Shown here in pieces: positions 1-64,000 of a stretch of DNA of 64,000 nt. The number at the start of each line of letters is the position of its first letter. The stretch's first letter is position 1. The DNA lies in the NCBI RefSeq assembly GCF_000185145.2, contig NZ_GL833116.1, forward strand, positions 250,501 through 314,500. Direction: 5' to 3'. The stretch is from Hoylesella oralis ATCC 33269. GTDB lineage: Bacteria > Bacteroidota > Bacteroidia > Bacteroidales > Bacteroidaceae. The translations under genes were made by a program, and so were the position numbers. Under the pieces are notes generated by a model. That model was not told the DNA's origin and ran no database searches. It worked only from the letters and a program-made list of their open reading frames with translations.

Positions 1-20
1 AATAATAGTTTTAGAGAGAC

Positions 21-1241
21 ATGAAAAAATTAGTACTTATGTTTGCTGCCGCAGTTATGGCAGTTTCTGTTTCGGCACAGACTGTAACAGAAAGCAAGAC
101 TTTCGACAATTTCTACATTGGTATCAATGGCGGAGTTGCAACCAAGATGACCGGTCAAAGAGGATGGCTTAAGGGCTTAAACTCTAATGCAGGTCTTCGT
201 ATCGGCCGTTATTTCACTCCTGTTTTCGGATTGGCAGTTGAAAGTAACGCTTACTTCTCAAACAAACCTTTCGCTTCTACCGGTACAGCAGTTCGTTTTT
301 TAAACACATCTCTGTTGGGTACAGTTAACTTGAGTAACTGGTTCGGCGGCTATAAAGGTGAACCACGTGCATTCGAAGTCAGCCTTATAGGTGGCCTCGG
401 ATGGGGACATGCGTTCGGTAATCATGGCTTCAACTATGCTTACGTAACGCATAACAATCTTGGTGCCATTACCAGTCTTGGCAAGAAAGGCGATAACCTG
501 ACATCTAAAGTAGGTTTAGATTTCGCTTTCAACCTTGGTTCAAGCAAAGCATGGCAGTTCTATGTAGAACCTTCAGTGATATGGGGATTGAATGATGCCG
601 TTGCTGATGGTGCTGTTGCTCTCGGTCATAGTGGCGTTGCGTATAACATAAACCATGCATACGCACAGTTGAATGCAGGCTTTATTTATAAGTTCAGAAA
701 CTCTAACGGGACTCATAACTTTACTATCGCAAAAGGTCGTGACCAAGCTGAAATCGATGGACTTAATGCTCAGATCAATAGTCTTCGCAGCGATTTGAAC
801 GGCAAGGATTCAGAATTAGCAGCTAAAGACCGTCAGATTTCCGATCTTCAGGACGCTCTCGATGCATGCAACAAGAGGCCTAAGTATGTGAAACCTGTAA
901 CTGCTACCAATCTGCAGCCCACTGTTCTCTTCCGTCAGGGTAAGAGTGTAATTGATCCGGCACAGTATGCTCCGATCGAACTTATTGCTCACTATATGAG
1001 AAATCATAAGGATGCAAAGGTAGAAATCAAGGGTTATGCTTCTCCTGAAGGCTCTAAGGAAATCAATCAGAGACTCTCTGAAGAACGTGCACAAGCCGTT
1101 AAAAACGCTCTTGTAAAGAAGTATAAGATTGCTGCCAGCCGTCTTACGACCAAGGGCATGGGCGCAACAGACAAGCTCTTCGAGCAGGTTGAGTTCAATC
1201 GTGTTGCTACATTCAACGACAGTTCTAAGACTGAAAAATAA
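21..1241 (+). CDS. OmpA-family outer-membrane protein
   Basis: The 406-residue product starts with a Sec signal peptide ending in SVSAQ at about residue 20. Residues 25-235 look like an outer-membrane beta-barrel (alternating aromatic and glycine-rich strands). A short coiled coil follows at about 245-285, with repeated D/L/Q heptads. The C-terminal part, about 300-400, is an OmpA/MotB-type peptidoglycan-binding domain (VLFRQGKSVIDPAQ, then KVEIKGYASPEGSKEINQ and the SEERAQAVKNAL helix). By family knowledge it would tie the outer membrane to peptidoglycan. It is followed by a strong terminator, so it ends a transcription unit. Its promoter lies outside the window. The barrel ligand, if any, is unknown. 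Confidence 0.9.
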   Translation: MKKLVLMFAAAVMAVSVSAQTVTESKTFDNFYIGINGGVATKMTGQRGWLKGLNSNAGLRIGRYFTPVFGLAVESNAYFSNKPFASTGTAVRFLNTSLLGTVNLSNWFGGYKGEPRAFEVSLIGGLGWGHAFGNHGFNYAYVTHNNLGAITSLGKKGDNLTSKVGLDFAFNLGSSKAWQFYVEPSVIWGLNDAVADGAVALGHSGVAYNINHAYAQLNAGFIYKFRNSNGTHNFTIAKGRDQAEIDGLNAQINSLRSDLNGKDSELAAKDRQISDLQDALDACNKRPKYVKPVTATNLQPTVLFRQGKSVIDPAQYAPIELIAHYMRNHKDAKVEIKGYASPEGSKEINQRLSEERAQAVKNALVKKYKIAASRLTTKGMGATDKLFEQVEFNRVATFNDSSKTEK

Positions 1242-1266
1242 ACATTCTGATTGAATGATTAATATA

Positions 1267-1300
1267 AATCCTCGGTGCTTCTCGTACCGAGGATTTTTTT
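1267..1300 (+). terminator. Rho-independent terminator after the OmpA gene
   Basis: Perfect 10-bp stem AATCCTCGGT (1267-1276) and ACCGAGGATT (1286-1295) with a 9-nt loop, running into a seven-T tract. It lies 26 bp after the stop codon. The rest of the gap up to ilvD (1301-1586) holds no gene I can support and no clear attenuator. Confidence 0.9.
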
Positions 1301-1586
1301 ATTATCTCCGTAAGAACTTTTTGTCCTTCTTACATGTTAGGTCTATGGGGAGTAGAAGTATGGCATAGATTTAACAGACATAAGCTCCATTTTTCTTGTA
1401 TCGATATTCTGTGATATGTGATAAAAGAAAATCGTTTTTCTTACAGTAAGATATTTCTTCCAAATTATAGATTACTCTTCATAATACAACTGTAAGTAAA
1501 ACGAGATGTTCTTGTGTTAGATTGATATTATTTTTGCCGATTTGCTTGTTAATTCAAAGATTGTAAGAAAAATAAGTATAAAATTA

Positions 1587-1617
1587 TTGCCTGTTACATA
1601 AAATCTGATTAACTTTG
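1587..1617 (+). promoter_or_regulatory. Bacteroidetes-type promoter of the ilv operon
   Basis: A TTG at 1587-1589 and the -7 box TAACTTTG at 1610-1617 are separated by 20 bp. This fits the TTG / TAnnTTTG pattern of the Bacteroidetes primary sigma factor. The box lies 35 bp before the ilvD start. I see no leader peptide rich in Leu/Val/Ile between them. Confidence 0.75.
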
Positions 1618-1652
1618 CATTAGTAACAGTAGCGTATATACAAAAATAAGAT

Positions 1653-3455
1653 ATGAAACATAAATTGAGGAGTGCCGTCTGCACAGAGGGCAGAAGAATG
1701 GCAGGAGCGCGTGCCTTATGGGTGGCAACAGGTATGAAACAAGAGCAATTCGGTAAACCTATTATTGCCATAGTCAATTCTTTTACTCAATTTGTACCGG
1801 GACATACGCATCTTCATGAGGTAGGACAGATCGTAAAAAAGGAAATAGAAGCCATTGGATGTTATGCTGCTGAGTTTAATACAATAGCCATCGACGACGG
1901 TATTGCGATGGGGCATGATGGAATGCTTTATTCGTTACCGTCGAGAGATATTATTGCCGACTCCGTTGAGTATATGGTGAATGCCCATAAAGCAGATGCT
2001 ATGATCTGTATTTCCAACTGCGATAAGATTACTCCGGGAATGCTCATGGCAGCTATGCGGCTCAATATACCTACGATATTCTGCTCGGGCGGCCCGATGG
2101 AAGCTGGCAGATGGAATGGAGAGAATGCCGATTTGATAACAGCAATGGTAAAAGGTGCCGATGCTTCTGTGAGCGAAGAAGATATACGAAAGATAGAGAA
2201 TAGTGCCTGTCCCGGGTGCGGTTGTTGCTCCGGAATGTTCACTGCAAATTCGATGAACTCACTTACAGAGGCAATAGGGCTTGCATTACCCGGCAATGGA
2301 ACCATTCTTGCCACACATAAAAATCGCATTCGGTTGTTTAAGGATGCCGCCCGTAAGATTGTAGAAAATGCATTGAAATATTATGAAGAAGGCGATGAGA
2401 GCGTTCTTCCGCGTAGTATAGCTACGCGAAATGCCTTTCTTAATGCCATGACCTTGGATATCGCCATGGGCGGAAGTACCAATACGGTGCTTCATTTGTT
2501 AGCTGTAGCGCAAGAAGGAGAGGTTGATTTCACGATGAGCGATATCGATGTGCTCAGTCGTAAGGTACCTTGTCTTTGCAAATTGTCACCGAATACCCAG
2601 AAATATTCGGTGCAGGAGTGTAATCGCGCCGGTGGTATATTCGGAATACTGAATGAACTTGCTAAAGGCAGACTTATAGATAAGAATGTGAAGCGCGTAG
2701 ATGGACTGACACTCGGAGAGGCACTTACGAAGTATGATATTACGGGGGAAACTATCGAACCGGAGGCTATTCGCATTTATCACAGTGCTCCCGGCTACAA
2801 ATTTTCTACTGTTATGGGCAGTCAGGATGCTCAATGGGAGAGTCTTGATACCGATCGTAACGACGGATGTATCCGCGATTTGGAACACGCTTATACCAAA
2901 GATGGCGGCTTGGCTGTGCTGTTCGGCAATATTGCCCAAAACGGCTGTGTGGTAAAAACGGCAGGAGTCGATGAAAAATTGTGGCATTTCAGCGGTCCTG
3001 CAGTAGTGTTCGATTCGCAGGATGATGCATGTGAAGGAATTTTGAGCGGCAAGGTGAAAAGAGGTGACTGTGTAGTAATAACCCATGAGGGGCCAAAGGG
3101 AGGCCCGGGAATGCAGGAGATGCTTTACCCTACCTCTTATATCAAGAGCATGCATATGGGCAAAGAGTGTGCCTTGATTACCGACGGTAGATTTTCCGGA
3201 GGTACCAGCGGACTGAGCATCGGGCATATTTCTCCCGAAGCAGCAGCAGGTGGCAACATTGGTAAAATAATGGATGGAGACATTATTGAGATAGATATTC
3301 CCAGTAGAAGTATTAATGTAAAACTGTCTGAAGTTGAGCTCTCGGCGCGTGAGCAACGACCTCTAAAACGCCATAGAACGGTAAGCAAGGCTCTTAGAGC
3401 CTATGCACAGAGTGTAAGTTCGGCAGATAAGGGAGGCGTCAGGATTATTGATTAA
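1653..3455 (+). CDS. ilvD: Dihydroxy-acid dehydratase
   Basis: IlvD dehydrates 2,3-dihydroxy-isovalerate and 2,3-dihydroxy-3-methylvalerate to the 2-oxo acids of valine and isoleucine synthesis. The protein is 600 residues, close to the usual length of about 610. Family signatures are clear: [14 protein letters not shown] near residues 75-88, [10 protein letters not shown] with Cys at 123, and the cluster-binding CPGCGCC near 186-192. The [20 protein letters not shown] segment near the C-terminus is also typical. It is the first gene of the ilv cluster, 139 bp before ilvB, and has its own promoter box just upstream. An Fe-S enzyme of this family would be oxygen sensitive, which suits an anaerobe. 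Confidence 0.97.
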
Positions 3456-3594
3456 ATCAATGTTTTAGTTGATTATGGCTGCAAACCGTGGGAATATATG
3501 GGTGAACAAGTGTAAATATGAATTAAAACAATGGAGCCCCGGCACTAAAGCACTGTGTATCTTTTTTATGTAAGAGTTGAGGGGAAGGAAGTTT

Positions 3595-5310
3595 ATGAGC
3601 AAGGAAATGATTACTGGATCGGAAGCACTCATGCGTTCGCTTGAGGCAGAAGGTGTAAAAACAATATTCGGTTACCCGGGTGGAGCCATTATGCCGGTCT
3701 TCGATTCTATTTATACATATACGAGAGGAGAAACAAAGAAGTTTGACCACATACTTGTGCGTCACGAGCAGGCGGCAGCTCATGCGGCCGAAGGTTATGC
3801 AAGAGTAAGTGGCAAGGTGGGCGTGTGTATCGTTACCAGCGGTCCGGGAGCAACGAATACGCTAACGGGTGTTGCCGATGCCATGATGGATTCTACGCCC
3901 ATTGTAGTGATTGCAGGACAGGTAGCTGTTGGGGCTCTTGGCTCTGATGCCTTTCAGGAAGTCGATCTTGTGGGCGTTTCGCAGCCGATATGTAAGTGGA
4001 GTTACCAAATTCAGCGGCCCGAAGATGTGGCGTGGGCAGTGAGCAGAGCATTCTATATTGCTCGGAGTGGTCGCCCCGGACCGGTGGTTCTCGACTTTCC
4101 GAAGAATGCTCAAATTCATAAATGCGAATGGAAACCGGTGCGTGTGGAGCATGTGCGTTCGTATATTCCGTATCCTATATTAAATACAGATGCCATAAAA
4201 GAGGCAGCTGAAATTATCAATGGTGCTGAACGTCCGTTTGCTCTTATTGGACAAGGTGTAGAACTTGGCGGTGCTCAAAACGAACTTGTTGAGTTTCTTG
4301 AAAAAGCTGATATCCCTGCAGCACGTACGCTTATGGGATTGTCGGCATTATCTACCGGGCATCCACTCAATATGGGTATTTTGGGAATGCATGGCAACTA
4401 TGGACCGAACAAGCAAACACAAGCCTGCGATGTGCTTATTGCTATTGGCATGAGATTTAGCGATAGGGTTACCGGATTGCCCTCTACTTATGCCAAACAG
4501 GCCAAGATAATCCATTTAGATATTGATAAGGTTGAGATTGATAAGAACATCAGAACCGACGTTGCTGTAGTGGCAGATTGTAAACAATCGCTACCTTTGA
4601 TTACAAGATTGCTCAAGAAAAGTATGCATAGGGAGTGGATAGAAAGTTTCAAACCATATGATAATGAAGAAAATGTGAGAGTTATTCGGCCTGCCATACA
4701 TCCTACAAAAGGCCCGTTGCTTATGGGGGAAGTTGTAAATGCCGTAGCCGAAGCTACGCAGGGCGATGCTGTATTGGTAAATGATGTAGGGCAGAACCAG
4801 ATGTTCTCTTGTCGTTATTTTAAGTTTAACAAACAGCGTTCCATCGTTACAAGCGGCGGATTAGGCACAATGGGTTTCGGTTTACCGGCAGCAGTTGGTG
4901 CCACTTTCGGTGCTCCGGACCGCACCATCTGTCTTTTCACCGGTGATGGTGGACTACAAATGAGCATTCAGGAGTTCGGTACGATTATGGAACAGCAGGC
5001 GCCGGTGAAGATGATACTTCTGAATAACAATTATTTAGGCAATGTAAGGCAGTGGCAGGATATGTTTTGGAACCGTCGTCAATCGTTTACAAAAATGCTA
5101 AATCCTCGTTACGAAGATATCTGTAAAGGGTATGCCATACCGTATGATGTGGCCGTAGATCGTGAAGAATTACAGATGAAAATAGGAAAGATGCTTGCTA
5201 CCGATGGCCCTTATCTGCTGGAATGTGCAGTAAAAGAAGAAGACAACGTGCTTCCGATGACTCCTCCCGGGCACAGTGTAGACGAAATGCTGCTTGAAAT
5301 AAATATTTAA
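3595..5310 (+). CDS. ilvB: Acetolactate synthase, large (catalytic) subunit
   Basis: This thiamine diphosphate enzyme condenses pyruvate with pyruvate or 2-oxobutyrate, the first common step of branched-chain amino acid synthesis. The start is set at the ATG at 3595 (571 residues), because GGGGAAGG lies just upstream. The frame is open further, but only to a TTG at 3577. The N-terminal ThDP domain has FGYPGGAIMP and the catalytic Glu in RHEQAA (about residue 58). The C-terminal ThDP/Mg site is GDGGLQMS at about 450, followed by NNNYLGNVRQW. Its regulatory subunit follows after 3 bp, so the two are probably translated together. Confidence 0.96.
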   Translation: MSKEMITGSEALMRSLEAEGVKTIFGYPGGAIMPVFDSIYTYTRGETKKFDHILVRHEQAAAHAAEGYARVSGKVGVCIVTSGPGATNTLTGVADAMMDSTPIVVIAGQVAVGALGSDAFQEVDLVGVSQPICKWSYQIQRPEDVAWAVSRAFYIARSGRPGPVVLDFPKNAQIHKCEWKPVRVEHVRSYIPYPILNTDAIKEAAEIINGAERPFALIGQGVELGGAQNELVEFLEKADIPAARTLMGLSALSTGHPLNMGILGMHGNYGPNKQTQACDVLIAIGMRFSDRVTGLPSTYAKQAKIIHLDIDKVEIDKNIRTDVAVVADCKQSLPLITRLLKKSMHREWIESFKPYDNEENVRVIRPAIHPTKGPLLMGEVVNAVAEATQGDAVLVNDVGQNQMFSCRYFKFNKQRSIVTSGGLGTMGFGLPAAVGATFGAPDRTICLFTGDGGLQMSIQEFGTIMEQQAPVKMILLNNNYLGNVRQWQDMFWNRRQSFTKMLNPRYEDICKGYAIPYDVAVDREELQMKIGKMLATDGPYLLECAVKEEDNVLPMTPPGHSVDEMLLEINI

Positions 5311-5313
5311 GAA

Positions 5314-5865
5314 ATGGAAAAGAGGTTTTATACATTATTGGTCTATTCTGAGAATGTGGCAGGTATTTTAAATCAGATCACGGCCGTATTCACCCGTAGA
5401 CAGATGAATATAGAAAGCTTAAATGTATCGGCATCGAGTATAAAAGGCATTCATAAATATACGATCACCGTATGGTGTGCTCCTGAAGAGATAATTAAGA
5501 TAACGAAACAGATAGAGAAAAAGATTGATGTTGTAAAGGCAGATTACTATATGGATGATGAAATATTCATTCATGAGGTAGGACTTTACAAGATTTCTAC
5601 TCCGATATTGCTCAATAATCCGGAGGTTTCGCGCACGATACGTAAGCATGATGCCCGCATGATGGAGGTCAATCCCACTTATAGTACCGTGCTTTTGGCC
5701 GGATTAACGGAAGATGTAACCGACTTATATCGCTGTTTGGATTCTTTCGGATGCCTGCTCCAATATACACGTTCGGGGCGCATTGCGGTGACACGGAGTT
5801 TTGAAGAGCCGATCAGCGAATATTTAAACGAACAAAACCAGCGCAATGAATCAGTTGTTGAGTAA
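5314..5865 (+). CDS. ilvN: Acetolactate synthase, small (regulatory) subunit
   Basis: A 183-residue protein that begins with an ACT domain: YTLLVYSENVAGILNQI, then RRQMNIESLNVSAS and a DVVKADYY strand. ACT domains of this subunit bind valine or a related end product and set the activity of the large subunit. A second regulatory half follows from about residue 85 (ELGL-type start, here HEVGLYKIS). The gene starts 3 bp after ilvB. Its last 20 bases overlap the start of the thioesterase gene, a sign of tight co-translation. The symbol could equally be ilvH. Confidence 0.92.
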   Translation: MEKRFYTLLVYSENVAGILNQITAVFTRRQMNIESLNVSASSIKGIHKYTITVWCAPEEIIKITKQIEKKIDVVKADYYMDDEIFIHEVGLYKISTPILLNNPEVSRTIRKHDARMMEVNPTYSTVLLAGLTEDVTDLYRCLDSFGCLLQYTRSGRIAVTRSFEEPISEYLNEQNQRNESVVE

Positions 5866-6622
5866 GGTAGGAAGATACGAATTTTTGGCAGAACCCTTTC
5901 ATTGTGATATCACCTATCGCCTGTTTATCGGCCATTTAGGTAATCACATGCTAAATGCAGCGGACTTTCACTCTAATGATCGCGGGTATGGAATGAGCTA
6001 TTTGAACCCTATCCATAAAACGTGGGTACTGTCGCGTTTAGCTATAGAGATGGAAGAGATCCCCATGGCTTACGACAAGTTCTTTGTAGAAACATGGATA
6101 GAAGATGCTATGAAGTATTTTACCGGTAGAAACTTCTCTATTCTGGGGACTGACGAACGAGTTTATGGATACGGTAGAAGCGTATGGGCAATGATAGATA
6201 CCGAAACAAGGCAGCCTACTGACATTCTCTCTGTACGCGATGGATTGATAAAAGAATATATCGAAACAGAGAAAGACTGTCCTATTCGGAAGTCTTCGAG
6301 GGTGAAAATAAACGAAAACACACCCTTGATAAGAACGATAAGTACCGGCTATAGTGACGTAGACATCAACGGGCACATCAACAGTGTGAAATATATCGAG
6401 CATATACTTGATTTGTGGGACATCGACTGGTATCGAGAGTATCGGCCGCAGCGTTTTGAAATAGCTTATGTGGCTGAAGCTCATTGTGGTGACAGATTAT
6501 GTTTCTACCGCGAGCAGGAGCAGCAAAATGAATATAACATTCGCATTACAAAACTCGTGCAGGATGAGGAGAAAGAAGAAGTAGAAGTTTGCAGAAGCAA
6601 GATTAAATTCATAAGGAATTGA
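5846..6622 (+). CDS. Acyl-[acyl-carrier-protein] thioesterase (FatA-like)
   Basis: 258 residues with two tandem hot-dog folds, the arrangement of plant and bacterial acyl-ACP thioesterases. The signature DINGHINSVKYIEHILD at about 173-189 carries the conserved Asn-His pair. The N-terminal half shows the family-like PFHCDITYRLFIGHLGNHML and a RNFSILGTDERVYGYGRSVWAMID strand set. The enzyme would hydrolyse acyl-ACP to release free fatty acids in the cytosol. It overlaps ilvN by 20 bp and precedes ilvC, so it is embedded in the branched-chain amino acid operon. A link to branched-chain or membrane fatty acid supply is inference. Confidence 0.85.
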   Translation: MNQLLSKVGRYEFLAEPFHCDITYRLFIGHLGNHMLNAADFHSNDRGYGMSYLNPIHKTWVLSRLAIEMEEIPMAYDKFFVETWIEDAMKYFTGRNFSILGTDERVYGYGRSVWAMIDTETRQPTDILSVRDGLIKEYIETEKDCPIRKSSRVKINENTPLIRTISTGYSDVDINGHINSVKYIEHILDLWDIDWYREYRPQRFEIAYVAEAHCGDRLCFYREQEQQNEYNIRITKLVQDEEKEEVEVCRSKIKFIRN

Positions 6623-6728
6623 AATTCGAGAGAAGATTTTACTTATAATATCGAATATTTATCTTGTTGATAGAATGGCTTGAAAATGATAACCGCGGCA
6701 AACTGTTTGTCGCATAAAAATAAATGAT

Positions 6729-7772
6729 ATGGCAGAATTAAATTTCGGTGGCGTAATAGAAACAGTAGTCACAAGTAAAGAATTTTCGTTGGAAAAGGCT
6801 CGTGAAGTTCTGAAACACGAGACGATTGCAGTAATCGGATATGGTATACAAGGGCCGGGACAGGCGTGTAACTTGCGCGATAACGGCTTCAATGTAATTG
6901 TAGGACAGCGCGAGGGCAAAACCTATGACAAGGCTATAGCCGACGGCTGGGTGCCGGGAAAGACTCTTTTTTCTATAGAAGAAGCTGCAGAGAAAGGGAC
7001 AATTGTCTGCATGTTGCTTTCCGATGCGGGGCAGATAGCCGTGTGGCCCAAGATAAAGAAGCATCTTACAGCAGGCAAATCTCTTTATTACTCCCATGGT
7101 TTTGCCATCAATTGGAACGATCGTACGGGCGTTGTTCCGCCGAATGATATTGATGTTATAATGGTTGCACCGAAAGGTTCGGGCACTTCTTTACGCACAA
7201 TGTTTAAAGAAGGACGTGGTCTGAATTGCTCTTATGCCGTTTATCAGGATGCCAGCGGCAAGGCAGAAGAAAAGACTATCGCATTTGGTATAGGCATCGG
7301 TGCCGGTTATTTATTCAAGACAACTTTCCAAAGAGAGGCTACATCTGACTTAACCGGTGAGCGTGGCTCTCTTATGGGGGCTATCGAAGGCTTGTTCGAG
7401 GCTCAATATGACGTGTTGCGTGAGCATGGACACTCTCCGTCGGAGGCATTTAACGAAACTGTAGAGGAACTTACGCAGAGTTTGATGCCGTTGTTTGGCG
7501 AGAAAGGAATGGATTGGATGTATGCTAACTGCTCTACCACAGCCCAACGGGGGGCACTTGATTGGGCACCACGCTTCCGCGATGCCATAAAACCAGTGAT
7601 GGAATGGCTCTATCTTTCTGTAAAGACAGGGAATGAAGCGCAGGTTTCCATCGATTCTAATTCGAAGGTCGACTACCGCGAAGGATTGAATAAAGAGCTT
7701 GAGGCTATGCGTAATAAGGAGATGTGGCGTGCCGGAGAAACCGTTCGCAAACTTCGTCCGGAGAATAATTAA
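6729..7772 (+). CDS. ilvC: Ketol-acid reductoisomerase
   Basis: IlvC isomerises and reduces acetolactate and acetohydroxybutyrate to dihydroxy acids using NAD(P)H and Mg. The N-terminal Rossmann fold shows VIGYGIQGPGQA at about 36-47. The conserved SHGFAINW is near residue 122. The C-terminal helical domain has the metal-binding segment TSDLTGERGSLMGAIEGLFEAQYD. At 347 residues it is of the length usual in Bacteroidetes. It is the last gene of the cluster, 106 bp after the thioesterase gene, and is followed by a terminator. No leu genes or ilvE are adjacent. Confidence 0.97.
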   Translation: MAELNFGGVIETVVTSKEFSLEKAREVLKHETIAVIGYGIQGPGQACNLRDNGFNVIVGQREGKTYDKAIADGWVPGKTLFSIEEAAEKGTIVCMLLSDAGQIAVWPKIKKHLTAGKSLYYSHGFAINWNDRTGVVPPNDIDVIMVAPKGSGTSLRTMFKEGRGLNCSYAVYQDASGKAEEKTIAFGIGIGAGYLFKTTFQREATSDLTGERGSLMGAIEGLFEAQYDVLREHGHSPSEAFNETVEELTQSLMPLFGEKGMDWMYANCSTTAQRGALDWAPRFRDAIKPVMEWLYLSVKTGNEAQVSIDSNSKVDYREGLNKELEAMRNKEMWRAGETVRKLRPENN

Positions 7773-7792
7773 ATAGCCTTTAAGATAATCGC

Positions 7793-7837
7793 AAACGGAA
7801 TGTATCGGTAAAAAACGGTGCATTCCGTTTCTTTTTT
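7793..7837 (+). terminator. Terminator of the ilv cluster
   Basis: Perfect 10-bp stem AAACGGAATG (7793-7802) and CATTCCGTTT (7821-7830), 18-nt loop, then a T-rich run to 7837. It separates ilvC from the convergent recQ gene. Confidence 0.85.
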
Positions 7838-7849
7838 ATGCATGATATT

Positions 7850-9757
7850 TTAGTTTTCCATTAAGAGAAAACTGCCTTCCATTGTTATTTCTTCTTCGCT
7901 AATGAGTTCTGCCAATGCGCCGTGCAGTTGGCGTTCGGGGATGTTAAGTTGATGCAGTTCTGTGATATGATGTTTCTTTCCATCGTGAAGGAATGCCGTG
8001 ATAATGGCTTTTGCAGGTTCTATTCGGTCTTCTGACAGTTGGTTCGTGTAGTGCTCGAGGCACACATCGCATAGCATACAATCTCTGGATTTCTCTTCTC
8101 CGAAGTATCGTATGAGTTGCCGGCTGCGGCATACATCATCGTTTTCTGCATAATGTATCATCGATTGAATGCGCAACACATATTGTTCTTTCCGCATTTC
8201 GTACACCTCTTTCGGTATGATAATTCTGTTCATCTCCTCGCGCCGTTGAGTATAGGTGATATAAGGAGTCTTGCGTTGTGGTATGAAATGGAGTATTCGG
8301 CGTTGGCTTAATCCTTTTAATAGCAGGTAAACTTGCTGTTGATTAAGCCCTGTTTGTTGCGCAATAAGTCCTTCGTCTATATATACATAGTCGGTGAAGA
8401 GCCCGCCGTAGTTTCTTAGAAGTGCGGTAATCACGAGTTCTTCGTGGGCTGTTGTACTCTCCAATTTGTATAATTCGTCTCTGTTAAGCATGAACATCAG
8501 CCTTGCACTCGCGTCCGGATCTGTTTCGTAATCTAAATAGCCTGCGCGTTCGAGTATTTTAAGTGCAGAGTCTGTCTGAATTGGAAAGTGCTTGTAAGTT
8601 CGACAGAACTTATCTATATCGAAGCTAAATATATGGCCTGATCCGCTTCCCAAGCCTACCTGATAAAAATAGGCAAGGTGTTCGTAAATCTGCTTTATAA
8701 ATTCTTTCTCCGGAAAAGTATCGGTTATACGCTTATGGAGCTTCCTTTGGTCGCTGTTGTTATATAGTAAAACGGCGTAAGACCTATTGCCATCTCGGCC
8801 TGCACGGCCTGCTTCTTGGAAATAGGCCTCCAAAGAATCGGGGCAATCGAAGTGCACTACGAGTCTTACTTCGGGCTTGTCGATGCCCATTCCGAAAGCA
8901 TTAGTGGCAACAATCACACGTATTCGATCTTGTTGCCAGTCTTTTTGTCGCTCATCTTTTTGTGAATATTCCAGACCGGCATGATAGAACGTGGACGGAA
9001 TTTGGTGCTTGTTAAGCATTTCGGAAATCTCTTTAGAGCGTTTACGGCTTCTGACGTAAACGATAGCACTGCCTTGTACCGAACTTAATATGTGTATGAG
9101 CTCGCCGTATTTGTCGGTTGTATTTCTTACAACGTATGCGAGGTTTTTGCGTTCGAAGCTCATCCGAAACACGTTCCTATGCTCGAAATTCAATTTATCC
9201 TGAATGTCTTCGACCACTTGAGGGGTTGCTGTTGCCGTAAGTGCAAGTATCGGAACATGGGGAAGGAGCCTTCTTATATCGGCTACATGCAGATAGGAAG
9301 GGCGGAAATCGTATCCCCATTGACTGATGCAGTGGGCCTCGTCTACGGTTATGAAGCTCACCTTCATGCGCCGTAGCTTATTTTGGAACAAATCGGAACC
9401 TATCCTTTCCGGAGATACATAGAGCAATTTGATACCCCCGAATATACAGTTTTCGAGTGCTACAACGATCTCTTTACGCGACATACCCGCATGGATGGCA
9501 GTGGCGCTGATACCTTTATCGCGCAGATGTTGCACCTGATCTTTCATCAAGGCAATCAAGGGAGTAATCACAATGCACACGCCTTCTTTGGCAAGAGCAG
9601 GTACTTGGAAGGTGATAGACTTACCTCCACCAGTGGGCATAAGCCCGAGTGTGTCGTGTCCGGAGCCTATACTTTCAATGATTTCACGCTGAATACCTCG
9701 GAAATCACGATACCCCCAATATTGTTGCAATATCGACAAGTAGCAATCTTGCGCCAT
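7850..9757 (-). CDS. recQ: ATP-dependent DNA helicase, RecQ family
   Basis: A 3'-5' DNA helicase acting in repair and recombination. Walker A is PTGGGKS at about residues 41-47 and motif II is DEAHCISQWGYDF at about 138. The motif VI region reads FQEAGRAGRDG. The RQC zinc site is visible as CRSRQLIRYFGE followed by CxxC in DCMLCDVC. The protein is 635 residues and I see no C-terminal HRDC domain, so this is a short RecQ form. It starts 10 bp after the recJ stop on the same strand, implying a recJ-recQ operon for processing of broken forks. Confidence 0.93.
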   Translation of the reverse strand: MAQDCYLSILQQYWGYRDFRGIQREIIESIGSGHDTLGLMPTGGGKSITFQVPALAKEGVCIVITPLIALMKDQVQHLRDKGISATAIHAGMSRKEIVVALENCIFGGIKLLYVSPERIGSDLFQNKLRRMKVSFITVDEAHCISQWGYDFRPSYLHVADIRRLLPHVPILALTATATPQVVEDIQDKLNFEHRNVFRMSFERKNLAYVVRNTTDKYGELIHILSSVQGSAIVYVRSRKRSKEISEMLNKHQIPSTFYHAGLEYSQKDERQKDWQQDRIRVIVATNAFGMGIDKPEVRLVVHFDCPDSLEAYFQEAGRAGRDGNRSYAVLLYNNSDQRKLHKRITDTFPEKEFIKQIYEHLAYFYQVGLGSGSGHIFSFDIDKFCRTYKHFPIQTDSALKILERAGYLDYETDPDASARLMFMLNRDELYKLESTTAHEELVITALLRNYGGLFTDYVYIDEGLIAQQTGLNQQQVYLLLKGLSQRRILHFIPQRKTPYITYTQRREEMNRIIIPKEVYEMRKEQYVLRIQSMIHYAENDDVCRSRQLIRYFGEEKSRDCMLCDVCLEHYTNQLSEDRIEPAKAIITAFLHDGKKHHITELHQLNIPERQLHGALAELISEEEITMEGSFLLMEN

Positions 9758-9767
9758 CTTTCCTCCT

Positions 9768-11501
9768 TTATTCCGCGTCTTCGTCTTCGGTAGGGCGTAT
9801 GTCTTCTATCTGAAGTTGTACGGCATTGCGCTTAAAGATGTTATTCTCGATGGTATAGGCAATATCGAAACTGCGTTTAGATTTAATGTATCGTGCCGAT
9901 GCACTTTGCCCGAAAGCAATGCCATTGACAACATTACTCGATTTAGAATCTACGAGTTCCAGTTTTATATGTTCTTGTATTCTCCCTACCACCTTGCTCG
10001 TACCATAGTCGTAAACGTCGGTCGTGCAGAATATGGGTTTGGTATTGCACGGTCCGAACGGCGAAAATTTCTTTAATTCATTATGCAGTCGTTTGGTTAT
10101 ATCCTTAAAATCGATCTGCGCATCGATATTTAGATTTGCTTCAATCTGTTCGGGTTGGATGTGTTCTTCTACGTACCTTTGGAACCGTTTTCTAAATTCG
10201 GGAACGTCGTTCCATCGCAGCGTGAGGCCCGTTGCATAGGTATGTCCTCCGAAGTTGATCAATATATCTCTGCAGCTCTTAATGGCTGCATACAAATCAA
10301 AGCCCGTTACGCTGCGCGCAGAACCCGTGGCAAAGTCGCCGTCACGTGTGAGTACCACTGTCGGACGGAAGTATATTTCGGTCAATCTTGATGCTACAAT
10401 GCCGATAACTCCCTTTTTCCAGTTCTCATCATATAGCACAATAGACGAGTGATGCTTCTGACTTTCGAGCTTGGCCACTATCTGATTTGCCTCTTCTGTC
10501 ATCTGCTTGTCTATATCCTTGCGTTGTTCGTTGTATTCATTAATATGCTTTGCTTGTGTCAGTGCACTCGAGAAATCTTTCTCTACCAACAGGTCAACGC
10601 TTTCTTTCCCATTCTCCATGCGGCCGGAAGCATTGATACGCGGCCCGATTTTGAAGACGATATCGCTCATGGATATATCGCGTCCGTTGAGTCCGCATAT
10701 ATCAATGATGGCTTTCAGGCCTATGCTTGGGTTCTGATTGAGTTGTTTCAGTCCGTGAAAAGCCAGTATGCGGTTCTCGTCTGTTACCGGAACAATATCG
10801 GCAGCAATACTTACTGCACAGAAATCGAGTAGGGGAATGAGCCTTGAAAACGGTATTCCGTTATTCTTCGCAAATGCCTGCATCAGCTTGAAACCTACCC
10901 CGCAACCGCAGAGATGCTTAAAAGGATAGCTGTCGTCGGGGCGTTTCGGGTTTAATATTGCCACGGCACAGGGCATCACTTCATCGGGAACATGATGATC
11001 GCAGATAATGAAATCTATGCCAAGGCTTTTGGCATAAGCAATTTCTTCGATTGCCTTAATGCCGCAATCGAGAATAACAATTAATTTTACTCCTGTATCC
11101 TTCGCATAATCTATTCCCTTTTTGCTCACTCCATACCCCTCATCATAGCGGTCCGGAATGTAGTAATCGACGTTCGAATAGAACTGTTGAAGGAACTTAT
11201 ACACTAATGCTACGGCCGTACAACCGTCAACATCGTAGTCTCCATACACCAGTATACGCTCCTTACGCCCCATGGCATCATTCAATCTGTCTACGGCAAT
11301 ATCCATATCTTTCATTAGAAATGGATTGATAAGGTCTGCCAGTTGTGGACGGAAGAAACGCTTGGCAGCCGATTCGGTAGTGATACCTCGCCGAATTAAA
11401 AGCAATGCCAATATCTGATTGATGTTCAGTTTTTCGCCAAGTTCTTTAGCTGCCTGTTCTTCTTGTGGTGTAGGTGGTTCGTAATTCCATTTGAAATGCA
11501 T
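9768..11501 (-). CDS. recJ: Single-stranded-DNA-specific 5'-3' exonuclease RecJ
   Basis: 577 residues, the normal RecJ size. The DHH phosphoesterase motifs are in order: LVYGDYDVDGCTAV (motif I), ILDCGIKA (motif II), IICDHHVPDE (motif III) and a DFCAVSIAADIVP segment (motif IV). The DHHA1 domain follows, with GRMENGKESVDLL and FGGHTYATGLTL. RecJ degrades single-stranded DNA ahead of RecF-type recombination and in mismatch and base-excision repair. It lies directly upstream of recQ, with which it cooperates in the RecF pathway by established knowledge. Confidence 0.95.
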   Translation of the reverse strand: MHFKWNYEPPTPQEEQAAKELGEKLNINQILALLLIRRGITTESAAKRFFRPQLADLINPFLMKDMDIAVDRLNDAMGRKERILVYGDYDVDGCTAVALVYKFLQQFYSNVDYYIPDRYDEGYGVSKKGIDYAKDTGVKLIVILDCGIKAIEEIAYAKSLGIDFIICDHHVPDEVMPCAVAILNPKRPDDSYPFKHLCGCGVGFKLMQAFAKNNGIPFSRLIPLLDFCAVSIAADIVPVTDENRILAFHGLKQLNQNPSIGLKAIIDICGLNGRDISMSDIVFKIGPRINASGRMENGKESVDLLVEKDFSSALTQAKHINEYNEQRKDIDKQMTEEANQIVAKLESQKHHSSIVLYDENWKKGVIGIVASRLTEIYFRPTVVLTRDGDFATGSARSVTGFDLYAAIKSCRDILINFGGHTYATGLTLRWNDVPEFRKRFQRYVEEHIQPEQIEANLNIDAQIDFKDITKRLHNELKKFSPFGPCNTKPIFCTTDVYDYGTSKVVGRIQEHIKLELVDSKSSNVVNGIAFGQSASARYIKSKRSFDIAYTIENNIFKRNAVQLQIEDIRPTEDEDAE

Positions 11502-11607
11502 TTATATAGTTTTTATTTTCTTATTATTATGAAACCGCAATAAAGGGCGGAAATACGGAACGAATATCGTACATAAAATGTTCCGCGTGTAAAGTTACAA
11601 ATAAAAA

Positions 11608-11640
11608 ACAACAAATCTATTCTATTTGTTGTAATTTTTT
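11608..11640. terminator. Weak AT-rich hairpin near the recJ 5' side
   Basis: Inverted repeat ACAACAAAT (11608-11616) and ATTTGTTGT (11624-11632), followed on the + strand by a T6 tract. Its overlap with the recJ upstream region makes its role unclear. The stretch 11641-11901 holds only a TATTTTTG box (11738-11745) and a 28-codon ORF that I do not call. Confidence 0.3.
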
Positions 11641-11901
11641 AAATTGCTCTTTTAACGCAAAAAGATATAGCTTTTAATTGTCATAGAGGTATGTTCTAAC
11701 AATGATAAAGGGTATCTTTTTCGTATATACTTGGTAGTATTTTTGTTATGAGGACATTAAACTTTTTGCTGTCAGAGGCTGGTTTTCATAGATTTTCCTA
11801 TCGCTTCGTGAATGATAAAGACATGGGCGGGTGAAGTTTTTCTCGATAAAAAGCGTAGTTGTGCGTATCGTATTGTGGTTTCGAGAGAACCGTTTAAATG
11901 C

Positions 11902-11992
11902 ATAAGGAGCAAAAAGTATTGATGTAATGACTATCGTATAACCGCAAAAACTCGTCTTTCCGACTTGCCATTCAATACTTTTTGCTCCTTAT
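11902..11992. repeat. Perfect 21-bp inverted repeat with 49-bp spacer
   Basis: The arms 11902-11922 and 11972-11992 are exact reverse complements over 21 bp (left arm begins ATAAGGAGC and ends GTATTGA). They lie 25 bp past the stop of the cysteine peptidase gene, which reads towards them, so they may act as its 3' hairpin. A T-rich run follows on the + strand. A small invertible segment is an alternative. Confidence 0.7.
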
Positions 11993-12017
11993 TTTCTTTC
12001 TCTTGAAAATGAGAATT

Positions 12018-13220
12018 TTAGATACCTATCTTCTTGCGAATGTCTTTCGGAACGGCATTCTTATTGACGATAAAGTCCATAGTCTTATAGGCGATGAATG
12101 CTTTTGTCATATACCAAATGCCTTTATAGTCGCCTGTTTCGCCCCAAGAGTTCTTTACCATGTAATATTCTCTGCCGTTCTGATCCTTGGCGATGCCATA
12201 GATTTGCATGCCATGATCGTCGGTTGTCTCCCAATTGTCGTATGCCTCTTGTCGCATCTTTTGCGTAGGAACGATTTCAGGAACACTGATTCCCAGCGAA
12301 TCTAATTTGCTTTTCTTCGATACTTTCGACATTTTAAGCCAACGATCGGCATCGGTTCCTGTAAGATCGCGTGCCTTTTTCAGGTCGTATGCTATACCGA
12401 GACCACTTCTTGTGAACCCTTCTTCAGAGACATCTCCGCCCCATGCGACGGTATAACCGTTCATAATAGCGTTATCAATGATCTTACAAAGATCATCAAT
12501 AGGTACATTCCAGCTTAACGGCCAGCGCCAATTGTCCTGCACTTCTACGGCAAATGCTGTCCAAAACGGATGGTGTGTGTAGCTTGTGAAGCTCACATAA
12601 TCCTTCATATCGAGCCCTAAACTCGCAGCAAACGATTTCGGTGTGTAAGTTTTACCTTCGTAGGTAAAGCTTTCGGGGCACTTCCCGAGATACGCGTCAA
12701 GTATGCCTTGGAGGCCAGTCTTCCATGCCGGAGTGAGTTTGGTCTGCTTTCCTTTGGCAATAGCCTCGACGTATGGCGTCAGCACAGCGAAGAATTCGTT
12801 GAAGTTGGCAAGCGAATCACCGTATAAAGTTCCCGGGAGTGGCATTGCTGTTTCGGGCACCATGCCATAATGTTCCCAACAATAAATGGGATCGTATGCA
12901 CTGCCTCCCTGTGCAAAACTTACGTCACCGTGCATACGGATGGCCATCGTGGCACGATCCATATAAGTTTTATTGGCAACAAACATTTCGGATAAGTCGT
13001 AAGTCTTGCCGCTCTTCTTGAGTATTTCACTCTCTAAGAAGCTCAGTGTAGAGTATGCCCAACACGTTCCGCTGCGGTTCTGATCCTTGATACTTGTTAT
13101 AGGATTTTGCTTTACTACCGTGAATATCGGTTTATTGTCTTTCTTTTCTTCTTTCTTGTCTTGTGCGCCTACGCTCGCTGCAAACACTGCAAGAAGCGCG
13201 AAAATTACGATTTTTCTCAT
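12018..13220 (-). CDS. Secreted C1B-family cysteine peptidase (bleomycin hydrolase-like)
   Basis: 400 residues with a signal peptide ending ASVGAQ at about residue 20, so the product enters the periplasm or beyond. Papain-fold catalytic residues are all present: Cys in RSGTCWAYSTLSF (about 53), His in DDHGMQIYGIA (about 339) and Asn in MVKNSWGE (about 358). The overall layout matches the C1B (PepC/bleomycin hydrolase) group rather than papain itself. The cytosolic enzymes of this group trim peptides from the N-terminus. This signal-bearing form is typical of Bacteroidetes. It lies 35 bp after the aminopeptidase P gene on the same strand, suggesting a two-gene peptidase operon. Confidence 0.9.
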   Translation of the reverse strand: MRKIVIFALLAVFAASVGAQDKKEEKKDNKPIFTVVKQNPITSIKDQNRSGTCWAYSTLSFLESEILKKSGKTYDLSEMFVANKTYMDRATMAIRMHGDVSFAQGGSAYDPIYCWEHYGMVPETAMPLPGTLYGDSLANFNEFFAVLTPYVEAIAKGKQTKLTPAWKTGLQGILDAYLGKCPESFTYEGKTYTPKSFAASLGLDMKDYVSFTSYTHHPFWTAFAVEVQDNWRWPLSWNVPIDDLCKIIDNAIMNGYTVAWGGDVSEEGFTRSGLGIAYDLKKARDLTGTDADRWLKMSKVSKKSKLDSLGISVPEIVPTQKMRQEAYDNWETTDDHGMQIYGIAKDQNGREYYMVKNSWGETGDYKGIWYMTKAFIAYKTMDFIVNKNAVPKDIRKKIGI

Positions 13221-13255
13221 AAAATCAAATATGTTATTCTTTGTTTAAATCATTA

Positions 13256-14653
13256 TTAATTCTTACTCATAAACTCTTCTATCTCTGCCGGATGGTATGG
13301 AATGCGGTCTTTGCCTATAAACCTACAGCCGTCTTTTGTAATGAGCAAGTCGTCTTCAATACGTATGCCGCCGAAATCTTTATAGGTTTCAAGAAGGTCG
13401 AAATTAATAAATTCCTTGCAATGTCCACTCGCTTTCCAGTCGTCTATGAGTGCGGGAATGAAGTAAATCCCCGGCTCATCCGTCACTACGAAGCCTTCTT
13501 GCAGGCGTCGTCCTAACCGCAGAGCGTTGGTGCCGAACTGATCTGACGGCTGTATTTCCTCATCGTAACCCACATAACGTTGGTCAAGGGCCTCCATATC
13601 GTGTACATCCATGCCCATCATATGACCGAGTCCGTGGGGCAAGAACATAGCATGCGCACCCGCTTTCACGGCCTCTTCCGTGTCACCTTTCATCAGTCCG
13701 AGTTCTTTAAGCCTATCTGTCATCAGCCTACAAACGGACATGTGTACGTCGTACCACTTAATTCCGGGCTTGGCAATTTGCAATGCGTGGTCATGACAAG
13801 CCTCTACTATGCTGTATATCTCAAGTTGTCGTTGTGAGAATTTGCCGTTTACAGGATAGGTTCTTGTATTGTCTGAGCAATAATTATTGATGGTTTCAGC
13901 GCCTGCATCGCACAAAGCAAGGCGACCGGATTGCAAAACAGCCATCGTAGGATTGCCATGCATGATCTCTCCATGTTGCGAAAAGATGGTCGGGAAGCTA
14001 ACCATAGCGCCGTAAGAATTAGCTATGCCGTCGATTTGCCCGCCGATGAATTTCTCCGTAACGCCCGGCTTAGTGAGCCGCATAGCCGTGGTATGCATCT
14101 TGTGACCGATTACTGCGGCACGTTCCAGTTCTTCTATTTCCTGCTGTTCCTTGCATGAACGCATCTTGATAACCGCCATAATCAGTTCCATAGAGGCCGA
14201 CTCTTTCTGCTGAACGGGATGGATACCCAACAAATCCAGTATTTGTAACTTGATGTCATAGCGATAGGGAGGCAGAAAATGTATCTTCCGATGCTGGCGT
14301 AGTGCCTCGTTGCAGATGGTCTTCAGTGTTTTCATCGGTTCCGAATGGGCCACACCGACCTGCTCTGCAAGGTCTTTTACGCTGTCGACCGAGCCATACC
14401 ACACGATATCTTCTATATCAATATCGTTACCGACAAGCGTTTCAGTATCGTTATCCACATCGATAACGCCCACAAGACCGTCTCTGTTTTGCCCGAAATA
14501 ATATAGGAATGAGGAGTCTTGACGGAAAGGATAATAACCGTTGTTTGGGAAATTGCAAGGCGATTCGTTATTTCCAAACAATATGATAAGGCCGTTTTTC
14601 ACGAGCTTCTTCAGCTCCGAACGGCGACGGATATAGGTTTCTTTGTCAAACAT
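13256..14653 (-). CDS. Xaa-Pro aminopeptidase (M24B, aminopeptidase P family)
   Basis: 465 residues, no signal peptide. The N-terminal creatinase-like domain (residues 1-170) precedes the pita-bread catalytic domain. Metal ligands are visible in order: Asp in ALCDAGAETINNYCSDNTR, His in LPHGLGHMMGMDVHDME, Glu in VTDEPGIYF and Glu in GGIRIEDDLLI. The enzyme removes the N-terminal residue from peptides with proline in second position. It is divergent from the patatin gene. Its probable -7 box is at 14685-14692 on this strand. Confidence 0.92.
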   Translation of the reverse strand: MFDKETYIRRRSELKKLVKNGLIILFGNNESPCNFPNNGYYPFRQDSSFLYYFGQNRDGLVGVIDVDNDTETLVGNDIDIEDIVWYGSVDSVKDLAEQVGVAHSEPMKTLKTICNEALRQHRKIHFLPPYRYDIKLQILDLLGIHPVQQKESASMELIMAVIKMRSCKEQQEIEELERAAVIGHKMHTTAMRLTKPGVTEKFIGGQIDGIANSYGAMVSFPTIFSQHGEIMHGNPTMAVLQSGRLALCDAGAETINNYCSDNTRTYPVNGKFSQRQLEIYSIVEACHDHALQIAKPGIKWYDVHMSVCRLMTDRLKELGLMKGDTEEAVKAGAHAMFLPHGLGHMMGMDVHDMEALDQRYVGYDEEIQPSDQFGTNALRLGRRLQEGFVVTDEPGIYFIPALIDDWKASGHCKEFINFDLLETYKDFGGIRIEDDLLITKDGCRFIGKDRIPYHPAEIEEFMSKN

Positions 14654-14684
14654 AGCCGTATATATTTATTTAAATTATTATTCG

Positions 14685-14692
14685 CAAAGTTA
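14685..14692 (-). promoter_or_regulatory. -7 box of the aminopeptidase P gene
   Basis: Read on the - strand this is TAACTTTG, 31 bp before the start codon. No clear -33 TTG at the expected distance, so only the -7 element is claimed. Confidence 0.5.
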
Positions 14693-14713
14693 ATAAAATT
14701 ACTTGGAAATGTG

Positions 14714-14721
14714 TAACTTTG
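14714..14721 (+). promoter_or_regulatory. -7 box of the patatin gene
   Basis: TAACTTTG, 21 bp before the start codon at 14743. It forms a divergent promoter pair with the box at 14685-14692. Confidence 0.5.
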
Positions 14722-14742
14722 TCGTGAATTTAAACAGTTTTT

Positions 14743-15588
14743 ATGCTAATTGACAGGAATACGGGATTGGTATTAGAGGGCGGAGGCATGCGTGGCGTGT
14801 TCACAAGTGGCGTGCTCGACGGCTTTATGAAGCACGATTTGTATTTTCCATACGTGGTGGCTGTGTCGGCCGGAGCCTGCAACGGCATGTCGTACATCAG
14901 CCGTCAACCGCGCAGGGCACGGCTGTCTAACATCGATTTCTTGGCCCGTTACGACTATATAGGTCTGCGTCATTTGGTTACACAAGGGTGTATATTCGAC
15001 CAGAAACTGTTATATGACAAGTTCCCAAACGAGTTTATTCCTTTCGATTTCGATACTTTCTTCCGCTATTCCGATAACTTCGAAATGGTAACGACCAATT
15101 GTCTTACTGGCCGTACCATGTACCTTACAGAGAGCGAAAACAAGCAAAGAGCGCTCGATATTGTACGGGCTTCGAGCAGTCTGCCCTATGTAAGCAAGAC
15201 CGTTTTTGTAGATGGAATACCCATGCTCGATGGGGGTATTGTGGATTCTATACCCGTGTTGCGGGCACAGGAACGTGGGTATAAGAAGAATGTACTTGTG
15301 CTTACGCGCAACAAAGGGTATCGGAGTATGGATAAAGACCGCAAGATACCTTATTTTATTTATAAGAATTACCCTCGTTTGCGGGTGGCTTTAAGCCGAC
15401 GCATTGCCGCTTATAACGAACAACTCGAACTGGTCGATCGCCTTGAAGAGCGCGGAGAAATCGTTTGTATACGTCCGCAACGGCCGATGGAGGTAGGACG
15501 TATCGAGAAAGATACTGCGAAACTTGAGCGGCTTTACGAGGAAGGATTTGCATTAGGAGAGGCCTTTTGCAAGCAATTAGGTAAGTAA
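14743..15588 (+). CDS. Patatin-like phospholipase family protein
   Basis: 281 residues with no signal peptide. The serine-aspartate lipase signatures are complete: oxyanion loop VLEGGGMRGVFTSGVLDG at about 10-27, nucleophile elbow VSAGACNG (GxSxG variant with Ser at about 47), and the catalytic Asp in MLDGGIVDSIP. The basic C-terminal half resembles the YjjU/RssA-type bacterial patatins. It probably hydrolyses acyl chains of phospholipids at the inner membrane; the substrate is not known. It is monocistronic, with its own promoter box and terminator. Confidence 0.88.
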   Translation: MLIDRNTGLVLEGGGMRGVFTSGVLDGFMKHDLYFPYVVAVSAGACNGMSYISRQPRRARLSNIDFLARYDYIGLRHLVTQGCIFDQKLLYDKFPNEFIPFDFDTFFRYSDNFEMVTTNCLTGRTMYLTESENKQRALDIVRASSSLPYVSKTVFVDGIPMLDGGIVDSIPVLRAQERGYKKNVLVLTRNKGYRSMDKDRKIPYFIYKNYPRLRVALSRRIAAYNEQLELVDRLEERGEIVCIRPQRPMEVGRIEKDTAKLERLYEEGFALGEAFCKQLGK

Positions 15589-15606
15589 TATCGCGTATAA
15601 AACAGT

Positions 15607-15657
15607 AAGACTGACGACACACATTATTTATATAGGTGTGCCTCCAGTCTTGTTTTT
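15607..15657 (+). terminator. Terminator of the patatin gene
   Basis: Two-step stem: AAGACTG (15607-15613) with CAGTCTT (15645-15651), and inner CACAC (15618-15622) with GTGTG (15636-15640), followed by a T5 tract. A second 9-bp hairpin (TTTGCAGTA 15664-15672, TACTGCAAA 15677-15685) sits just past the stop of the convergent DUF805 gene. Confidence 0.75.
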
Positions 15658-15694
15658 ATAGTTTTTGCAGTAGCTTTACTGCAAACAGAAAGGC

Positions 15695-16333
15695 CTAAAT
15701 CTCTTGATCGTTAGTCGGTTCTTCTGCGTTATCTTTCACTTCTTCGGCCGGTTCGTTTGCCGGTTCTTCTACTTCTGCAGCCGTTGTTTCGGGCGCAGTT
15801 GCAACCTCTTCTTCTTCTTTTGCCAATACATATTTGGGCGATTCGCCATATTTATTGGGCTCAGGTTTGCTGTCTAAGCAGCAGAAAATGAGTATTGCGA
15901 CGAACGTAACAAGGTTTACAAGCCCGATAAGTATCAATCCGGGATCGGTAAATACCTTCATTGCGGCTTGCGGATTGGCATTAACGGAAGCCAAAGTGTC
16001 TGTAAGACCGCTGAAATACATATAGAGTGTGGAGGCAAAAGTGGCTGCCCAGCTTACGATTACCCACCATTTACTCTTGCCGGTATCTTGAAGTCGGCGC
16101 ACTGTAACGCCATAAACGTAGAACCAACATGCAGCAGTAATGAGAGAGGCCAGTACATCCGGCAGAAACGCAGAAAGCGCCTTGCTGATTAAGAAGACGC
16201 AGATGAGGAACGAAAGCATGGTCCACCAGTACTCTGAACGGCGCGAACGTCCGTTGAAATCGGTCAGTCTACTTGCAACAAGTTGGTTTGCTTCGGTAAA
16301 TCCTAATTGGGGTTTTGCGATTAATTTTTCCAT
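15695..16333 (-). CDS. DUF805 inner-membrane protein with acidic tail
   Basis: 212 residues. DUF805 hallmarks are FNGRSRRSEYWWTML at about residues 26-40, VRRLQDTGKSKWW near 83-95, and the DSKPEPNKYGESP end motif near 153-165. Four hydrophobic segments span residues 38-150. After the domain comes a tail of about 45 residues, very rich in Glu, Ala and Thr, that is not part of the family and is probably disordered in the cytosol. The family has no assigned function. It lies 58 bp after trmD on the same strand. Confidence 0.85.
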   Translation of the reverse strand: MEKLIAKPQLGFTEANQLVASRLTDFNGRSRRSEYWWTMLSFLICVFLISKALSAFLPDVLASLITAACWFYVYGVTVRRLQDTGKSKWWVIVSWAATFASTLYMYFSGLTDTLASVNANPQAAMKVFTDPGLILIGLVNLVTFVAILIFCCLDSKPEPNKYGESPKYVLAKEEEEVATAPETTAAEVEEPANEPAEEVKDNAEEPTNDQEI

Positions 16334-16391
16334 AATATATAAATTAATTAGTAAATGTTTTACTCATGTTTCGTCGATTTTCGGCTCTTGT

Positions 16392-17072
16392 TCATTTCTT
16401 TTTCAGCAGATCGGGGCGCAGCCTTTTGGTACGTTCATAGCTCTGTTCCATCTCCCAATCCTTTATCTTGGCCTCGTTTCCGCTAAGCAGAATGTCGGGA
16501 ACCCGCCAACCTTTATAGTCTGCAGGGCGTGTGTAGATGGGCGCAGACAGCATGTTGTCTTGGAAAGAATCGCTAAGTGCGCTCTGTTCATCGCTGATAA
16601 CGCCCGGCAAAAGGCGCACTATAGCATCGGCCATTGCTGCGGCTGCCAGCTCTCCACCCGTAAGAACGAAGTCTCCGATAGATATTTCACGTGTGATAAG
16701 ATGGTCTCTTATGCGTTGGTCTATGCCTTTGTAATGCCCGCAAAGGAAGATCAGATTGCCTTTCATCGACAGTTCGTTGGCCATACTTTGGTCGAATTGC
16801 TCCCCATCGGGTGTGGTAAAAATCACTTCATCGTAATCTCTTTCGGCTTTAAGTGCCGCAATGCAGCGGTCTATAGGTTCGCACTGCATCACCATTCCGG
16901 CAAATCCACCGTAGGGATAATCGTCTACTCGTCGCCATTTATCGAGCGTATAATCGCGCAAGTTGTGCAGACAAATCTCTGCAAGTCCTTTCTTTTGAGC
17001 GCGTGCGAGGATAGATTCGTTGACGAACCCTGCAAGCATATCAGGCAAAACCGTAATAATATCTATTCTCAT
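16392..17072 (-). CDS. trmD: tRNA (guanine37-N1)-methyltransferase
   Basis: TrmD methylates G37 next to the anticodon of tRNAs reading CNN codons and prevents frameshifting. The start is the ATG at 17072 (226 residues, [13 protein letters not shown]), the usual N-terminus; the longer frame begins only at a TTG. The SPOUT knot signatures are present: [29 protein letters not shown], then [15 protein letters not shown] and the [18 protein letters not shown] segment. There are no rpsP, rimM or rplS neighbours; this gene is instead followed by DUF805. Confidence 0.96.
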
Positions 17073-17300
17073 TTGGTTACAAAAATACAAAATAAAGGTT
17101 GATGTTTGTCGATTAAATATTTAAAGAATGTGAAATACTATGAAATGCTATTAGGAACAGGTTGTGTCTATCATTCTGCAAAAAAGTATATTTCATGTTA
17201 TCAATGCTTGAGCCTGTCTTGAATATAAGGTATAAAGTTGGGACATAGTTAGGTAATATGTGTTGTGTGCAATGATGATGCACTTCGTGTGAAAAGTATG

Positions 17301-17333
17301 TGCACAAATTGTGCAAGCAACATGTACATGTTG
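17301..17333. promoter_or_regulatory. Cluster of TTGTGCA palindromes (candidate operator)
   Basis: The palindrome TGCACAAATTGTGCA (17301-17315; 7-bp arms, 1-bp centre) is followed by CAACATGTACATGTTG (17318-17333; perfect 16-bp palindrome). Another TTGTGCA is at 17331-17337. They lie about 130 bp upstream of the promoter box of the lipoprotein pair. The rest of the 17073-17531 gap holds no gene I can support. Confidence 0.4.
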
Positions 17334-17469
17334 TGCAGGTTACATGCACCACTGACAAGAATAGGGAATGAAAGAGAGAAATGTGTGGAGATAAATCGTT
17401 TTATGGTAGAATTATCTGTCTTATTGTTATAAAATTTTGTCGACATTATGCATTGAAATGCTTGTTGGT

Positions 17470-17492
17470 TTGTGGATAAAACATTATTTTTG
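17470..17492 (+). promoter_or_regulatory. Promoter box of the lipoprotein pair
   Basis: -7 box TATTTTTG at 17485-17492, 39 bp before the GTG start. Several TTG trinucleotides lie at 17465-17472, closer than the ideal 19-21 bp spacing. Confidence 0.5.
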
Positions 17493-17531
17493 TACACAGA
17501 TACCATTATTAAATAAATAAGTGCAAGCTTT

Positions 17532-18512
17532 GTGAAAACATATATAAGGTTGATTTTAGGTCTGTTCATGGTGCTGATAGTGGCTGGTTGTCAGGGATGC
17601 AGGGGCGGTGCACAGCAGGAACGAGGGGCAGGTGCGAATAAAGACTCTATCGTACAACAGCTGGATGTAGATGATATGGCGGCTGACAGTATGGTGCAAA
17701 TCAGGCGTATGATGCCTTTGGTTGAGGCTCAAAAAAAGAAACTGCTTGCCCAAGTTGTGCTTGCCGATACGCTTGCAGACAGTTCTAAACTCGTTTCCAT
17801 ACGCATTGTTGCGCCGCAGAAGTATTTGTGCATATTCGATGTTTATTTTAAAGAGTATGTAGAAAACTACATCCTTATCTGCGATTCTGTGGCGCATTTG
17901 ACCGATGGAATGTACGTAGGCTATAACCGAATGGGAAAAGTAAGTTATGAAGAGGGCCAAGAATACATGATCGCAAAATGCACTTTCTTACCGAAGAACG
18001 AATTTTCGATACGTGCAGAATATCGTCTCAGTCAGGGAAATTGCAACAAGCCGGAGGCTTACGAGTATATGATGTGGTGCACGATGCGCTATCATGTGAA
18101 CGATACAGGTAAGATACGTTTACTTCAAATGCAGAAAGGAACGCAGGGAAAGGCAGATCAATACAGGCGTTTCGATGCGTTTTGGATGCAACGGATAGAG
18201 GAAGTAAAGCGCGTACCTATATCCGATGAGGCACTTTTCGATAAATGGTATGCCGCTACCAAAGAGTCTGATGGCTATGTATCTGAAATGTTTAGCGATG
18301 ATGTAGCCAGACTCTATCTACGTAATCCGCGTGCTTTTTTGCAGTGGGCTTACCTACATCCGCATGCTGAAACTATGTTTTCTTTCTTGGCTTTTAGTAA
18401 TTATATTGACCCGAAAACACGGGTTGAAGCCGATATTAATCGTATTAAAGACGCCAAGGTGCAGAGTGCGCTGCAGAAAATTATATTACCTTATTATGAA
18501 AGAATGGGTTAG
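17532..18512 (+). CDS. Lipoprotein of unknown function
   Basis: 326 residues from a GTG start. The N-terminus MKTYIRLILGLFMVLIVAGC is a lipoprotein signal with the modified Cys at 20. I do not recognise the family. The mature part is mixed alpha/beta, with a strand-rich middle (about 70-180) and a helical C-terminal third. It is likely anchored in a membrane facing the periplasm, because the residues after Cys (QGCRGG) lack the acidic surface-export signal. The stop overlaps the next gene, also a lipoprotein, by 17 bp, so the two are surely co-translated. Confidence 0.75.
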   Translation: MKTYIRLILGLFMVLIVAGCQGCRGGAQQERGAGANKDSIVQQLDVDDMAADSMVQIRRMMPLVEAQKKKLLAQVVLADTLADSSKLVSIRIVAPQKYLCIFDVYFKEYVENYILICDSVAHLTDGMYVGYNRMGKVSYEEGQEYMIAKCTFLPKNEFSIRAEYRLSQGNCNKPEAYEYMMWCTMRYHVNDTGKIRLLQMQKGTQGKADQYRRFDAFWMQRIEEVKRVPISDEALFDKWYAATKESDGYVSEMFSDDVARLYLRNPRAFLQWAYLHPHAETMFSFLAFSNYIDPKTRVEADINRIKDAKVQSALQKIILPYYERMG

Positions 18513-19257
18513 TTGGGCTGTATTGTCTGCCTTATTGTTGTTCGTTTCATGCCGACCGAAAGAGACGTCTATCACGCGTGCTGATGTTGCAGGGGTGTGG
18601 CAAGCAGCTGACGGTACCACTCTGTTGCTCGATTTTTCGGAACTTTACGTCCTTACTCAAATGGATAAGTATGGTACTATCGGGGGAACATGGGATGTAA
18701 ATACTGATAGCACCGGTGAGAAAAGGGTAGTGTGCAGGGCTTTTCGGGCACATGTATCGCAGGCATATGTGCGTCGTTTCCACGTTATAATGAAAAATAA
18801 CACGCCTTACCGGTTGCGTTATGCGGGCAAAGAGTTCGAGAAGTGCTTTGCAATAGATATACATAGGATAAGTGAAGCGCGTTTATATCAGTTTTATTTA
18901 TTCGATGCCGGATTCGCAATGATGCGATACGATACGGCTCATGATGTTGATGAGGAGCCCGAAATGTGTGTAGTATTGACGATATTGAACCGTAACGGTG
19001 CAGTTTTAGAGAATGTTAAACTGAACGCGATTGATGAGACGCCGCGTTTGGACAGTATTCGTGGAACGAATGTGTATATTTCTTATCCCGATAATAACGA
19101 AGAATTTGTGTGGGGACTTTGGGATTATTCGCGTAACTTAAAGTTGCATTATGTGCTCTCAACGCGTATTCGAGGTGTAACATTTATTCGTGAAATCGAT
19201 AAAAATGGCAACTTGCAAACTAAACGAATTGTAAACGAAATAGAAATGCCATTATAA
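18496..19257 (+). CDS. Lipocalin-like lipoprotein of unknown function
   Basis: 253 residues starting at the ATG at 18496, inside the end of the previous gene. The signal ends LLLFVSC with the lipid Cys at 19. An early VAGVWQAADGTTLLLDFSE segment followed by a beta-rich pattern resembles the lipocalin-like proteins of Bacteroidetes (GxW near the first strand). That assignment is by pattern only. The open frame extends upstream into the previous gene, but without a signal sequence, so the shorter form is chosen. The overlap suggests that the two lipoproteins act together. Confidence 0.7.
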   Translation: MKEWVSWAVLSALLLFVSCRPKETSITRADVAGVWQAADGTTLLLDFSELYVLTQMDKYGTIGGTWDVNTDSTGEKRVVCRAFRAHVSQAYVRRFHVIMKNNTPYRLRYAGKEFEKCFAIDIHRISEARLYQFYLFDAGFAMMRYDTAHDVDEEPEMCVVLTILNRNGAVLENVKLNAIDETPRLDSIRGTNVYISYPDNNEEFVWGLWDYSRNLKLHYVLSTRIRGVTFIREIDKNGNLQTKRIVNEIEMPL

Positions 19258-19451
19258 TAAAGCGTTATTATTTAATAGATGTAAGGAAGACAGATGGTAT
19301 ATCTGTTGAGCATAGATGGCCTATCTGTGGCAGACAGGGATATGAAATGCTGTCAGTAAAGTGTATAATCCAGAATGGCGAGCAGTGCGTGCGTTCTTAA
19401 TAAAGTTGGTGATTTGTGGTAGAACATGGCCCGTAAATCTTAACAATTTCG

Positions 19452-19459
19452 TACCTTTG
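19452..19459 (+). promoter_or_regulatory. -7 box of the DUF5020 gene
   Basis: TACCTTTG lies 37 bp before the start. A 7-bp hairpin ACTTGTA (19461-19467) / TACAAGT (19480-19486) sits directly at the expected transcript start. Confidence 0.55.
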
Positions 19460-19496
19460 CACTTGTAATAACCAATTACTACAAGTTTAATTTTTT

Positions 19497-20237
19497 ATGA
19501 AAACAAAACTCATTCTTACTTTTCTTACGGCCGTGAGCATGTCGGTAAGTGCACAAAACATTCAGTTGCATTACGATTTAGGCCATTCCTTGAACAGCGA
19601 TCTTACCAACAGACCGTCGGTAACAACCACATTCGAGATGTTTAAACCCGACAAATGGGGCAATACTTATACCTTTACAGACATTGATTATCAACGAGAC
19701 GGCGTGGCAGGAGCTTATTGGGAGATTGCCAGAGAGTTCAATTTATCGCGGAATAAGCAATGGGCAGCGCACATAGAATATAATGGCGGGCTCTCTTCTG
19801 ATGAGGACAATTGGAACGCAACGCGCTTTCAGCATGCCGTACTTGCCGGAGGTGCGTGGAATTGGCATAGCGCCGACTTCTCGAAAACCTTCTCCGTGCA
19901 GGCGATGTACAAATATTATTTCAAGAACAGGCACTACAACGCACGCCCCTTTAGCGGCTTTCAGCTCACCGAGGTGTGGGGTGTAACGTTCGCAAACAAG
20001 CTGTGTACCTTCAGCGGGTTTTGCGATTTGTGGTACGATCCTAACGTTAATGGTAAGCTGATCGTTATCAGCGAGCCGCAATTTTGGTTCAACTTAAACG
20101 TGTTGAAGGGCATGCAAGGGGTAAATCTCAGCCTTGGTTCCGAGGTTGAACTGTCTAACAACTTCGTTTGGAACAACCGTGGAGAGCACAATCGCTTCTA
20201 TGCTATCCCCACTGTTGCGGCTAAGTGGACGTTCTAA
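19497..20237 (+). CDS. DUF5020 outer-membrane channel-like protein
   Basis: 246 residues with a signal peptide cut after SVSAQ (about residue 19). The rest alternates in the way of an outer-membrane barrel and ends in a C-terminal Phe (VAAKWTF), the usual barrel end. The sequence resembles DUF5020, which is related to Tsx-type nucleoside channels (HYDLGHSLNSDL, FTDIDYQRDGVAGAYWEIAR). Substrate transport, perhaps of nucleosides, is inference from the family. The gene stands alone with its own promoter box. Confidence 0.8.
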   Translation: MKTKLILTFLTAVSMSVSAQNIQLHYDLGHSLNSDLTNRPSVTTTFEMFKPDKWGNTYTFTDIDYQRDGVAGAYWEIAREFNLSRNKQWAAHIEYNGGLSSDEDNWNATRFQHAVLAGGAWNWHSADFSKTFSVQAMYKYYFKNRHYNARPFSGFQLTEVWGVTFANKLCTFSGFCDLWYDPNVNGKLIVISEPQFWFNLNVLKGMQGVNLSLGSEVELSNNFVWNNRGEHNRFYAIPTVAAKWTF

Positions 20238-20265
20238 ACAGCCGTTCTATTACGGAGAGTTAAAG

Positions 20266-20359
20266 GAGGTGGCGCAATAAAAGGCCATCTCCTTATCGTA
20301 AAAAGACCGTCTCCTTATCGTAAAGAGACCGTCTCCTTACCGTAAAAAGGCCACCTCGG
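20266..20359. repeat. 22-bp tandem repeat island 1
   Basis: Three full 22-bp copies start at 20285, 20307 and 20329, each of the form CCGTCTCCTTATCGTAAA plus a purine-rich end. A partial copy CCACCTCGG follows at 20351. An 8-bp inverted repeat, GAGGTGGC (20266-20273) and GCCACCTC (20350-20357), brackets the array. It follows the DUF5020 stop. Nothing else is evident up to 20507. Confidence 0.85.
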
Positions 20360-20507
20360 ATTGTAATTTATCTCTTCCACCGCACGGCTCAATAGACAAC
20401 AATGTAAACTTAAGCCAATATAATGACGGTAAAATTGCTATGGTTTGCATAGCCCCTGCTATAAAATGCCATTATAGATATATATTCTATAAAAAATACC
20501 GACATCG

Positions 20508-20538
20508 TTGGCTTTATTAAGAATAATTTGTAACTTTG
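20508..20538 (+). promoter_or_regulatory. Promoter of the DUF488/dual-OB operon
   Basis: TTG at 20508-20510 and TAACTTTG at 20531-20538 with 20 bp between them, an ideal Bacteroidetes promoter. The first ATG codons are at 20548 and 20557, so the transcript has almost no leader. Confidence 0.75.
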
Positions 20539-20556
20539 CCCAAGAATATGCAAGTT

Positions 20557-21471
20557 ATGTATTATAGAAGGAAAGTTATTTTGGCATTGCTTGAAACACT
20601 CGGTAAGGATGTTTCTGCAAAGAGTATGCAGAAATATCTATTCCTTTTTACGCGAAGGCAGGTTGGCGAGAAAGCCTTTGATTTTGTTCCCTATAAATAC
20701 GGTTGTTTCTCTTTTCAGGCCAATCAGGATTTAGTGGCTTTATCCAAGCAGGGATATTTGGATATAGAGAAAATAGAAAGGAAAGACAGCCTGTATCATC
20801 CTTTACATGAAACTCATTTTATCAGGGATTTGGATTTGTTTGATGCTCAGGCTATTTGTAAAGTTTGTAAATTATACAGCAATATGACTCAAAATGAGTT
20901 GATAGCCTATACATATCGAACAAACCCATTTACGGCAATCAACAGTACAATAGCCCAACACTTGCTGACACAGAAAGAAATGGAAAAAGTCAGGGAGTGT
21001 AGGGAACGGTACAAACGCAGTTCGTCAGTATTGATGACCATTGGCTATGAAGGATTTACCCTTGAAAAATACTTGAAGCAACTCATATGCAATGATATTA
21101 GGGTTTTATGCGATGTCAGGAAGAATGCGTTCAGCATGAAATATGGTTTTTCCAAGGCAATCCTACAAAAAGCCTGTGAAGGCGTGGGAATCAAATACAT
21201 ACATATACCTGCGTTAGGCATAGAGTCTGAAAATAGGAAAGCACTAAATACTCAAGAGGACTACGACCGTCTGTTTGAAGCATATGAGCAAACCTCACTA
21301 AAACAGAATTGGGATGCATTATTATATGTGCGTTCTGTTTTAGACAAGGAAAAAAGAGTCTGTCTCACCTGTTTTGAGAAAGATCCAAGACAATGTCATC
21401 GTACACGAGTGGCAAAGGCCTTGATGGGATTGTCGAATGCAGCCTATGATTTCCAAGAGATTTTACTATGA
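20557..21471 (+). CDS. DUF488 family protein with N-terminal Panacea-like region
   Basis: 304 residues if started at ATG 20557 (MYYRRKVILALLE); ATG 20548 is also possible. Residues 1-130 form a helical region with an AKSMQKYLFLFTRRQ and YKYGCFSFQANQDL pattern, like the DUF4065/Panacea-type N-termini found on this family. Residues 155-300 are DUF488: TIGYEGFTLEKYLKQL, CDVRKNAFSMKYGFSK and the signature CFEKDPRQCHR. Cys and His of that motif are the conserved putative active-site residues. The function is unproven. The stop overlaps the next gene as ATGA. DUF488/dual-OB pairs are widespread and mobile, so a role in genome conflict is plausible. Confidence 0.8.
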   Translation: MYYRRKVILALLETLGKDVSAKSMQKYLFLFTRRQVGEKAFDFVPYKYGCFSFQANQDLVALSKQGYLDIEKIERKDSLYHPLHETHFIRDLDLFDAQAICKVCKLYSNMTQNELIAYTYRTNPFTAINSTIAQHLLTQKEMEKVRECRERYKRSSSVLMTIGYEGFTLEKYLKQLICNDIRVLCDVRKNAFSMKYGFSKAILQKACEGVGIKYIHIPALGIESENRKALNTQEDYDRLFEAYEQTSLKQNWDALLYVRSVLDKEKRVCLTCFEKDPRQCHRTRVAKALMGLSNAAYDFQEILL

Positions 21472-22352
21472 TTATGCGGATATTGGTATCTGTAATGACT
21501 TATCCTTCTTTATCGGAAAAACATCTCGAAACGGTATGTACGGCAGGGTTTCGTGAAGATGGCTCATGGATAAGAATATTTCCTATTCCCTACAGGGTGA
21601 TTTATGCGGATAATGATGCGCCTCGTTATCACAAATGGCAGTGGATAGAGGTAGATGTGGAGAAAAGGATTCAAGACAGCAGACCGGAAAGTTACCATAT
21701 CTATAATATTGATACTCTTAAAACCGACACGAATATCCTTGGCAAAAAAGGCAAAGGGATAGATTGGAACTTAAGGCTTCAATGGGTTCTGAAAAACAAG
21801 ACCATATTCACGAATATGAGTGAACTTCTTGACTTGACGGCACAGAACAAAATCTCTTTAGCCGTATTGAAACCTACACGCGTGAACCGTGTGGTATGTT
21901 GCGATTTGAGAAAGAAAGACGAAGGCAAGAGTATGGAAAAGTATGCTGACAAATTGTCAAAACTCAAAGCAAAATGCCAAGCAGAAATGCTTCAAATGAA
22001 CATCTTTGAAGATAAACAGGATATAAAGGATTCTTTTCAATTTGCAGAGAAGATACCTTATAAATTCAGTTACGAATTTGTTACGGAAGATGGAATAAAG
22101 CGTACCCTTATGATTGAGGATTAGGAAATTGGAGCTTTATATAGGAACTGCATTCGGCAAGATAAAAGTGAAGAAAGTGCTGTTCGGAAGGTTATCGAGA
22201 AATATGAAAATATGGCGAAAAGAGATATTTATCTATTTTTAGGTACTTCATACGAGTGGCATAAAAGGAAAGCTCCCGACCCTTATTTAATTATTGGAGT
22301 CTTTGCACCTCCTAAAAACAGACAATTGGATTTAGGCCTATTCCCTGTTTAA
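21468..22352 (+). pseudogene. Dual-OB domain protein interrupted by one in-frame TAG
   Basis: The gene starts at the ATG overlapping the DUF488 stop. Residues 1-218 have the typical N-terminus of the family: ILVSVMTYPSLSEKHLETVC, GSWIRIFPIPYR, QDSRPESYHIYN. A TAG at 22122-22124 then ends the frame. The same frame stays open for 75 further codons to TAA at 22352. These read EIGALYRNC, RDIYLFLGTSYEWH and PYLIIGVFAPPK, which is the conserved C-terminus as I recall it. In relatives the interrupted spot reads EDWEIG, so TAG probably replaces a TGG Trp codon. The full product would be 294 residues. It may be a recent nonsense mutation, a sequencing error or readthrough. Confidence 0.8.
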
Positions 22353-22478
22353 AAAAAGTTAGTAACTGTTTGCACTAAAATTAAGGCCAACAATTATTGA
22401 ACTAAAACTCTCAGGTGCACCGCAAGGCGGCATGTTTTTGATAGATATTCACCCTTTTATACCTTTTTGCATAAAAAT

Positions 22479-22527
22479 GCTTGTAATTCGGTAACAAAGT
22501 GTTATCTTTGCAACCAGAATTACAAGC
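22479..22527 (+). promoter_or_regulatory. Promoter inside an 11-bp inverted repeat, no gene downstream
   Basis: GCTTGTAATTC (22479-22489) and GAATTACAAGC (22517-22527) are perfect inverted arms. Between and across them lie TTG (22481-22483) and TATCTTTG (22503-22510), spaced 19 bp, a canonical promoter. A transcript would begin at about 22517 and run through 22528-22680 into the 22-bp array. I find no ORF there, so an untranslated RNA is possible. Confidence 0.5.
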
Positions 22528-22649
22528 GTTCTTTGTTAATGCAGAAACTTGCGACTAAAAGCAATTCGCTCGTTTCCAAATCGTTACCTATTTAGTTTAT
22601 GCAACGATTTAACTGCTTTGTTTCCAATTAGATACATTTTAAGAATTAT

Positions 22650-22922
22650 CTCCTTACAGTAAGGAGGCTATCTCCAGCTCGTCAACCTCCGTGGTTCACG
22701 ATGTCAACCTCCGTGGTTCATCGTGTCAACCTCCGTGGTTCACAGTGTCAACCTCCGTGGTTCACGATGTCAACCTCCGTGGTTCATCTTGTCAACCTCC
22801 GTGGTTCATGATGTCAACCTCCGTGGTTCATCTTGTCAACCTCCGTGGTTCACAGTGTCAACCTCCGTGGTTCACAGTGTCAACCTCCGTGGTTCATGGT
22901 GTCAACCTCCGTGGTTCTTGCC
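22650..22922. repeat. 22-bp tandem array, 11 copies, with a related flanking unit
   Basis: Eleven consecutive 22-bp copies run from 22681 to 22922. Each has the invariant core GTCAACCTCCGTGGTTC, then usually A, and 3-4 variable bases. The core is an imperfect palindrome (AACC...GGTT). Just before it, at 22650-22666, is the palindrome CTCCTTAC-A-GTAAGGAG. Just after it come CCGTAAAGAAGCCG and TTTCCTTAC, both of the repeat family seen at 20.3 and 33.8 kb. Because 22 is not a multiple of 3, the three overlapping ORFs here are artefacts. The rest of 22353-23078 holds no gene. Confidence 0.95.
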
Positions 22923-23078
22923 GTAAAGAAGCCGTTTCCTTACAAATTACAAGTCGGCTTTTACGCGGTTAAAGGAGTTGAAGAGCGGCGTTATATTGCA
23001 CGAACAGAAATGATAGTCGGCAATACATACGGCTTTAACTCTTTTAATCTCTTCAATTCCTTTAGTCTCTTAAAATAA

Positions 23079-25142
<2,064 letters not shown>

Positions 25143-25205
25143 TTATTTGCATGCTTTATGGGCGACAGATGTACGGTGTAAAGGCGGAAAACAGTACTTC
25201 TGTTT

Positions 25206-25235
25206 TTGATATATGGATAATATTTTGTACGTTTG
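25206..25235 (+). promoter_or_regulatory. Promoter of the B3/B4-domain gene
   Basis: TTG at 25206-25208 (within TTTTTG) and TACGTTTG at 25228-25235, 19 bp apart. The box lies 17 bp before the ATG at 25253. Confidence 0.7.
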
Positions 25236-25252
25236 CAGGCAAAACAAGGAAT

Positions 25253-25918
25253 ATGCAGATTATTGTTTCGAGCGAAATAGAACGCGTTTGCCCATCTTTT
25301 GTGGGGGCTTGCGTAGAGGCAGACGTAGTGAATACGCCCTTTTCGGAAGGGCTGTGGGGCGAGATAAAGGCAATGGAAACGCACTTCAGGCGCACGCTTA
25401 CCACCGAAACATTGAAAGATATCGGCGGTATAGCTGCCACACGGCGGGTGTATAAGGCCTGCGGAAAGGATCCGTCGCGCTATCGTCCGGCGTCCGAAGC
25501 ACTCATCCGTCGGATGCTTCAGGGCAAAGAACTGTATCAAATCAATACGCTTGTCGACCTTATCAATCTCGCCAGCATTGCCTATGGGTACAGCATAGGC
25601 GGCTTCGATGCCGATAAATTCGCGGGTGATACGCTGACATTGGGCATCGGAAAGGAAGGAGAACCCTACGAAGGCATAGGGCGCGGCATGATCAACATAG
25701 CCGGATTGCCGGTTTATCGCGATGCACAAGGTGGGGTGGGAACGCCCACGAGCGATAACGAACGTACCAAAATAGAGTTGCAGACCGCTCGCCTTGCGGT
25801 GCTCATCAACGGGTACGACGGTAACGAAACGAACGTGAGGGCCAACGCCGAGTTCATTTTAAGTTTGTTGCGCAAATACTGCAACAGCACCGAAGGCCGT
25901 TACCATATATACAAATAG
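25253..25918 (+). CDS. B3/B4 tRNA-binding-like domain protein
   Basis: 221 residues from the ATG at 25253, chosen because an excellent promoter lies just upstream and the longer frame would run across it. The sequence matches the stand-alone B3/B4 domain family (COG3382), related to the editing module of phenylalanyl-tRNA synthetase beta: KDIGGIAATRRVYKACGKD, RPASEALIRRMLQG, INTLVDLINLASI and LPVYRDAQGGVGTPTSDNER. The likely role is tRNA or amino-acid binding or editing, but the substrate is unknown. It is divergent from ligA and convergent with the Nudix gene. Confidence 0.85.
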   Translation: MQIIVSSEIERVCPSFVGACVEADVVNTPFSEGLWGEIKAMETHFRRTLTTETLKDIGGIAATRRVYKACGKDPSRYRPASEALIRRMLQGKELYQINTLVDLINLASIAYGYSIGGFDADKFAGDTLTLGIGKEGEPYEGIGRGMINIAGLPVYRDAQGGVGTPTSDNERTKIELQTARLAVLINGYDGNETNVRANAEFILSLLRKYCNSTEGRYHIYK

Positions 25919-25968
25919 GTGTAAATTCGCTGCTTGTTTGCAACAGGAAATACGCACAAGCGGTGTTT

Positions 25969-26361
25969 TTACAGCACTTTCTCTATCAGCATACGGTCGG
26001 CATCCGTCCATTTCAAGGTGCCTAGTTCTCCTTTTACGAGCCATTTATAGTTCAGGTGTTCAAGCAATTTGAATGCTTCGTCGCCACCTTTACATAGGTA
26101 TGCCGTAAGTGTAACCGTGAAGTCGGGGTATTCATAGTCTACGCTACCGAGCTTGCGCCCCACGAATATGTCCCAATCCATTTCCTCCTTAATCTCACGC
26201 ACAAGGGCTTCATGGTCGCTCTCTCCGTCTTTTACTTTCCCTCCGGGGAACTCCCATCGCTCCGAGATGTAATCGTAATGCGACCTACAACGCTGCATAC
26301 AGAGGTATTTCCCGTCTTTTATCATCACTGCAGCTACTACTTTAGAATGCTTTTTTGCCAT
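25969..26361 (-). CDS. MutT-like Nudix hydrolase
   Basis: 130 residues starting at MAKKHSKVVAAVMIK; a longer open frame upstream lacks family similarity. The Nudix box is intact, from GGKVKDGE through REIKEEMDW, with the Gly, Glu and REXXEE metal ligands in place. Small single-domain members with an N-terminal VAAVMIKDGKYLCMQR strand typically hydrolyse 8-oxo-dGTP or related nucleotides. It is divergent from the pantothenate kinase gene. Confidence 0.88.
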   Translation of the reverse strand: MAKKHSKVVAAVMIKDGKYLCMQRCRSHYDYISERWEFPGGKVKDGESDHEALVREIKEEMDWDIFVGRKLGSVDYEYPDFTVTLTAYLCKGGDEAFKLLEHLNYKWLVKGELGTLKWTDADRMLIEKVL

Positions 26362-26435
26362 AATTCCGGTAATTGTATTTGTGGCTAATTTACGAAAATA
26401 TGTTGAATATTCCTCCTGCAATAGCCGTTTTTTTG

Positions 26436-26443
26436 TAAATTTG
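26436..26443 (+). promoter_or_regulatory. -7 box of the pantothenate kinase gene
   Basis: TAAATTTG, 20 bp before the ATG at 26464. The -33 element is not clear. Confidence 0.5.
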
Positions 26444-26463
26444 TACCCAAAACGATTGAATAC

Positions 26464-27297
26464 ATGGGAATTGTAATAGGAATAGATGTAGGTATCAGCA
26501 CCACCAAAATAGTAGGTATCAACGAAGAGAGGGGCGTTATGTCGCCCATACGTATCAAGGCAACCGATCCTGTAACCTCTCTTTACGGTGCTTTCGGCAA
26601 GTATTTGTACGACAATAACATAAGTCTGGCCGACGTAGAGCAGGTAATGATTACCGGTGTAGGTTCGGCCTATATCGATTCGCCCATATACGGACTGCCT
26701 ACAAAGAAGGCGGAAGAGTTTATTGCAGATGGGCTCGGGGCGCGTTATGAAACCGAACTCGACCGCATGATCGTGGTAAGTATGGGCACCGGAACCAGTC
26801 TTGTGCAGTGCTGTGGCGACGATATACGCCATATTGGTGGTGTAGGTATCGGCGGCGGAACGCTTATGGGGCTCTCGCGCATTATGCTGAAATCGGACGA
26901 TATCAAGCAGGTTGCCACGCTTGCCATGCAGGGAGAAATCAAGAATGTGGATGTTCTGATTGGCGATATCAGTCCGAATGCGTTGCCCGGACTGCCCAAG
27001 AATGCCACCGCGAGCCTATTCGGAAATGCGAAAACCAATGCCACTCGCGAAGATATAGCATTGGGTATCATCACCACGGTATTGCAAACAATAGGCAGTT
27101 GTACTATACTTTCATCTCTTGGCAGCGGTATCAAGGAGTACGTTCTGATAGGAAATCTTACGCTGTTACCGCAGTGCAAGGATGTTTTTCATGCTATGGA
27201 AAAGCTTTATCATGTACATTTCATCATCCCGAAGTATAGCGAATTTTGCACTGCAATAGGTGCCGCGCTGTATTATATCGATAAAAAACGAGGGTAA
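26464..27297 (+). CDS. coaW: Type II pantothenate kinase
   Basis: 277 residues with the actin-like ATPase fold: phosphate-1 loop GIDVGISTTKIVGI at the N-terminus, MITGVGSAYIDSPIYG, the phosphate-2 segment VVSMGTGTSLVQC, and HIGGVGIGGGTLMGLSRIML. It phosphorylates pantothenate, the first step of coenzyme A synthesis. Type II enzymes (fumble-like) are the common kind in Firmicutes and also occur in Bacteroidetes. The gene is single and has its own promoter box. Confidence 0.88.
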   Translation: MGIVIGIDVGISTTKIVGINEERGVMSPIRIKATDPVTSLYGAFGKYLYDNNISLADVEQVMITGVGSAYIDSPIYGLPTKKAEEFIADGLGARYETELDRMIVVSMGTGTSLVQCCGDDIRHIGGVGIGGGTLMGLSRIMLKSDDIKQVATLAMQGEIKNVDVLIGDISPNALPGLPKNATASLFGNAKTNATREDIALGIITTVLQTIGSCTILSSLGSGIKEYVLIGNLTLLPQCKDVFHAMEKLYHVHFIIPKYSEFCTAIGAALYYIDKKRG

Positions 27298-27311
27298 GAA
27301 ATTGCGAATAG

Positions 27312-27380
27312 CAGCCTCCCCCCGCCCCTCGGGAGGAGGAAGGGGCTGCCTCTCCCGCTTTTGGAGAGGCAGAGGGAGGT
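27312..27380. repeat. GC-rich REP-like hairpin element
   Basis: GCCTCTCC (27348-27355) and GGAGAGGC (27363-27370) form an inner 8-bp stem. CCTCCC (27315-27320) and GGGAGG (27374-27379) pair outside it. The sequence style (CCTCCCC...CCCCTC...GGAGG) is that of the 66-bp repeat unit at 33.6 kb. It sits between the convergent ends of coaW and the DASS gene and may serve as their terminator. Confidence 0.7.
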
Positions 27381-27402
27381 TCTCATTTATAGCTTCTGTG
27401 CA

Positions 27403-28887
27403 TTATCCCAAGAAGTGGCTTTCGCCAACAAAGAATAACACAACGTAGCCGATAATCATACTTATGACGCCTACAGTAAGGCCCGCTTTAAGCATATCGT
27501 TCTGTTTAATGAGACCGGTAGAGTAGGCTATGGCATTCGGAGGTGTGGAAATGGGCAGACACATGGCCGATGAAGCAGCCAAAGCAATGCCTATCAAGAT
27601 GGTTGAAGTGCCGCCGATGGCATTGAGACTGTTACCCATACCTGTGCAAACTACGGCAAGTATCGGTACCAGCAGTGCCGCTGTAGCCGTATTGGAGATA
27701 AAGTTGCTGAGGAAATAGCATATAAATCCCGATATGATAAGTATGGCAATCGGCGACCAAGAGCCGAACGGAATGCTCTCGATAGCACGGTCTGCCAGTC
27801 CTGAACCGTTCATTCCCAAGCCCAAGGCAAAACCTCCGGCCACCATCCAGATAACACTCCAGTTGATTGCCTGCAGGTCTTTCGCCGTAATAACGCCCGT
27901 TATGGCAAAGATACCCATCGGGATCATGGCAACCGTATTAGAGTCTATGCCAGTGATTTTGCTTGGGATAAGCCACAGAAGTATAGTAAGTATGAAAGTT
28001 CCGCTTACCACCCACATGCGCCATCCGTGGTGAATTTCGCCTTCGATCTCGAGGTGTATCGTCTTTTGAGTGAACGGGAAAAACCTTAGAATGAGCCTCC
28101 ACGAGATGAAAAGCAATAATATAACGAGCGGAAACATAAAAGCCATCCACTCTCCGAAGTCTATTCCCATGTTCAATCCTGCCGGATCGTTGAGCGCTTG
28201 CAGGGCAATTGCGTTGGGTGGAGTGCCTATCGGTGTGGCCATACCGCCAAGGTTAGCCGCGATAGGAATACTCATTGTAAGTGCCGTGCGGCCCTTTCCG
28301 TTGGCCGGAAGTGCCGCAAAAACGGGGGTAAGAAAGGTAAGCATCATGGCTGCTGTGGCGGTATTGCTTACAAACATGGAGAATATGCCGGTGATAAGCA
28401 GGAAACCAAGGAGCACGTTTTCGCTCTTTTGGCCGAACGGACGTATCAAATTCTTGGCCAACAACACATCTAATCCCGACTTAGTTGCCGCGATTGCAAG
28501 GATAAAACCGCCTAAAAATAGCATGATAACCGGATTGGCAAAGGTTGCCATAATGTCCTTACTGCTTAATAATTTGCCGAATATATCGTCCTCGTCTCCC
28601 TTGAAAAACGAGATACTATTATTGGAGACCGTGAGACACATCACCGTGATAATGGCCAAAGAAGTGGCCCATGCCGGTATCGCCTCGGTAAGCCATGTAA
28701 GCGTGGCGAATACAAAAATGGCGATAATTCGTTGTTGTACAACTGTCAGACCATCGATATCGAACACACTGGTAGGCAGGTTCCATACGATAGCTGTTAC
28801 GATGATGATGCACACAAGCTCGATAAGTTTCTTCATTTCGAAATGGTTAGTCAATACATTTCCTCTTTCTTCAGTCATAGTATTCAA
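27403..28887 (-). CDS. DASS/SLC13-family sodium-coupled dicarboxylate transporter
   Basis: 494 residues with about 11-12 hydrophobic membrane segments in two related halves. Both halves contain the family signature of a hairpin with Ser-Asn-Thr: MFVSNTATAAMML in the first and FISNTATAALLVP in the second. TPIGTPPNAIALQ and LPISTPPNAIAYS are the matching substrate-site loops. By family it carries C4-dicarboxylates or related anions into the cell with sodium. Succinate and other C4 acids are central to metabolism in this group. ATG 28878 is a possible alternative start. Confidence 0.9.
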   Translation of the reverse strand: MNTMTEERGNVLTNHFEMKKLIELVCIIIVTAIVWNLPTSVFDIDGLTVVQQRIIAIFVFATLTWLTEAIPAWATSLAIITVMCLTVSNNSISFFKGDEDDIFGKLLSSKDIMATFANPVIMLFLGGFILAIAATKSGLDVLLAKNLIRPFGQKSENVLLGFLLITGIFSMFVSNTATAAMMLTFLTPVFAALPANGKGRTALTMSIPIAANLGGMATPIGTPPNAIALQALNDPAGLNMGIDFGEWMAFMFPLVILLLFISWRLILRFFPFTQKTIHLEIEGEIHHGWRMWVVSGTFILTILLWLIPSKITGIDSNTVAMIPMGIFAITGVITAKDLQAINWSVIWMVAGGFALGLGMNGSGLADRAIESIPFGSWSPIAILIISGFICYFLSNFISNTATAALLVPILAVVCTGMGNSLNAIGGTSTILIGIALAASSAMCLPISTPPNAIAYSTGLIKQNDMLKAGLTVGVISMIIGYVVLFFVGESHFLG

Positions 28888-28925
28888 TGTATGTTAAAAG
28901 TTATTAGTTAATAGATCAATGCTGG

Positions 28926-28956
28926 CAAAGGTAAATTAAAAATGAATAACGGGCAA
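28926..28956 (-). promoter_or_regulatory. Promoter of the DASS transporter gene
   Basis: On the - strand, TTG at 28956-28954 and TACCTTTG at 28933-28926 are spaced 20 bp. Confidence 0.7.
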
Positions 28957-29051
28957 AAAGTTTTGACATTTTTTTGGGTAAAAGGATGCATCTCGATAGA
29001 ATATGTGAAATAAAACCTCGTTTTTTGCCATACATTGTTGCTAAAAAGTAT

Positions 29052-29059
29052 TATCTTTG
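29052..29059 (+). promoter_or_regulatory. -7 box of the cobalamin riboswitch transcript
   Basis: TATCTTTG, placed about 20-30 bp before the riboswitch. A TTTTTTG lies at 29021-29027, slightly further than usual. Confidence 0.6.
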
Positions 29060-29079
29060 CATAGACAATCGGTTCATAA

Positions 29080-29235
29080 ACGCAATTGATTAAAAAGGGA
29101 AACAGGTGAAACTCCTGTACAGTCCCGCTGCTGTAAGCGATCCTTTTCTATGAATATGAACACGTAGCCACTGGCAATTTGTCGGGAAGGCGTTCATGTT
29201 TGGGTTGCAAGTCAGAAGACCTGCCGTTGTTTTTT
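29080..29235 (+). ncRNA. Cobalamin (B12) riboswitch
   Basis: The conserved landmarks occur in order: AAACAGGTGAAACTCCTG near 29101, the AGTCCCGCTGCTGTAAGCG core, GCCACTGG at 29167, CGGGAAGGCG, and the B12 box AGTCAGAAGACCTGCC at 29210-29225. A T6 run begins at 29230, so transcription may stop there when cobalamin is bound. A small hairpin, CAGAC/GTCTG (29294-29309), lies just before the btuB-like start and may take part in control of translation. Binding of adenosyl- or methylcobalamin is established for this RNA class. The rest of 28888-29322 is leader. Confidence 0.96.
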
Positions 29236-29322
29236 GGTGTGCTTGGCTGTTTCGAGGAAGGCGGCGAAGTCTTAATTCTAAATGGTTTATGGGCAGACGT
29301 CGGTGTCTGTCTCGTTCGTGAA

Positions 29323-31320
29323 ATGCGGGTACGATTATTATATCCGGTGCTGTTGATGGCGGTGTTTCCCCTTTCGGGGGCGGCACAAGCCCTGCATGAG
29401 ACCGATACGGCGGGCACTCGTGCGACCGTGCTCGATAATGTAGAGGTGGTGGCACGCAATGTTCCGAGCAACATGTTGTCGGGGAGTCCGGTGCAGGCAA
29501 TGACTCATGCTGACATGCAGCGCATGGGTGTGACCGATATAAGCGATGCCTTGAAGCATTTCGCGGGCATTCAAGTGCGAGATTATGGCGGTGTAGGTGG
29601 GTTGAAGACCGTGAGTATCCGCGGTTTGGGTGCCCAACATACGGGCGTGAGCTACGATGGAGTGCAGATAGGCGATGCGCAATCCGGCCAAGTAGATATC
29701 TCTCGTTTCACGTTGGATAACGTTTCGTTGCTCTATCTCACCATAGGTCAGCAAGACGATATATTCCTCAGCGCCCGACAGTATGCCTCTGCAGGAACGA
29801 TCAACATAGAAACCATGCGGCCTGAATGGGATGGAAAGGCGAGTGAGACGAACGCTCACTTGAAGACAGGCAGTTATGGTATGGTAAATCCGTCGCTTCT
29901 CTATGCCCGACGTTTGGGGAAGAAGCTCGCGTTGAGTGCCTATCTAAGCTACTTACATGCCGATGGTGCGTACAAATTCCATATGATGAACGGCAATAAG
30001 AGTATCGACGAGAAGCGGAACAACAGCGATATAGCTACGTGGCGTGGTGAGTTTAACCTCGCTTGGCATATCACCGATCGCCAGCGTTTGGCGATGAAAG
30101 CCTATTTGTTCGACTCTAAACGAGGACTGCCGGGCGGTGTTATCTACGACAACACGTACTCCGCAGAGCGTCTGACCGACCGTAATTACTTCGTACAGAT
30201 GGCTTATGAGAACGATATCTCGGCCAAACTGAAGCTGAAAACGGCCGTCAAATACAATTACTCATGGCAAAGAGACTTCGATATCCCTGCAAGCGGACCG
30301 ACAGAAGACCGCTTCCGACAGAACGAGGTCTATGCTACGACCACGGTAATGGCGCAGCCTGTCAGACACGTAAGCGTGTCGTTAGCAGAAGACTTCCAGC
30401 ATAATTACCTGTCGACTACGCTTTCCAATTGTCCTTATCCCACGCGTAACAGTTCTTTCACCGCACTTGCAGCCCGTTATAAGCTGCAGAATTTCACGGC
30501 TACGGCTTCGCTTCTTTATACCCACATCTGCGAAACAGTTAAGACAGGCGATGCAAGTAAGGGCTTTCATCGGCTAAGTCCGGCGTTCAGCATGCTGTGG
30601 CAACCGTTCAAAGAGAACCTTCGGTTACGGCTGTCTTATAAAGATATTTTCCGCACGCCCACGCTCAACGACCTTTATTATCTGCTGATAGGCAACACGA
30701 ACCTGCGCCCCGAGAAGACCAGACAGTGGAATATCGGGGCTACATGGAACCGTAGACTGTCGACAACCATCAGTTATGTGGCGCTTACGGTAGACGGGTA
30801 TCTCGGCAATGTTACCGATAAAATAGTAGCTGTTCCTACCATGTTTATCTGGAAGATGATGAATGTAGGAACGGTGCATACCCTTGGCGTAGACGTTACG
30901 GCGAGCACCAATCTGCAATGGACGGCCGATTGGAGCACGAACATCGTATTTACATATAATTATATGCGTGCGGAAGACAAGACTACACCCAACGGATCTA
31001 CCTACAATCACCAAATTGCATACACGCCGAAGAATGCAGGTAGCGCCGCCGTGATGCTGCGCTGTCCGCAGGAAATAGACCTTTCGTATAACTTATTATA
31101 CACGGGAACGCGCTATACAACGGGCTATAACAGCCGCGATCATCATATGCCTGCGTTCCTCGACCACAGCATCTCTGTGGGCAAGATGTTCAGGATAGGG
31201 CGCACGGAACTGACGGTTCGGGCATCTGCGCTGAACCTTTACGGCCGGAATTACGAAATCATACGCTTCTATCCCATGCCCGGTCGCAATTACAGAGTGT
31301 CTATACATTATAAATTTTAA
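29323..31320 (+). CDS. btuB: TonB-dependent cobalamin receptor (BtuB-like)
   Basis: 665 residues from the ATG at 29323. The open frame reaches back into the riboswitch, but this ATG is followed by a signal peptide (LLYPVLLMAVFPLSGAAQA). The plug domain covers about residues 40-160, with LKHFAGIQVRDYGGVGGLKT and ISIRGLG-like motifs. The 22-stranded barrel follows and ends in the C-terminal Phe of YRVSIHYKF. It would import corrinoids across the outer membrane using TonB energy; the riboswitch in its leader supports that ligand. It is followed by the BtuG-like and BtuF-like lipoprotein genes with gaps of 19 and 12 bp. Confidence 0.92.
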   Translation: MRVRLLYPVLLMAVFPLSGAAQALHETDTAGTRATVLDNVEVVARNVPSNMLSGSPVQAMTHADMQRMGVTDISDALKHFAGIQVRDYGGVGGLKTVSIRGLGAQHTGVSYDGVQIGDAQSGQVDISRFTLDNVSLLYLTIGQQDDIFLSARQYASAGTINIETMRPEWDGKASETNAHLKTGSYGMVNPSLLYARRLGKKLALSAYLSYLHADGAYKFHMMNGNKSIDEKRNNSDIATWRGEFNLAWHITDRQRLAMKAYLFDSKRGLPGGVIYDNTYSAERLTDRNYFVQMAYENDISAKLKLKTAVKYNYSWQRDFDIPASGPTEDRFRQNEVYATTTVMAQPVRHVSVSLAEDFQHNYLSTTLSNCPYPTRNSSFTALAARYKLQNFTATASLLYTHICETVKTGDASKGFHRLSPAFSMLWQPFKENLRLRLSYKDIFRTPTLNDLYYLLIGNTNLRPEKTRQWNIGATWNRRLSTTISYVALTVDGYLGNVTDKIVAVPTMFIWKMMNVGTVHTLGVDVTASTNLQWTADWSTNIVFTYNYMRAEDKTTPNGSTYNHQIAYTPKNAGSAAVMLRCPQEIDLSYNLLYTGTRYTTGYNSRDHHMPAFLDHSISVGKMFRIGRTELTVRASALNLYGRNYEIIRFYPMPGRNYRVSIHYKF

Positions 31321-31339
31321 TTCTAAATAATAATAACAG

Positions 31340-32392
31340 ATGAAACAGAAACTATTTAAACTCGCACTGCTTTTCACGGCAGTTTTGGCCTTTTCGGCTT
31401 GTAGCAACGATGATAATTCGCCGATAATAGAGCCGCCTTATTACGGTTACCACTATGCCTATGTGGTGAATAACGGCAATTGGAACAAGAACGACGGCAC
31501 TGTAGCTTCATTAGACAGTGTGAACAAGACTTGGACAGTGAACGACCTCTACAAGCAGGCCAACGGTTCGGGCATCGGAGATGCACAGGATTTGGTGCTT
31601 GTAGACGGCAAAATCTTCGTTACGAGCACCACCTCATCGAAGATAGAAGTGCTCGATAAAGACGGTAAACTGCTCTCGAGAGTCGCTATGCCTAATAAAT
31701 CGCCCCGCTATATCGCCCAATACGGCGGCAATGTGTACTTTACGGCTTACAGCGGTTATGTGTATAAGATGAACGTAAACAGCTATCAGCTTACCGACAG
31801 CGTACAGGTAGGCGACCATCCCGAGGCATTGGCCGTTGCCGCCGGCAAGATTTATGTGGCCATCTCGGGCTATGGAAAAGGCAAATCGCTGGCAGTCGTA
31901 GACATTAAAACCTTCAAAAAGACCAAAGAGATAGAGACTGCACTCAACCCATATAACCAGATGATTGCAACTGCAGACGGCAGCAAGGTTTACTTTGTGG
32001 CATGCCTTGACCACTCAGACCATCTGTTGCAGTGCGTCGATACCAAGACCGATGCCGTGAAGACGGTAGAACATGCTTCGTCGATTGCGCAGGATAAGAA
32101 CGTTAACAGCCTTGTTTGTATCTATGCACCCTATGGTAAGAACGGGAACGTACCGGCCAAGAAGTATTTCCGTTTCAATATGGAAAACAACTCGACAACC
32201 GAAATTAAAGGCCTTGCAGACGTGCCCAATCCCGGACAGGTGAGCGTAGATTGGAAGACAGGCAATATCTATGTGGTAAACAACGACTATAGCGGACCGT
32301 GCCAATTGTATGTGTTCGACAGCACCGGCAAGCAGCTCCGTAAGCTCACTTCGGGCGCCGGAACGATGCAAGTGGTGTTTGCTAAGGAATAA
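31340..32392 (+). CDS. btuG: Surface beta-propeller lipoprotein, BtuG-like
   Basis: 350 residues. The lipoprotein signal ends AFSAC (lipid Cys at 21), followed by SNDD, an acidic surface-export signal known in Bacteroidetes. So the protein probably sits on the outside of the outer membrane. The body is made of YncE-like beta-propeller blades with repeated motifs (GKIFVTSTTSSKIEVLD, GNVYFTAYSGYVYKM, GKIYVAISGYGKGKSLAVVD). It agrees in position and type with BtuG, which captures cobalamin with very high affinity and hands it to BtuB. It is the middle gene of a riboswitch-controlled operon. Ligand binding here is inferred from context. Confidence 0.8.
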   Translation: MKQKLFKLALLFTAVLAFSACSNDDNSPIIEPPYYGYHYAYVVNNGNWNKNDGTVASLDSVNKTWTVNDLYKQANGSGIGDAQDLVLVDGKIFVTSTTSSKIEVLDKDGKLLSRVAMPNKSPRYIAQYGGNVYFTAYSGYVYKMNVNSYQLTDSVQVGDHPEALAVAAGKIYVAISGYGKGKSLAVVDIKTFKKTKEIETALNPYNQMIATADGSKVYFVACLDHSDHLLQCVDTKTDAVKTVEHASSIAQDKNVNSLVCIYAPYGKNGNVPAKKYFRFNMENNSTTEIKGLADVPNPGQVSVDWKTGNIYVVNNDYSGPCQLYVFDSTGKQLRKLTSGAGTMQVVFAKE

Positions 32393-32404
32393 ATTTGTAT
32401 CGAT

Positions 32405-33532
32405 ATGATGAAAAAGATCATATTGTTTTTCGTTATATCGGCGGCAGTATCGCTTTCTTCTTGTACCGGCAACGGCAGCGTTGCAGGCAGGGTAGGGGGC
32501 GATACCGTTTCGTTTAAGTACGCTCGGCATATCACCGTAGTGAAATACAAAGGCTACTCGGTGGTTTCGCTGGTTGATCCTTGGAAGCAAGGAAAGGTGT
32601 TGCACGCCTATGTGTTGGTGCCCCGAGAGGCGCCGTTGCCCCCGTCTTTGCCCGAAGGAACCGTGGTGCGCACGCCTTTAACGCGCAGTGTGGTGTTCAC
32701 GACTGCCCACTGCCAGCTGCTCGAATACCTCGGCAAGGCGTGGCAAATCAAAGGTGTGGCCGACCTGAAATATATACTTATCCCCGATATACAGCGGCGG
32801 GTGCGACAGAAGAAGATAGCGGATTGCGGCGAAAGCATGTCGCCCGTCATCGAAAGAATCATCGACTTGAAGCCCGACGGCATCATCCTATCGCCATTCG
32901 AGAATAGCGGTGGTTACGGTAGATTGGAAAACATCGGCGTTCCCCTTATAGAAGCGGCCGATTACATGGAAACTTCGGCACTCGGGAGAGCCGAGTGGAT
33001 GAGGTTTTACGGCATGCTCTACGGCTGCGAAACGAGGGCCGATTCGCTCTTCCGAGTGGTAGACAGCACTTATACGGCACTGAAGCGGGCGGCCGACAAG
33101 TTGCCTGTAGGGCGCTCGATACTTACGGAACGCAAGACCGGAAGCGTGTGGTATTGCCCTGCGGGCGGCAGTACGATAGGGCAGATGATACGGGATGCGA
33201 ACGGAAGGTATGCCTTTTCGCACGACCGCCGCAGCGGAAGTCTGGCGTTATCTTTCGAGCTGGTGCTCGATAAAGCGGGCGACTGTGATGTGTGGGCATT
33301 CAAGTTTAATGGCGAAAAGCCTATGAGTAAGGCCGATCTGTTGGCCGAATTTCGGGGATATAACGAGCTCCGTGCCTTCAAGACGGGTAATATATACCAG
33401 TGCAATGCCTCGAAGAGGCCTTATTTCGAGGAGGTTCCGTTCCGTCCGGATTACCTTCTGCGCGACATGATCCTGCTGCTTCATCCCGATAGAAAGCAGT
33501 TCGGCAGTCTTAGGTATTACGAACGTTACTGA
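32405..33532 (+). CDS. Periplasmic corrinoid-binding lipoprotein, BtuF-like
   Basis: 375 residues with a lipoprotein signal ending SLSSC. The next residues (TGNGS) lack the acidic export signal, so it should face the periplasm. The fold is the class III helical-backbone binding protein of Fe-siderophore and B12 ABC systems: SVVFTTAHCQLLEYLG, LKPDGIILSPFENSGGYG, then GVPLIEAADYMETSALGRAEWM and the C-terminal RPDYLLRDMILLLHP. It would pass corrinoid on to an inner-membrane BtuCD pump. No btuC or btuD follows; the next 500 bp are repeats, and the next gene is on the other strand. Haem or siderophore binding is the alternative. Confidence 0.8.
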   Translation: MMKKIILFFVISAAVSLSSCTGNGSVAGRVGGDTVSFKYARHITVVKYKGYSVVSLVDPWKQGKVLHAYVLVPREAPLPPSLPEGTVVRTPLTRSVVFTTAHCQLLEYLGKAWQIKGVADLKYILIPDIQRRVRQKKIADCGESMSPVIERIIDLKPDGIILSPFENSGGYGRLENIGVPLIEAADYMETSALGRAEWMRFYGMLYGCETRADSLFRVVDSTYTALKRAADKLPVGRSILTERKTGSVWYCPAGGSTIGQMIRDANGRYAFSHDRRSGSLALSFELVLDKAGDCDVWAFKFNGEKPMSKADLLAEFRGYNELRAFKTGNIYQCNASKRPYFEEVPFRPDYLLRDMILLLHPDRKQFGSLRYYERY

Positions 33533-33586
33533 CAGGGGGTATATCTAAGGCGGCTACACTCCCTGTTTAATGCCATTAGACAGGGG

Positions 33587-33834
33587 GTGTGCGGGTGGTG
33601 GATGAGTGATTAGTGAGGAGTGAGGACCTCCCCCGTCCCCTCCGAAGGAGGGGTGTGTGGGTGATGGAGGAGGGATTAGTGAGGAGTGAGGACCTCCCCC
33701 GTCCCCTCCAAAGGAGGGGTGTGTGGGTGATGGATGAGTGATTAGTGAGGAGTGAGGACCTCCCCCGGCCCCTCCGAAGGAGGGGTGTGCGGGTGATGGA
33801 TGAGTGATTAGTGAGGAGTGAGGATTGGTTGTTA
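33587..33834. repeat. 66-bp tandem repeat, about 3.7 copies
   Basis: Copies are in register at 33601, 33667, 33733 and 33799, exactly 66 bp apart (three times 22). The unit has a GATGAGTGATTAGTGAGGAG part and a part that can fold through CCCCTCCGAAGGAGGGG. A few bases vary between copies. It is non-coding in all frames as far as I can judge. It follows the btuF-like gene directly. Confidence 0.95.
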
Positions 33835-33839
33835 TTTAT

Positions 33840-33883
33840 AAGGAGATGGTCTTTTTACCGTAAGGAGACGGTCTTTGTACTGT
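33840..33883. repeat. 22-bp tandem repeat island 3
   Basis: Two adjacent 22-bp units (33840-33861 and 33862-33883), AAGGAGAYGGTCTTT plus a variable end with TACCGT or TACTGT. They are the same family as the island at 20.3 kb read on the other strand. The remaining 33884-34059 shows nothing I can name. Confidence 0.85.
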
Positions 33884-34059
33884 GAATTTGGTTTGTTTAA
33901 ATTTCTTCATGATGGTATTCGTATCTCCGACTCCCTATTTTTGAGGGTTGTGGAGGATTTGAACAAGCTAAATTCCTGTAAATTTTGTTTCTTGTTTCTC
34001 ATGGGTATATCTTCTCTCTTTCGGAGGGGTAGAGGTGGGGTTTGTGTTAGATACGCATT

Positions 34060-35319
34060 TTATTCGAACCTGAAAGGATATACGATAACCACTTCCGTGA
34101 AGTCTGCTTTTGTAAGATGGGCCTTTACGTTGGCACCGATGGTCAGTCCGTGCAAGGCAGGTATGGTGTAATGAATGCCTATGCGTTCGTAGTAAGGCTT
34201 TTCTATGATTTCGGCATTCTGCCCCATGTGTCGGTACAGATACCATCCCAATGCCATTGCCATAGACCAGTTATGATAATAAACCTGATGCTTTGCGGCT
34301 ATTCCGACCGACCACGAACTGTGCTTCGTGCGGTATCCGTCGGCCTTGTCCAGCGCCTCTACCCGCGCCGCATACGAACCGTAGAACAAGTCGATGCCCA
34401 TACCGCTTGCCCATCTTCGGGCATAACGGCGCATTATATCGACTTGTACTGAATACGCTTTGTAGAAATGAAAGCGACCGGTGCGGTAGTCAGCCGAGTC
34501 GGGTGGTGTGCCGTATTGCGTTTTCAGCCAGTCCTCGTTCAGCACTTTGCCCCCTATACCGAGTGCAACCGCGGCATACCAGTAGGGAATAAACGACTTC
34601 TGTGAGGCATGTTTGGCGAAACGTTCGCCGTATTCTGCCGTTGGAAAGTACTCGATGCCTACGGTCGGGCCCCAAATGTTTGCCCCCTTGTTGGGACGGT
34701 TCAGCGATCCGTTGCTGTGATGGTAGTAGTCTATGCCTGCTCGCAGCCCCCAACGGCCGGACAAACGGTAATGGGCATGGATGCCGGCCCCGAAGTATAT
34801 GAGGAACCGACTGCCAATCAGTTCGTTGTCTACGTTGTTGTAAGGATCGTACTTCTTATGTGCATAGCTCATACCAGCCGCGAGCGTGTAGTCTGCCGAC
34901 CATCTGTGTCGGCGCAAGAAGGTGCGGTTGAAAGCGGCATACAGACTGACGATGTTTCCTAAACGCGAGTCGTAATCTACCGTTTTTGCCTGTCCTAAGG
35001 GGAAATCAGGCCCTCTGTGCATGGTTACATTGTTGATGCTGTAGCGCAATCCGAGGCTGATAACGGGATAATCGTAGTCTTCTGCAAAGGCATCGCTGTC
35101 TGTCGGAAGAGTATGGAAGTTCAGTTGAGCGGCGATAGAGAAAGATTGTTTCTTTTGTTGATACATCCTCTGGTACATATCCATGCTGATGATGCGGCCC
35201 GCATGGGTGTCTGCCGAGAAGCCGATACGCCGGACAGAGTCGCGGCAGACGGCCGATGCGGGCATTGCACTGCCCGTACACAGCAGGCACAGAGATAGTA
35301 TTTTCGGGATGTTTCGCAT
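34060..35319 (-). CDS. Acyloxyacyl hydrolase family protein (PagL-like lipid A deacylase)
   Basis: 419 residues from the ATG at 35319, which gives a signal peptide (MRNIPKILSLCLLCTGS...ASA). The longer frame would start inside the terminator of pheS. The sequence has the outer-membrane barrel character and the family motif HHSNGS (His-x-Ser-Asn type), the catalytic site of PagL. PagL removes the 3-O acyl chain of lipid A in the outer membrane. At about 420 residues it is more than twice the size of Pseudomonas PagL (about 170), as in many Bacteroidetes members. It ends in PFRFE. Confidence 0.8.
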   Translation of the reverse strand: MRNIPKILSLCLLCTGSAMPASAVCRDSVRRIGFSADTHAGRIISMDMYQRMYQQKKQSFSIAAQLNFHTLPTDSDAFAEDYDYPVISLGLRYSINNVTMHRGPDFPLGQAKTVDYDSRLGNIVSLYAAFNRTFLRRHRWSADYTLAAGMSYAHKKYDPYNNVDNELIGSRFLIYFGAGIHAHYRLSGRWGLRAGIDYYHHSNGSLNRPNKGANIWGPTVGIEYFPTAEYGERFAKHASQKSFIPYWYAAVALGIGGKVLNEDWLKTQYGTPPDSADYRTGRFHFYKAYSVQVDIMRRYARRWASGMGIDLFYGSYAARVEALDKADGYRTKHSSWSVGIAAKHQVYYHNWSMAMALGWYLYRHMGQNAEIIEKPYYERIGIHYTIPALHGLTIGANVKAHLTKADFTEVVIVYPFRFE

Positions 35320-35332
35320 GCAAATAGCGGTG

Positions 35333-35375
35333 ATAAAAACGCACGAGGGCAGCATGTTTTATGCTGCCCTCGTGC
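35333..35375 (-). terminator. Terminator of pheS
   Basis: Perfect 15-bp stem (35341-35355 with 35361-35375) and 5-nt loop, followed on the - strand by GTTTTTAT. It lies 10 bp past the pheS stop and also fixes the start of the next gene downstream of it. Confidence 0.93.
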
Positions 35376-35385
35376 GGAAAACGGG

Positions 35386-36423
35386 TTAGTTAGCGGCTTC
35401 GAATTCCTTGAGGAAGCGCATATCATTCTCTGAGAACATGCGCAAGTCGCTCACTCTGTATTTCAAATTCGTTATGCGTTCTACGCCCATACCGAAGGCA
35501 TAGCCCGTGTACACCTTGCTGTCGATGCCGCAAGCCTCTAATACATTCGGATCTACCATGCCGCATCCAAGTATCTCAACCCAACCGGTGTGCTTGCAAA
35601 AACCGCACCCCTCGCCGCCGCAGATGAAGCATGAAATATCCATCTCTGCACTGGGTTCCGTAAATGGAAAGTAGCTCGGACGCAGACGTATCTTCGTTTC
35701 GGCGCCGAACATCTCGCGTGCAAAGGTGAGAAGCACCTGCTTCAGGTCGGTAAACGATACGTTCTTGTCGATGTAGAGGCCCTCTACCTGATGGAAAAAG
35801 CAATGGGCACGCGCCGATATGGCCTCGTTGCGATAGACGCGGCCCGGGCATATAATGCGGATGGGCGGTTGGTGCGTTTCCATATAATGGGCCTGATCGC
35901 CCGACGTATGCGAGCGCAGAAGCACGTTCTTCGTAACATCATTGGCGCTTTGTTCGATAAAGAACGTGTCTTGCATATCGCGTGCAGGATGATCGGCAGC
36001 AAAGTTCAGCTTCGTAAAAACGTGCAAATCGTCGTCTATTTCAGGCCCGTCAGCCAGCGTAAATCCCATTCTTCGGAAGATATCTATAATCTCGTTCTTC
36101 ACTATAGTGAGCGGATGACGCGTGCCGAGCGGTATGGGATAAGCCGTGCGGGTAAGGTCTATGTCGTCTTTTTGGCTTTCTACGGTTTCTGTTTGTTGCT
36201 TCAATTCATTGATCTTGTTGATGGCAAGTTGCTTAAGCTCGTTGATTTTCACGCCTACCATCTTCTTCTGATCGGCCGCCACGTTGCGGAAATCGGCCAT
36301 AAGCGCATTGATTTCGCCCTTTTTACTAAGGTATTTCAGCCTTAATTGCTCTATTTCGTCTGCATTGGAAGCCGTAAGCGTGCTTACTTCTTTGAGCAGA
36401 GATTCTATCTTTTCTAATAACAT
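35386..36423 (-). CDS. pheS: Phenylalanyl-tRNA synthetase alpha subunit
   Basis: 345 residues. An N-terminal coiled-coil tRNA-binding arm (residues 1-90) precedes the class II catalytic core. Motif 2 is in the RTHTSGDQAHYME / RIICPGRVYRNEAISARAH region, followed by FFHQVEGLYIDKNVSF and the C-terminal motif 3 GMGVERITNLKY. A four-Cys CFICGGEGCGFCKHTG insert, found in many Bacteroidetes PheS proteins, probably binds zinc. The enzyme attaches Phe to tRNA-Phe together with PheT, which is not in this window. It has its own promoter and a strong terminator. Confidence 0.96.
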   Translation of the reverse strand: MLLEKIESLLKEVSTLTASNADEIEQLRLKYLSKKGEINALMADFRNVAADQKKMVGVKINELKQLAINKINELKQQTETVESQKDDIDLTRTAYPIPLGTRHPLTIVKNEIIDIFRRMGFTLADGPEIDDDLHVFTKLNFAADHPARDMQDTFFIEQSANDVTKNVLLRSHTSGDQAHYMETHQPPIRIICPGRVYRNEAISARAHCFFHQVEGLYIDKNVSFTDLKQVLLTFAREMFGAETKIRLRPSYFPFTEPSAEMDISCFICGGEGCGFCKHTGWVEILGCGMVDPNVLEACGIDSKVYTGYAFGMGVERITNLKYRVSDLRMFSENDMRFLKEFEAAN

Positions 36424-36451
36424 AACGTGTTTGAAATTTCGAATTTACCTG

Positions 36452-36483
36452 CAAAGATAGTGCAAATAAGAGACAATACAAAA
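36452..36483 (-). promoter_or_regulatory. Promoter of pheS
   Basis: On the - strand, TTTTG at 36483-36479 and TATCTTTG at 36459-36452 with 19 bp between. The box lies about 28 bp before the start. Confidence 0.75.
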
Positions 36484-36658
36484 TAAAACGATGTTTTTAT
36501 TCCGTACGTTTGTCTGCGTTGTGCGGTACTTCTATCGGTCTTGCATGGCATGCCTGCAGGGGGTACAGGGTACATGTATCTGCAGCATCTGTATTTTATG
36601 TGTTCTGCAGATGTAAAAAGTTATCCGAAAATTTTGGTACTTTATCGAAATAATGTTG

Positions 36659-36666
36659 TAATTTTG
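36659..36666 (+). promoter_or_regulatory. -7 box of the DUF4348-murB operon
   Basis: TAATTTTG, 43 bp before the start. A TTTTG lies at 36632-36636, a slightly long spacing of 22 bp. Confidence 0.55.
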
Positions 36667-36709
36667 CAAAGAAAATACGGGGCCCTTATCGAGGGCAGAA
36701 AATAAGAGT

Positions 36710-37561
36710 ATGATGAGAAAAGGACTTTTCTTCGTTTTGTTGTTGGCGGCTATTGCTGCCATAAGTTTTTCTACATCCGGCTGTACCGATAAGAAACCGG
36801 CGGCCGACACCTTGTCTGTAGACACGACGGCAACCGATACTACCGCCGTCGACACGATGGAAAATCTCATTTCGGAAACACCTATGCCAAAGGCAGCCGA
36901 TGAACTTTTCGACGATTTCATATTCAACTTCGCAGCCAATAAGAAGCTCCAGATGCAACGTATCTTATTTCCATTGAAGGTAACACAGGGAAAGAGCACG
37001 AGTACCATTCAGAAGAAGCAGTGGAAAAGGGAATATTTTTTTATGCATCAGGACTTTTATACGCTTATTTTCGATAACGTGAAGCAGATGAATGTGGTGA
37101 AAGATACGACGATAGACCATGTGATTATCGAAAAGATTTACTTCGATCAAAAAAACGTGAAGCAGTATCTGTTCGACCGAATTAACGGGCGATGGATGCT
37201 TACCTCTATCAATTATAAGCCGATGTTCCAGAACCTGAATGCCTCGTTCCTGAAGTTTTACCACCATTTTGTTACCGACTCGGCGTTTCAGGTGCAAAGC
37301 ATAAACAATCCGCTTACATTTATCGGTCCCGATCCCGATGACGATTTCAGCACGATGACAGGCTCTGTTGCACCGGAACAGTGGTCGTCTTTTGCTCCCG
37401 AACTGCCCAAAGGGCTGATATACAATATACTTTACGGGCAGAAATACACCGAGAGCAATATGAAAATATTCGTTATCAGAGGCATTGCCAACGGGCTTGA
37501 AACGGAGCTTACCTTTAAGCGTATGGGCGGAAAATGGAAGCTGGTAAAATTGCGTACATAA
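36710..37561 (+). CDS. DUF4348 lipoprotein
   Basis: 283 residues. The signal ends FSTSGC with the lipid Cys at about 25; a Thr/Asp-rich linker follows (to about 55). The globular part matches DUF4348 as I know it, with DELFDDFIFNFAANKKLQMQ, PLKVTQGK and a DFYTLIFDN region. The function is unknown; by its localisation signal it is periplasm-facing. The murB gene starts 1 bp after its stop, so it is translationally linked to cell-wall synthesis. Confidence 0.82.
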   Translation: MMRKGLFFVLLLAAIAAISFSTSGCTDKKPAADTLSVDTTATDTTAVDTMENLISETPMPKAADELFDDFIFNFAANKKLQMQRILFPLKVTQGKSTSTIQKKQWKREYFFMHQDFYTLIFDNVKQMNVVKDTTIDHVIIEKIYFDQKNVKQYLFDRINGRWMLTSINYKPMFQNLNASFLKFYHHFVTDSAFQVQSINNPLTFIGPDPDDDFSTMTGSVAPEQWSSFAPELPKGLIYNILYGQKYTESNMKIFVIRGIANGLETELTFKRMGGKWKLVKLRT

Positions 37562-37562
37562 G

Positions 37563-38576
37563 ATGAAAGACGTACGGAATTACGATCTGTTGCGCCACAA
37601 CACGTTCGGTATCGCTGCCAAATGCAGCAGGTTTGTGGAATTTTCAACGGTAGAAGAGTTACAAGATGTGCTCCGCAGGCTTACCGATGACGATATGCCG
37701 CTGCTCTTGTTGGGCGGCGGAAGTAATTTGTTGCTTACGGGCGATTATCACGGCACGGTGCTCCATTCTGCCATTATGGGGCACGAGGCAGTCGAAAAGG
37801 GCGATGACGTCATGCTTAAATGCGGTTCGGGCGAGACGTGGGACGATATTGTAGCACTCTGTGTTGCCCGAGGTTGGTACGGTACAGAGAACCTCTCGTT
37901 CATTCCGGGAGAGGTTGGAGCGTCGGCAGTTCAGAATATTGGCGCCTATGGAGCCGAGGTTAAAGACATTATAACATCTGTTGAAGCCGTGGAGATAGCA
38001 ACTCAACGGCCGGTAAGCTTTACCAACGCGCAGTGCGAATATGCCTACCGGCAGAGCAAATTCAAGGGTGAATGGCGCGACAAATATGTGATTACCTATG
38101 TTACTTATCGGTTGTCTAAGACTTTCAAGCCCCGTCTTGACTACGGAAACATACGCTCTTGCCTTGCTGAACAGCAAATTGCCAGTCCTACACCGCAGCA
38201 GTTGCGCGATACGATCATACGTATACGGCGCGAAAAACTGCCCGATCCTGCCCTTGAGGGCAATGCCGGCAGTTTCTTTATGAACCCTATCGTAGGTAAA
38301 GACAAGTTCGACGAGATTGCCGGACATTATCCCGAAGTGCCTCATTATACGGTAGATGCAGAGCATGAGAAGATACCTGCCGGCTGGATGATAGACAAAT
38401 GTGGCTGGAAAGGGCGCTCCTTAGGAGCTGCAGGTGTGCACGATAAGCAGGCTCTTGTGCTCGTAAACCGTGGCGGGGCCACGGGTGAAGACATCGTAAA
38501 GCTCTGCCATAAGATACAAAAGGATGTATACGACCGCTTCGGCATAGCAATTCATCCCGAAGTAAACATTAAATAG
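37563..38576 (+). CDS. murB: UDP-N-acetylmuramate dehydrogenase
   Basis: 337 residues. MurB reduces UDP-N-acetylenolpyruvylglucosamine to UDP-N-acetylmuramate with NADPH and FAD. FAD-binding signatures are LLLLGGGSNLLLT near residues 46-58 and FIPGEVGASAVQNIGAYG near 117-134. The substrate-domain Ser of GNAGSFFMNPIV (about 240) and the late Glu in IHPEV are catalytic. The YRQSKFKG segment marks the type I, E. coli-like enzyme. It lies between the DUF4348 and MBL genes in a tight three-gene unit. Confidence 0.96.
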   Translation: MKDVRNYDLLRHNTFGIAAKCSRFVEFSTVEELQDVLRRLTDDDMPLLLLGGGSNLLLTGDYHGTVLHSAIMGHEAVEKGDDVMLKCGSGETWDDIVALCVARGWYGTENLSFIPGEVGASAVQNIGAYGAEVKDIITSVEAVEIATQRPVSFTNAQCEYAYRQSKFKGEWRDKYVITYVTYRLSKTFKPRLDYGNIRSCLAEQQIASPTPQQLRDTIIRIRREKLPDPALEGNAGSFFMNPIVGKDKFDEIAGHYPEVPHYTVDAEHEKIPAGWMIDKCGWKGRSLGAAGVHDKQALVLVNRGGATGEDIVKLCHKIQKDVYDRFGIAIHPEVNIK

Positions 38577-38592
38577 ACTCAACTTAGGGGAT

Positions 38593-39354
38593 ATGAAATT
38601 TACATTTCTCGGTACGGGTACGTCGGGCGGTGTGCCCTCTTTGGGCTGCGCGTGTGCAGTATGCAGGAGCACCGATAGGCACGACAAGCGACTGCGTTCG
38701 GCGGCACTGATCGAAACGGATACCACACGTATTTTAATCGATAGCGGGCCCGATATACGACAGCAGCTCATGCCGTTGCCGTTTAAAAAGATAGACGGTG
38801 TGCTGCTTACCCATATTCATTACGACCATGTGGCAGGTATCGACGATTTGCGCCCGTTTTGCGTGTTCGGCGACATTAATATTTATGCCGACGAAAGCAC
38901 GGTAAAAGCGTTGAAACAAACCATGCCTTATTGCTTTACAGAGAAACTTTACCCGGGTGTTCCGTTGCTCCGACTTCATCAGATAGTACCTCATCTTAGA
39001 CGAAAGATTGGAGATATAGAATTTACTCCGGTACAAGTGATGCACGATCGGTTGCCTATATTGGGCTATCGTTTTGGGAATTTCGCCTATATCACCGATA
39101 TGAAGACCATCGAGGCTACGGAATATAAATATTTGCGCGGGGTAAATACACTTGTTGTAAACGCGCTGCGATGGGAGAAACCCCACCACTCGCACATGCT
39201 GGTAGACGAGGCTGTGGAGTTTTCGCGTAGGGTAGGGGCGCGACAAACCTATTTCATACACATGAATCATCAGATAGGTTTCCACGATGAAGCCAACCGC
39301 CGATTGCCCGAGGGCTTCTGTTTAGCGTACGACGGGTTACAGATAAATGTGTGA
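38593..39354 (+). CDS. MBL-fold metallohydrolase (PhnP-like)
   Basis: 253 residues. The metal-binding motif THIHYDHVAG (HxHxDH) is at about 76-85. The Gly-rich start FLGTGTSGGVPSLGC and the CACAVCRS cysteine cluster are typical of the PhnP/phosphodiesterase branch of metallo-beta-lactamase folds. A later His in HSHMLVDEA and the end motif MNHQIGFHDEANRRLP fit as well. It probably hydrolyses a phosphodiester; the substrate is unknown. Last gene of the DUF4348-murB unit, 16 bp after murB. Confidence 0.88.
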   Translation: MKFTFLGTGTSGGVPSLGCACAVCRSTDRHDKRLRSAALIETDTTRILIDSGPDIRQQLMPLPFKKIDGVLLTHIHYDHVAGIDDLRPFCVFGDINIYADESTVKALKQTMPYCFTEKLYPGVPLLRLHQIVPHLRRKIGDIEFTPVQVMHDRLPILGYRFGNFAYITDMKTIEATEYKYLRGVNTLVVNALRWEKPHHSHMLVDEAVEFSRRVGARQTYFIHMNHQIGFHDEANRRLPEGFCLAYDGLQINV

Positions 39355-39454
39355 ATTTGCAGCCTCTATATTGCACAATATCAATGAATTGTGCCTAAAA
39401 ATAGTTGGTTTCGGTTAAATAAAGTTATATACTATTGAATTATATCCAAAAACC

Positions 39455-39550
39455 TTGCAATCATAAATATTATTTGTAATTTTGCAATGTGTTTTTCATA
39501 GTATTAGATTTAAGGTTAACAAGGTTGGAGTACAGCGGTACTCCTTTTTT
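39455..39550 (+). ncRNA. Candidate small RNA (promoter, about 60 nt, terminator)
   Basis: TTG at 39455-39457 and TAATTTTG at 39477-39484 (19-bp spacing) form a full promoter. Only about 43 bp later comes a terminator: GGAGTAC (39527-39533), loop AGCG, GTACTCC (39538-39544), then T6. The predicted transcript (about 39491-39550) contains TTTAAGGTTAACAAGGTT and no ORF. This looks like a free-standing small RNA. I believe its core is conserved in the order, but I cannot check that here. Confidence 0.65.
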
Positions 39551-39555
39551 ATTGG

Positions 39556-39777
39556 TTATAAGTCTATGCCTCGTAATGTTTTTATATTGATGTCGTAAGG
39601 GCGGAAAGAACGAGCGCTGTTTCTTATTTCCGTATCTGTAATTACGGTGATAAAGCACAGCTTGGTATGCTGATTTTGTTCGATAGGTCTCATTTCTTTA
39701 TAGGATATACGGTATTCCTGTCCGGTATAAGTATAACGGTAATGTTTGTATATCCGGTAATTTTTCTGCAGTATCAC
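39556..39777 (-). CDS. Small hypothetical protein
   Basis: 73 residues from a GTG start. I recognise no family. It is rich in Tyr, Arg and Ile (NYRIYKHYRYTYTGQEYRIS), has no signal peptide or membrane segment, and reads like real protein (KLCFITVITDTEIRN, RPYDINIKTLRGIDL). It follows the terminator of the membrane operon, and only a poor -7 box (TATCTTTC) precedes it. It ends six bases after the terminator of the small RNA, tail to tail. It could be spurious. Confidence 0.4.
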   Translation of the reverse strand: MILQKNYRIYKHYRYTYTGQEYRISYKEMRPIEQNQHTKLCFITVITDTEIRNSARSFRPYDINIKTLRGIDL

Positions 39778-39846
39778 GGCATAAGAACTCTTCGAAAGAT
39801 AAAACCTATTCTTTTAAGAATGGGGAAGGGGCAAGCGTAGAGACAA

Positions 39847-39884
39847 GAAAAAAGAAAGATACCCGTAGGATATCTTTCTTTTGT
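39847..39884. terminator. Bidirectional terminator after the YtxH/holin-like operon
   Basis: Perfect 10-bp stem AAGAAAGATA (39852-39861) and TATCTTTCTT (39871-39880), with A-rich left and T-rich right flanks. It can therefore work on both strands; the operon on the - strand ends 30 bp before it. Confidence 0.8.
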
Positions 39885-39913
39885 AATTTGATTGAAAGGG
39901 TGACAAAAGTGCT

Positions 39914-40204
39914 TTAACGCCGCCTTCTGCCGAACAGACGGTCGATGTTGAACCTGCGGTAAAGCTTCCAACCCAGCAATGCACCGTCGATAACGCTTGC
40001 CCCTGTGGACAGCAGGCCCGCAATGCGTTTGGAAGGTGTTGCCCCCCAAATGTCGTCGGATTTGCGGAACAGATCGCTCCAAAGGCTTTTTATCTGCTCT
40101 TCATCTTTCTGAATGTCGCTTCGTAATGTATCTTTTCGCATCCTTAATTCTTCGAGCGAGTTGACTGTATATGGGGTGTGCGATGACGAATGGTCGTTTA
40201 TCAT
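39914..40204 (-). CDS. Small hypothetical protein of the YtxH/holin-like operon
   Basis: 96 residues from the ATG at 40204, 4 bp after the preceding gene. A charged helical first half (LRMRKDTLRSDIQKDEEQIK) is followed by KRIAGLLSTGASVIDGALLGWKL-type weakly hydrophobic residues and a strongly basic end (RLFGRRRR). I see no known domain. The YtxH, holin-like and this small gene form a three-gene cluster that would act at the inner membrane, perhaps in envelope stress. That role is inference. Confidence 0.65.
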   Translation of the reverse strand: MINDHSSSHTPYTVNSLEELRMRKDTLRSDIQKDEEQIKSLWSDLFRKSDDIWGATPSKRIAGLLSTGASVIDGALLGWKLYRRFNIDRLFGRRRR

Positions 40205-40208
40205 TTTT

Positions 40209-40559
40209 TTATTTATCCAATAAAATACTTGCAAGGAACTTGACTACCGGCCGTTCCAACCACTGTTTGTGGAAAAGAATGAACAGTATAAGTAGCGCGA
40301 AATAGCAACCTGCCACGATTGCGAATGCCAATGATGTGCCTACGGAGGGAGCTAAAGCGTACACGGCAGCAAAAGATATGTAGATAAGGGCCAATATAAG
40401 GAGCAGCGACAGCACGAGCGTAAGAGCGATGGCCGTTATCAGGCGCACCACTTTTTCTATTACATCGAGCTTTGCAAACTCCGTTTGAAGCCCGATGTAA
40501 TGCTTGAGCACCTCTGCAAGTTGCCCTATTGTTTCTATGTTTTTATCGTTAGAAAACAT
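40209..40559 (-). CDS. Phage holin superfamily III-like membrane protein
   Basis: 116 residues. A short helical N-terminus (IGQLAEVLKHYIGLQTEFAK) leads into two long membrane segments at about 40-65 and 73-97. This is the layout of the PF07332-type holin-like proteins, which are chromosomal in most bacteria and not lytic. The family has no proven role. It lies between the YtxH and small hypothetical genes with gaps of 9 and 4 bp. Confidence 0.8.
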   Translation of the reverse strand: MFSNDKNIETIGQLAEVLKHYIGLQTEFAKLDVIEKVVRLITAIALTLVLSLLLILALIYISFAAVYALAPSVGTSLAFAIVAGCYFALLILFILFHKQWLERPVVKFLASILLDK

Positions 40560-40568
40560 GCCGATATC

Positions 40569-40787
40569 TTATTCTACCGTATCTGTAGCTGCATCTTTGA
40601 TGTCGTCTACCAAGTCATCTACTTGCTTTCTTGATAGTTTGATGTCGTGTTTTTTGCAGAAGTCGTCTACCGCATCGGCAATTTTATTACGTGTGTCAGC
40701 ACCTTTTTCGGGTGCAACAAGCAAACCTAAAGCAGCTCCGGCGATAGCTCCGCCGATGAAAGCTCCGATATAACCTAATGTTTTCAT
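40569..40787 (-). CDS. YtxH-domain membrane protein
   Basis: 72 residues from the ATG at 40787. The start MKTLGYIGAFIGGAIAGAALG forms one membrane helix and LLVAPEKGADTRNKIADAV is the YtxH signature (APxxGxxTR). A charged helical tail follows. YtxH proteins are small and linked to general stress in Gram-positives; the role in Bacteroidetes is unknown. It is the first gene of its operon. Confidence 0.85.
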   Translation of the reverse strand: MKTLGYIGAFIGGAIAGAALGLLVAPEKGADTRNKIADAVDDFCKKHDIKLSRKQVDDLVDDIKDAATDTVE

Positions 40788-40838
40788 AAATGTGATATTT
40801 AAAAAATTATACGTTCTATATACATTATATATACGGGA

Positions 40839-40871
40839 CAAATATAACAAAAGATTTGTTATTCGTGACAA
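40839..40871 (-). promoter_or_regulatory. Promoter of the YtxH/holin-like operon
   Basis: -7 box TATATTTG on the - strand (40846-40839) with a TTG at 40871-40869. The 22-bp spacing is slightly long. Confidence 0.5.
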
Positions 40872-41017
40872 GAAGTGCTGCCATTTTTTGTTAAAATATG
40901 CGTATTTCCTTGATTTAACAAACTTTATGTGCGGTTTTTCAGTGTCTTTGTGAGATATTTTGTAATTTCGCCAAGGAAGTAAACAAATGGTTTAATCTAT
41001 AAATAACTGAGTAGAAT

Positions 41018-41506
41018 ATGAAAAAAAGTATTGTTTTATGTGCAGGATTGTGCATGGTATTGACTTTCACCGGTTGTAAATCAAGCGAAAGTGCTTATCG
41101 TAAAATGTATGAAAAGGCACAGGCTCAGGAGAACGCACACGCACAGGAACAGCCTCAGACCGAAGCTCCTGTCGTTGCTCCGCTGACAGAAAAGCCGGCT
41201 ACACAGACTACCGTTGTCGACAATTTAGATAATGTTTCTGTTCGTTCAGAGAATGTTCAGCTCGTTAATGGTTCCGGATTGCAGGACTTCAGTGTAGTTG
41301 TAGGCTCTTTCTCGTTGAAGGCTAATGCCGAAGGACTCCAGAGCACGTTGAAATCGGAGGGCTATGATGCACAGATAGCCTATAATCCCGGTAACAATAT
41401 GTACCGTGTGATTTCCGCTACTTTTGCATCTAAAGCCGATGCAGTAACGTCTCGTAACCAGTTCCGCAGTAAGTATCCCGATGCTTGGTTGCTATTCAAG
41501 AAGTAA
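41018..41506 (+). CDS. SPOR-domain lipoprotein
   Basis: 162 residues. The signal ends TFTGC with the lipid Cys at 20. A Glu/Gln/Ala/Pro-rich linker covers about 25-75. The C-terminal 75 residues are a SPOR domain: DFSVVVGSFSLKANAEGLQS, YNPGNNMYRVISATF and a NQFRSKYPDAWLLFKK end. SPOR domains bind peptidoglycan with denuded glycan strands at division sites, so this is probably a septal or cell-wall protein. It is separated by 76 bp from ruvX. Confidence 0.88.
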   Translation: MKKSIVLCAGLCMVLTFTGCKSSESAYRKMYEKAQAQENAHAQEQPQTEAPVVAPLTEKPATQTTVVDNLDNVSVRSENVQLVNGSGLQDFSVVVGSFSLKANAEGLQSTLKSEGYDAQIAYNPGNNMYRVISATFASKADAVTSRNQFRSKYPDAWLLFKK

Positions 41507-41582
41507 GTATCGGAAAGAGATATCAGGCAGGAATGCCGCATTTGTCTGACATGTTAGTGCGACAGACGCCTGCCGGTACTAT

Positions 41583-41996
41583 ATGACACGTATACTTTCT
41601 ATAGATTACGGGCGGAAGCGTACGGGGGTAGCAGTCACCGATCCATTGCAGTTAATTGCGGGTGGATTGGCGACTGTTGCTACATCAGAGCTATTCAACT
41701 ACCTTATGCAGTATGTGCAGCATGAGGAGGTGGAGCGTATAGTGATAGGAAAGCCTATGCAGACCAACGGCCAACCGAGCGAGAACCTGCAACGGGTAGA
41801 GCAGTTTGTGGACAGATGGCGTAAGGCAATGCCGCAAATACCTATCGAGTACTACGACGAGAGGTTTACTTCGGTGATAGCACAACGGGTTATTATCGAC
41901 AGCGGATTAAAAAAGAAAGCGCGACAAAACAAGGCGCTGGTAGATGAGATCAGTGCAACGATCATTCTTGAAGACTGGATGGCTTCAAGAAAATGA
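41583..41996 (+). CDS. ruvX: Holliday junction resolvase-like nuclease RuvX/YqgF
   Basis: 137 residues with the RNase H-like fold: SIDYGRKRTGVAVTDP with the first catalytic Asp at 7, VIGKPMQTNGQPSENLQRVEQF, EYYDERFTSVIAQRV and KALVDEISATIILEDWM. In E. coli YqgF matures the 5' end of pre-16S rRNA. A role in Holliday junction cleavage was also proposed. It precedes def, as in many Bacteroidetes. Confidence 0.93.
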   Translation: MTRILSIDYGRKRTGVAVTDPLQLIAGGLATVATSELFNYLMQYVQHEEVERIVIGKPMQTNGQPSENLQRVEQFVDRWRKAMPQIPIEYYDERFTSVIAQRVIIDSGLKKKARQNKALVDEISATIILEDWMASRK

Positions 41997-42077
41997 TTAG
42001 TACTACTATGGTTGGAAGAGAGAAATGTCGACAATAACTGCATCCTCTATGATTTTGAAATAATATTTTAATAACGA

Positions 42078-42641
42078 ATGATATTACCTATTTATATATA
42101 TGGACAACCGGTGTTGCGCAAGGTGGCGAAAGATATAACGCCGGATTATCCGGACTTGGAAGAGCTTATTAAAGATATGTTTGAGACGCTAACGGCGTCG
42201 GATGGCGTGGGATTAGCTGCTCCCCAAATTGGGAAAAGCATAAGAGTTGCTGTGATAGACCTTGATGTGTTGAGCGGTGAGTTGCCCGAATATAAGGATT
42301 TCAGGAAAGCATATATCAATCCGCACATCATAGAAATCGACGATAACAGCAAGAAAGAAATCATGGAGGAGGGCTGCCTGTCTATTCCGGGAATTCATGA
42401 AAGCGTTACAAGACCGTCGCGTATTCATGTACAGTATATGGATACAGCCTTTGTACAGCATGATGAATGGGTGGATGGATATTTGGCTCGTGTGATGCAA
42501 CATGAGTTCGATCATCTGGATGGAACTATGTTTGTGGATCGTTTATCGCCTTTCCGCAAGCAGATGGTCAATAGTAAACTCAAGGCTTTGATACAAGGTA
42601 AGTATCGTTGTTCTTACCGTACGAAGCCGGTACACAAATAG
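42078..42641 (+). CDS. def: Peptide deformylase
   Basis: 187 residues. It removes the formyl group from the initiator Met of new proteins, using a bound metal ion. The three motifs are intact: GVGLAAPQIG (about 40-49), EEGCLSIPGI (about 97-106, metal Cys) and QHEFDHLDG (about 141-149, two metal His and the catalytic Glu). The TPR gene starts 15 bp downstream, so they are probably co-transcribed. Confidence 0.96.
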   Translation: MILPIYIYGQPVLRKVAKDITPDYPDLEELIKDMFETLTASDGVGLAAPQIGKSIRVAVIDLDVLSGELPEYKDFRKAYINPHIIEIDDNSKKEIMEEGCLSIPGIHESVTRPSRIHVQYMDTAFVQHDEWVDGYLARVMQHEFDHLDGTMFVDRLSPFRKQMVNSKLKALIQGKYRCSYRTKPVHK

Positions 42642-42656
42642 AATTATCCCCGAAAT

Positions 42657-44633
42657 ATGTATCGAAAGCTCATTGTTTGGGTACTTTTATGTCTGTCATT
42701 GAATGCATATGGGCAGTTCAATACCGACAGATTACTCACGAGTGGACAGATTGCACTTCACTATGAGGACTATGTTCTTTCGATTCAATACTTCAATCAA
42801 GTTATTTCTTTGAAGCCTTTTCTGTATCAACCTTGGCAGTATAGAGGCGTTGCCAAGTTCTATCTCGACGATTATGTGGGAGCAGAAGCTGATGCAACCG
42901 AGGCAATTAAATTAAATCCGTATATCCACGGACTCTACGATTTGCGGGCTATTTCGCGCATACGACAGGAGAAATATGAGGATGCCATTGCAGATTACAC
43001 TCAAGCCATACGTATTGATCCGCAGATACAGAACTATTGGTTCAACCGTGCCATCTGTATGTTGAATACGAAAGAATACGATCGAGCGTTGCTGCAAACG
43101 GATACCATCGTTTCTAAATGGGCGAAATTTGCCAATGCTTATACCTTGAAAGCAGAGATATATCTGCAAAAGAAAGATACTACGCAGGCAGCCAAATGGC
43201 TCGATAAGAGTTTGGAACTCGATCCGTATGACGGCAATTCGTGGACTACGCGCGCTTATATCAGTCTTTCGAGGCATAAATGGCGCGATGCAGATCAGGA
43301 ACTTTCTAAGGCTATACACCTGAAACCGAATACAGTGAACAACTATGTGAACCGTGCACTTGCACGATTGAACTATAATAATCTGCGCGGAGCGATGGCC
43401 GATTATGACAAGGCATTGGAGTTGGACGACAGGAATTTCCTTGCTCATTATAACCGCGGACTGCTTCGTATGCAGCTTGGAGATGATAATCGTGCCATCT
43501 CCGATTTCGATTATGTTATCAAATTAGAACCTAAGAACTTTTTAGCAATATTCAATCGGGCACTGCTGAACGACCGTACGGGTAATTTGCAGGCGGCTAT
43601 CCGCGACTATTCACTTGTAATAGATCAATTCCCTAACTTCTGGACTGGGCTTTCTCATCGTGCTAACTGTTATCGTCGATTGGGACAGGTGGCAAAAGCC
43701 GAGCTCGATGAGTTTCGCATTCTTAAGGCCCAAATGGATAAACGGCTTGGCGTACAGCAACGGTGGAGCAAAAGTAAATTGCACCAAATGCGCAAACGAA
43801 GCGAGATAGATCCCGAGAAATACAATGAAATTGTTGTCGAAGATGAGAACAAAGTGGAACACGAATATAAGAGCGAATATCGCGGACAGATACAAAATAG
43901 AGCCGTAGACGTGGCGTTTATGCCTATGTATGAGCTTTCTTATTTGCCTTATAAGAACGGTGTAAAGGCGTATCAAGCCTATGAACGCGAGGTTGAAGCC
44001 TTTAATACCCAAGCTAAACCGGCCCACCACGTGTATGTAACGTGCAATACCGGTCAGTTGAGCGAACGGCAATCGAAGGCTTATTTTGCCATGATCGACT
44101 CTCTTTCGGCACATATCGCAGCAGTACACCATATTGACGACACTCGTAATTTGCTGTTCGAGAGAGCCGTAGCCTACGGACTATTGCAGAATTACGATGC
44201 TGCGATCAGCGATCTCACCGTATATTTACAGATCGATAGCACCTCTTCGATGGGGTATTGGCAACGTGCAGTATGCCAAACAATGATGAACAATTTCGAT
44301 GCTTCCAAGGGAGTGGATACACAATTGAAAGTGGCAAAAGCAATGGAAGACTTCAACAAAGCCATTGAACTCAATTCCCGAAACGCGTACATATACTATG
44401 ATCGTGGCAATTTGCATGCCATGAAAAAAGAATATACGCAGGCTGCAGACGACTATACCATGGCTCTTAAATACGATCCGCGACTGGCCGAAGCCTATTA
44501 TAACCGCGGCTTGGCACGAATATTCAGTAACAACAGGGCCGAAGGGATTGCCGATTTAAGCAAATCGGGAGAGCTCGGACTTTATGATGCCTACAGTGTT
44601 ATCAAGCGTTATTCAGTTAATAAGAGCAAATAA
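42657..44633 (+). CDS. Secreted tetratricopeptide-repeat protein
   Basis: 658 residues. A signal peptide (LIVWVLLCLSLNAYGQ) is followed by about eight TPR units in residues 20-360, such as AIADYTQAIRIDPQIQNYWF and AMADYDKALELDDRNFLAHY. A non-TPR middle (about 370-490) follows, with MPMYELSYLPYKNGVKAY. Two or three further TPR units lie at the end (AADDYTMALKYDPRLAEAYY). It is probably a periplasmic scaffold for protein contacts; the partner is not known. It lies between def and thrS. Confidence 0.85.
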   Translation: MYRKLIVWVLLCLSLNAYGQFNTDRLLTSGQIALHYEDYVLSIQYFNQVISLKPFLYQPWQYRGVAKFYLDDYVGAEADATEAIKLNPYIHGLYDLRAISRIRQEKYEDAIADYTQAIRIDPQIQNYWFNRAICMLNTKEYDRALLQTDTIVSKWAKFANAYTLKAEIYLQKKDTTQAAKWLDKSLELDPYDGNSWTTRAYISLSRHKWRDADQELSKAIHLKPNTVNNYVNRALARLNYNNLRGAMADYDKALELDDRNFLAHYNRGLLRMQLGDDNRAISDFDYVIKLEPKNFLAIFNRALLNDRTGNLQAAIRDYSLVIDQFPNFWTGLSHRANCYRRLGQVAKAELDEFRILKAQMDKRLGVQQRWSKSKLHQMRKRSEIDPEKYNEIVVEDENKVEHEYKSEYRGQIQNRAVDVAFMPMYELSYLPYKNGVKAYQAYEREVEAFNTQAKPAHHVYVTCNTGQLSERQSKAYFAMIDSLSAHIAAVHHIDDTRNLLFERAVAYGLLQNYDAAISDLTVYLQIDSTSSMGYWQRAVCQTMMNNFDASKGVDTQLKVAKAMEDFNKAIELNSRNAYIYYDRGNLHAMKKEYTQAADDYTMALKYDPRLAEAYYNRGLARIFSNNRAEGIADLSKSGELGLYDAYSVIKRYSVNKSK

Positions 44634-44674
44634 GATATAGTACATCTAATGCTATTTTTAAATGAAAACATTAC

Positions 44675-44702
44675 TTGTTCTCGAAAGAAAGCATTACTTT
44701 TG
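44675..44702 (+). promoter_or_regulatory. Promoter of thrS
   Basis: TTG at 44675-44677 and TACTTTTG at 44695-44702 (17-bp spacing, slightly short), 32 bp before the start. Confidence 0.5.
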
Positions 44703-44733
44703 TGCCCGATAAAAGATTAAATACTAATTTGTT

Positions 44734-46698
44734 ATGGTAAAAATCACATTTCCGGATGGCTCTGTACGTGAGTACGAACAGGGCGTGACGGGGTTACAAA
44801 TCGCCGAGAGTATATCACCTGCTCTCGCTCGCAACGTTGTATCTTGCGGTGTTAATGGTGAGACAGTAGAGCTGAACCGTCCGATCAACGAAGACGCAAC
44901 CATTGCTCTTTATAAATTTGAGGACGAAGAAGGCAAGCATACCTTTTGGCATACTTCTGCCCACTTATTGGCCGAGGCGCTACAAGAGCTATATCCGGGC
45001 ATACAATTTGGCTTTGGACCGGCCATAGAGAATGGGTTCTTCTATGATGTTATGCCCAAGAAAGGCGACGTGATATCAGAGAGCGACTTTCCAAAGATAG
45101 AGGCCAAGATGATGGAACTTGCTAAAAAAGATGAACAGGTGGTTCGTAAATCTTTGTCTAAAGCGGATGCTTTGAAGGAATTTAAGGCCGACGGACAGGT
45201 ATATAAGTGCGAACATATCGATCAAGACCTCGAAGACGGCACGATTACAACATATACACAAGGCGCGTTTACCGACCTTTGTCGCGGTCCGCACCTGATG
45301 TCTACCGGTCTTATCAAGGCCGTTAAGATAACCAGTGTGGCCGGTGCATTCTGGCGAGGCGATGCAAAACGTGAGCAATTGACACGCATCTACGGCATCA
45401 CTTTCCCCAAGAAGAAGATGCTCGACGAATATCTCGTGATGCTCGAAGAGGCCAAGAAGCGCGACCATCGCAAGATAGGAAAAGAGATGGAACTGTTTAC
45501 TTTCTCCGAAAGAGTAGGCAAAGGATTGCCTATCTGGTTGCCGAAAGGAACGGAATTGCGCCTGCGTTTGCAGGATATGCTGCGCAAGATACAGAAACGT
45601 TTCGGCTATCAAGAAGTAATAACTCCGCATATCGGTTCCAAGAATTTGTACGTAACATCGGGCCATTATGCACATTACGGCAAAGATAGTTTCCAACCCA
45701 TCCACACGCCGGAAGAAGATGAAGAGTACATGCTAAAGCCGATGAACTGCCCTCACCATTGCGAAGTGTTTGCATGGAAGCCGCGTTCTTACAAAGATCT
45801 GCCGTTGCGTATCGCCGAATTCGGCACGGTGTATCGCTACGAAAAGAGCGGAGAGTTGCACGGACTCACCCGTGTACGTTCGTTTACCCAAGACGATGCG
45901 CATATTTTCTGCCGTCCCGATCAGGTGAAGAGCGAGTTCCTGCGTGTGATGGATATCATACAGACCGTGTTCAAGATATTCAACTTCGATAACTTCGAAG
46001 CACAGATATCGCTCCGCGATCCTAAGGATCGTGAGAAATATATCGGCGCCGATGAGGTTTGGGAAGAAAGCGAACAGGCGATAAAAGAAGCATGTGCCGA
46101 GAAAGGACTCGATGCAAAGATAGCTTATGGAGAGGCTGCATTCTATGGACCGAAGCTCGATTTCATGGTAAAAGATGCCATCGGTCGCCGTTGGCAGTTA
46201 GGAACAATTCAGGTAGATTATAACCTTCCGCAGCGTTTCAAGTTGGAATATACCGACGAGGATAACGTGAAGAAGACGCCTGTAATGATACACCGTGCTC
46301 CGTTCGGCAGTCTTGAACGTTTCACAGCCGTGCTTATCGAGCACACCGCAGGTCATTTCCCGTTGTGGCTCACGCCCGACCAAGTGGCCATACTGCCCAT
46401 TTCTGAAAAGTATAACGACTATGCCAAGAAGGTGTCTAAATACTTTGATGCGCAGGGAGTACGTGCAACAATCGATGATAGAAACGAAAAAATCGGCCGT
46501 AAAATTCGTGATAATGAATTGATGCGTGTGCCCTACATGGTGATCGTAGGCGAAAAAGAAGCTGCCGACGGCCTTGTTTCGATGCGGAAACAAGGAGGAG
46601 GCGAACAGGCTACCATGACTATGGAAGAATTTGCCAAGCGCATTAATGGCGAGGTTGCCGAGATGCTTAAGGTAACCGACATACATCCGAAAGACTGA
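44734..46698 (+). CDS. thrS: Threonyl-tRNA synthetase
   Basis: 654 residues in the full-length four-domain form: TGS domain (1-62), editing domain with [10 protein letters not shown] near 72 and the later CRGPHLM, class II catalytic core (about 245-535) with motif 2 [20 protein letters not shown] and the zinc Cys of [10 protein letters not shown], and the anticodon-binding domain from about 540 ([13 protein letters not shown]). Editing residues are present, so it should clear Ser-tRNA-Thr. thrS upstream of infC-rpmI-rplT is a common arrangement, here separated by a secreted-protein gene on the opposite strand. Confidence 0.97.
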
Positions 46699-46713
46699 TA
46701 CATCTTGCATTGT

Positions 46714-46760
46714 GCAGGGGCAGAGGGGTAAAACAGCCGTTCTGCCCCTGCTTTGTTTTT
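46714..46760 (+). terminator. Terminator of thrS
   Basis: Perfect 11-bp stem GCAGGGGCAGA (46714-46724) and TCTGCCCCTGC (46741-46751), then TTTGTTTTT. The rest of the gap (46761-47034) is AT-rich without a gene I can support. Confidence 0.92.
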
Positions 46761-47034
46761 GCTTTGTACATGAAAAAGGTGCCGGTTTGTGCGGCTGTGT
46801 AATTTAAATACCGTTTTTTCACTATGGTAATAGAGGTATCGGACACGAGATTTATTTTCCTTATATATCGATAATATACAGCAGATATATCAATGATAGA
46901 TAAAAGGTCTGTCGAAAATTTTCTTTTGAAAATATTGTTATATAGGAATTTTTTATGTAGAATATTTTCGGTCTAATAACATCTTGTGTCTGAAAAATTA
47001 TACGCCTGTGTTTTCGTATAAAGTCAATTAAATA

Positions 47035-47085
47035 TAAGTAAGAGAGAACCATGATTTATAGAGATCAGTGGTTTTCTCTTACTTA
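47035..47085. terminator. Long hairpin after the beta-helix protein gene
   Basis: 17-bp stem (47035-47051 with 47069-47085) with one G-T pair and a 17-nt loop, starting 21 bp past the stop of the - strand gene. It lacks a clean T tract, so it may protect the 3' end of the mRNA or terminate weakly. Confidence 0.6.
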
Positions 47086-47106
47086 AAATTGTGTGTAACG
47101 ATAAGT

Positions 47107-48450
47107 CTATTTCACAGCGACTTTCTTGCCATTCTTGATATAAATACCGTGGTTGAGCTCTTTAATATCGGAAACGTTCCGCTTGACCAATTGACCGGCA
47201 ATATTATAAACATCCGATTTTTTTGTTTTATCTTTGTTAATAGAAGAAATGCCGGTAATTATAGAACCACTGCCCGATGTTGAACTGTACGTTAACGTAT
47301 AGCCGTTGGTGTTGATGGTACCGTTGTTTACCAAAGTCGTAATGGTAGTATTTTGCGTTAGATTCCATGTAACACCTGTACCAACAGTTACATTTAGAGC
47401 CGTAGCATATGAATCCTTTGCCACATATCCGGTAACAGTCCATGTTGAGTCGGTTTGCAACACCAGATTTCCTGTGCCGCCATAAGTGCTCCAACGGGTG
47501 TTGTAGTCCACATACATCAGATTGTTACTTGGCACGGTCAGGTCTACATCTTTCAGTGTGAGTGTACCTGTAATGTTGGTAGGAATTTCACATAGAGGAG
47601 CGCTTGAGTCGGTTAATGTAATCTTGCCCCCGTTGATGGTGATGGTACCATTATAGCCTTCTGAGTCTCCCGAGCCACTCTGTAGAATCATCAATCCGCG
47701 AGAACTGCTGCCGGACGTGAAGTCGCAGTTATTGATAGTGATAGAGTTGTCGCCTTCGATTACGCCAATTTCGCCTTGAGAACTGGAGCCTGTCGCATCT
47801 GTAGCTGTAATAGTGCCCGTCGAATAGAGGATGGCACAGTCGGTACCTGTGGTAACATAAGAGCCTTCATTGATGGTTACCGTGCCACCGCCACGGTCGG
47901 TAGCACAGACAGATGAGTTGCTGCCACTGGTAGTAATCGTTAAATTGGTAGCATTGATGGTACCGCCACCTGTAGCATGGATGCCGCGTGAGAGATTTGC
48001 AGTATTCGTAATAGTTACATTACTGATATTTAGAATGCCGGAACCGTAAGCAAAACCGGCATTAGCTCCGATGGCCGATGTGGTGATAGTTCCGCCGGCC
48101 ATATTGATGATAGCATTACTTCCGTTCACGTATACGGCCGAATTAATGCCATAGAATGAAGAACCGTCTGAATCACTGGTATCGCCCCCTGTCTTTTGAA
48201 TAGTACAATTGGTAAGTCCCAGTGTGCCTTTCGTTACTTGAACTACATTGTAGTCAGATGTCGAACAGGTAAGTGTTTGATTTGAAAGTACAGTTGATGT
48301 GGAACCATCAGAGAGGGTGTAGGTTGCTCCCGAAGGAGAAGAAGTGGTAGAACTTGTACTTCCACCATCGTTACGAGAACTGCTTTGTGCCATAATTGAT
48401 GCCGAATTCATGCACAAAAGCGCAAAAAATAAAAGGGTAGACTTTTTCAT
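47107..48450 (-). CDS. T9SS-exported parallel beta-helix protein
   Basis: 447 residues from the ATG at 48450 (MKKSTLLFFALLC, signal cut near MAQS). The extension to 48558 is discarded because it lacks a signal and crosses the promoter box. The mature part is Ser/Thr/Gly/Asn-rich with repeated strands such as GTITTSAIG, TINATNLTITTSGSN and ITINGGKITLTD, the pattern of a right-handed beta-helix adhesin or pectate-lyase-like fold. The last 45 residues (KSDVYNIAGQLVKRN, HGIYIKNGKKVAVK) match the T9SS type A sorting tail. So it should be carried across the outer membrane and attached to the surface or released. No catalytic residues are recognised. Confidence 0.8.
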   Translation of the reverse strand: MKKSTLLFFALLCMNSASIMAQSSSRNDGGSTSSTTSSPSGATYTLSDGSTSTVLSNQTLTCSTSDYNVVQVTKGTLGLTNCTIQKTGGDTSDSDGSSFYGINSAVYVNGSNAIINMAGGTITTSAIGANAGFAYGSGILNISNVTITNTANLSRGIHATGGGTINATNLTITTSGSNSSVCATDRGGGTVTINEGSYVTTGTDCAILYSTGTITATDATGSSSQGEIGVIEGDNSITINNCDFTSGSSSRGLMILQSGSGDSEGYNGTITINGGKITLTDSSAPLCEIPTNITGTLTLKDVDLTVPSNNLMYVDYNTRWSTYGGTGNLVLQTDSTWTVTGYVAKDSYATALNVTVGTGVTWNLTQNTTITTLVNNGTINTNGYTLTYSSTSGSGSIITGISSINKDKTKKSDVYNIAGQLVKRNVSDIKELNHGIYIKNGKKVAVK

Positions 48451-48516
48451 AAAAAGTGAATTTTGAATTGTTAAACTTATTGATTGATAATGTATTAGTC
48501 TATTTGATCGATGTTG

Positions 48517-48524
48517 CAAATATA
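48517..48524 (-). promoter_or_regulatory. -7 box of the beta-helix protein gene
   Basis: Read on the - strand: TATATTTG, 66 bp before the start. No clear -33 element. Confidence 0.4.
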
Positions 48525-48663
48525 GTAAAAGATCGGATAAGTTTCTGTCCATTAACATTTTTTATTTAATATGTTTGATTTTTACTGTGAATTTGAATTT
48601 TGTTTTTCTCTAAAATAGTAAATAAGTCCCAATTGAAAGTTTAATAAAATAATATTAAAAGTT

Positions 48664-48693
48664 TTGCTAATTGGTGGAAAAAACGTAACTTTG
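48664..48693 (+). promoter_or_regulatory. Promoter of infC-rpmI-rplT
   Basis: TTG at 48664-48666 and TAACTTTG at 48686-48693 with 19-bp spacing, 38 bp before infC. Confidence 0.75.
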
Positions 48694-48731
48694 CAGCCGT
48701 TTAGCAGAATAAACACAATTAAAATAGTTGA

Positions 48732-49424
48732 ATGAAGAATGACAAAATGAATAATCAGTACCGCGTGAATGAGCAAATTCGCGTAAGGGAAGTACGTATT
48801 GTAGGTGACGACGGCTCTACTGTAATGCCAACACGGCAAGCCTTGGATATGGCACGTCAGCAAGGTGTTGATCTTGTAGAGATATCTCCTAATGCCCAGC
48901 CACCCGTTTGTCGTCTCATCGACTATTCCAAGTTTCTTTACCAACAGAAGAAGCGTCAGAAAGAAATGAAGGCCAAACAGGTAAAGGTGGAAGTAAAAGA
49001 AATACGCTTCGGACCGCAGACCGATGAGCATGATTACCAGTTCAAGTTGAAACATGCTAAGGAATTTCTTAACGAAGGGAATAAGGTTAGGGCATACGTC
49101 TTCTTCCGTGGGCGCTCCATTTTGTTCAAAGAACAGGGCGAAGTTCTACTGCTTCGTTTCGCAAACGACCTCGAAGAGTTGGGGAAGGTAGAGCAAATGC
49201 CGAAGCTCGAAGGCAAAAAGATGTTTCTTTATCTTGCACCGAAAAAGGTCGGGGTGGCAAAGAAAAGTCAGCAGAAAATGGATCGCGAGAAACGTGAAGC
49301 CGAGGCCAAAGAGCAGAAAGGGGCCAAAGCAGAAGACGAGACTGCGGCAGTTAATCCCAATGCAGGTCTGTTTGCCAACGCCAAAAATGGCGAAGACGCG
49401 CTGAAGAAACTCAGTCAAGAGTAA
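48732..49424 (+). CDS. infC: Translation initiation factor IF-3
   Basis: 230 residues. IF-3 binds the 30S subunit, blocks premature 50S joining and checks the initiator tRNA. The N-domain shows [18 protein letters not shown] and [20 protein letters not shown]. The C-domain shows [21 protein letters not shown] and a [11 protein letters not shown] segment. The tail of about 50 residues beyond the usual end (KE-rich, then [20 protein letters not shown]) is an extension seen in Bacteroidetes. The start is ATG, unlike the rare AUU of E. coli. It is the first gene of the classic infC-rpmI-rplT operon. Confidence 0.97.
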
Positions 49425-49506
49425 ACGAAATGAAAGAATGTGCGTAACGTCTTGGTATATACGTTGCCACAGAAGTAAATAAATAACAATTTAAAATTAA
49501 CAAAAA

Positions 49507-49704
49507 ATGCCAAAAGTAAAGACAAATTCCGGTGCAAAGAAGAGATTCCGTTTTACCGGTACTGGTAAGATTAAACGTAATCATGCTTACCATAGTCACA
49601 TTCTGACTAAGAAAACAAAGAAGCAGAAGAGGAATTTAGTTCATCAAACTCTTGTTGATCGAAGCAACATGAAACAGGTACGCGACCTGCTTCGCCTGCG
49701 TTAA
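49507..49704 (+). CDS. rpmI: 50S ribosomal protein L35
   Basis: 65 residues, the standard length: [20 protein letters not shown], followed by [20 protein letters not shown]. Very basic. It lies between infC (82-bp gap) and rplT (36-bp gap). Confidence 0.97.
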
Positions 49705-49740
49705 TTCATTTTTAGTCGAACAATTAAAGGAAAAGAAACT

Positions 49741-50085
49741 ATGCCAAGATCAGTAAATCATGTTGCTTCAAAAGCAAAAAGAAAAAGAATTCTGAAGCTC
49801 ACCAAGGGTTACTATGGAGCGAGAAAGAATGTTTGGACAGTAGCAAAGAATACTTGGGAGAAAGGTCTGACTTATGCTTATCGCGACCGTCGTAATAAGA
49901 AACGTACTTTCCGTGCATTGTGGATACAGCGTATCAATGCTGCTGCACGTCTTCAGGATATGAGTTATTCGCAGTTAATGGGGGCTCTTCACAAGGCTGG
50001 CATTGAGATCAATCGCAAGGTTCTTGCAGATTTAGCTGTTAATAACCCAGAAGCTTTCAAGGCTATTGTTGATAAAGTGAAGTAA
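49741..50085 (+). CDS. rplT: 50S ribosomal protein L20
   Basis: 114 residues: [39 protein letters not shown] and the globular end with [21 protein letters not shown]20 is needed early in 50S assembly, and in other bacteria it represses its own operon. The leader region that would be its binding site is not obvious here. A terminator follows. Confidence 0.97.
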
Positions 50086-50106
50086 AATCGTTTAAATCAA
50101 TAATAC

Positions 50107-50150
50107 AAAGAGATGTATCAAGGCGATGCTTGGTACATCTCTTTTTTGTT
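50107..50150 (+). terminator. Terminator of the infC-rpmI-rplT operon
   Basis: Stem AAAGAGATGTA (50107-50117) with TACATCTCTTT (50134-50144) and inner CAAG/CTTG, then T6. The remaining gap to 50428 contains a TATCTTTG box at 50271-50278 and otherwise nothing recognisable. Confidence 0.92.
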
Positions 50151-50270
50151 TTATCTCGATGGTGTGAGTATGCTTCTTAAAGGCCATAAACACACGTTAA
50201 AAAACTCTTTTTATCGCTATTTTTATGTTTAAACAATCCTAATCCGGTGGTATGGCCGTTATTTTTTCCG

Positions 50271-50278
50271 TATCTTTG
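50271..50278 (+). promoter_or_regulatory. Possible -7 box of the esterase-like gene
   Basis: TATCTTTG, 150 bp before the start at 50429, implying a long leader. No -33 partner is clear. Confidence 0.4.
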
Positions 50279-50428
50279 GCAATGATGGCGTAAATCGAAT
50301 GTAATTAAACTTACGATAAATTATTGAGATACTGCCTATCTTATGCAAAAATAGTGTAAGCAGAGCGCAAAAGAAATTGCTTGGAATTACTGATATGTAA
50401 TCTGTTTTAGGCAATACAATATTCGAGT

Positions 50429-51256
50429 ATGAAAGGTTTAAAAATAAGAAAATACGGCTTTGTACTTTTATTTATTTTCTGTTGTCTGCCGTTAATGGCG
50501 CAACAGATCGATAAAGGTGATTTTAAAACTGTAAGCGATTTGGCTCCTAACGGTTATCGTTTTTGGATATATACGCCGGCTGATTATGAGCAAGGGGGAC
50601 ATCCTCTTCCGCTTGTCATCTTTCTTCATGGTGCCAGTCTTTGTGGAAATAATCTGCAAAAGGTAAGGCGTTACGGCGTATTGGATGCCATCGACAGAGG
50701 GAAAATAATCCCCACGTTGGTGGTAGCACCGCAAAATACGGGTGGTGCATGGAATGCACATAAGATCAATGACTTATTGGAATGGACGAAAAATCATTAT
50801 GCTGTAGACACTACCCGTGTGTATGTTCTGGGCATGAGTTTGGGAGGTTACGGCACAATGGACTTCGTTGGGACCTATCCTGATAAGGTCGCAGCAGCCA
50901 TGGCTCTATGCGGCGGTTGCTCTTTAAGCGATGTCGGCGGACTCGGAAAGGTGCCTTTGTGGATTATGCACGGTACGGGCGACCGCGCCGTATCGGTGAA
51001 ACAATCGCAGAATGTGGTTAGTAAATTACAGCAAATGGGGCTCGACAAACTGTTACGCTACGACTGGCTGAAAGGCGCATCTCATGGGTTTTTAGCCCGA
51101 TTGTTTTACTTGCAGAAAACCTACGATTGGCTCTTTTCGCATTCATTGCAGGACAGTCCCCGAACAATAGATAAGCATTTCGACATCACTTCGGCAGATA
51201 TTCAGCAGACGTATCAAGAGCTTCGCGTCGTTCCTTCTATGTACGACAACGATTAG
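50429..51256 (+). CDS. Secreted alpha/beta hydrolase (esterase/peptidase-like)
   Basis: 275 residues with a signal peptide (YGFVLLFIFCCLPLMAQ). The alpha/beta-hydrolase features are in order: oxyanion strand LVIFLHGASLCGNN (about 70-83), nucleophile elbow GMSLGGYGT with Ser at about 137, acid Asp in MHGTGDRAV, and His in GASHGFL. It resembles the carboxylesterase/prolyl-oligopeptidase-like group (DUF3089/PHB-type phospholipase shape); the substrate cannot be told. It would act in the periplasm or outside. It is convergent with tex, only 12 bp apart. Confidence 0.85.
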   Translation: MKGLKIRKYGFVLLFIFCCLPLMAQQIDKGDFKTVSDLAPNGYRFWIYTPADYEQGGHPLPLVIFLHGASLCGNNLQKVRRYGVLDAIDRGKIIPTLVVAPQNTGGAWNAHKINDLLEWTKNHYAVDTTRVYVLGMSLGGYGTMDFVGTYPDKVAAAMALCGGCSLSDVGGLGKVPLWIMHGTGDRAVSVKQSQNVVSKLQQMGLDKLLRYDWLKGASHGFLARLFYLQKTYDWLFSHSLQDSPRTIDKHFDITSADIQQTYQELRVVPSMYDND

Positions 51257-51268
51257 AATACCATATCT

Positions 51269-53398
51269 CTACAATTTCATCGTCAAACTTATTCGCCTGC
51301 GCTGCATATCTACCGCCAAAACCTTTACCTGCACATGCTCGTGCAGATGTACCACGGTAGCCGGATCGCTTACGAATTTGTTCGCCAGTTGCGATATATG
51401 TACGAGTCCGTCTTGATGAACGCCGATGTCGACAAAGGCACCGAACTTGGTAATATTAGTCACAATGCCGGGCAAGAGCATCCCTTCGTGCAGGTCGTCT
51501 ATGGTCTTTACGTTCGGATCGAACTCGAACAATTCGATTTCTGCACGCGGATCACGCCCGGGTTTTTCCAGTTCTTTCATAATATCATTGAGCGTCGGAA
51601 GCCCCACTTCCTTAGTTACATACCTGTTCAAATCTATGCCTTTCTGCCTTGTTTTGTCTTTTATCAGCTCGTCTACGCTGCATCCGCAATCGTCGGCCAT
51701 CCGCTCTACGATGCCGTAACTCTCCGGATGAACCGCACTGTTGTCCAATGGATTTTCGGCATTCGGAATGCGGAGGAAGCCTGCACATTGCTCATAAGCC
51801 ACGGGCCCTAATCGGGGAACTTTTTTCAACTGTACGCGCGAGACAAACTCACCGTTCTGTTTTCTGTATTCCACGATATTCTTGGCAAGCGTAGGACCGA
51901 GTCCGCTCACGTATGTAAGCAGGTGCTGACTGGCCGTATTCAGGTTTACACCCACCGAGTTCACGCAACTTGCCACCGTTATATCAAGGCTCTTTTTCAG
52001 TTTCGCTTGGTCTACGTCGTGCTGATATTGCCCTACACCGATGCTTTTTGGATCGATTTTCACGAGTTCAGCAAGCGGATCCATCAATCGTCTGCCTATT
52101 GAAACCGCGCCACGTACGGTAACATCTTCATTCGGAAACTCCTCTCGTGCCGTCTTCGAGGCCGAATAAACGGAAGCGCCGTCTTCGCTTACCACAAATA
52201 CATGTATGCCCTCTTTCCGGTAATGAGCCTCCCGAAGAATGTCAGAGGTTTCTCTGCTCGCCGTTCCGTTGCCCACTGCAATGGCCTCGATGTCGTATTC
52301 GTCGACGATTTCCGCAAAGTGTCGCATGGCTGCTTTCCTGTTTCCTTTGGGCGGAAAAGGGTAGGCAACGTCGTTATAAAGCAGGTTTCCCTGCGCATCG
52401 AGGCATACCACCTTGCATCCGGTGCGTATTCCGGGATCGACACCCATCACGCGTTTCTGTCCTAAAGGGGCTGCCAACAGCAGCTGACGAAGGTTTTCGG
52501 CAAACACACCGATAGCTTCTTCGTCGGCTTTTTGCTTATATAAGGCGGCTATTTCGGTCTCTATAGAGGGTTCGAGCAGCCGTTTATAAGCATCCTCTGC
52601 CGCTTCTTTCACCAATAGAGCGCAATCTCCGTACCCTCTGACGAACTGTCGCTGCAGTTGAGAAACGGCTCTTTCGTTGTCAACCGAGATATTGATGCGC
52701 AGAATACCCTCGTTCTCGCCGCGACGCATGGCCAGCAGACGATTGCCGGAGCAACGGCGCAACGGTTCCGAAAAGTCGAAATAATCGCGATATTTAGCCG
52801 CTTCGTCGGTATCTTTTTGGGTTTTAACAACCTTAGACGTAATTACCGCTCCGTGCAGAAAGGCATTACGCAGCCGTTGTCGGGCCTGTTCGTTCTCGCA
52901 GATATTCTCTGCAATGATGTCTTTCGCACCGTCTATGGCCGCCGAAACGCTGTCTACCCCCTCTTTAACGAACCTCTGTGCCGCCTGCATCACGTTTCGT
53001 TCGCGTTGCTGCATAATGATATCGGCCAAAGGTGCCAATCCCAATTCGCGTGCCACCTGTGCCCGTGTGCGACGTTTGGGCTTGTAAGGCAGATAGATGT
53101 CTTCCAATTCGGTGCTGTCCCAACAGTCGTCTATGCGTTTTTGCAGTTCCGGCGTCATCTTTTCCTGCTCCTCTATAGTGTTGCAGATGGTCTGTTTACG
53201 TTTTACGAGTTCGTTCAGCCGGTCGTTCCACTCGCTGATAAGTCCGATCTGCACTTCGTTCAACCCTCCGGTACGTTCTTTCCGATAGCGTGCAATAAAG
53301 GGTATAGTGCATCCTTCATCAAGAAGTTGCAGTACATTTTCTACTACCGAGTCGGCCAAATGCAACTTGCTAACAATGATCTTTGTAAAAATATTCAT
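51269..53398 (-). CDS. tex: Tex-family RNA-binding transcription accessory protein
   Basis: 709 residues in the usual Tex order: helical N-terminus, YqgF-like domain with GVDPGIRTGCKVVCLD (about 320-335), helix-hairpin-helix pair (TYVSGLGPTLAKNIVEYRKQ) and a C-terminal S1 domain from about 640 (GIVTNITKFGAFVDIGVHQD, then GLVHISQLANKFV). Tex proteins bind nucleic acid and affect transcription and, in some pathogens, toxin expression; the exact role is not settled. No close operon partner. Confidence 0.95.
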   Translation of the reverse strand: MNIFTKIIVSKLHLADSVVENVLQLLDEGCTIPFIARYRKERTGGLNEVQIGLISEWNDRLNELVKRKQTICNTIEEQEKMTPELQKRIDDCWDSTELEDIYLPYKPKRRTRAQVARELGLAPLADIIMQQRERNVMQAAQRFVKEGVDSVSAAIDGAKDIIAENICENEQARQRLRNAFLHGAVITSKVVKTQKDTDEAAKYRDYFDFSEPLRRCSGNRLLAMRRGENEGILRINISVDNERAVSQLQRQFVRGYGDCALLVKEAAEDAYKRLLEPSIETEIAALYKQKADEEAIGVFAENLRQLLLAAPLGQKRVMGVDPGIRTGCKVVCLDAQGNLLYNDVAYPFPPKGNRKAAMRHFAEIVDEYDIEAIAVGNGTASRETSDILREAHYRKEGIHVFVVSEDGASVYSASKTAREEFPNEDVTVRGAVSIGRRLMDPLAELVKIDPKSIGVGQYQHDVDQAKLKKSLDITVASCVNSVGVNLNTASQHLLTYVSGLGPTLAKNIVEYRKQNGEFVSRVQLKKVPRLGPVAYEQCAGFLRIPNAENPLDNSAVHPESYGIVERMADDCGCSVDELIKDKTRQKGIDLNRYVTKEVGLPTLNDIMKELEKPGRDPRAEIELFEFDPNVKTIDDLHEGMLLPGIVTNITKFGAFVDIGVHQDGLVHISQLANKFVSDPATVVHLHEHVQVKVLAVDMQRRRISLTMKL

Positions 53399-53487
53399 CT
53401 TTTTCCGTGGTTTCTGTCTTGTTTAAGTATTATTAAACGGAAATAAGGAGGTATGCTTCGGTTTGCCGATACACCGCCTATCCTTTG

Positions 53488-53495
53488 CAAAGATA
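53488..53495 (-). promoter_or_regulatory. -7 box of tex
   Basis: Read on the - strand: TATCTTTG, about 90 bp before the start. The rest of 53399-53771 holds only AT-rich sequence and the next promoter box. Confidence 0.45.
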
Positions 53496-53679
53496 CTGTT
53501 TTTATGGTAAGAACAGGCAGAAAGTGAAACTTTTGTAACGTGAATAAAATATAAACAAACGCCGGGTAATGCAGAAATAAAAGCGGTTTATGACCGGAAA
53601 ACGAGGGCAGGTTATGCGAATATAAGTTAATATTTTAAATTCCCATACCGTAGACATTTAATTTATAAATATAATTTCT

Positions 53680-53687
53680 TACATTTG
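53680..53687 (+). promoter_or_regulatory. -7 box of the metal or haem uptake locus
   Basis: TACATTTG, 84 bp before the small His/Cys protein. No -33 partner is clear. Confidence 0.4.
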
Positions 53688-53771
53688 CAACGTATATAGT
53701 TATTTTTATTGTACGCATTGTACAAAATACTTATAATGCACAGACGGTAAACGGTAATTGGCAAAATCGTC

Positions 53772-54101
53772 ATGATAGGAAGAAACACAACCATAAAACA
53801 ACGCTTGGCATGGATGTTATTGACAACATTTATGCTTATGTTGCTGTTGAAAGGTATTCACTATCATGGCAACGTTTATTCGAGCAAAAAGGCTGCGGTA
53901 GAGCATTGCGACAGTATCGATGCGGTGAAAAGCACGTGCTCTATTTGCGAATTTACATTACATGAGTCGGTGGAGCCCCATAACTATTCTTACGCTCCCG
54001 TACTCTTGTTTTCGATCTATACCATACCCGAACCGACTTTTGTTGCAGCTTATCGTCCTTTTATTCCGATAAGCGCCCATTCTCCTCCATGCAAGGCGTG
54101 A
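53772..54101 (+). CDS. Small membrane-anchored His/Cys protein
   Basis: 109 residues. A membrane segment at about 12-27 (LAWMLLTTFMLMLLLKG) is followed by HYHG, then CDSIDAVKSTCSICEF with a CxxC, and a TLHESVEPHNYSY stretch. I do not recognise a named family. Potential metal ligands (HxH, CxxC, later His) and its place upstream of a TonB receptor suggest a metal-linked role, in the style of small proteins ahead of metal receptors in this phylum. That is inference. The gap to the receptor is 183 bp. Confidence 0.65.
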   Translation: MIGRNTTIKQRLAWMLLTTFMLMLLLKGIHYHGNVYSSKKAAVEHCDSIDAVKSTCSICEFTLHESVEPHNYSYAPVLLFSIYTIPEPTFVAAYRPFIPISAHSPPCKA

Positions 54102-54284
54102 AGTCCATGCTTGCAGCGTGTGCATGAAAAACGGTACATGTATCAGCCATATTACATATTTCTATGACCGATATATGTTCTGTCTGTCGGCGTTACACGG
54201 GCTATGTATGGATTATGTTGTCTCGGTCTGTGCGGGATTGAGGCAGATAACTTTATTCTGAAGAAATCAATTTAATTTTAATAT

Positions 54285-56654
54285 ATGTGTTACAATATTC
54301 ATGTGCGCAGTATCGCCATGATGATCGTTACAATATTGTCTGTGCTGTACAGTCGTGCAGAGGTGTGCTCAGCGGTAGCGGATAACAGTGTAAAACGTAT
54401 CGTTGTTATCGATGCCGATACGCAGCTACCGTTGGCAGGAGCACGGATCATCATTGGCAGACAGGAGTGGCTGACCTCGAAAGATGGGCATGCAGAAGTG
54501 CCGCCAGCGGCTCTTGTAGGAAAGATATGCATGATAAAAAGCGTGGGTTACGAGCCTGTAAGCGTAGATATAAGAACGCTTGTGTCGGCAGAAACGCCGT
54601 TTACCGTGCGTATGATGCCCTCGATCAACAGTCTCGAAGAGGTTGTAGTCTCCGGAAAATATGGAGAAAATTCTCCTGTACGGCAGTCTGTGGCCCTTGG
54701 TAGTAACGAAATACAGCGCAATGGAGGCGTTTCGTTGGCAAAAATGCTCGAAAGTGTGTCGGGTGTGAGCACCATCAGCAATGGGGCTACGATATCTAAA
54801 CCCGTCATACAAGGTATGCATAGCAGTCGCATTTTGCTTCTTGACAACGGTATACGGTTGGAAGGACAGGGTTGGGGAGCCGATCATGCGCCGGAAATAG
54901 ACCAAACTGGCTTCGGTAAAGCCGAAGTTGTGAAGGGTGCAGAGAGCGTTCGTTACGGTTCGGGGGCATTAGGAGGCGTAGTATTGCTCAATCCGGCGCC
55001 GTTACCTTATGGTTCCGACCGTTGGAGTTTATCGGGTTATGCCGGTATGGGATATGCTACGAATGGCAGAGGCAAGGATATTTCGGCTACCGTAGAGACG
55101 GGTAAAGGGGCTTGGGCCGTTCGTCTGCATGGATTGTGGCGATATTCCGGCGATTATTCCACGGCCCGTTATCTGCTCAATAACACCGGACAGCGCGAGA
55201 ACAGCTGGTCTCTATTTACGGGATATAGGGCAAAGAAGTTCGATGCTTCTGTCTTCGCGAGCTGGTATCATACCAAAAGTGGCATATTCTTCGGTTCTCA
55301 TGTGGGCGGATTAGAAGACCTCTTGGCAAGATTTCGTACGGGTAGACCGGTGGAAGAGTCCGTTATGCCTTACACAAGCGATATACGTGTGCCTTATCAA
55401 CAGGCCGATCATCTGCTGTTGAAAGGTGAACTGGCTTGGCATCTTGCCCGAAATAGCCATCTTATATTGGATGTTGCGTATCAGCATAACCACCGTCAGG
55501 AGTACGAAAACCGGCGTAGCGAAGTTTATGATTATGTACCCGTAATGGATATACACCTGCGCAGTTTCTCTCTCGATCTGCGTTGGCGTAAGCCGTGGAA
55601 GGCTGTAGGATGGGAAACACAGTGCGGTTTGTCGACCATCTACCAGCGCAATGTAAATCAGGAGGGCACGGCTTCTACGCCTTTTATTCCCAATTATACT
55701 ACCCTTGCATCGGGTGTTTATCTTATTCAGAAAGCGGTCTTGGGCGGCGTACAAGCCGAAATAGGACTGCGATACGACTTTCGTAATACCGATGCGAGCG
55801 GTTACGATTGGCGTCGCGAGCTCTATGGAGGTACCAAACGGTATAGCAATTTTACCGGTAGCATGGCCTTCTATAGACAGTTCGACAGGCACTTTTCCGC
55901 AAGAATAAATATGGGATTGGCATGGAGGGCGCCCGATGTGAACGAGCTTTATAGCAATGGTTTGCATCATGGCAGTTCATGGTCGTTGGGCAACAGAGAC
56001 CTGAAATCGGAACGAGGTTATAAGTTCGTCGCCGGTGCAGAGTACAAAGAGGCGTGGTTGTCGGTAGAGCCGAGCCTCTTCTACCAGTATATCGGCAATT
56101 ATATATACGACAGCCCCGACAAATCTTTGGGTGAGGGAGGCATCCATGTTCATTGGAATGGCGTTTATCCTATATTTGCCTTCCGGCAAGACAACTGCCA
56201 TTTTTATGGCGCAGACCTGAATGCTCGTGTCGTATTACCTAAAGGGTTCGCGCTCAAGGGGAAAGGAGAATGGACGAGAGCACGCAATGCTACGCTGCAT
56301 ACATGGCTGCCCCTCATTCTGTCGGACAGGTACACGTTTGCGGCAGAATGGCAATGTAAGTGGGGTAGAAGGCGACAATGGAAGGCTGAAGCAAGGGTTG
56401 AAAACCTGTTTGTATGCAAACAAACGCGCTTTGACAGGGAAAAGGAGCTCGTTGATGATACGCCCTCGGCCTATTATCTGCTCAATACGTATGCGGAAAT
56501 TGCTTGCCGTATCGGCAGTGACCGTACGGTCAGAGTCATGTTGTCTACCGAAAATCTTCTCAATAACGAGTACAAGGAGTACACCGATCGGTTCAGATAT
56601 TACGCTCATGCCCCCGGGCGAAGCGTATCTGTCAGGACAGTAATTAATTTTTAA
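54285..56654 (+). CDS. TonB-dependent receptor (metal or haem type)
   Basis: 789 residues. A signal-like N-terminus (IAMMIVTILSVLYSRAEVCS) is followed by a carboxypeptidase-regulatory-like domain at about 35-110 (VVIDADTQLPLAGARIII). The plug lies at about 120-230 (LEEVVVSGKYGENSP, LESVSGVSTISNG, VVKGAESVRYGSGALGGVV). The barrel ends with the C-terminal Phe of VRTVINF. Segments such as ELYSNGLHHGSSWSLGNRDL and FRYYAHAPGRS are shared with the ZnuD/HmuR-like group of zinc or haem receptors. Two lipoprotein genes follow after 10 and 71 bp. The ligand is not proven. Confidence 0.88.
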   Translation: MCYNIHVRSIAMMIVTILSVLYSRAEVCSAVADNSVKRIVVIDADTQLPLAGARIIIGRQEWLTSKDGHAEVPPAALVGKICMIKSVGYEPVSVDIRTLVSAETPFTVRMMPSINSLEEVVVSGKYGENSPVRQSVALGSNEIQRNGGVSLAKMLESVSGVSTISNGATISKPVIQGMHSSRILLLDNGIRLEGQGWGADHAPEIDQTGFGKAEVVKGAESVRYGSGALGGVVLLNPAPLPYGSDRWSLSGYAGMGYATNGRGKDISATVETGKGAWAVRLHGLWRYSGDYSTARYLLNNTGQRENSWSLFTGYRAKKFDASVFASWYHTKSGIFFGSHVGGLEDLLARFRTGRPVEESVMPYTSDIRVPYQQADHLLLKGELAWHLARNSHLILDVAYQHNHRQEYENRRSEVYDYVPVMDIHLRSFSLDLRWRKPWKAVGWETQCGLSTIYQRNVNQEGTASTPFIPNYTTLASGVYLIQKAVLGGVQAEIGLRYDFRNTDASGYDWRRELYGGTKRYSNFTGSMAFYRQFDRHFSARINMGLAWRAPDVNELYSNGLHHGSSWSLGNRDLKSERGYKFVAGAEYKEAWLSVEPSLFYQYIGNYIYDSPDKSLGEGGIHVHWNGVYPIFAFRQDNCHFYGADLNARVVLPKGFALKGKGEWTRARNATLHTWLPLILSDRYTFAAEWQCKWGRRRQWKAEARVENLFVCKQTRFDREKELVDDTPSAYYLLNTYAEIACRIGSDRTVRVMLSTENLLNNEYKEYTDRFRYYAHAPGRSVSVRTVINF

Positions 56655-56664
56655 ACAATATATT

Positions 56665-57702
56665 ATGAACAGAAAACTATTTGTATGGACGGCGCTGATG
56701 TTTGCTGCCGTCTTGTTGTTTGCCTCGTGCGATAAGAATGCACTTGAGGCCCCGAAGCCGAAGGTGGAGGATGAAATCAAAGGACATGATGAGTGGAATA
56801 AGATTAAACTGGTGATGCGAATGGGCAAAATGAGTGCCGATAATAAGTTTGTAGAGGCCTACGACGAGTCGTATCAGAACGTGATACCCGTGAAACAGGT
56901 TATAGAAATAGGCCGTGCAGCGGGTGGTACGGGCAGTGTTCAGATACAAAGTGCGCTCAAAGAGTTCCAAGTTATCAAGGGCAGCAATGTTTATTATACG
57001 CTCGAGATGTTATATTACGATCGCAAAGGCAGGCTGATGAACGAACAATTTTGTACTTGTCCGGCCAAAAAGGAGTTACAGATGCTGCCCATACACCAGC
57101 ATTTTTTTACGATCAGCGATAAGGATTTTTCAGGAAAGGAGGCCTATCCGACCACGCTCGATGGCAAAGAAATAGATGAATTCGGTAAGTCTGGCGGCAC
57201 AAGACCGTCGTTTCAACAGCTACAGAAGCTAACGAAAACGGTATTCAATTACTCTTATCGCGATACAGATCCCGTGGACAAAACGATAGGAGATACCTAT
57301 CAGGATGAGAAGACAGGCAAGAGCCGCACCGTGGACCGGATAAGGAAAGGCCGTTCGTTGGATGCCTCGGTACCTTACGACCGTGTAGGATTGAAAGGAT
57401 ATTTCCGGTTTGTGCGTGCCGACATACGCTTCCAGATGCGCATAGACCTCGTTCATGTACTGCCGGGGGATAAGTATATCGGTCGTGGAGAGGGTGGATT
57501 GCTCGATTTCGATGAGCGTCATCCGGCATGGAGTGTTAGCGATGTGATACTTAAACTGCCTTTCCGTGTGGTGGCCGATGCCGATAATAACATCGACGTT
57601 TACGTAAAGGAATTGGCCAAGGTGCTTGGTAAAGACGAAAAAGATGTGGCGGCAATACTTAAAAGTAGCGATATAAAAGTGCAGAAGGGCTTCCGAATGT
57701 AA
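56665..57702 (+). CDS. Receptor-linked lipoprotein A
   Basis: 345 residues. The signal ends VLLFASC with the lipid Cys at about 22. It begins 10 bp after the TonB receptor. The family is not named to me, but it is related to the next protein: both share an NYSYRDTDP / DYRYRDTNP motif, a YDRVGLKGYF / DYVGFKGYF motif, and a LKLPFRVVA / FNLPIRVIA motif near the end. A shared fold with a common ligand or partner is likely. Confidence 0.75.
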   Translation: MNRKLFVWTALMFAAVLLFASCDKNALEAPKPKVEDEIKGHDEWNKIKLVMRMGKMSADNKFVEAYDESYQNVIPVKQVIEIGRAAGGTGSVQIQSALKEFQVIKGSNVYYTLEMLYYDRKGRLMNEQFCTCPAKKELQMLPIHQHFFTISDKDFSGKEAYPTTLDGKEIDEFGKSGGTRPSFQQLQKLTKTVFNYSYRDTDPVDKTIGDTYQDEKTGKSRTVDRIRKGRSLDASVPYDRVGLKGYFRFVRADIRFQMRIDLVHVLPGDKYIGRGEGGLLDFDERHPAWSVSDVILKLPFRVVADADNNIDVYVKELAKVLGKDEKDVAAILKSSDIKVQKGFRM

Positions 57703-57773
57703 GCACGGCAACCTGTTCTTATGTACAATTTGTTCATAGTAAAATAAAAACAAACCTAAAATAATTGTCAATT

Positions 57774-58850
57774 ATGTATAGAATTTTAAACAAATCGATA
57801 TGGGCGGGCATGGTGTTTATCCTTATGTCTGCCGTATTTACGGCTTGCTCTTCCGACGATAACAACACCCCCGCACCCGAGCCGCAGCCTAAACCTAAGG
57901 TAGAAGGCGATATAGACTGGGCCACTTGCGAAGTGCTTTTTAAGGAAGGACACCTGCATGGCGCAAAGTTTCACGGTAATCCCATGTCTTCTAAAATGAC
58001 CTTCCCGAGAGAGCAACATTGTGTGCTGAAGAAGAATGCCGACGGCACCATCGCCCTGATATCGGGTAAGGGAATGGAAGGGCGCAAATACTTTGTGGCG
58101 CTCGGAGGGTATTACTATGCCCTGCGTCTGGTATTTAAAAATGCTGCCGGAAAGGTGTTGAACGACGAAATAAGCAGCAAAGAAAATGCGTCGCATTATC
58201 AGATTTTCTACACTGTATCCGACCTCGACGACAGCGGTAAGCCGTATGTACCGAAGAATGTACGTACGGGGAATGCTCTTAAAGGCGATTGGGACAAGAA
58301 AGACTTTGCCGCAAGAGCAGCGATGAGTTCAGACTTTTTCGACTATAGATACCGCGATACCAATCCCGACAGCTTACAGATATCCACACAAATACCCGGA
58401 GGCAGCGCAGACGATGTGGTAAGCCTCCTGCGTATAGGGCGCGTTACAGACGGCACGCAACCACAGGATTACGTCGGTTTCAAGGGCTATTTCAATTTCT
58501 ATTTGCAACCTAAAGATGAAGAAGAGCAGGAACTTCCGAGCTATTTCATTGCCATGCGACTGCTCTATGCCAAAGCCACGAAGTACTTAGCTACGGCCGA
58601 TCCCGACGATGAAGACGATACCTATAAAAATATTAAGCGGCCTCTACCTTATTATTCTGCACCGACTGAGTGGAAAGAAGTATTGCGCTTTAATCTCCCG
58701 ATACGTGTTATTGCAGAGCAAAACGACTCGTTCCGCGATCCTGAACGCTTCTATGAAGACCTTAAACGGGAGTTCAAAAAGAGCGTAGAGGAACTAAAGA
58801 AAGAGTATGAAGAGCTTATTCCCGACGATAACAGCAGCTTTTATATGTAA
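57774..58850 (+). CDS. Receptor-linked lipoprotein B, with HxHG/FHGNP motif
   Basis: 358 residues from the ATG at 57774; the frame upstream has only a TTG. The signal ends AVFTAC, followed by SSDDNN, a probable surface-export signal, then a Pro-rich linker. Near residue 60 it has EGHLHGAKFHGNPM, a His-rich motif that could bind metal. The shared motifs with lipoprotein A show that the two are paralogues, with low overall identity. It would sit on the cell surface next to the TonB receptor and deliver the ligand. A strong terminator follows. Confidence 0.78.
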   Translation: MYRILNKSIWAGMVFILMSAVFTACSSDDNNTPAPEPQPKPKVEGDIDWATCEVLFKEGHLHGAKFHGNPMSSKMTFPREQHCVLKKNADGTIALISGKGMEGRKYFVALGGYYYALRLVFKNAAGKVLNDEISSKENASHYQIFYTVSDLDDSGKPYVPKNVRTGNALKGDWDKKDFAARAAMSSDFFDYRYRDTNPDSLQISTQIPGGSADDVVSLLRIGRVTDGTQPQDYVGFKGYFNFYLQPKDEEEQELPSYFIAMRLLYAKATKYLATADPDDEDDTYKNIKRPLPYYSAPTEWKEVLRFNLPIRVIAEQNDSFRDPERFYEDLKREFKKSVEELKKEYEELIPDDNSSFYM

Positions 58851-58884
58851 TTACAGCCTTTAGATAAGGAAAACAGACGATACT

Positions 58885-58922
58885 AATGCCACGCAATTAG
58901 CTTAAATTGCGTGGCATTTTTC
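58885..58922 (+). terminator. Terminator of the receptor-lipoprotein operon
   Basis: Perfect 14-bp stem AATGCCACGCAATT (58885-58898) and AATTGCGTGGCATT (58905-58918), 6-nt loop, T5 tract. Confidence 0.94.
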
Positions 58923-59088
58923 GGCTATCTATCCTAATATAGTTCCTAATAAGAACAAAAAAATGGGGTAGTTTCTCATAATTTACAATAAAAAAAGTAT
59001 TTTCTTAAAAGAATTGTTTACCTTTACAGCCGGTTACGATTATTTGTAACACAACATAAGAGTTTTAACGAAGCGTTATGCTTATCTT

Positions 59089-59211
59089 GTGGCTTGAAAA
59101 CTTAGGAAACTTTCAAAGAAATACAGAGAATGCATACGGATCGCCACGCATAAAGGCGTGGGCTGTAAACCGTATTCTGTATTTCAGGTATTCCTAAGAC
59201 CTTCAAGCTAC
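59089..59211. ncRNA. Nested 123-nt hairpin, candidate structured RNA
   Basis: Five helices nest in strict order: GTGGCTTGAA (59089-59098) with TTCAAGCTAC (59202-59211); CTTAGGAA (59101-59108) with TTCCTAAG (59191-59198); GAAATACAGA (59118-59127) with TCTGTATTTC (59176-59185); ATACGG (59134-59139) with CCGTAT (59170-59175); and CCACGC (59144-59149) with GCGTGG (59156-59161), closed by a 6-nt loop. That is 40 base pairs with small internal loops. It lies in a 720-bp gap with no gene. An RNA like 6S, a leader of the LRR gene, or a mobile inverted repeat are all possible; the strand is not fixed. Nothing else is recognisable in 58923-59640. Confidence 0.6.
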
Positions 59212-59640
59212 GAATGTGGGCATTGCAGTTCCACGCTTCATGTGTAATAAAAGGGCCTTTTACGAGGAACAGACGGGGCATATAAGGAGTTTATGCGTAT
59301 GGTGTATAAGGAATAGACACGGTTTTTAATGAAATTCATGCTATTTTATAGAATAGAGAGTTGTAATTCTTTAAAAGCAAACTATTTATATTTTATTGAA
59401 GTTTCGCAGATGTTTAGCTTCTTAAAATGTAAGATGTTGTGCTGTTAAGATGCAAAGACATTAGTTATAGGTACTAAAAACGAATTGAATAAATAGTTTA
59501 GGTTTGCAGGTTTAATTCGCTGTTTTTCGGTAATTCAACGGCTTGCAGACTTGTGTAAACTTGATAGATAGTCTTACAATTTTATTTATATTTTGCAGTA
59601 GTGGGTAACAACTGCAGTTAAAAGAGAATTAATAAAAGAA

Positions 59641-61572
59641 ATGAAAAGAATTATATTGTTGTGCTTTGCCATGCTGAGTATAGGGTATGCCATGGCAACA
59701 CTCGAAACCAAAGTGGCAGCAGATGGCTCTGTAACACTTACGTTGAAGGCCGCCGGAGATTTGGCCAATGGCTTCAACGGGTTACAGGAAAGCGTTAAAA
59801 ATGCCAAGAAAATAGCTGTTGTTACGGCTGCCGGCGTATCTATGAGCAGTGCAGATATGACGGCTTTGTGTGGCGGTTATGATGGGGCAAAGTTCCCTTT
59901 AATGGAGAAACTCTACTTGGAAAATGCCGATGTTTCTAACGACGACGACCTTAAATGGGTAAGTGTAAACACGCATCTGAAGTCGATTACTTTTCCTAAA
60001 AACACGAAGAAGATACCGGACAGGTGCTTGAAATTTGCAGGACATGGAACTGTTGAAGAAGTTATTATTCCCGATAATCCCGACCGTTCGCTTACTATCG
60101 GCGCGCAAGCCTTTGCCATTTCTACGTTAAAGCGGGTGGTATTGGGCTGCGTATCGAGCGGAACAATAGAGTTACAGGCTTTCTTGGATTGTACTGCACT
60201 GACCAAAGTAGACTTTCATACGGGGTGGACAAAAATCGATTATCAGGCGTTTCTCGGTTGTACGGCACTGAAAGACGTTGTGTTGCCCGAAGGAATTACA
60301 GAAATAGGGTATGGCGCTTTTTCGGGTTCTGCCATAGAAACGATACATTTGCCAAGCACTCTGAAGACCATACGTGCAACGGCTTTTCTCTGTAGTAACC
60401 TGAAATCGATAACTATACCGGCAGGTGTAGAGCTGATAGAGGGGCAGGCTTTCCAGAACTGTTATAACCTGTCGGATGTATATGTGTTGGGTGCGAATAC
60501 GAAAGCACAGGAACAAGCGTTCCCTCCGGCTAACACCTATAATTACAATTACAACGGTGCAGGAGCCGGAGAAGTTGTAACTAAAGATGCATTTACTTGC
60601 GGCGACGGCAATATGCGCACCCGAACAGTGCTGCATTATCCTAAAGATGCTTACGACAAATATGTTAATCAGAACACGAAAACATTGGGCACAGCGGGGA
60701 ATACTGCACGTTACGTGACCGATAAAGACGGCAACAGATGGCCCGTTGTCGATGAAGGAAAGTACAATAATAATACAGGTGATTACGCCGGATGGAACAA
60801 CTTTATGCTCGTATCGGGGCTGAAAAAGGAGGAAACTTGGGAGGATGATAAGCGTATAGATGATAAATGGTACACGCTGTGCCTGCCGTTCGACATGACC
60901 GAGACGCAGCTCAAAAGCGCGTACGGCAGTACTGTAGAAGTGGTGGAATTTTCGGATGTAGAGGTTACTACGAGTGCCGATCACGACAAAATGATAACAT
61001 TGAAATTCAAAACTCCCGTTACTTCCACCCGTGCTCACCATCCCTATATGATCCACCCGGGAATGCATGCAGGCACGGCAACGGGTGTAAAGACCACTAT
61101 CACCGGCATTGAAAAACAAGAGGAGAAACAAGAAAGTCTTGAAAACCAAAAGGTTGTTGTAACTAAAGATGGCGTTACCTACACGTTTATAGGCAATTAT
61201 GAAAAAACGAAGCATCTGCCTGCACCGTCTTATTACTACTATTCGGGGAAAGACGTATCGCAGTTTGCCAACGCATTTTATAAGTGGACTGCTGCCAACT
61301 CGGGTACATGGACACCGTACACCGCATGCGTAGTTCTCGATAAGGATAATGGTGCGAATGCCAAACCTATGGTTTCGTTCTTCTCAAAGGAGGATAACAG
61401 CCCGACGGGTATAAATTCTGTTACTGCCGGAAAGGGCATCTCAGACCGCCAGCCGGCCGACAATAAGGTGTACAACATGAACGGGCAGGTGGTATGCAGC
61501 GGTAATGTAAACCTGAAAAACCTGTCCAAAGGCATCTATATAGTGAATGGTAAGAAGTATATTGTACGATAA
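59641..61572 (+). CDS. T9SS-exported BspA-type leucine-rich-repeat protein
   Basis: 643 residues. The signal peptide ends near GYAMA (residue 19). Residues 80-290 contain BspA/LRR_5 repeats, recognisable as ALTKVDFHTGWTKIDYQAFL, ALKDVVLPEGITEIGYGAF and NLKSITIPAGVELIEGQAF. A second domain (about 370-590) has WYTLCLPFDMTETQLKSAYG, common in Prevotella surface proteins. The last 45 residues (VYNMNGQVVCSGNVN, KGIYIVNGKKYIVR) are a T9SS type A sorting tail. LRR proteins of this kind bind host fibronectin and other bacteria in oral relatives. A 65-codon gene follows after 16 bp. Confidence 0.88.
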   Translation: MKRIILLCFAMLSIGYAMATLETKVAADGSVTLTLKAAGDLANGFNGLQESVKNAKKIAVVTAAGVSMSSADMTALCGGYDGAKFPLMEKLYLENADVSNDDDLKWVSVNTHLKSITFPKNTKKIPDRCLKFAGHGTVEEVIIPDNPDRSLTIGAQAFAISTLKRVVLGCVSSGTIELQAFLDCTALTKVDFHTGWTKIDYQAFLGCTALKDVVLPEGITEIGYGAFSGSAIETIHLPSTLKTIRATAFLCSNLKSITIPAGVELIEGQAFQNCYNLSDVYVLGANTKAQEQAFPPANTYNYNYNGAGAGEVVTKDAFTCGDGNMRTRTVLHYPKDAYDKYVNQNTKTLGTAGNTARYVTDKDGNRWPVVDEGKYNNNTGDYAGWNNFMLVSGLKKEETWEDDKRIDDKWYTLCLPFDMTETQLKSAYGSTVEVVEFSDVEVTTSADHDKMITLKFKTPVTSTRAHHPYMIHPGMHAGTATGVKTTITGIEKQEEKQESLENQKVVVTKDGVTYTFIGNYEKTKHLPAPSYYYYSGKDVSQFANAFYKWTAANSGTWTPYTACVVLDKDNGANAKPMVSFFSKEDNSPTGINSVTAGKGISDRQPADNKVYNMNGQVVCSGNVNLKNLSKGIYIVNGKKYIVR

Positions 61573-61588
61573 ATAAGAAAAATAAACA

Positions 61589-61786
61589 ATGAAAAATAGG
61601 TATATAAAACCTACTTGCGAAGTTGTATTTATGGAAATCTCGCGCCTTTGCAGCGGCAGTGGAACAAACGCAGGCGCCAGTATCGGCGGACAAGGAAGCC
61701 CCAATGAGCAAGAACAGGGACATATAGAAACCGGTGGACCCGGTGTATCGGGTGCCAAAGGAACTTGGTTAGAAGAGGAATGGTAA
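61589..61786 (+). CDS. Small protein downstream of the LRR gene, YIKP family
   Basis: 65 residues: MKNRYIKPTCEVVFMEISRL at the start, a Gly/Ser-rich middle (GSGTNAGASIGGQGSPNEQE) and an acidic Trp end (GTWLEEEW). Small proteins with a YIKP-type start, glycine-rich middle and acidic end are frequent in Prevotella genomes, from memory, but have no assigned function. There is no signal peptide. It shares the LRR transcript and ends 40 bp before the terminator. The start resembles a leader and the Gly-rich rest a cargo, so a precursor peptide is one possibility. Confidence 0.65.
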   Translation: MKNRYIKPTCEVVFMEISRLCSGSGTNAGASIGGQGSPNEQEQGHIETGGPGVSGAKGTWLEEEW

Positions 61787-61826
61787 AGTAACATAAAAGT
61801 CTTTCCCGAAAGTGAAACGATAGAAA

Positions 61827-61866
61827 GGGCTGCAAGGTTTCTATAACGCTTGCAGCCCGTCTTTTT
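61827..61866 (+). terminator. Terminator of the LRR transcript
   Basis: Perfect 10-bp stem GGGCTGCAAG (61827-61836) and CTTGCAGCCC (61849-61858), then GTCTTTTT. Confidence 0.92.
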
Positions 61867-61979
61867 GATGTTCCGTATGTTTATTCGGCATAGAGATGTT
61901 GTATAAAGTGCGTATTTCTTATGTGTAATCGCGATAAAATATATTACTGTAATTCACGAGCGTATCGCGAATTTTTCGT

Positions 61980-61987
61980 AACTTTGT
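61980..61987 (+). promoter_or_regulatory. -7 box of the P-loop/CYTH gene
   Basis: TAACTTTG, 23 bp before the ATG at 62011. It fixes that start over the longer frame. Confidence 0.55.
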
Positions 61988-62010
61988 CGCCTTATTCTTT
62001 AATTGTTAAT

Positions 62011-63102
62011 ATGAACAATATCAAAAAGATAGTCCTCACGGGAGGACCATGTGCAGGTAAGACCACTGCACTCGTAAAAGTGATAGAACACTTCTCGAGT
62101 CTGGGCTTCAAAGTGTTTACCATTCCCGAAGTTCCCACGCTGTTCAGTCAGTCGGGCATGGACTATCTAACCACGAACAAAGGCTTCTTTTATGAAGGCG
62201 AAAAGGCAACGCTCGAAATACAGATGGCATTGGAAGACAAGTTCATGCGCATGGCTTCGGAATGTAAGGAGCCGACAATCATCGTTTGCGACCGCGGGGC
62301 AATGGATATTTCGACATACATGAAGCCCGAGATGTGGCGCGAGATAACGGCGTCGATCGGTACTTCTACCGCCGAACTTCGCGACCATCGTTACGACGCG
62401 GTGCTCCATCTTGTATCGGCAGCCGATGGGGCCGAACAGTTTTATACTACCGACAATAACAAGCACCGCAGCGAAGGACTGGAGCTGGCACGGCAGTTGG
62501 ATAAGAAAGTAATTGCGGCTTGGACGGGACATCCGTACCTGCGGGTAATCAATAACCATGAAGATTTCAGCAATAAAGTTTACCGTGTGCTGAAAGAGAT
62601 ATCGAGTGTACTCGGCCTGCCGCAACCTATCGAAGAGGAGCGCAAGTACATCGTGGAGCTTCAGGGTGCCGTTCCAGACTGCATAGAGAGCGACATCACA
62701 CAGACTTATCTGGTGGCCGAACCCGGTAGCGAGATACGCCTGCGTCGCCGCAGATGGCAGGGTAAGTACGTTAATGTGCTCACCACGAAGAAACGAATAT
62801 CGGCAACAGAGCAGATACAGACCGAACGTCAGATCAATAACAACCTCTATTCGTCGCTTTTGCAGCAAGCTGATCCGTACCGACATACTATCCGTAAGGT
62901 GCGTAGGAGCTTCATTTGGAAAGGACAGTACTTCGAACTCGACGATTATCTTGCCCCTGTAAGCCATTTAATGATACTCGAAACCAAGGGTGTTGTAGAA
63001 GATGAAGCCGTGAAGTTCCCGCCTTTTGTGAAAGTAATCGAGGATATTACGGGCAATTCAGAGTATTACAATTACAATCTCGCACTGCGGGCGAATTCGT
63101 AA
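62011..63102 (+). CDS. P-loop ATPase fused to a CYTH (triphosphate tunnel) domain
   Basis: 363 residues from the ATG at 62011; the frame to 61921 crosses the promoter box. Residues 1-190 form an AAA_28-like NTPase: Walker A GGPCAGKTT at 11-19, the Asp of ICDRGAMDIS as Walker B or lid, and a RHDRYD-type basic loop. Residues 205-355 are a CYTH domain: ExExK motif within EEERKYIVEL (208-212), REIRLRRRRWQGKYVN-type Arg strand, FELDDY and the late Glu of MILETKGV. CYTH enzymes act on tri- or polyphosphates. Fusion to a P-loop kinase recalls the plant TTM proteins. Substrate unknown. Confidence 0.85.
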   Translation: MNNIKKIVLTGGPCAGKTTALVKVIEHFSSLGFKVFTIPEVPTLFSQSGMDYLTTNKGFFYEGEKATLEIQMALEDKFMRMASECKEPTIIVCDRGAMDISTYMKPEMWREITASIGTSTAELRDHRYDAVLHLVSAADGAEQFYTTDNNKHRSEGLELARQLDKKVIAAWTGHPYLRVINNHEDFSNKVYRVLKEISSVLGLPQPIEEERKYIVELQGAVPDCIESDITQTYLVAEPGSEIRLRRRRWQGKYVNVLTTKKRISATEQIQTERQINNNLYSSLLQQADPYRHTIRKVRRSFIWKGQYFELDDYLAPVSHLMILETKGVVEDEAVKFPPFVKVIEDITGNSEYYNYNLALRANS

Positions 63103-63152
63103 TTTGTTCCGAAAAAGCCGGTTAACCGAAATGTAAACCAAGGTAACGCATA

Positions 63153-63635
63153 ATGAGAAAGTTATTTATACCGCTACTGTTGCTTGCCATGTTGTGTGCT
63201 TTTGCATGCGGATCACGTACGGATAACGGCAAACAGAACGCAGAACAAGTTCATGAAATCGTGATAGATACCATTGCTGCGGACGATTCTTTACCCGATG
63301 ATGTAATAGAGGGAGCAGGCTGTATTTACTATCGTACAAAGGGCAGATTTGTGAACGAAGAACCTCAAACGGATGTTATTTTCAACGCAGGATATCCCTA
63401 TGCGGCCATGAAGATCAATGGAGAATTGCAGATAATGAAGCTGATACGTTGTAATGATAATTTCTCTGTGACTGTTTTTAAGAACAAGAAATACACGGTG
63501 GTAGTCCGTGTATCCAAAGAAAAGGCATGGGGTGGGGAAGACTCATCCGGTGCTCTTCAGGAAGGAACCATCACCGTAACCGACCGTAAAGGTGCGAAAA
63601 AGAAAATAAAGTTTTACGGATATTGCGGCTGTTAG
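63153..63635 (+). CDS. Lipoprotein of unknown function
   Basis: 160 residues. The signal LLLLAMLCAFAC gives the lipid Cys at 19. The following region is acidic and likely disordered to about 50; a beta-rich domain then runs to the end (TDVIFNAGYPYAAMKING, KYTVVVRVSKEKAWGG) and closes with YGYCGC. I recognise no family with certainty; it resembles small Prevotella proteins of the DUF4738 type. It is 50 bp after the P-loop/CYTH gene and may share its transcript. Confidence 0.7.
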   Translation: MRKLFIPLLLLAMLCAFACGSRTDNGKQNAEQVHEIVIDTIAADDSLPDDVIEGAGCIYYRTKGRFVNEEPQTDVIFNAGYPYAAMKINGELQIMKLIRCNDNFSVTVFKNKKYTVVVRVSKEKAWGGEDSSGALQEGTITVTDRKGAKKKIKFYGYCGC

Positions 63636-63704
63636 TAAAAAATCGTTATATCTTAGTTAAAGAATAAGGTCTTTAAATTACCGGCAATAGTTGGACAAAC
63701 GTTG

Positions 63705-63770
63705 AACTTAGTTGCAACAAAGTTATAACTAAGTTGTAGCGAAGTTGCAACTTTGCGCTTGCAACTTATT
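63705..63770. repeat. AGTTGCAAC-type short repeats and palindromes
   Basis: AACTTAGTT (63705-63713) and AACTAAGTT (63727-63735) form a 9-bp inverted repeat. AAGTTGCAACTT (63742-63753) is a perfect palindrome, followed by another TTGCAACTT. The section 63636-63704 holds nothing I can name. Confidence 0.6.
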
Positions 63771-63788
63771 GAAAATAAAGGTACGTTC

Positions 63789-64000
63789 CTATATATAGAA
63801 GATAGAAAAGGAACTTCGTCGAAGAAAAGAAGCTATGCCGTAGACTTCTTTTTTCTTTATATTTTTTCCGTCGTCCGTTTTCTTTTTCTTTTTCGTTCGT
63901 TTTGCCTGTCGGGCATATTTTTCTTTTTCAAATGCGATATTATCACGGTAGGCCGCTGCTCTGTGCGGTTGGTAACGGCGATAGTTGGTTCCTTTGATAA
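63789..64000 (-). CDS. Possible 3' end of a - strand gene, cut by the window edge
   Basis: One - strand frame is open from the window edge to a TAG at 63789-63791, reading NYRRYQPHRAAAYRDNIAFE and then a Lys-rich stretch. A second frame is open to a TAA at 63857-63859, just before the hairpin, reading TIAVTNRTEQRPTVIISHL. The second stop fits the terminator better, while the first frame reads more like protein. I cannot decide without the rest of the gene. Confidence 0.25.
   Translation of the reverse strand, partial: IKGTNYRRYQPHRAAAYRDNIAFEKEKYARQAKRTKKKKKTDDGKNIKKKEVYGIASFLRRSSFSIFYI
63825..63854. terminator. Bidirectional terminator at the right end
   Basis: Stem AAAAGAAG (63825-63832) with CTTCTTTT (63845-63852), inner CTA/TAG, 5-nt loop, T tract on the + side and T-rich run on the - side. 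Confidence 0.7.

Follow-up and report, generated by a model that had tools for sequence, protein, structure and literature searches.

The 123-nt hairpin at 59089-59211 of the window (the whole 64,000-nt stretch of Hoylesella oralis ATCC 33269 DNA that was analysed) is the middle of a larger unit, a structured RNA of roughly 270 nt at about 59019-59295, in which a promoter, a 5' hairpin, a 171-nt core, a small hairpin and an ATG at +53 follow one another (Table 1). Judged from sequence comparison, this RNA is probably a copy of a new and widespread class of Bacteroidia leaders, which would act in cis, be bistable and affect the initiation of translation.

The minimum-energy structure of the 123-nt stretch contains 48 pairs and has an energy of -51 kcal/mol, compared to -23.9 ± 3.5 kcal/mol for 200 shuffles, none of which was as low (z -7.74). 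The nesting of helices beyond chance, claimed in the preliminary description, was thus confirmed, and covariation agrees with it. The minus strand gives an almost equally stable fold (-46.9 kcal/mol, z -6.78), and folding alone therefore does not decide the strand. The conserved core, 171 nt at 59070-59240, folds with -69.8 kcal/mol (z -7.73). The hairpin described earlier is real, but its coordinates were too narrow, since conservation spans the whole core and additional flanking elements. The gap 58851-59640 holds no assigned gene, as had also been stated, and no contained ORF of at least 60 aa; the sole ORF of that size touching the gap is on the minus strand (59586-59807) and overlaps the LRR gene. 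The palindrome at 58885-58918 is probably the terminator of the gene at 57765-58850, separating the leader from that gene. A simple scan, which missed this palindrome, found no intrinsic terminator or attenuator inside the leader (0 sites in 58840-59700).

Table 1. Coordinates of the leader elements and of the neighbouring palindrome in the window
Element	Position	Strand	Remarks
Terminator-like palindrome	58885..58918	+	Perfect 14-bp stem, 6-nt loop, then T-rich; behind gene 57765-58850
-7 promoter element TACCTTTA	59019..59026	+	One mismatch to TAnnTTTG; 51 nt before core
5' hairpin h0 (GTTAC/GTAAC)	59033..59050	+	Helix-level covariation, 0/300 nulls
Conserved core	59070..59240	+	Model R1 positions 1-170, 137.9 bits
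P1, 5' strand	59070..59075	+	Partner 59234-59239; 98.5% of cells paired; nearly invariant, 8/300 nulls reach its covariation
X, alternative partner of Y (about 59122-59130)	59083..59091	+	z 6.9 over 173 leaders; 8/300 nulls; weak here
P2, 5' strand	59089..59098	+	Partner 59202-59211; 0/300 nulls; pairs at E 0.000
W, within the P2 strand	59094..59099	+	Alternatively pairs with W' 59111-59116; 0/300 nulls; z 8.8
P2b, 5' strand	59101..59109	+	Partner 59190-59198; 0/300 nulls
W', alternative partner of W	59111..59116	+	Helix covariation and own-versus-swapped test
P3, 5' strand	59119..59124	+	Partner 59179-59184; 0/300 nulls
Apical hairpin	59144..59162	+	Sequence nearly invariant; 97.1% of cells paired; no covariation, 177/300 nulls
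PK2, 5' strand CAGTTCC	59226..59232	+	Complements loop of downstream hairpin; z 14.3; 0/300 nulls
P4, small downstream hairpin	59255..59279	+	GGAAC 59266-59270 pairs with 59228-59232; stem reached by 27/300 nulls
ATG at +53 from core, 7-codon ORF	59293..59316	+	Position where other leaders have their gene

Homologues of the RNA were found in many Bacteroidia. With 59040-59330 as the query, BLAST matched 50 of the 200 genomes searched in the genus; the better matches spanned query positions 28-204 or so, i.e. about 59067-59243. A covariance model, R1 (170 positions, 48 pairs), was built from 19 sequences, and it matched 83 of 119 genomes of the genus, 105 of 151 genomes and 17 of 22 genera in a draw from the family, 62 of 198 genomes and 51 of 147 genera in a draw from the order and, at E up to 0.001, 13 of 296 genomes in a draw from the phylum, 11 of those outside the family. 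These genome counts are lower bounds, since just 9-23 candidates per genome were scored and stricter filters were used. The most matches in one genome were at least 14, and a DNA pattern scan gave at least 119 leader-like stretches. Among the matches listed were Bacteroides rodentium, B. gallinarum, B. stercorirosoris, Phocaeicola, Parabacteroides, Xylanibacter, Prevotella sp. HJM029, Alistipes, Butyricimonas and Muribaculaceae records. The matches listed also included a Staphylococcus sp. MAG (L239) and an uncultured Firmicutes (L205), which may reflect a mislabelled bin or transfer. Nine loci outside the family (L335-L343) scored 48-70 bits with a similar fold; in five of these far homologues an ORF begins at +44 to +56, and the loop complementarity, compared by eye, is retained in several with two-sided changes, e.g. 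AGTCCC/GGGACT and AACCC/GGGTT.

A similar leader was present on seven plasmid records, one phage record and 16 viral contigs. On pBUN1 of B. uniformis (L345 1501-2679) it immediately precedes the beta-lactamase gene blaMUN-1, and on a Parabacteroides distasonis plasmid (L347 1501-2968) a DUF4433 gene. Tandem leaders within a few kilobases occurred at seven loci (L135, L176, L179, L180, L197, L199 and L224), and at L179 each of the leaders precedes related proteins. G388, G437, G527 and similar order-level genomes gave numerous weaker matches to the leader. A sizeable share of these lay no more than a few hundred bases from a contig end, as though linked to repeats that break the assembly.

In its own genome the window leader is single, with one R1 match and a next-best BLAST match of 22 nt. 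Leader copies within the same genome had a median identity of 0.71 (48 pairs), compared to 0.72 for random pairs. Dispersed copies that would mark the hairpin as a MITE, considered beforehand as its possible refutation, were consequently not seen, and a MITE or dispersed repeat was rejected. Leaders of homologous genes in different genomes had a median likeness of 0.76 (132 pairs), those of unrelated genes 0.72 between different genomes (400 pairs) and 0.71 within the same genome. In 998 leader pairs that were at least 82% alike and preceded unrelated genes, flank similarity fell to 0.56 (uncorrected for background) beyond 100 nt on either side.

Covariation among the homologues, proposed earlier as a check of the helices, was tested with an in-house approximation of R-scape (G statistic with APC; null alignments were simulated anew on a tree from FastTree). 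In the alignment fitted to the model, with 100 rows, 13 pairs were at E 0.000, all within P2, P2b and P3. As such an alignment leans towards its model, a MAFFT alignment made without structure and including the flanks (91 rows) was added, and it gave nine pairs at E 0.000, eight of P2/P2b and one neighbour cross-coupling, the best P3 pair having E 0.125. When the statistic was summed over helices, none of 300 phylogenetic nulls reached the values of P2 (538), P2b (362), P3 (264), h0 (150), W:W' (124) or PK2 (53), so that the check came out in favour of the three long-hairpin helices P2, P2b and P3. The sums of X:Y and P1 were each reached by 8/300 nulls, that of P4 by 27/300, and those of the GUGG/CCAC hairpin, hp1 and the apical hairpin by 99/300, 112/300 and 177/300, respectively. 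The last of these are largely invariant or, in the case of hp1, have a pair list partly out of register, and they carry little information. The X:Y sum was surpassed by two of its slid controls. Counting of pairs gave 92.9% of cells paired and two-sided changes at 36 of 48 pairs; on each of the five measures the observed value was attained by 0/500 shuffles.

An alignment-free test was used as well, in which a strand was set against its own partner and against the partner from another leader (173 leaders). With kinship remaining in this comparison, z was 14.3 for PK2, 8.8 for W:W' and 6.9 for X:Y, whereas seven controls gave -1.7 to 0.8. The 5' mini-hairpin hp1 (GAAGC/GCUUC) was dropped, with z 2.7, its own partner above the row median in 38/173 leaders and the high null count given above. 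Paired columns held 106 G-U cells compared to 33 A-C cells, as expected of a plus-strand RNA; the excess comes from P1 (50 v 5) and P2 (33 v 8) and not from P2b (5 v 4) or P3 (18 v 16).

The strand W has two mutually exclusive partners, W'' in the inner part of P2 and W'. As X:Y encloses W:W', the two can form one local 5' hairpin, which is exclusive with P2 and overlaps P3, and it is because of these alternative pairings that we call the leader bistable. If W:W' is imposed on the window core, the fold becomes 15 kcal/mol less favourable, and it is thus possible that W:W' is only a folding intermediate.

An exact TAnnTTTG was found at -75 to -35 before the core in 133 of 179 leaders, with a peak at -53, compared to 5/178, 6/176, 3/173 and 6/171 in four control windows further upstream. 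Open reading frames of at least 50 aa within 500 nt were surveyed for 178 leaders, the window copy being excluded, and 175 of these had one behind the core. The first ATG of this ORF came 40-62 nt after the core in 98 leaders; in 35 the distance was 63-110 nt, and in the other 42 the ATG lay elsewhere. Among the 67 leaders with enough upstream sequence available, 54 had a same-strand ORF starting at 40-110 nt, and nine had an ORF start on the reverse side. Between the core and the ATG there is a small hairpin, whose loop, similar to GGNACUG, complements CAGUUCC at the end of the core. The class as a whole thus has what is expected of a cis-acting leader, a promoter upstream and a same-strand start codon at a constrained distance, and the window copy has it in part, with a one-mismatch promoter and an ATG at +53 that opens just 7 codons. 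The 5' UTRs of gut and oral Bacteroidales are described as mostly short, with a median of 32 nt in B. thetaiotaomicron according to PMC7366714, and compared to this a leader of roughly 270 nt common to unrelated genes is unusual.

An upstream ORF inside the core, MLIL-stop, was considered and rejected, since its start codon is absent in 8 of 81 leaders and other frames also close early. By hand count, a stop ends this frame within 13 codons in 64 of the 73 leaders with the start codon, and the other two frames in 49/73 and 31/73. A conserved short upstream ORF, as a leader-peptide attenuator would have, was not found among the 81 leaders.

The genes behind the leader are diverse and, as far as their sequences tell, rich in exported proteins. 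The 138 proteins scanned of the 175 belong to 86 Pfam families, the commonest being LRR_5 (12) and then TerB (4), and no common pathway was found among the 25 families listed of the 86. With simple heuristics, a hydrophobic N-terminus was predicted for 91/128 downstream proteins compared to 112/377 other ORFs of the 8-kb loci, and a lipobox-like start for 35/128 compared to 25/377. HxsD was among the downstream proteins (NCBIfam). A defence theme was rejected, as PADLOC matches fell into many families, each represented by 1-3 members.

We suggest that the RNA would form the 5' UTR of a transcript, roughly 270 nt long, and would act in cis. During transcription the 5' hairpin of X:Y with W:W' would form first and then yield to the long hairpin, and the outcome of this switch would, via the pseudoknot PK2, set the access to the start codon. 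Translation initiation is favoured over transcription because the spacing of the start codon is constrained and because the pseudoknot is made to the hairpin preceding it. A global trigger, e.g. an RNA-binding protein, the translation state or envelope stress, is more likely than a single metabolite, since no pathway is common to the genes. Against this reading stand the ORF picks outside 40-110 nt (42/175) and the trivial ORF behind the window leader. It is unlikely, although conceivable, that the leader is constitutive, its structure protecting the mRNA or keeping the start codon open without any switching. Genes lacking a common pathway would suit such a leader, as would the 15 kcal/mol by which the long hairpin surpasses the alternative fold of the window copy, but W:W', which excludes the inner P2, is nevertheless maintained by compensatory change. 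The two supported exclusive pairings and an almost invariant apical part could also speak for a metabolite riboswitch, which we regard as quite improbable in view of the 86 families without a pathway among those listed.

A leader for antitermination or for escape from Rho, letting RNA polymerase through accessory genes, appears improbable. Such a function would be in line with one element ahead of unrelated genes, plasmids included, and Rho-dependent regulation of leaders is discussed for Bacteroides in passages of PMC13269538, but the start codon lies at a fixed distance and the hairpin in front of it takes part in the pseudoknot, both of which indicate translation. The lack of a real gene at +53 in the window copy would be natural for a free-standing small RNA gene, or for a small RNA derived from the leader and acting in trans; the spacing and the same-strand gene in most copies make this very improbable. 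A DNA element, i.e. a recombination site or a mobile repeat, is hardly credible. Consecutive leaders at several loci, the occurrence on plasmids, a phage record and viral contigs, and the many weak matches near contig ends in fragmented assemblies could point to one, whereas the promoter, the start-codon spacing, the G-U excess, the single copy here and the fact that same-genome copies are not more alike argue against it.

No Rfam family was found to match the leader. At the region, an Rfam search with E up to 10 gave chance-like matches far below the gathering scores and none inside 59070-59240, and with 16 homologous loci and E up to 1 three matches were obtained, all below the gathering scores. 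Elsewhere in the window, Rfam gave a cobalamin riboswitch (RF00174, 97.6 bits) at 29052-29242 (+) and the FopS small RNA (RF04319, 75 bits) at 39489-39554 (+). Of the identities suggested in the preliminary description, an unknown RNA class is consistent with the lack of Rfam matches, the homologues in many genomes and the strong covariation. A 6S-like RNA was not supported: neither RF00013 nor RF01685 matches in the region, and members of the class occur in multiple copies and stand ahead of genes. These two models had no match anywhere in the own genome either, and RF01685 was above its cut-off in none of the control genomes (0/14), which leaves room for a divergent 6S RNA elsewhere in the genome.

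The tetQ leader of CTnDOT is a structured Bacteroides leader that controls translation, and it is said to use a leader peptide. Going by its description it differs from the present class, in which the start codon of the candidate peptide can be absent (8/81) and none is visible in the far homologues. JUMPstart and similar antitermination leaders act on RNA polymerase and are, like the leader described here, single elements ahead of many genes, some of them surface-related. The leader differs from JUMPstart, which is listed in the part of PMC2864571 considered, by its constrained start-codon spacing. The Rfam families of Bacteroidota named in that part of the paper, 6S-Flavo (RF01685), Bacteroidales-1 (RF01693), Bacteroides-1 (RF01694) and Bacteroid-trp (RF01692), are also structured RNAs of the same phylum, and none of them matches the region or the 16 loci; the comparison covered motifs with an Rfam number, and two others given there, Bacteroides-2 and the GUCCY-hairpin, have none. 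In Bacteroides thetaiotaomicron, the leader of the roc mRNA governs synthesis of the protein encoded behind it whatever the promoter, and does so on a foreign gene as well, according to passages of PMC10294740; the likeness is one of description only, and roc concerns one gene, the window class many. No published description of the leader was recognised in full-text literature searches, and the passages considered from PMC8040213, PMC2864571, PMC7366714, PMC10294740 and PMC13269538 contain no RNA recognised as the leader.

The window leader itself is well preserved, and its gene appears to have been lost or displaced. P2, P2b and P3 are intact, PK2 is down to 5 pairs and X:Y is weak. The frame opened at 59293 ends with TAG after its 7 codons, and the LRR gene starts at 59641, 401 nt after the core; near this start only the promoter-like TATATTTTG was found. 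Orthologues of the LRR gene in three genomes (G017, G012 and G026) have identities of 53, 52 and 43%, and in these genomes R1 gave no match and the LRR upstream flanks gave short matches with no leader-like stretch. A further genome, G028, with a 36% LRR relative, has leaders elsewhere. No remnant of a lost gene was recognised in 59241-59640 by tblastn of the 175 downstream proteins (best E 0.02). The 7-codon ORF, the distant LRR start and the LRR orthologues in genomes with no detected leader led us to regard the window copy as most likely orphaned or displaced. The earlier proposal of a long leader controlling the surface protein thus holds for the class, with its promoter and spaced start codon, as far as being a leader is concerned; control of the LRR gene at this locus was not upheld, given the short ORF at the modal distance, the 401 nt to the LRR gene and the missing leader matches in the genomes of the orthologues. 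Since BspA-type LRR proteins are the commonest single family behind leaders (12/138), a link is still possible, and so is read-through from the leader into the LRR gene.

Such a leader class would make it testable whether Bacteroidales coordinate genes by RNA structure rather than by transcription factors. We tentatively raise the possibility, bolder than the reading favoured above and somewhat doubtful, of an ancient gene-agnostic RNA switch, in which bistable pseudoknotted leaders would put unrelated, mostly exported or accessory genes, some of them on plasmids, under one post-transcriptional signal. If this holds, gut and oral Bacteroidales would express much of their accessory and secreted repertoire through one shared RNA leader, and RNA leaders would take the place of a transcription factor in building the regulon.
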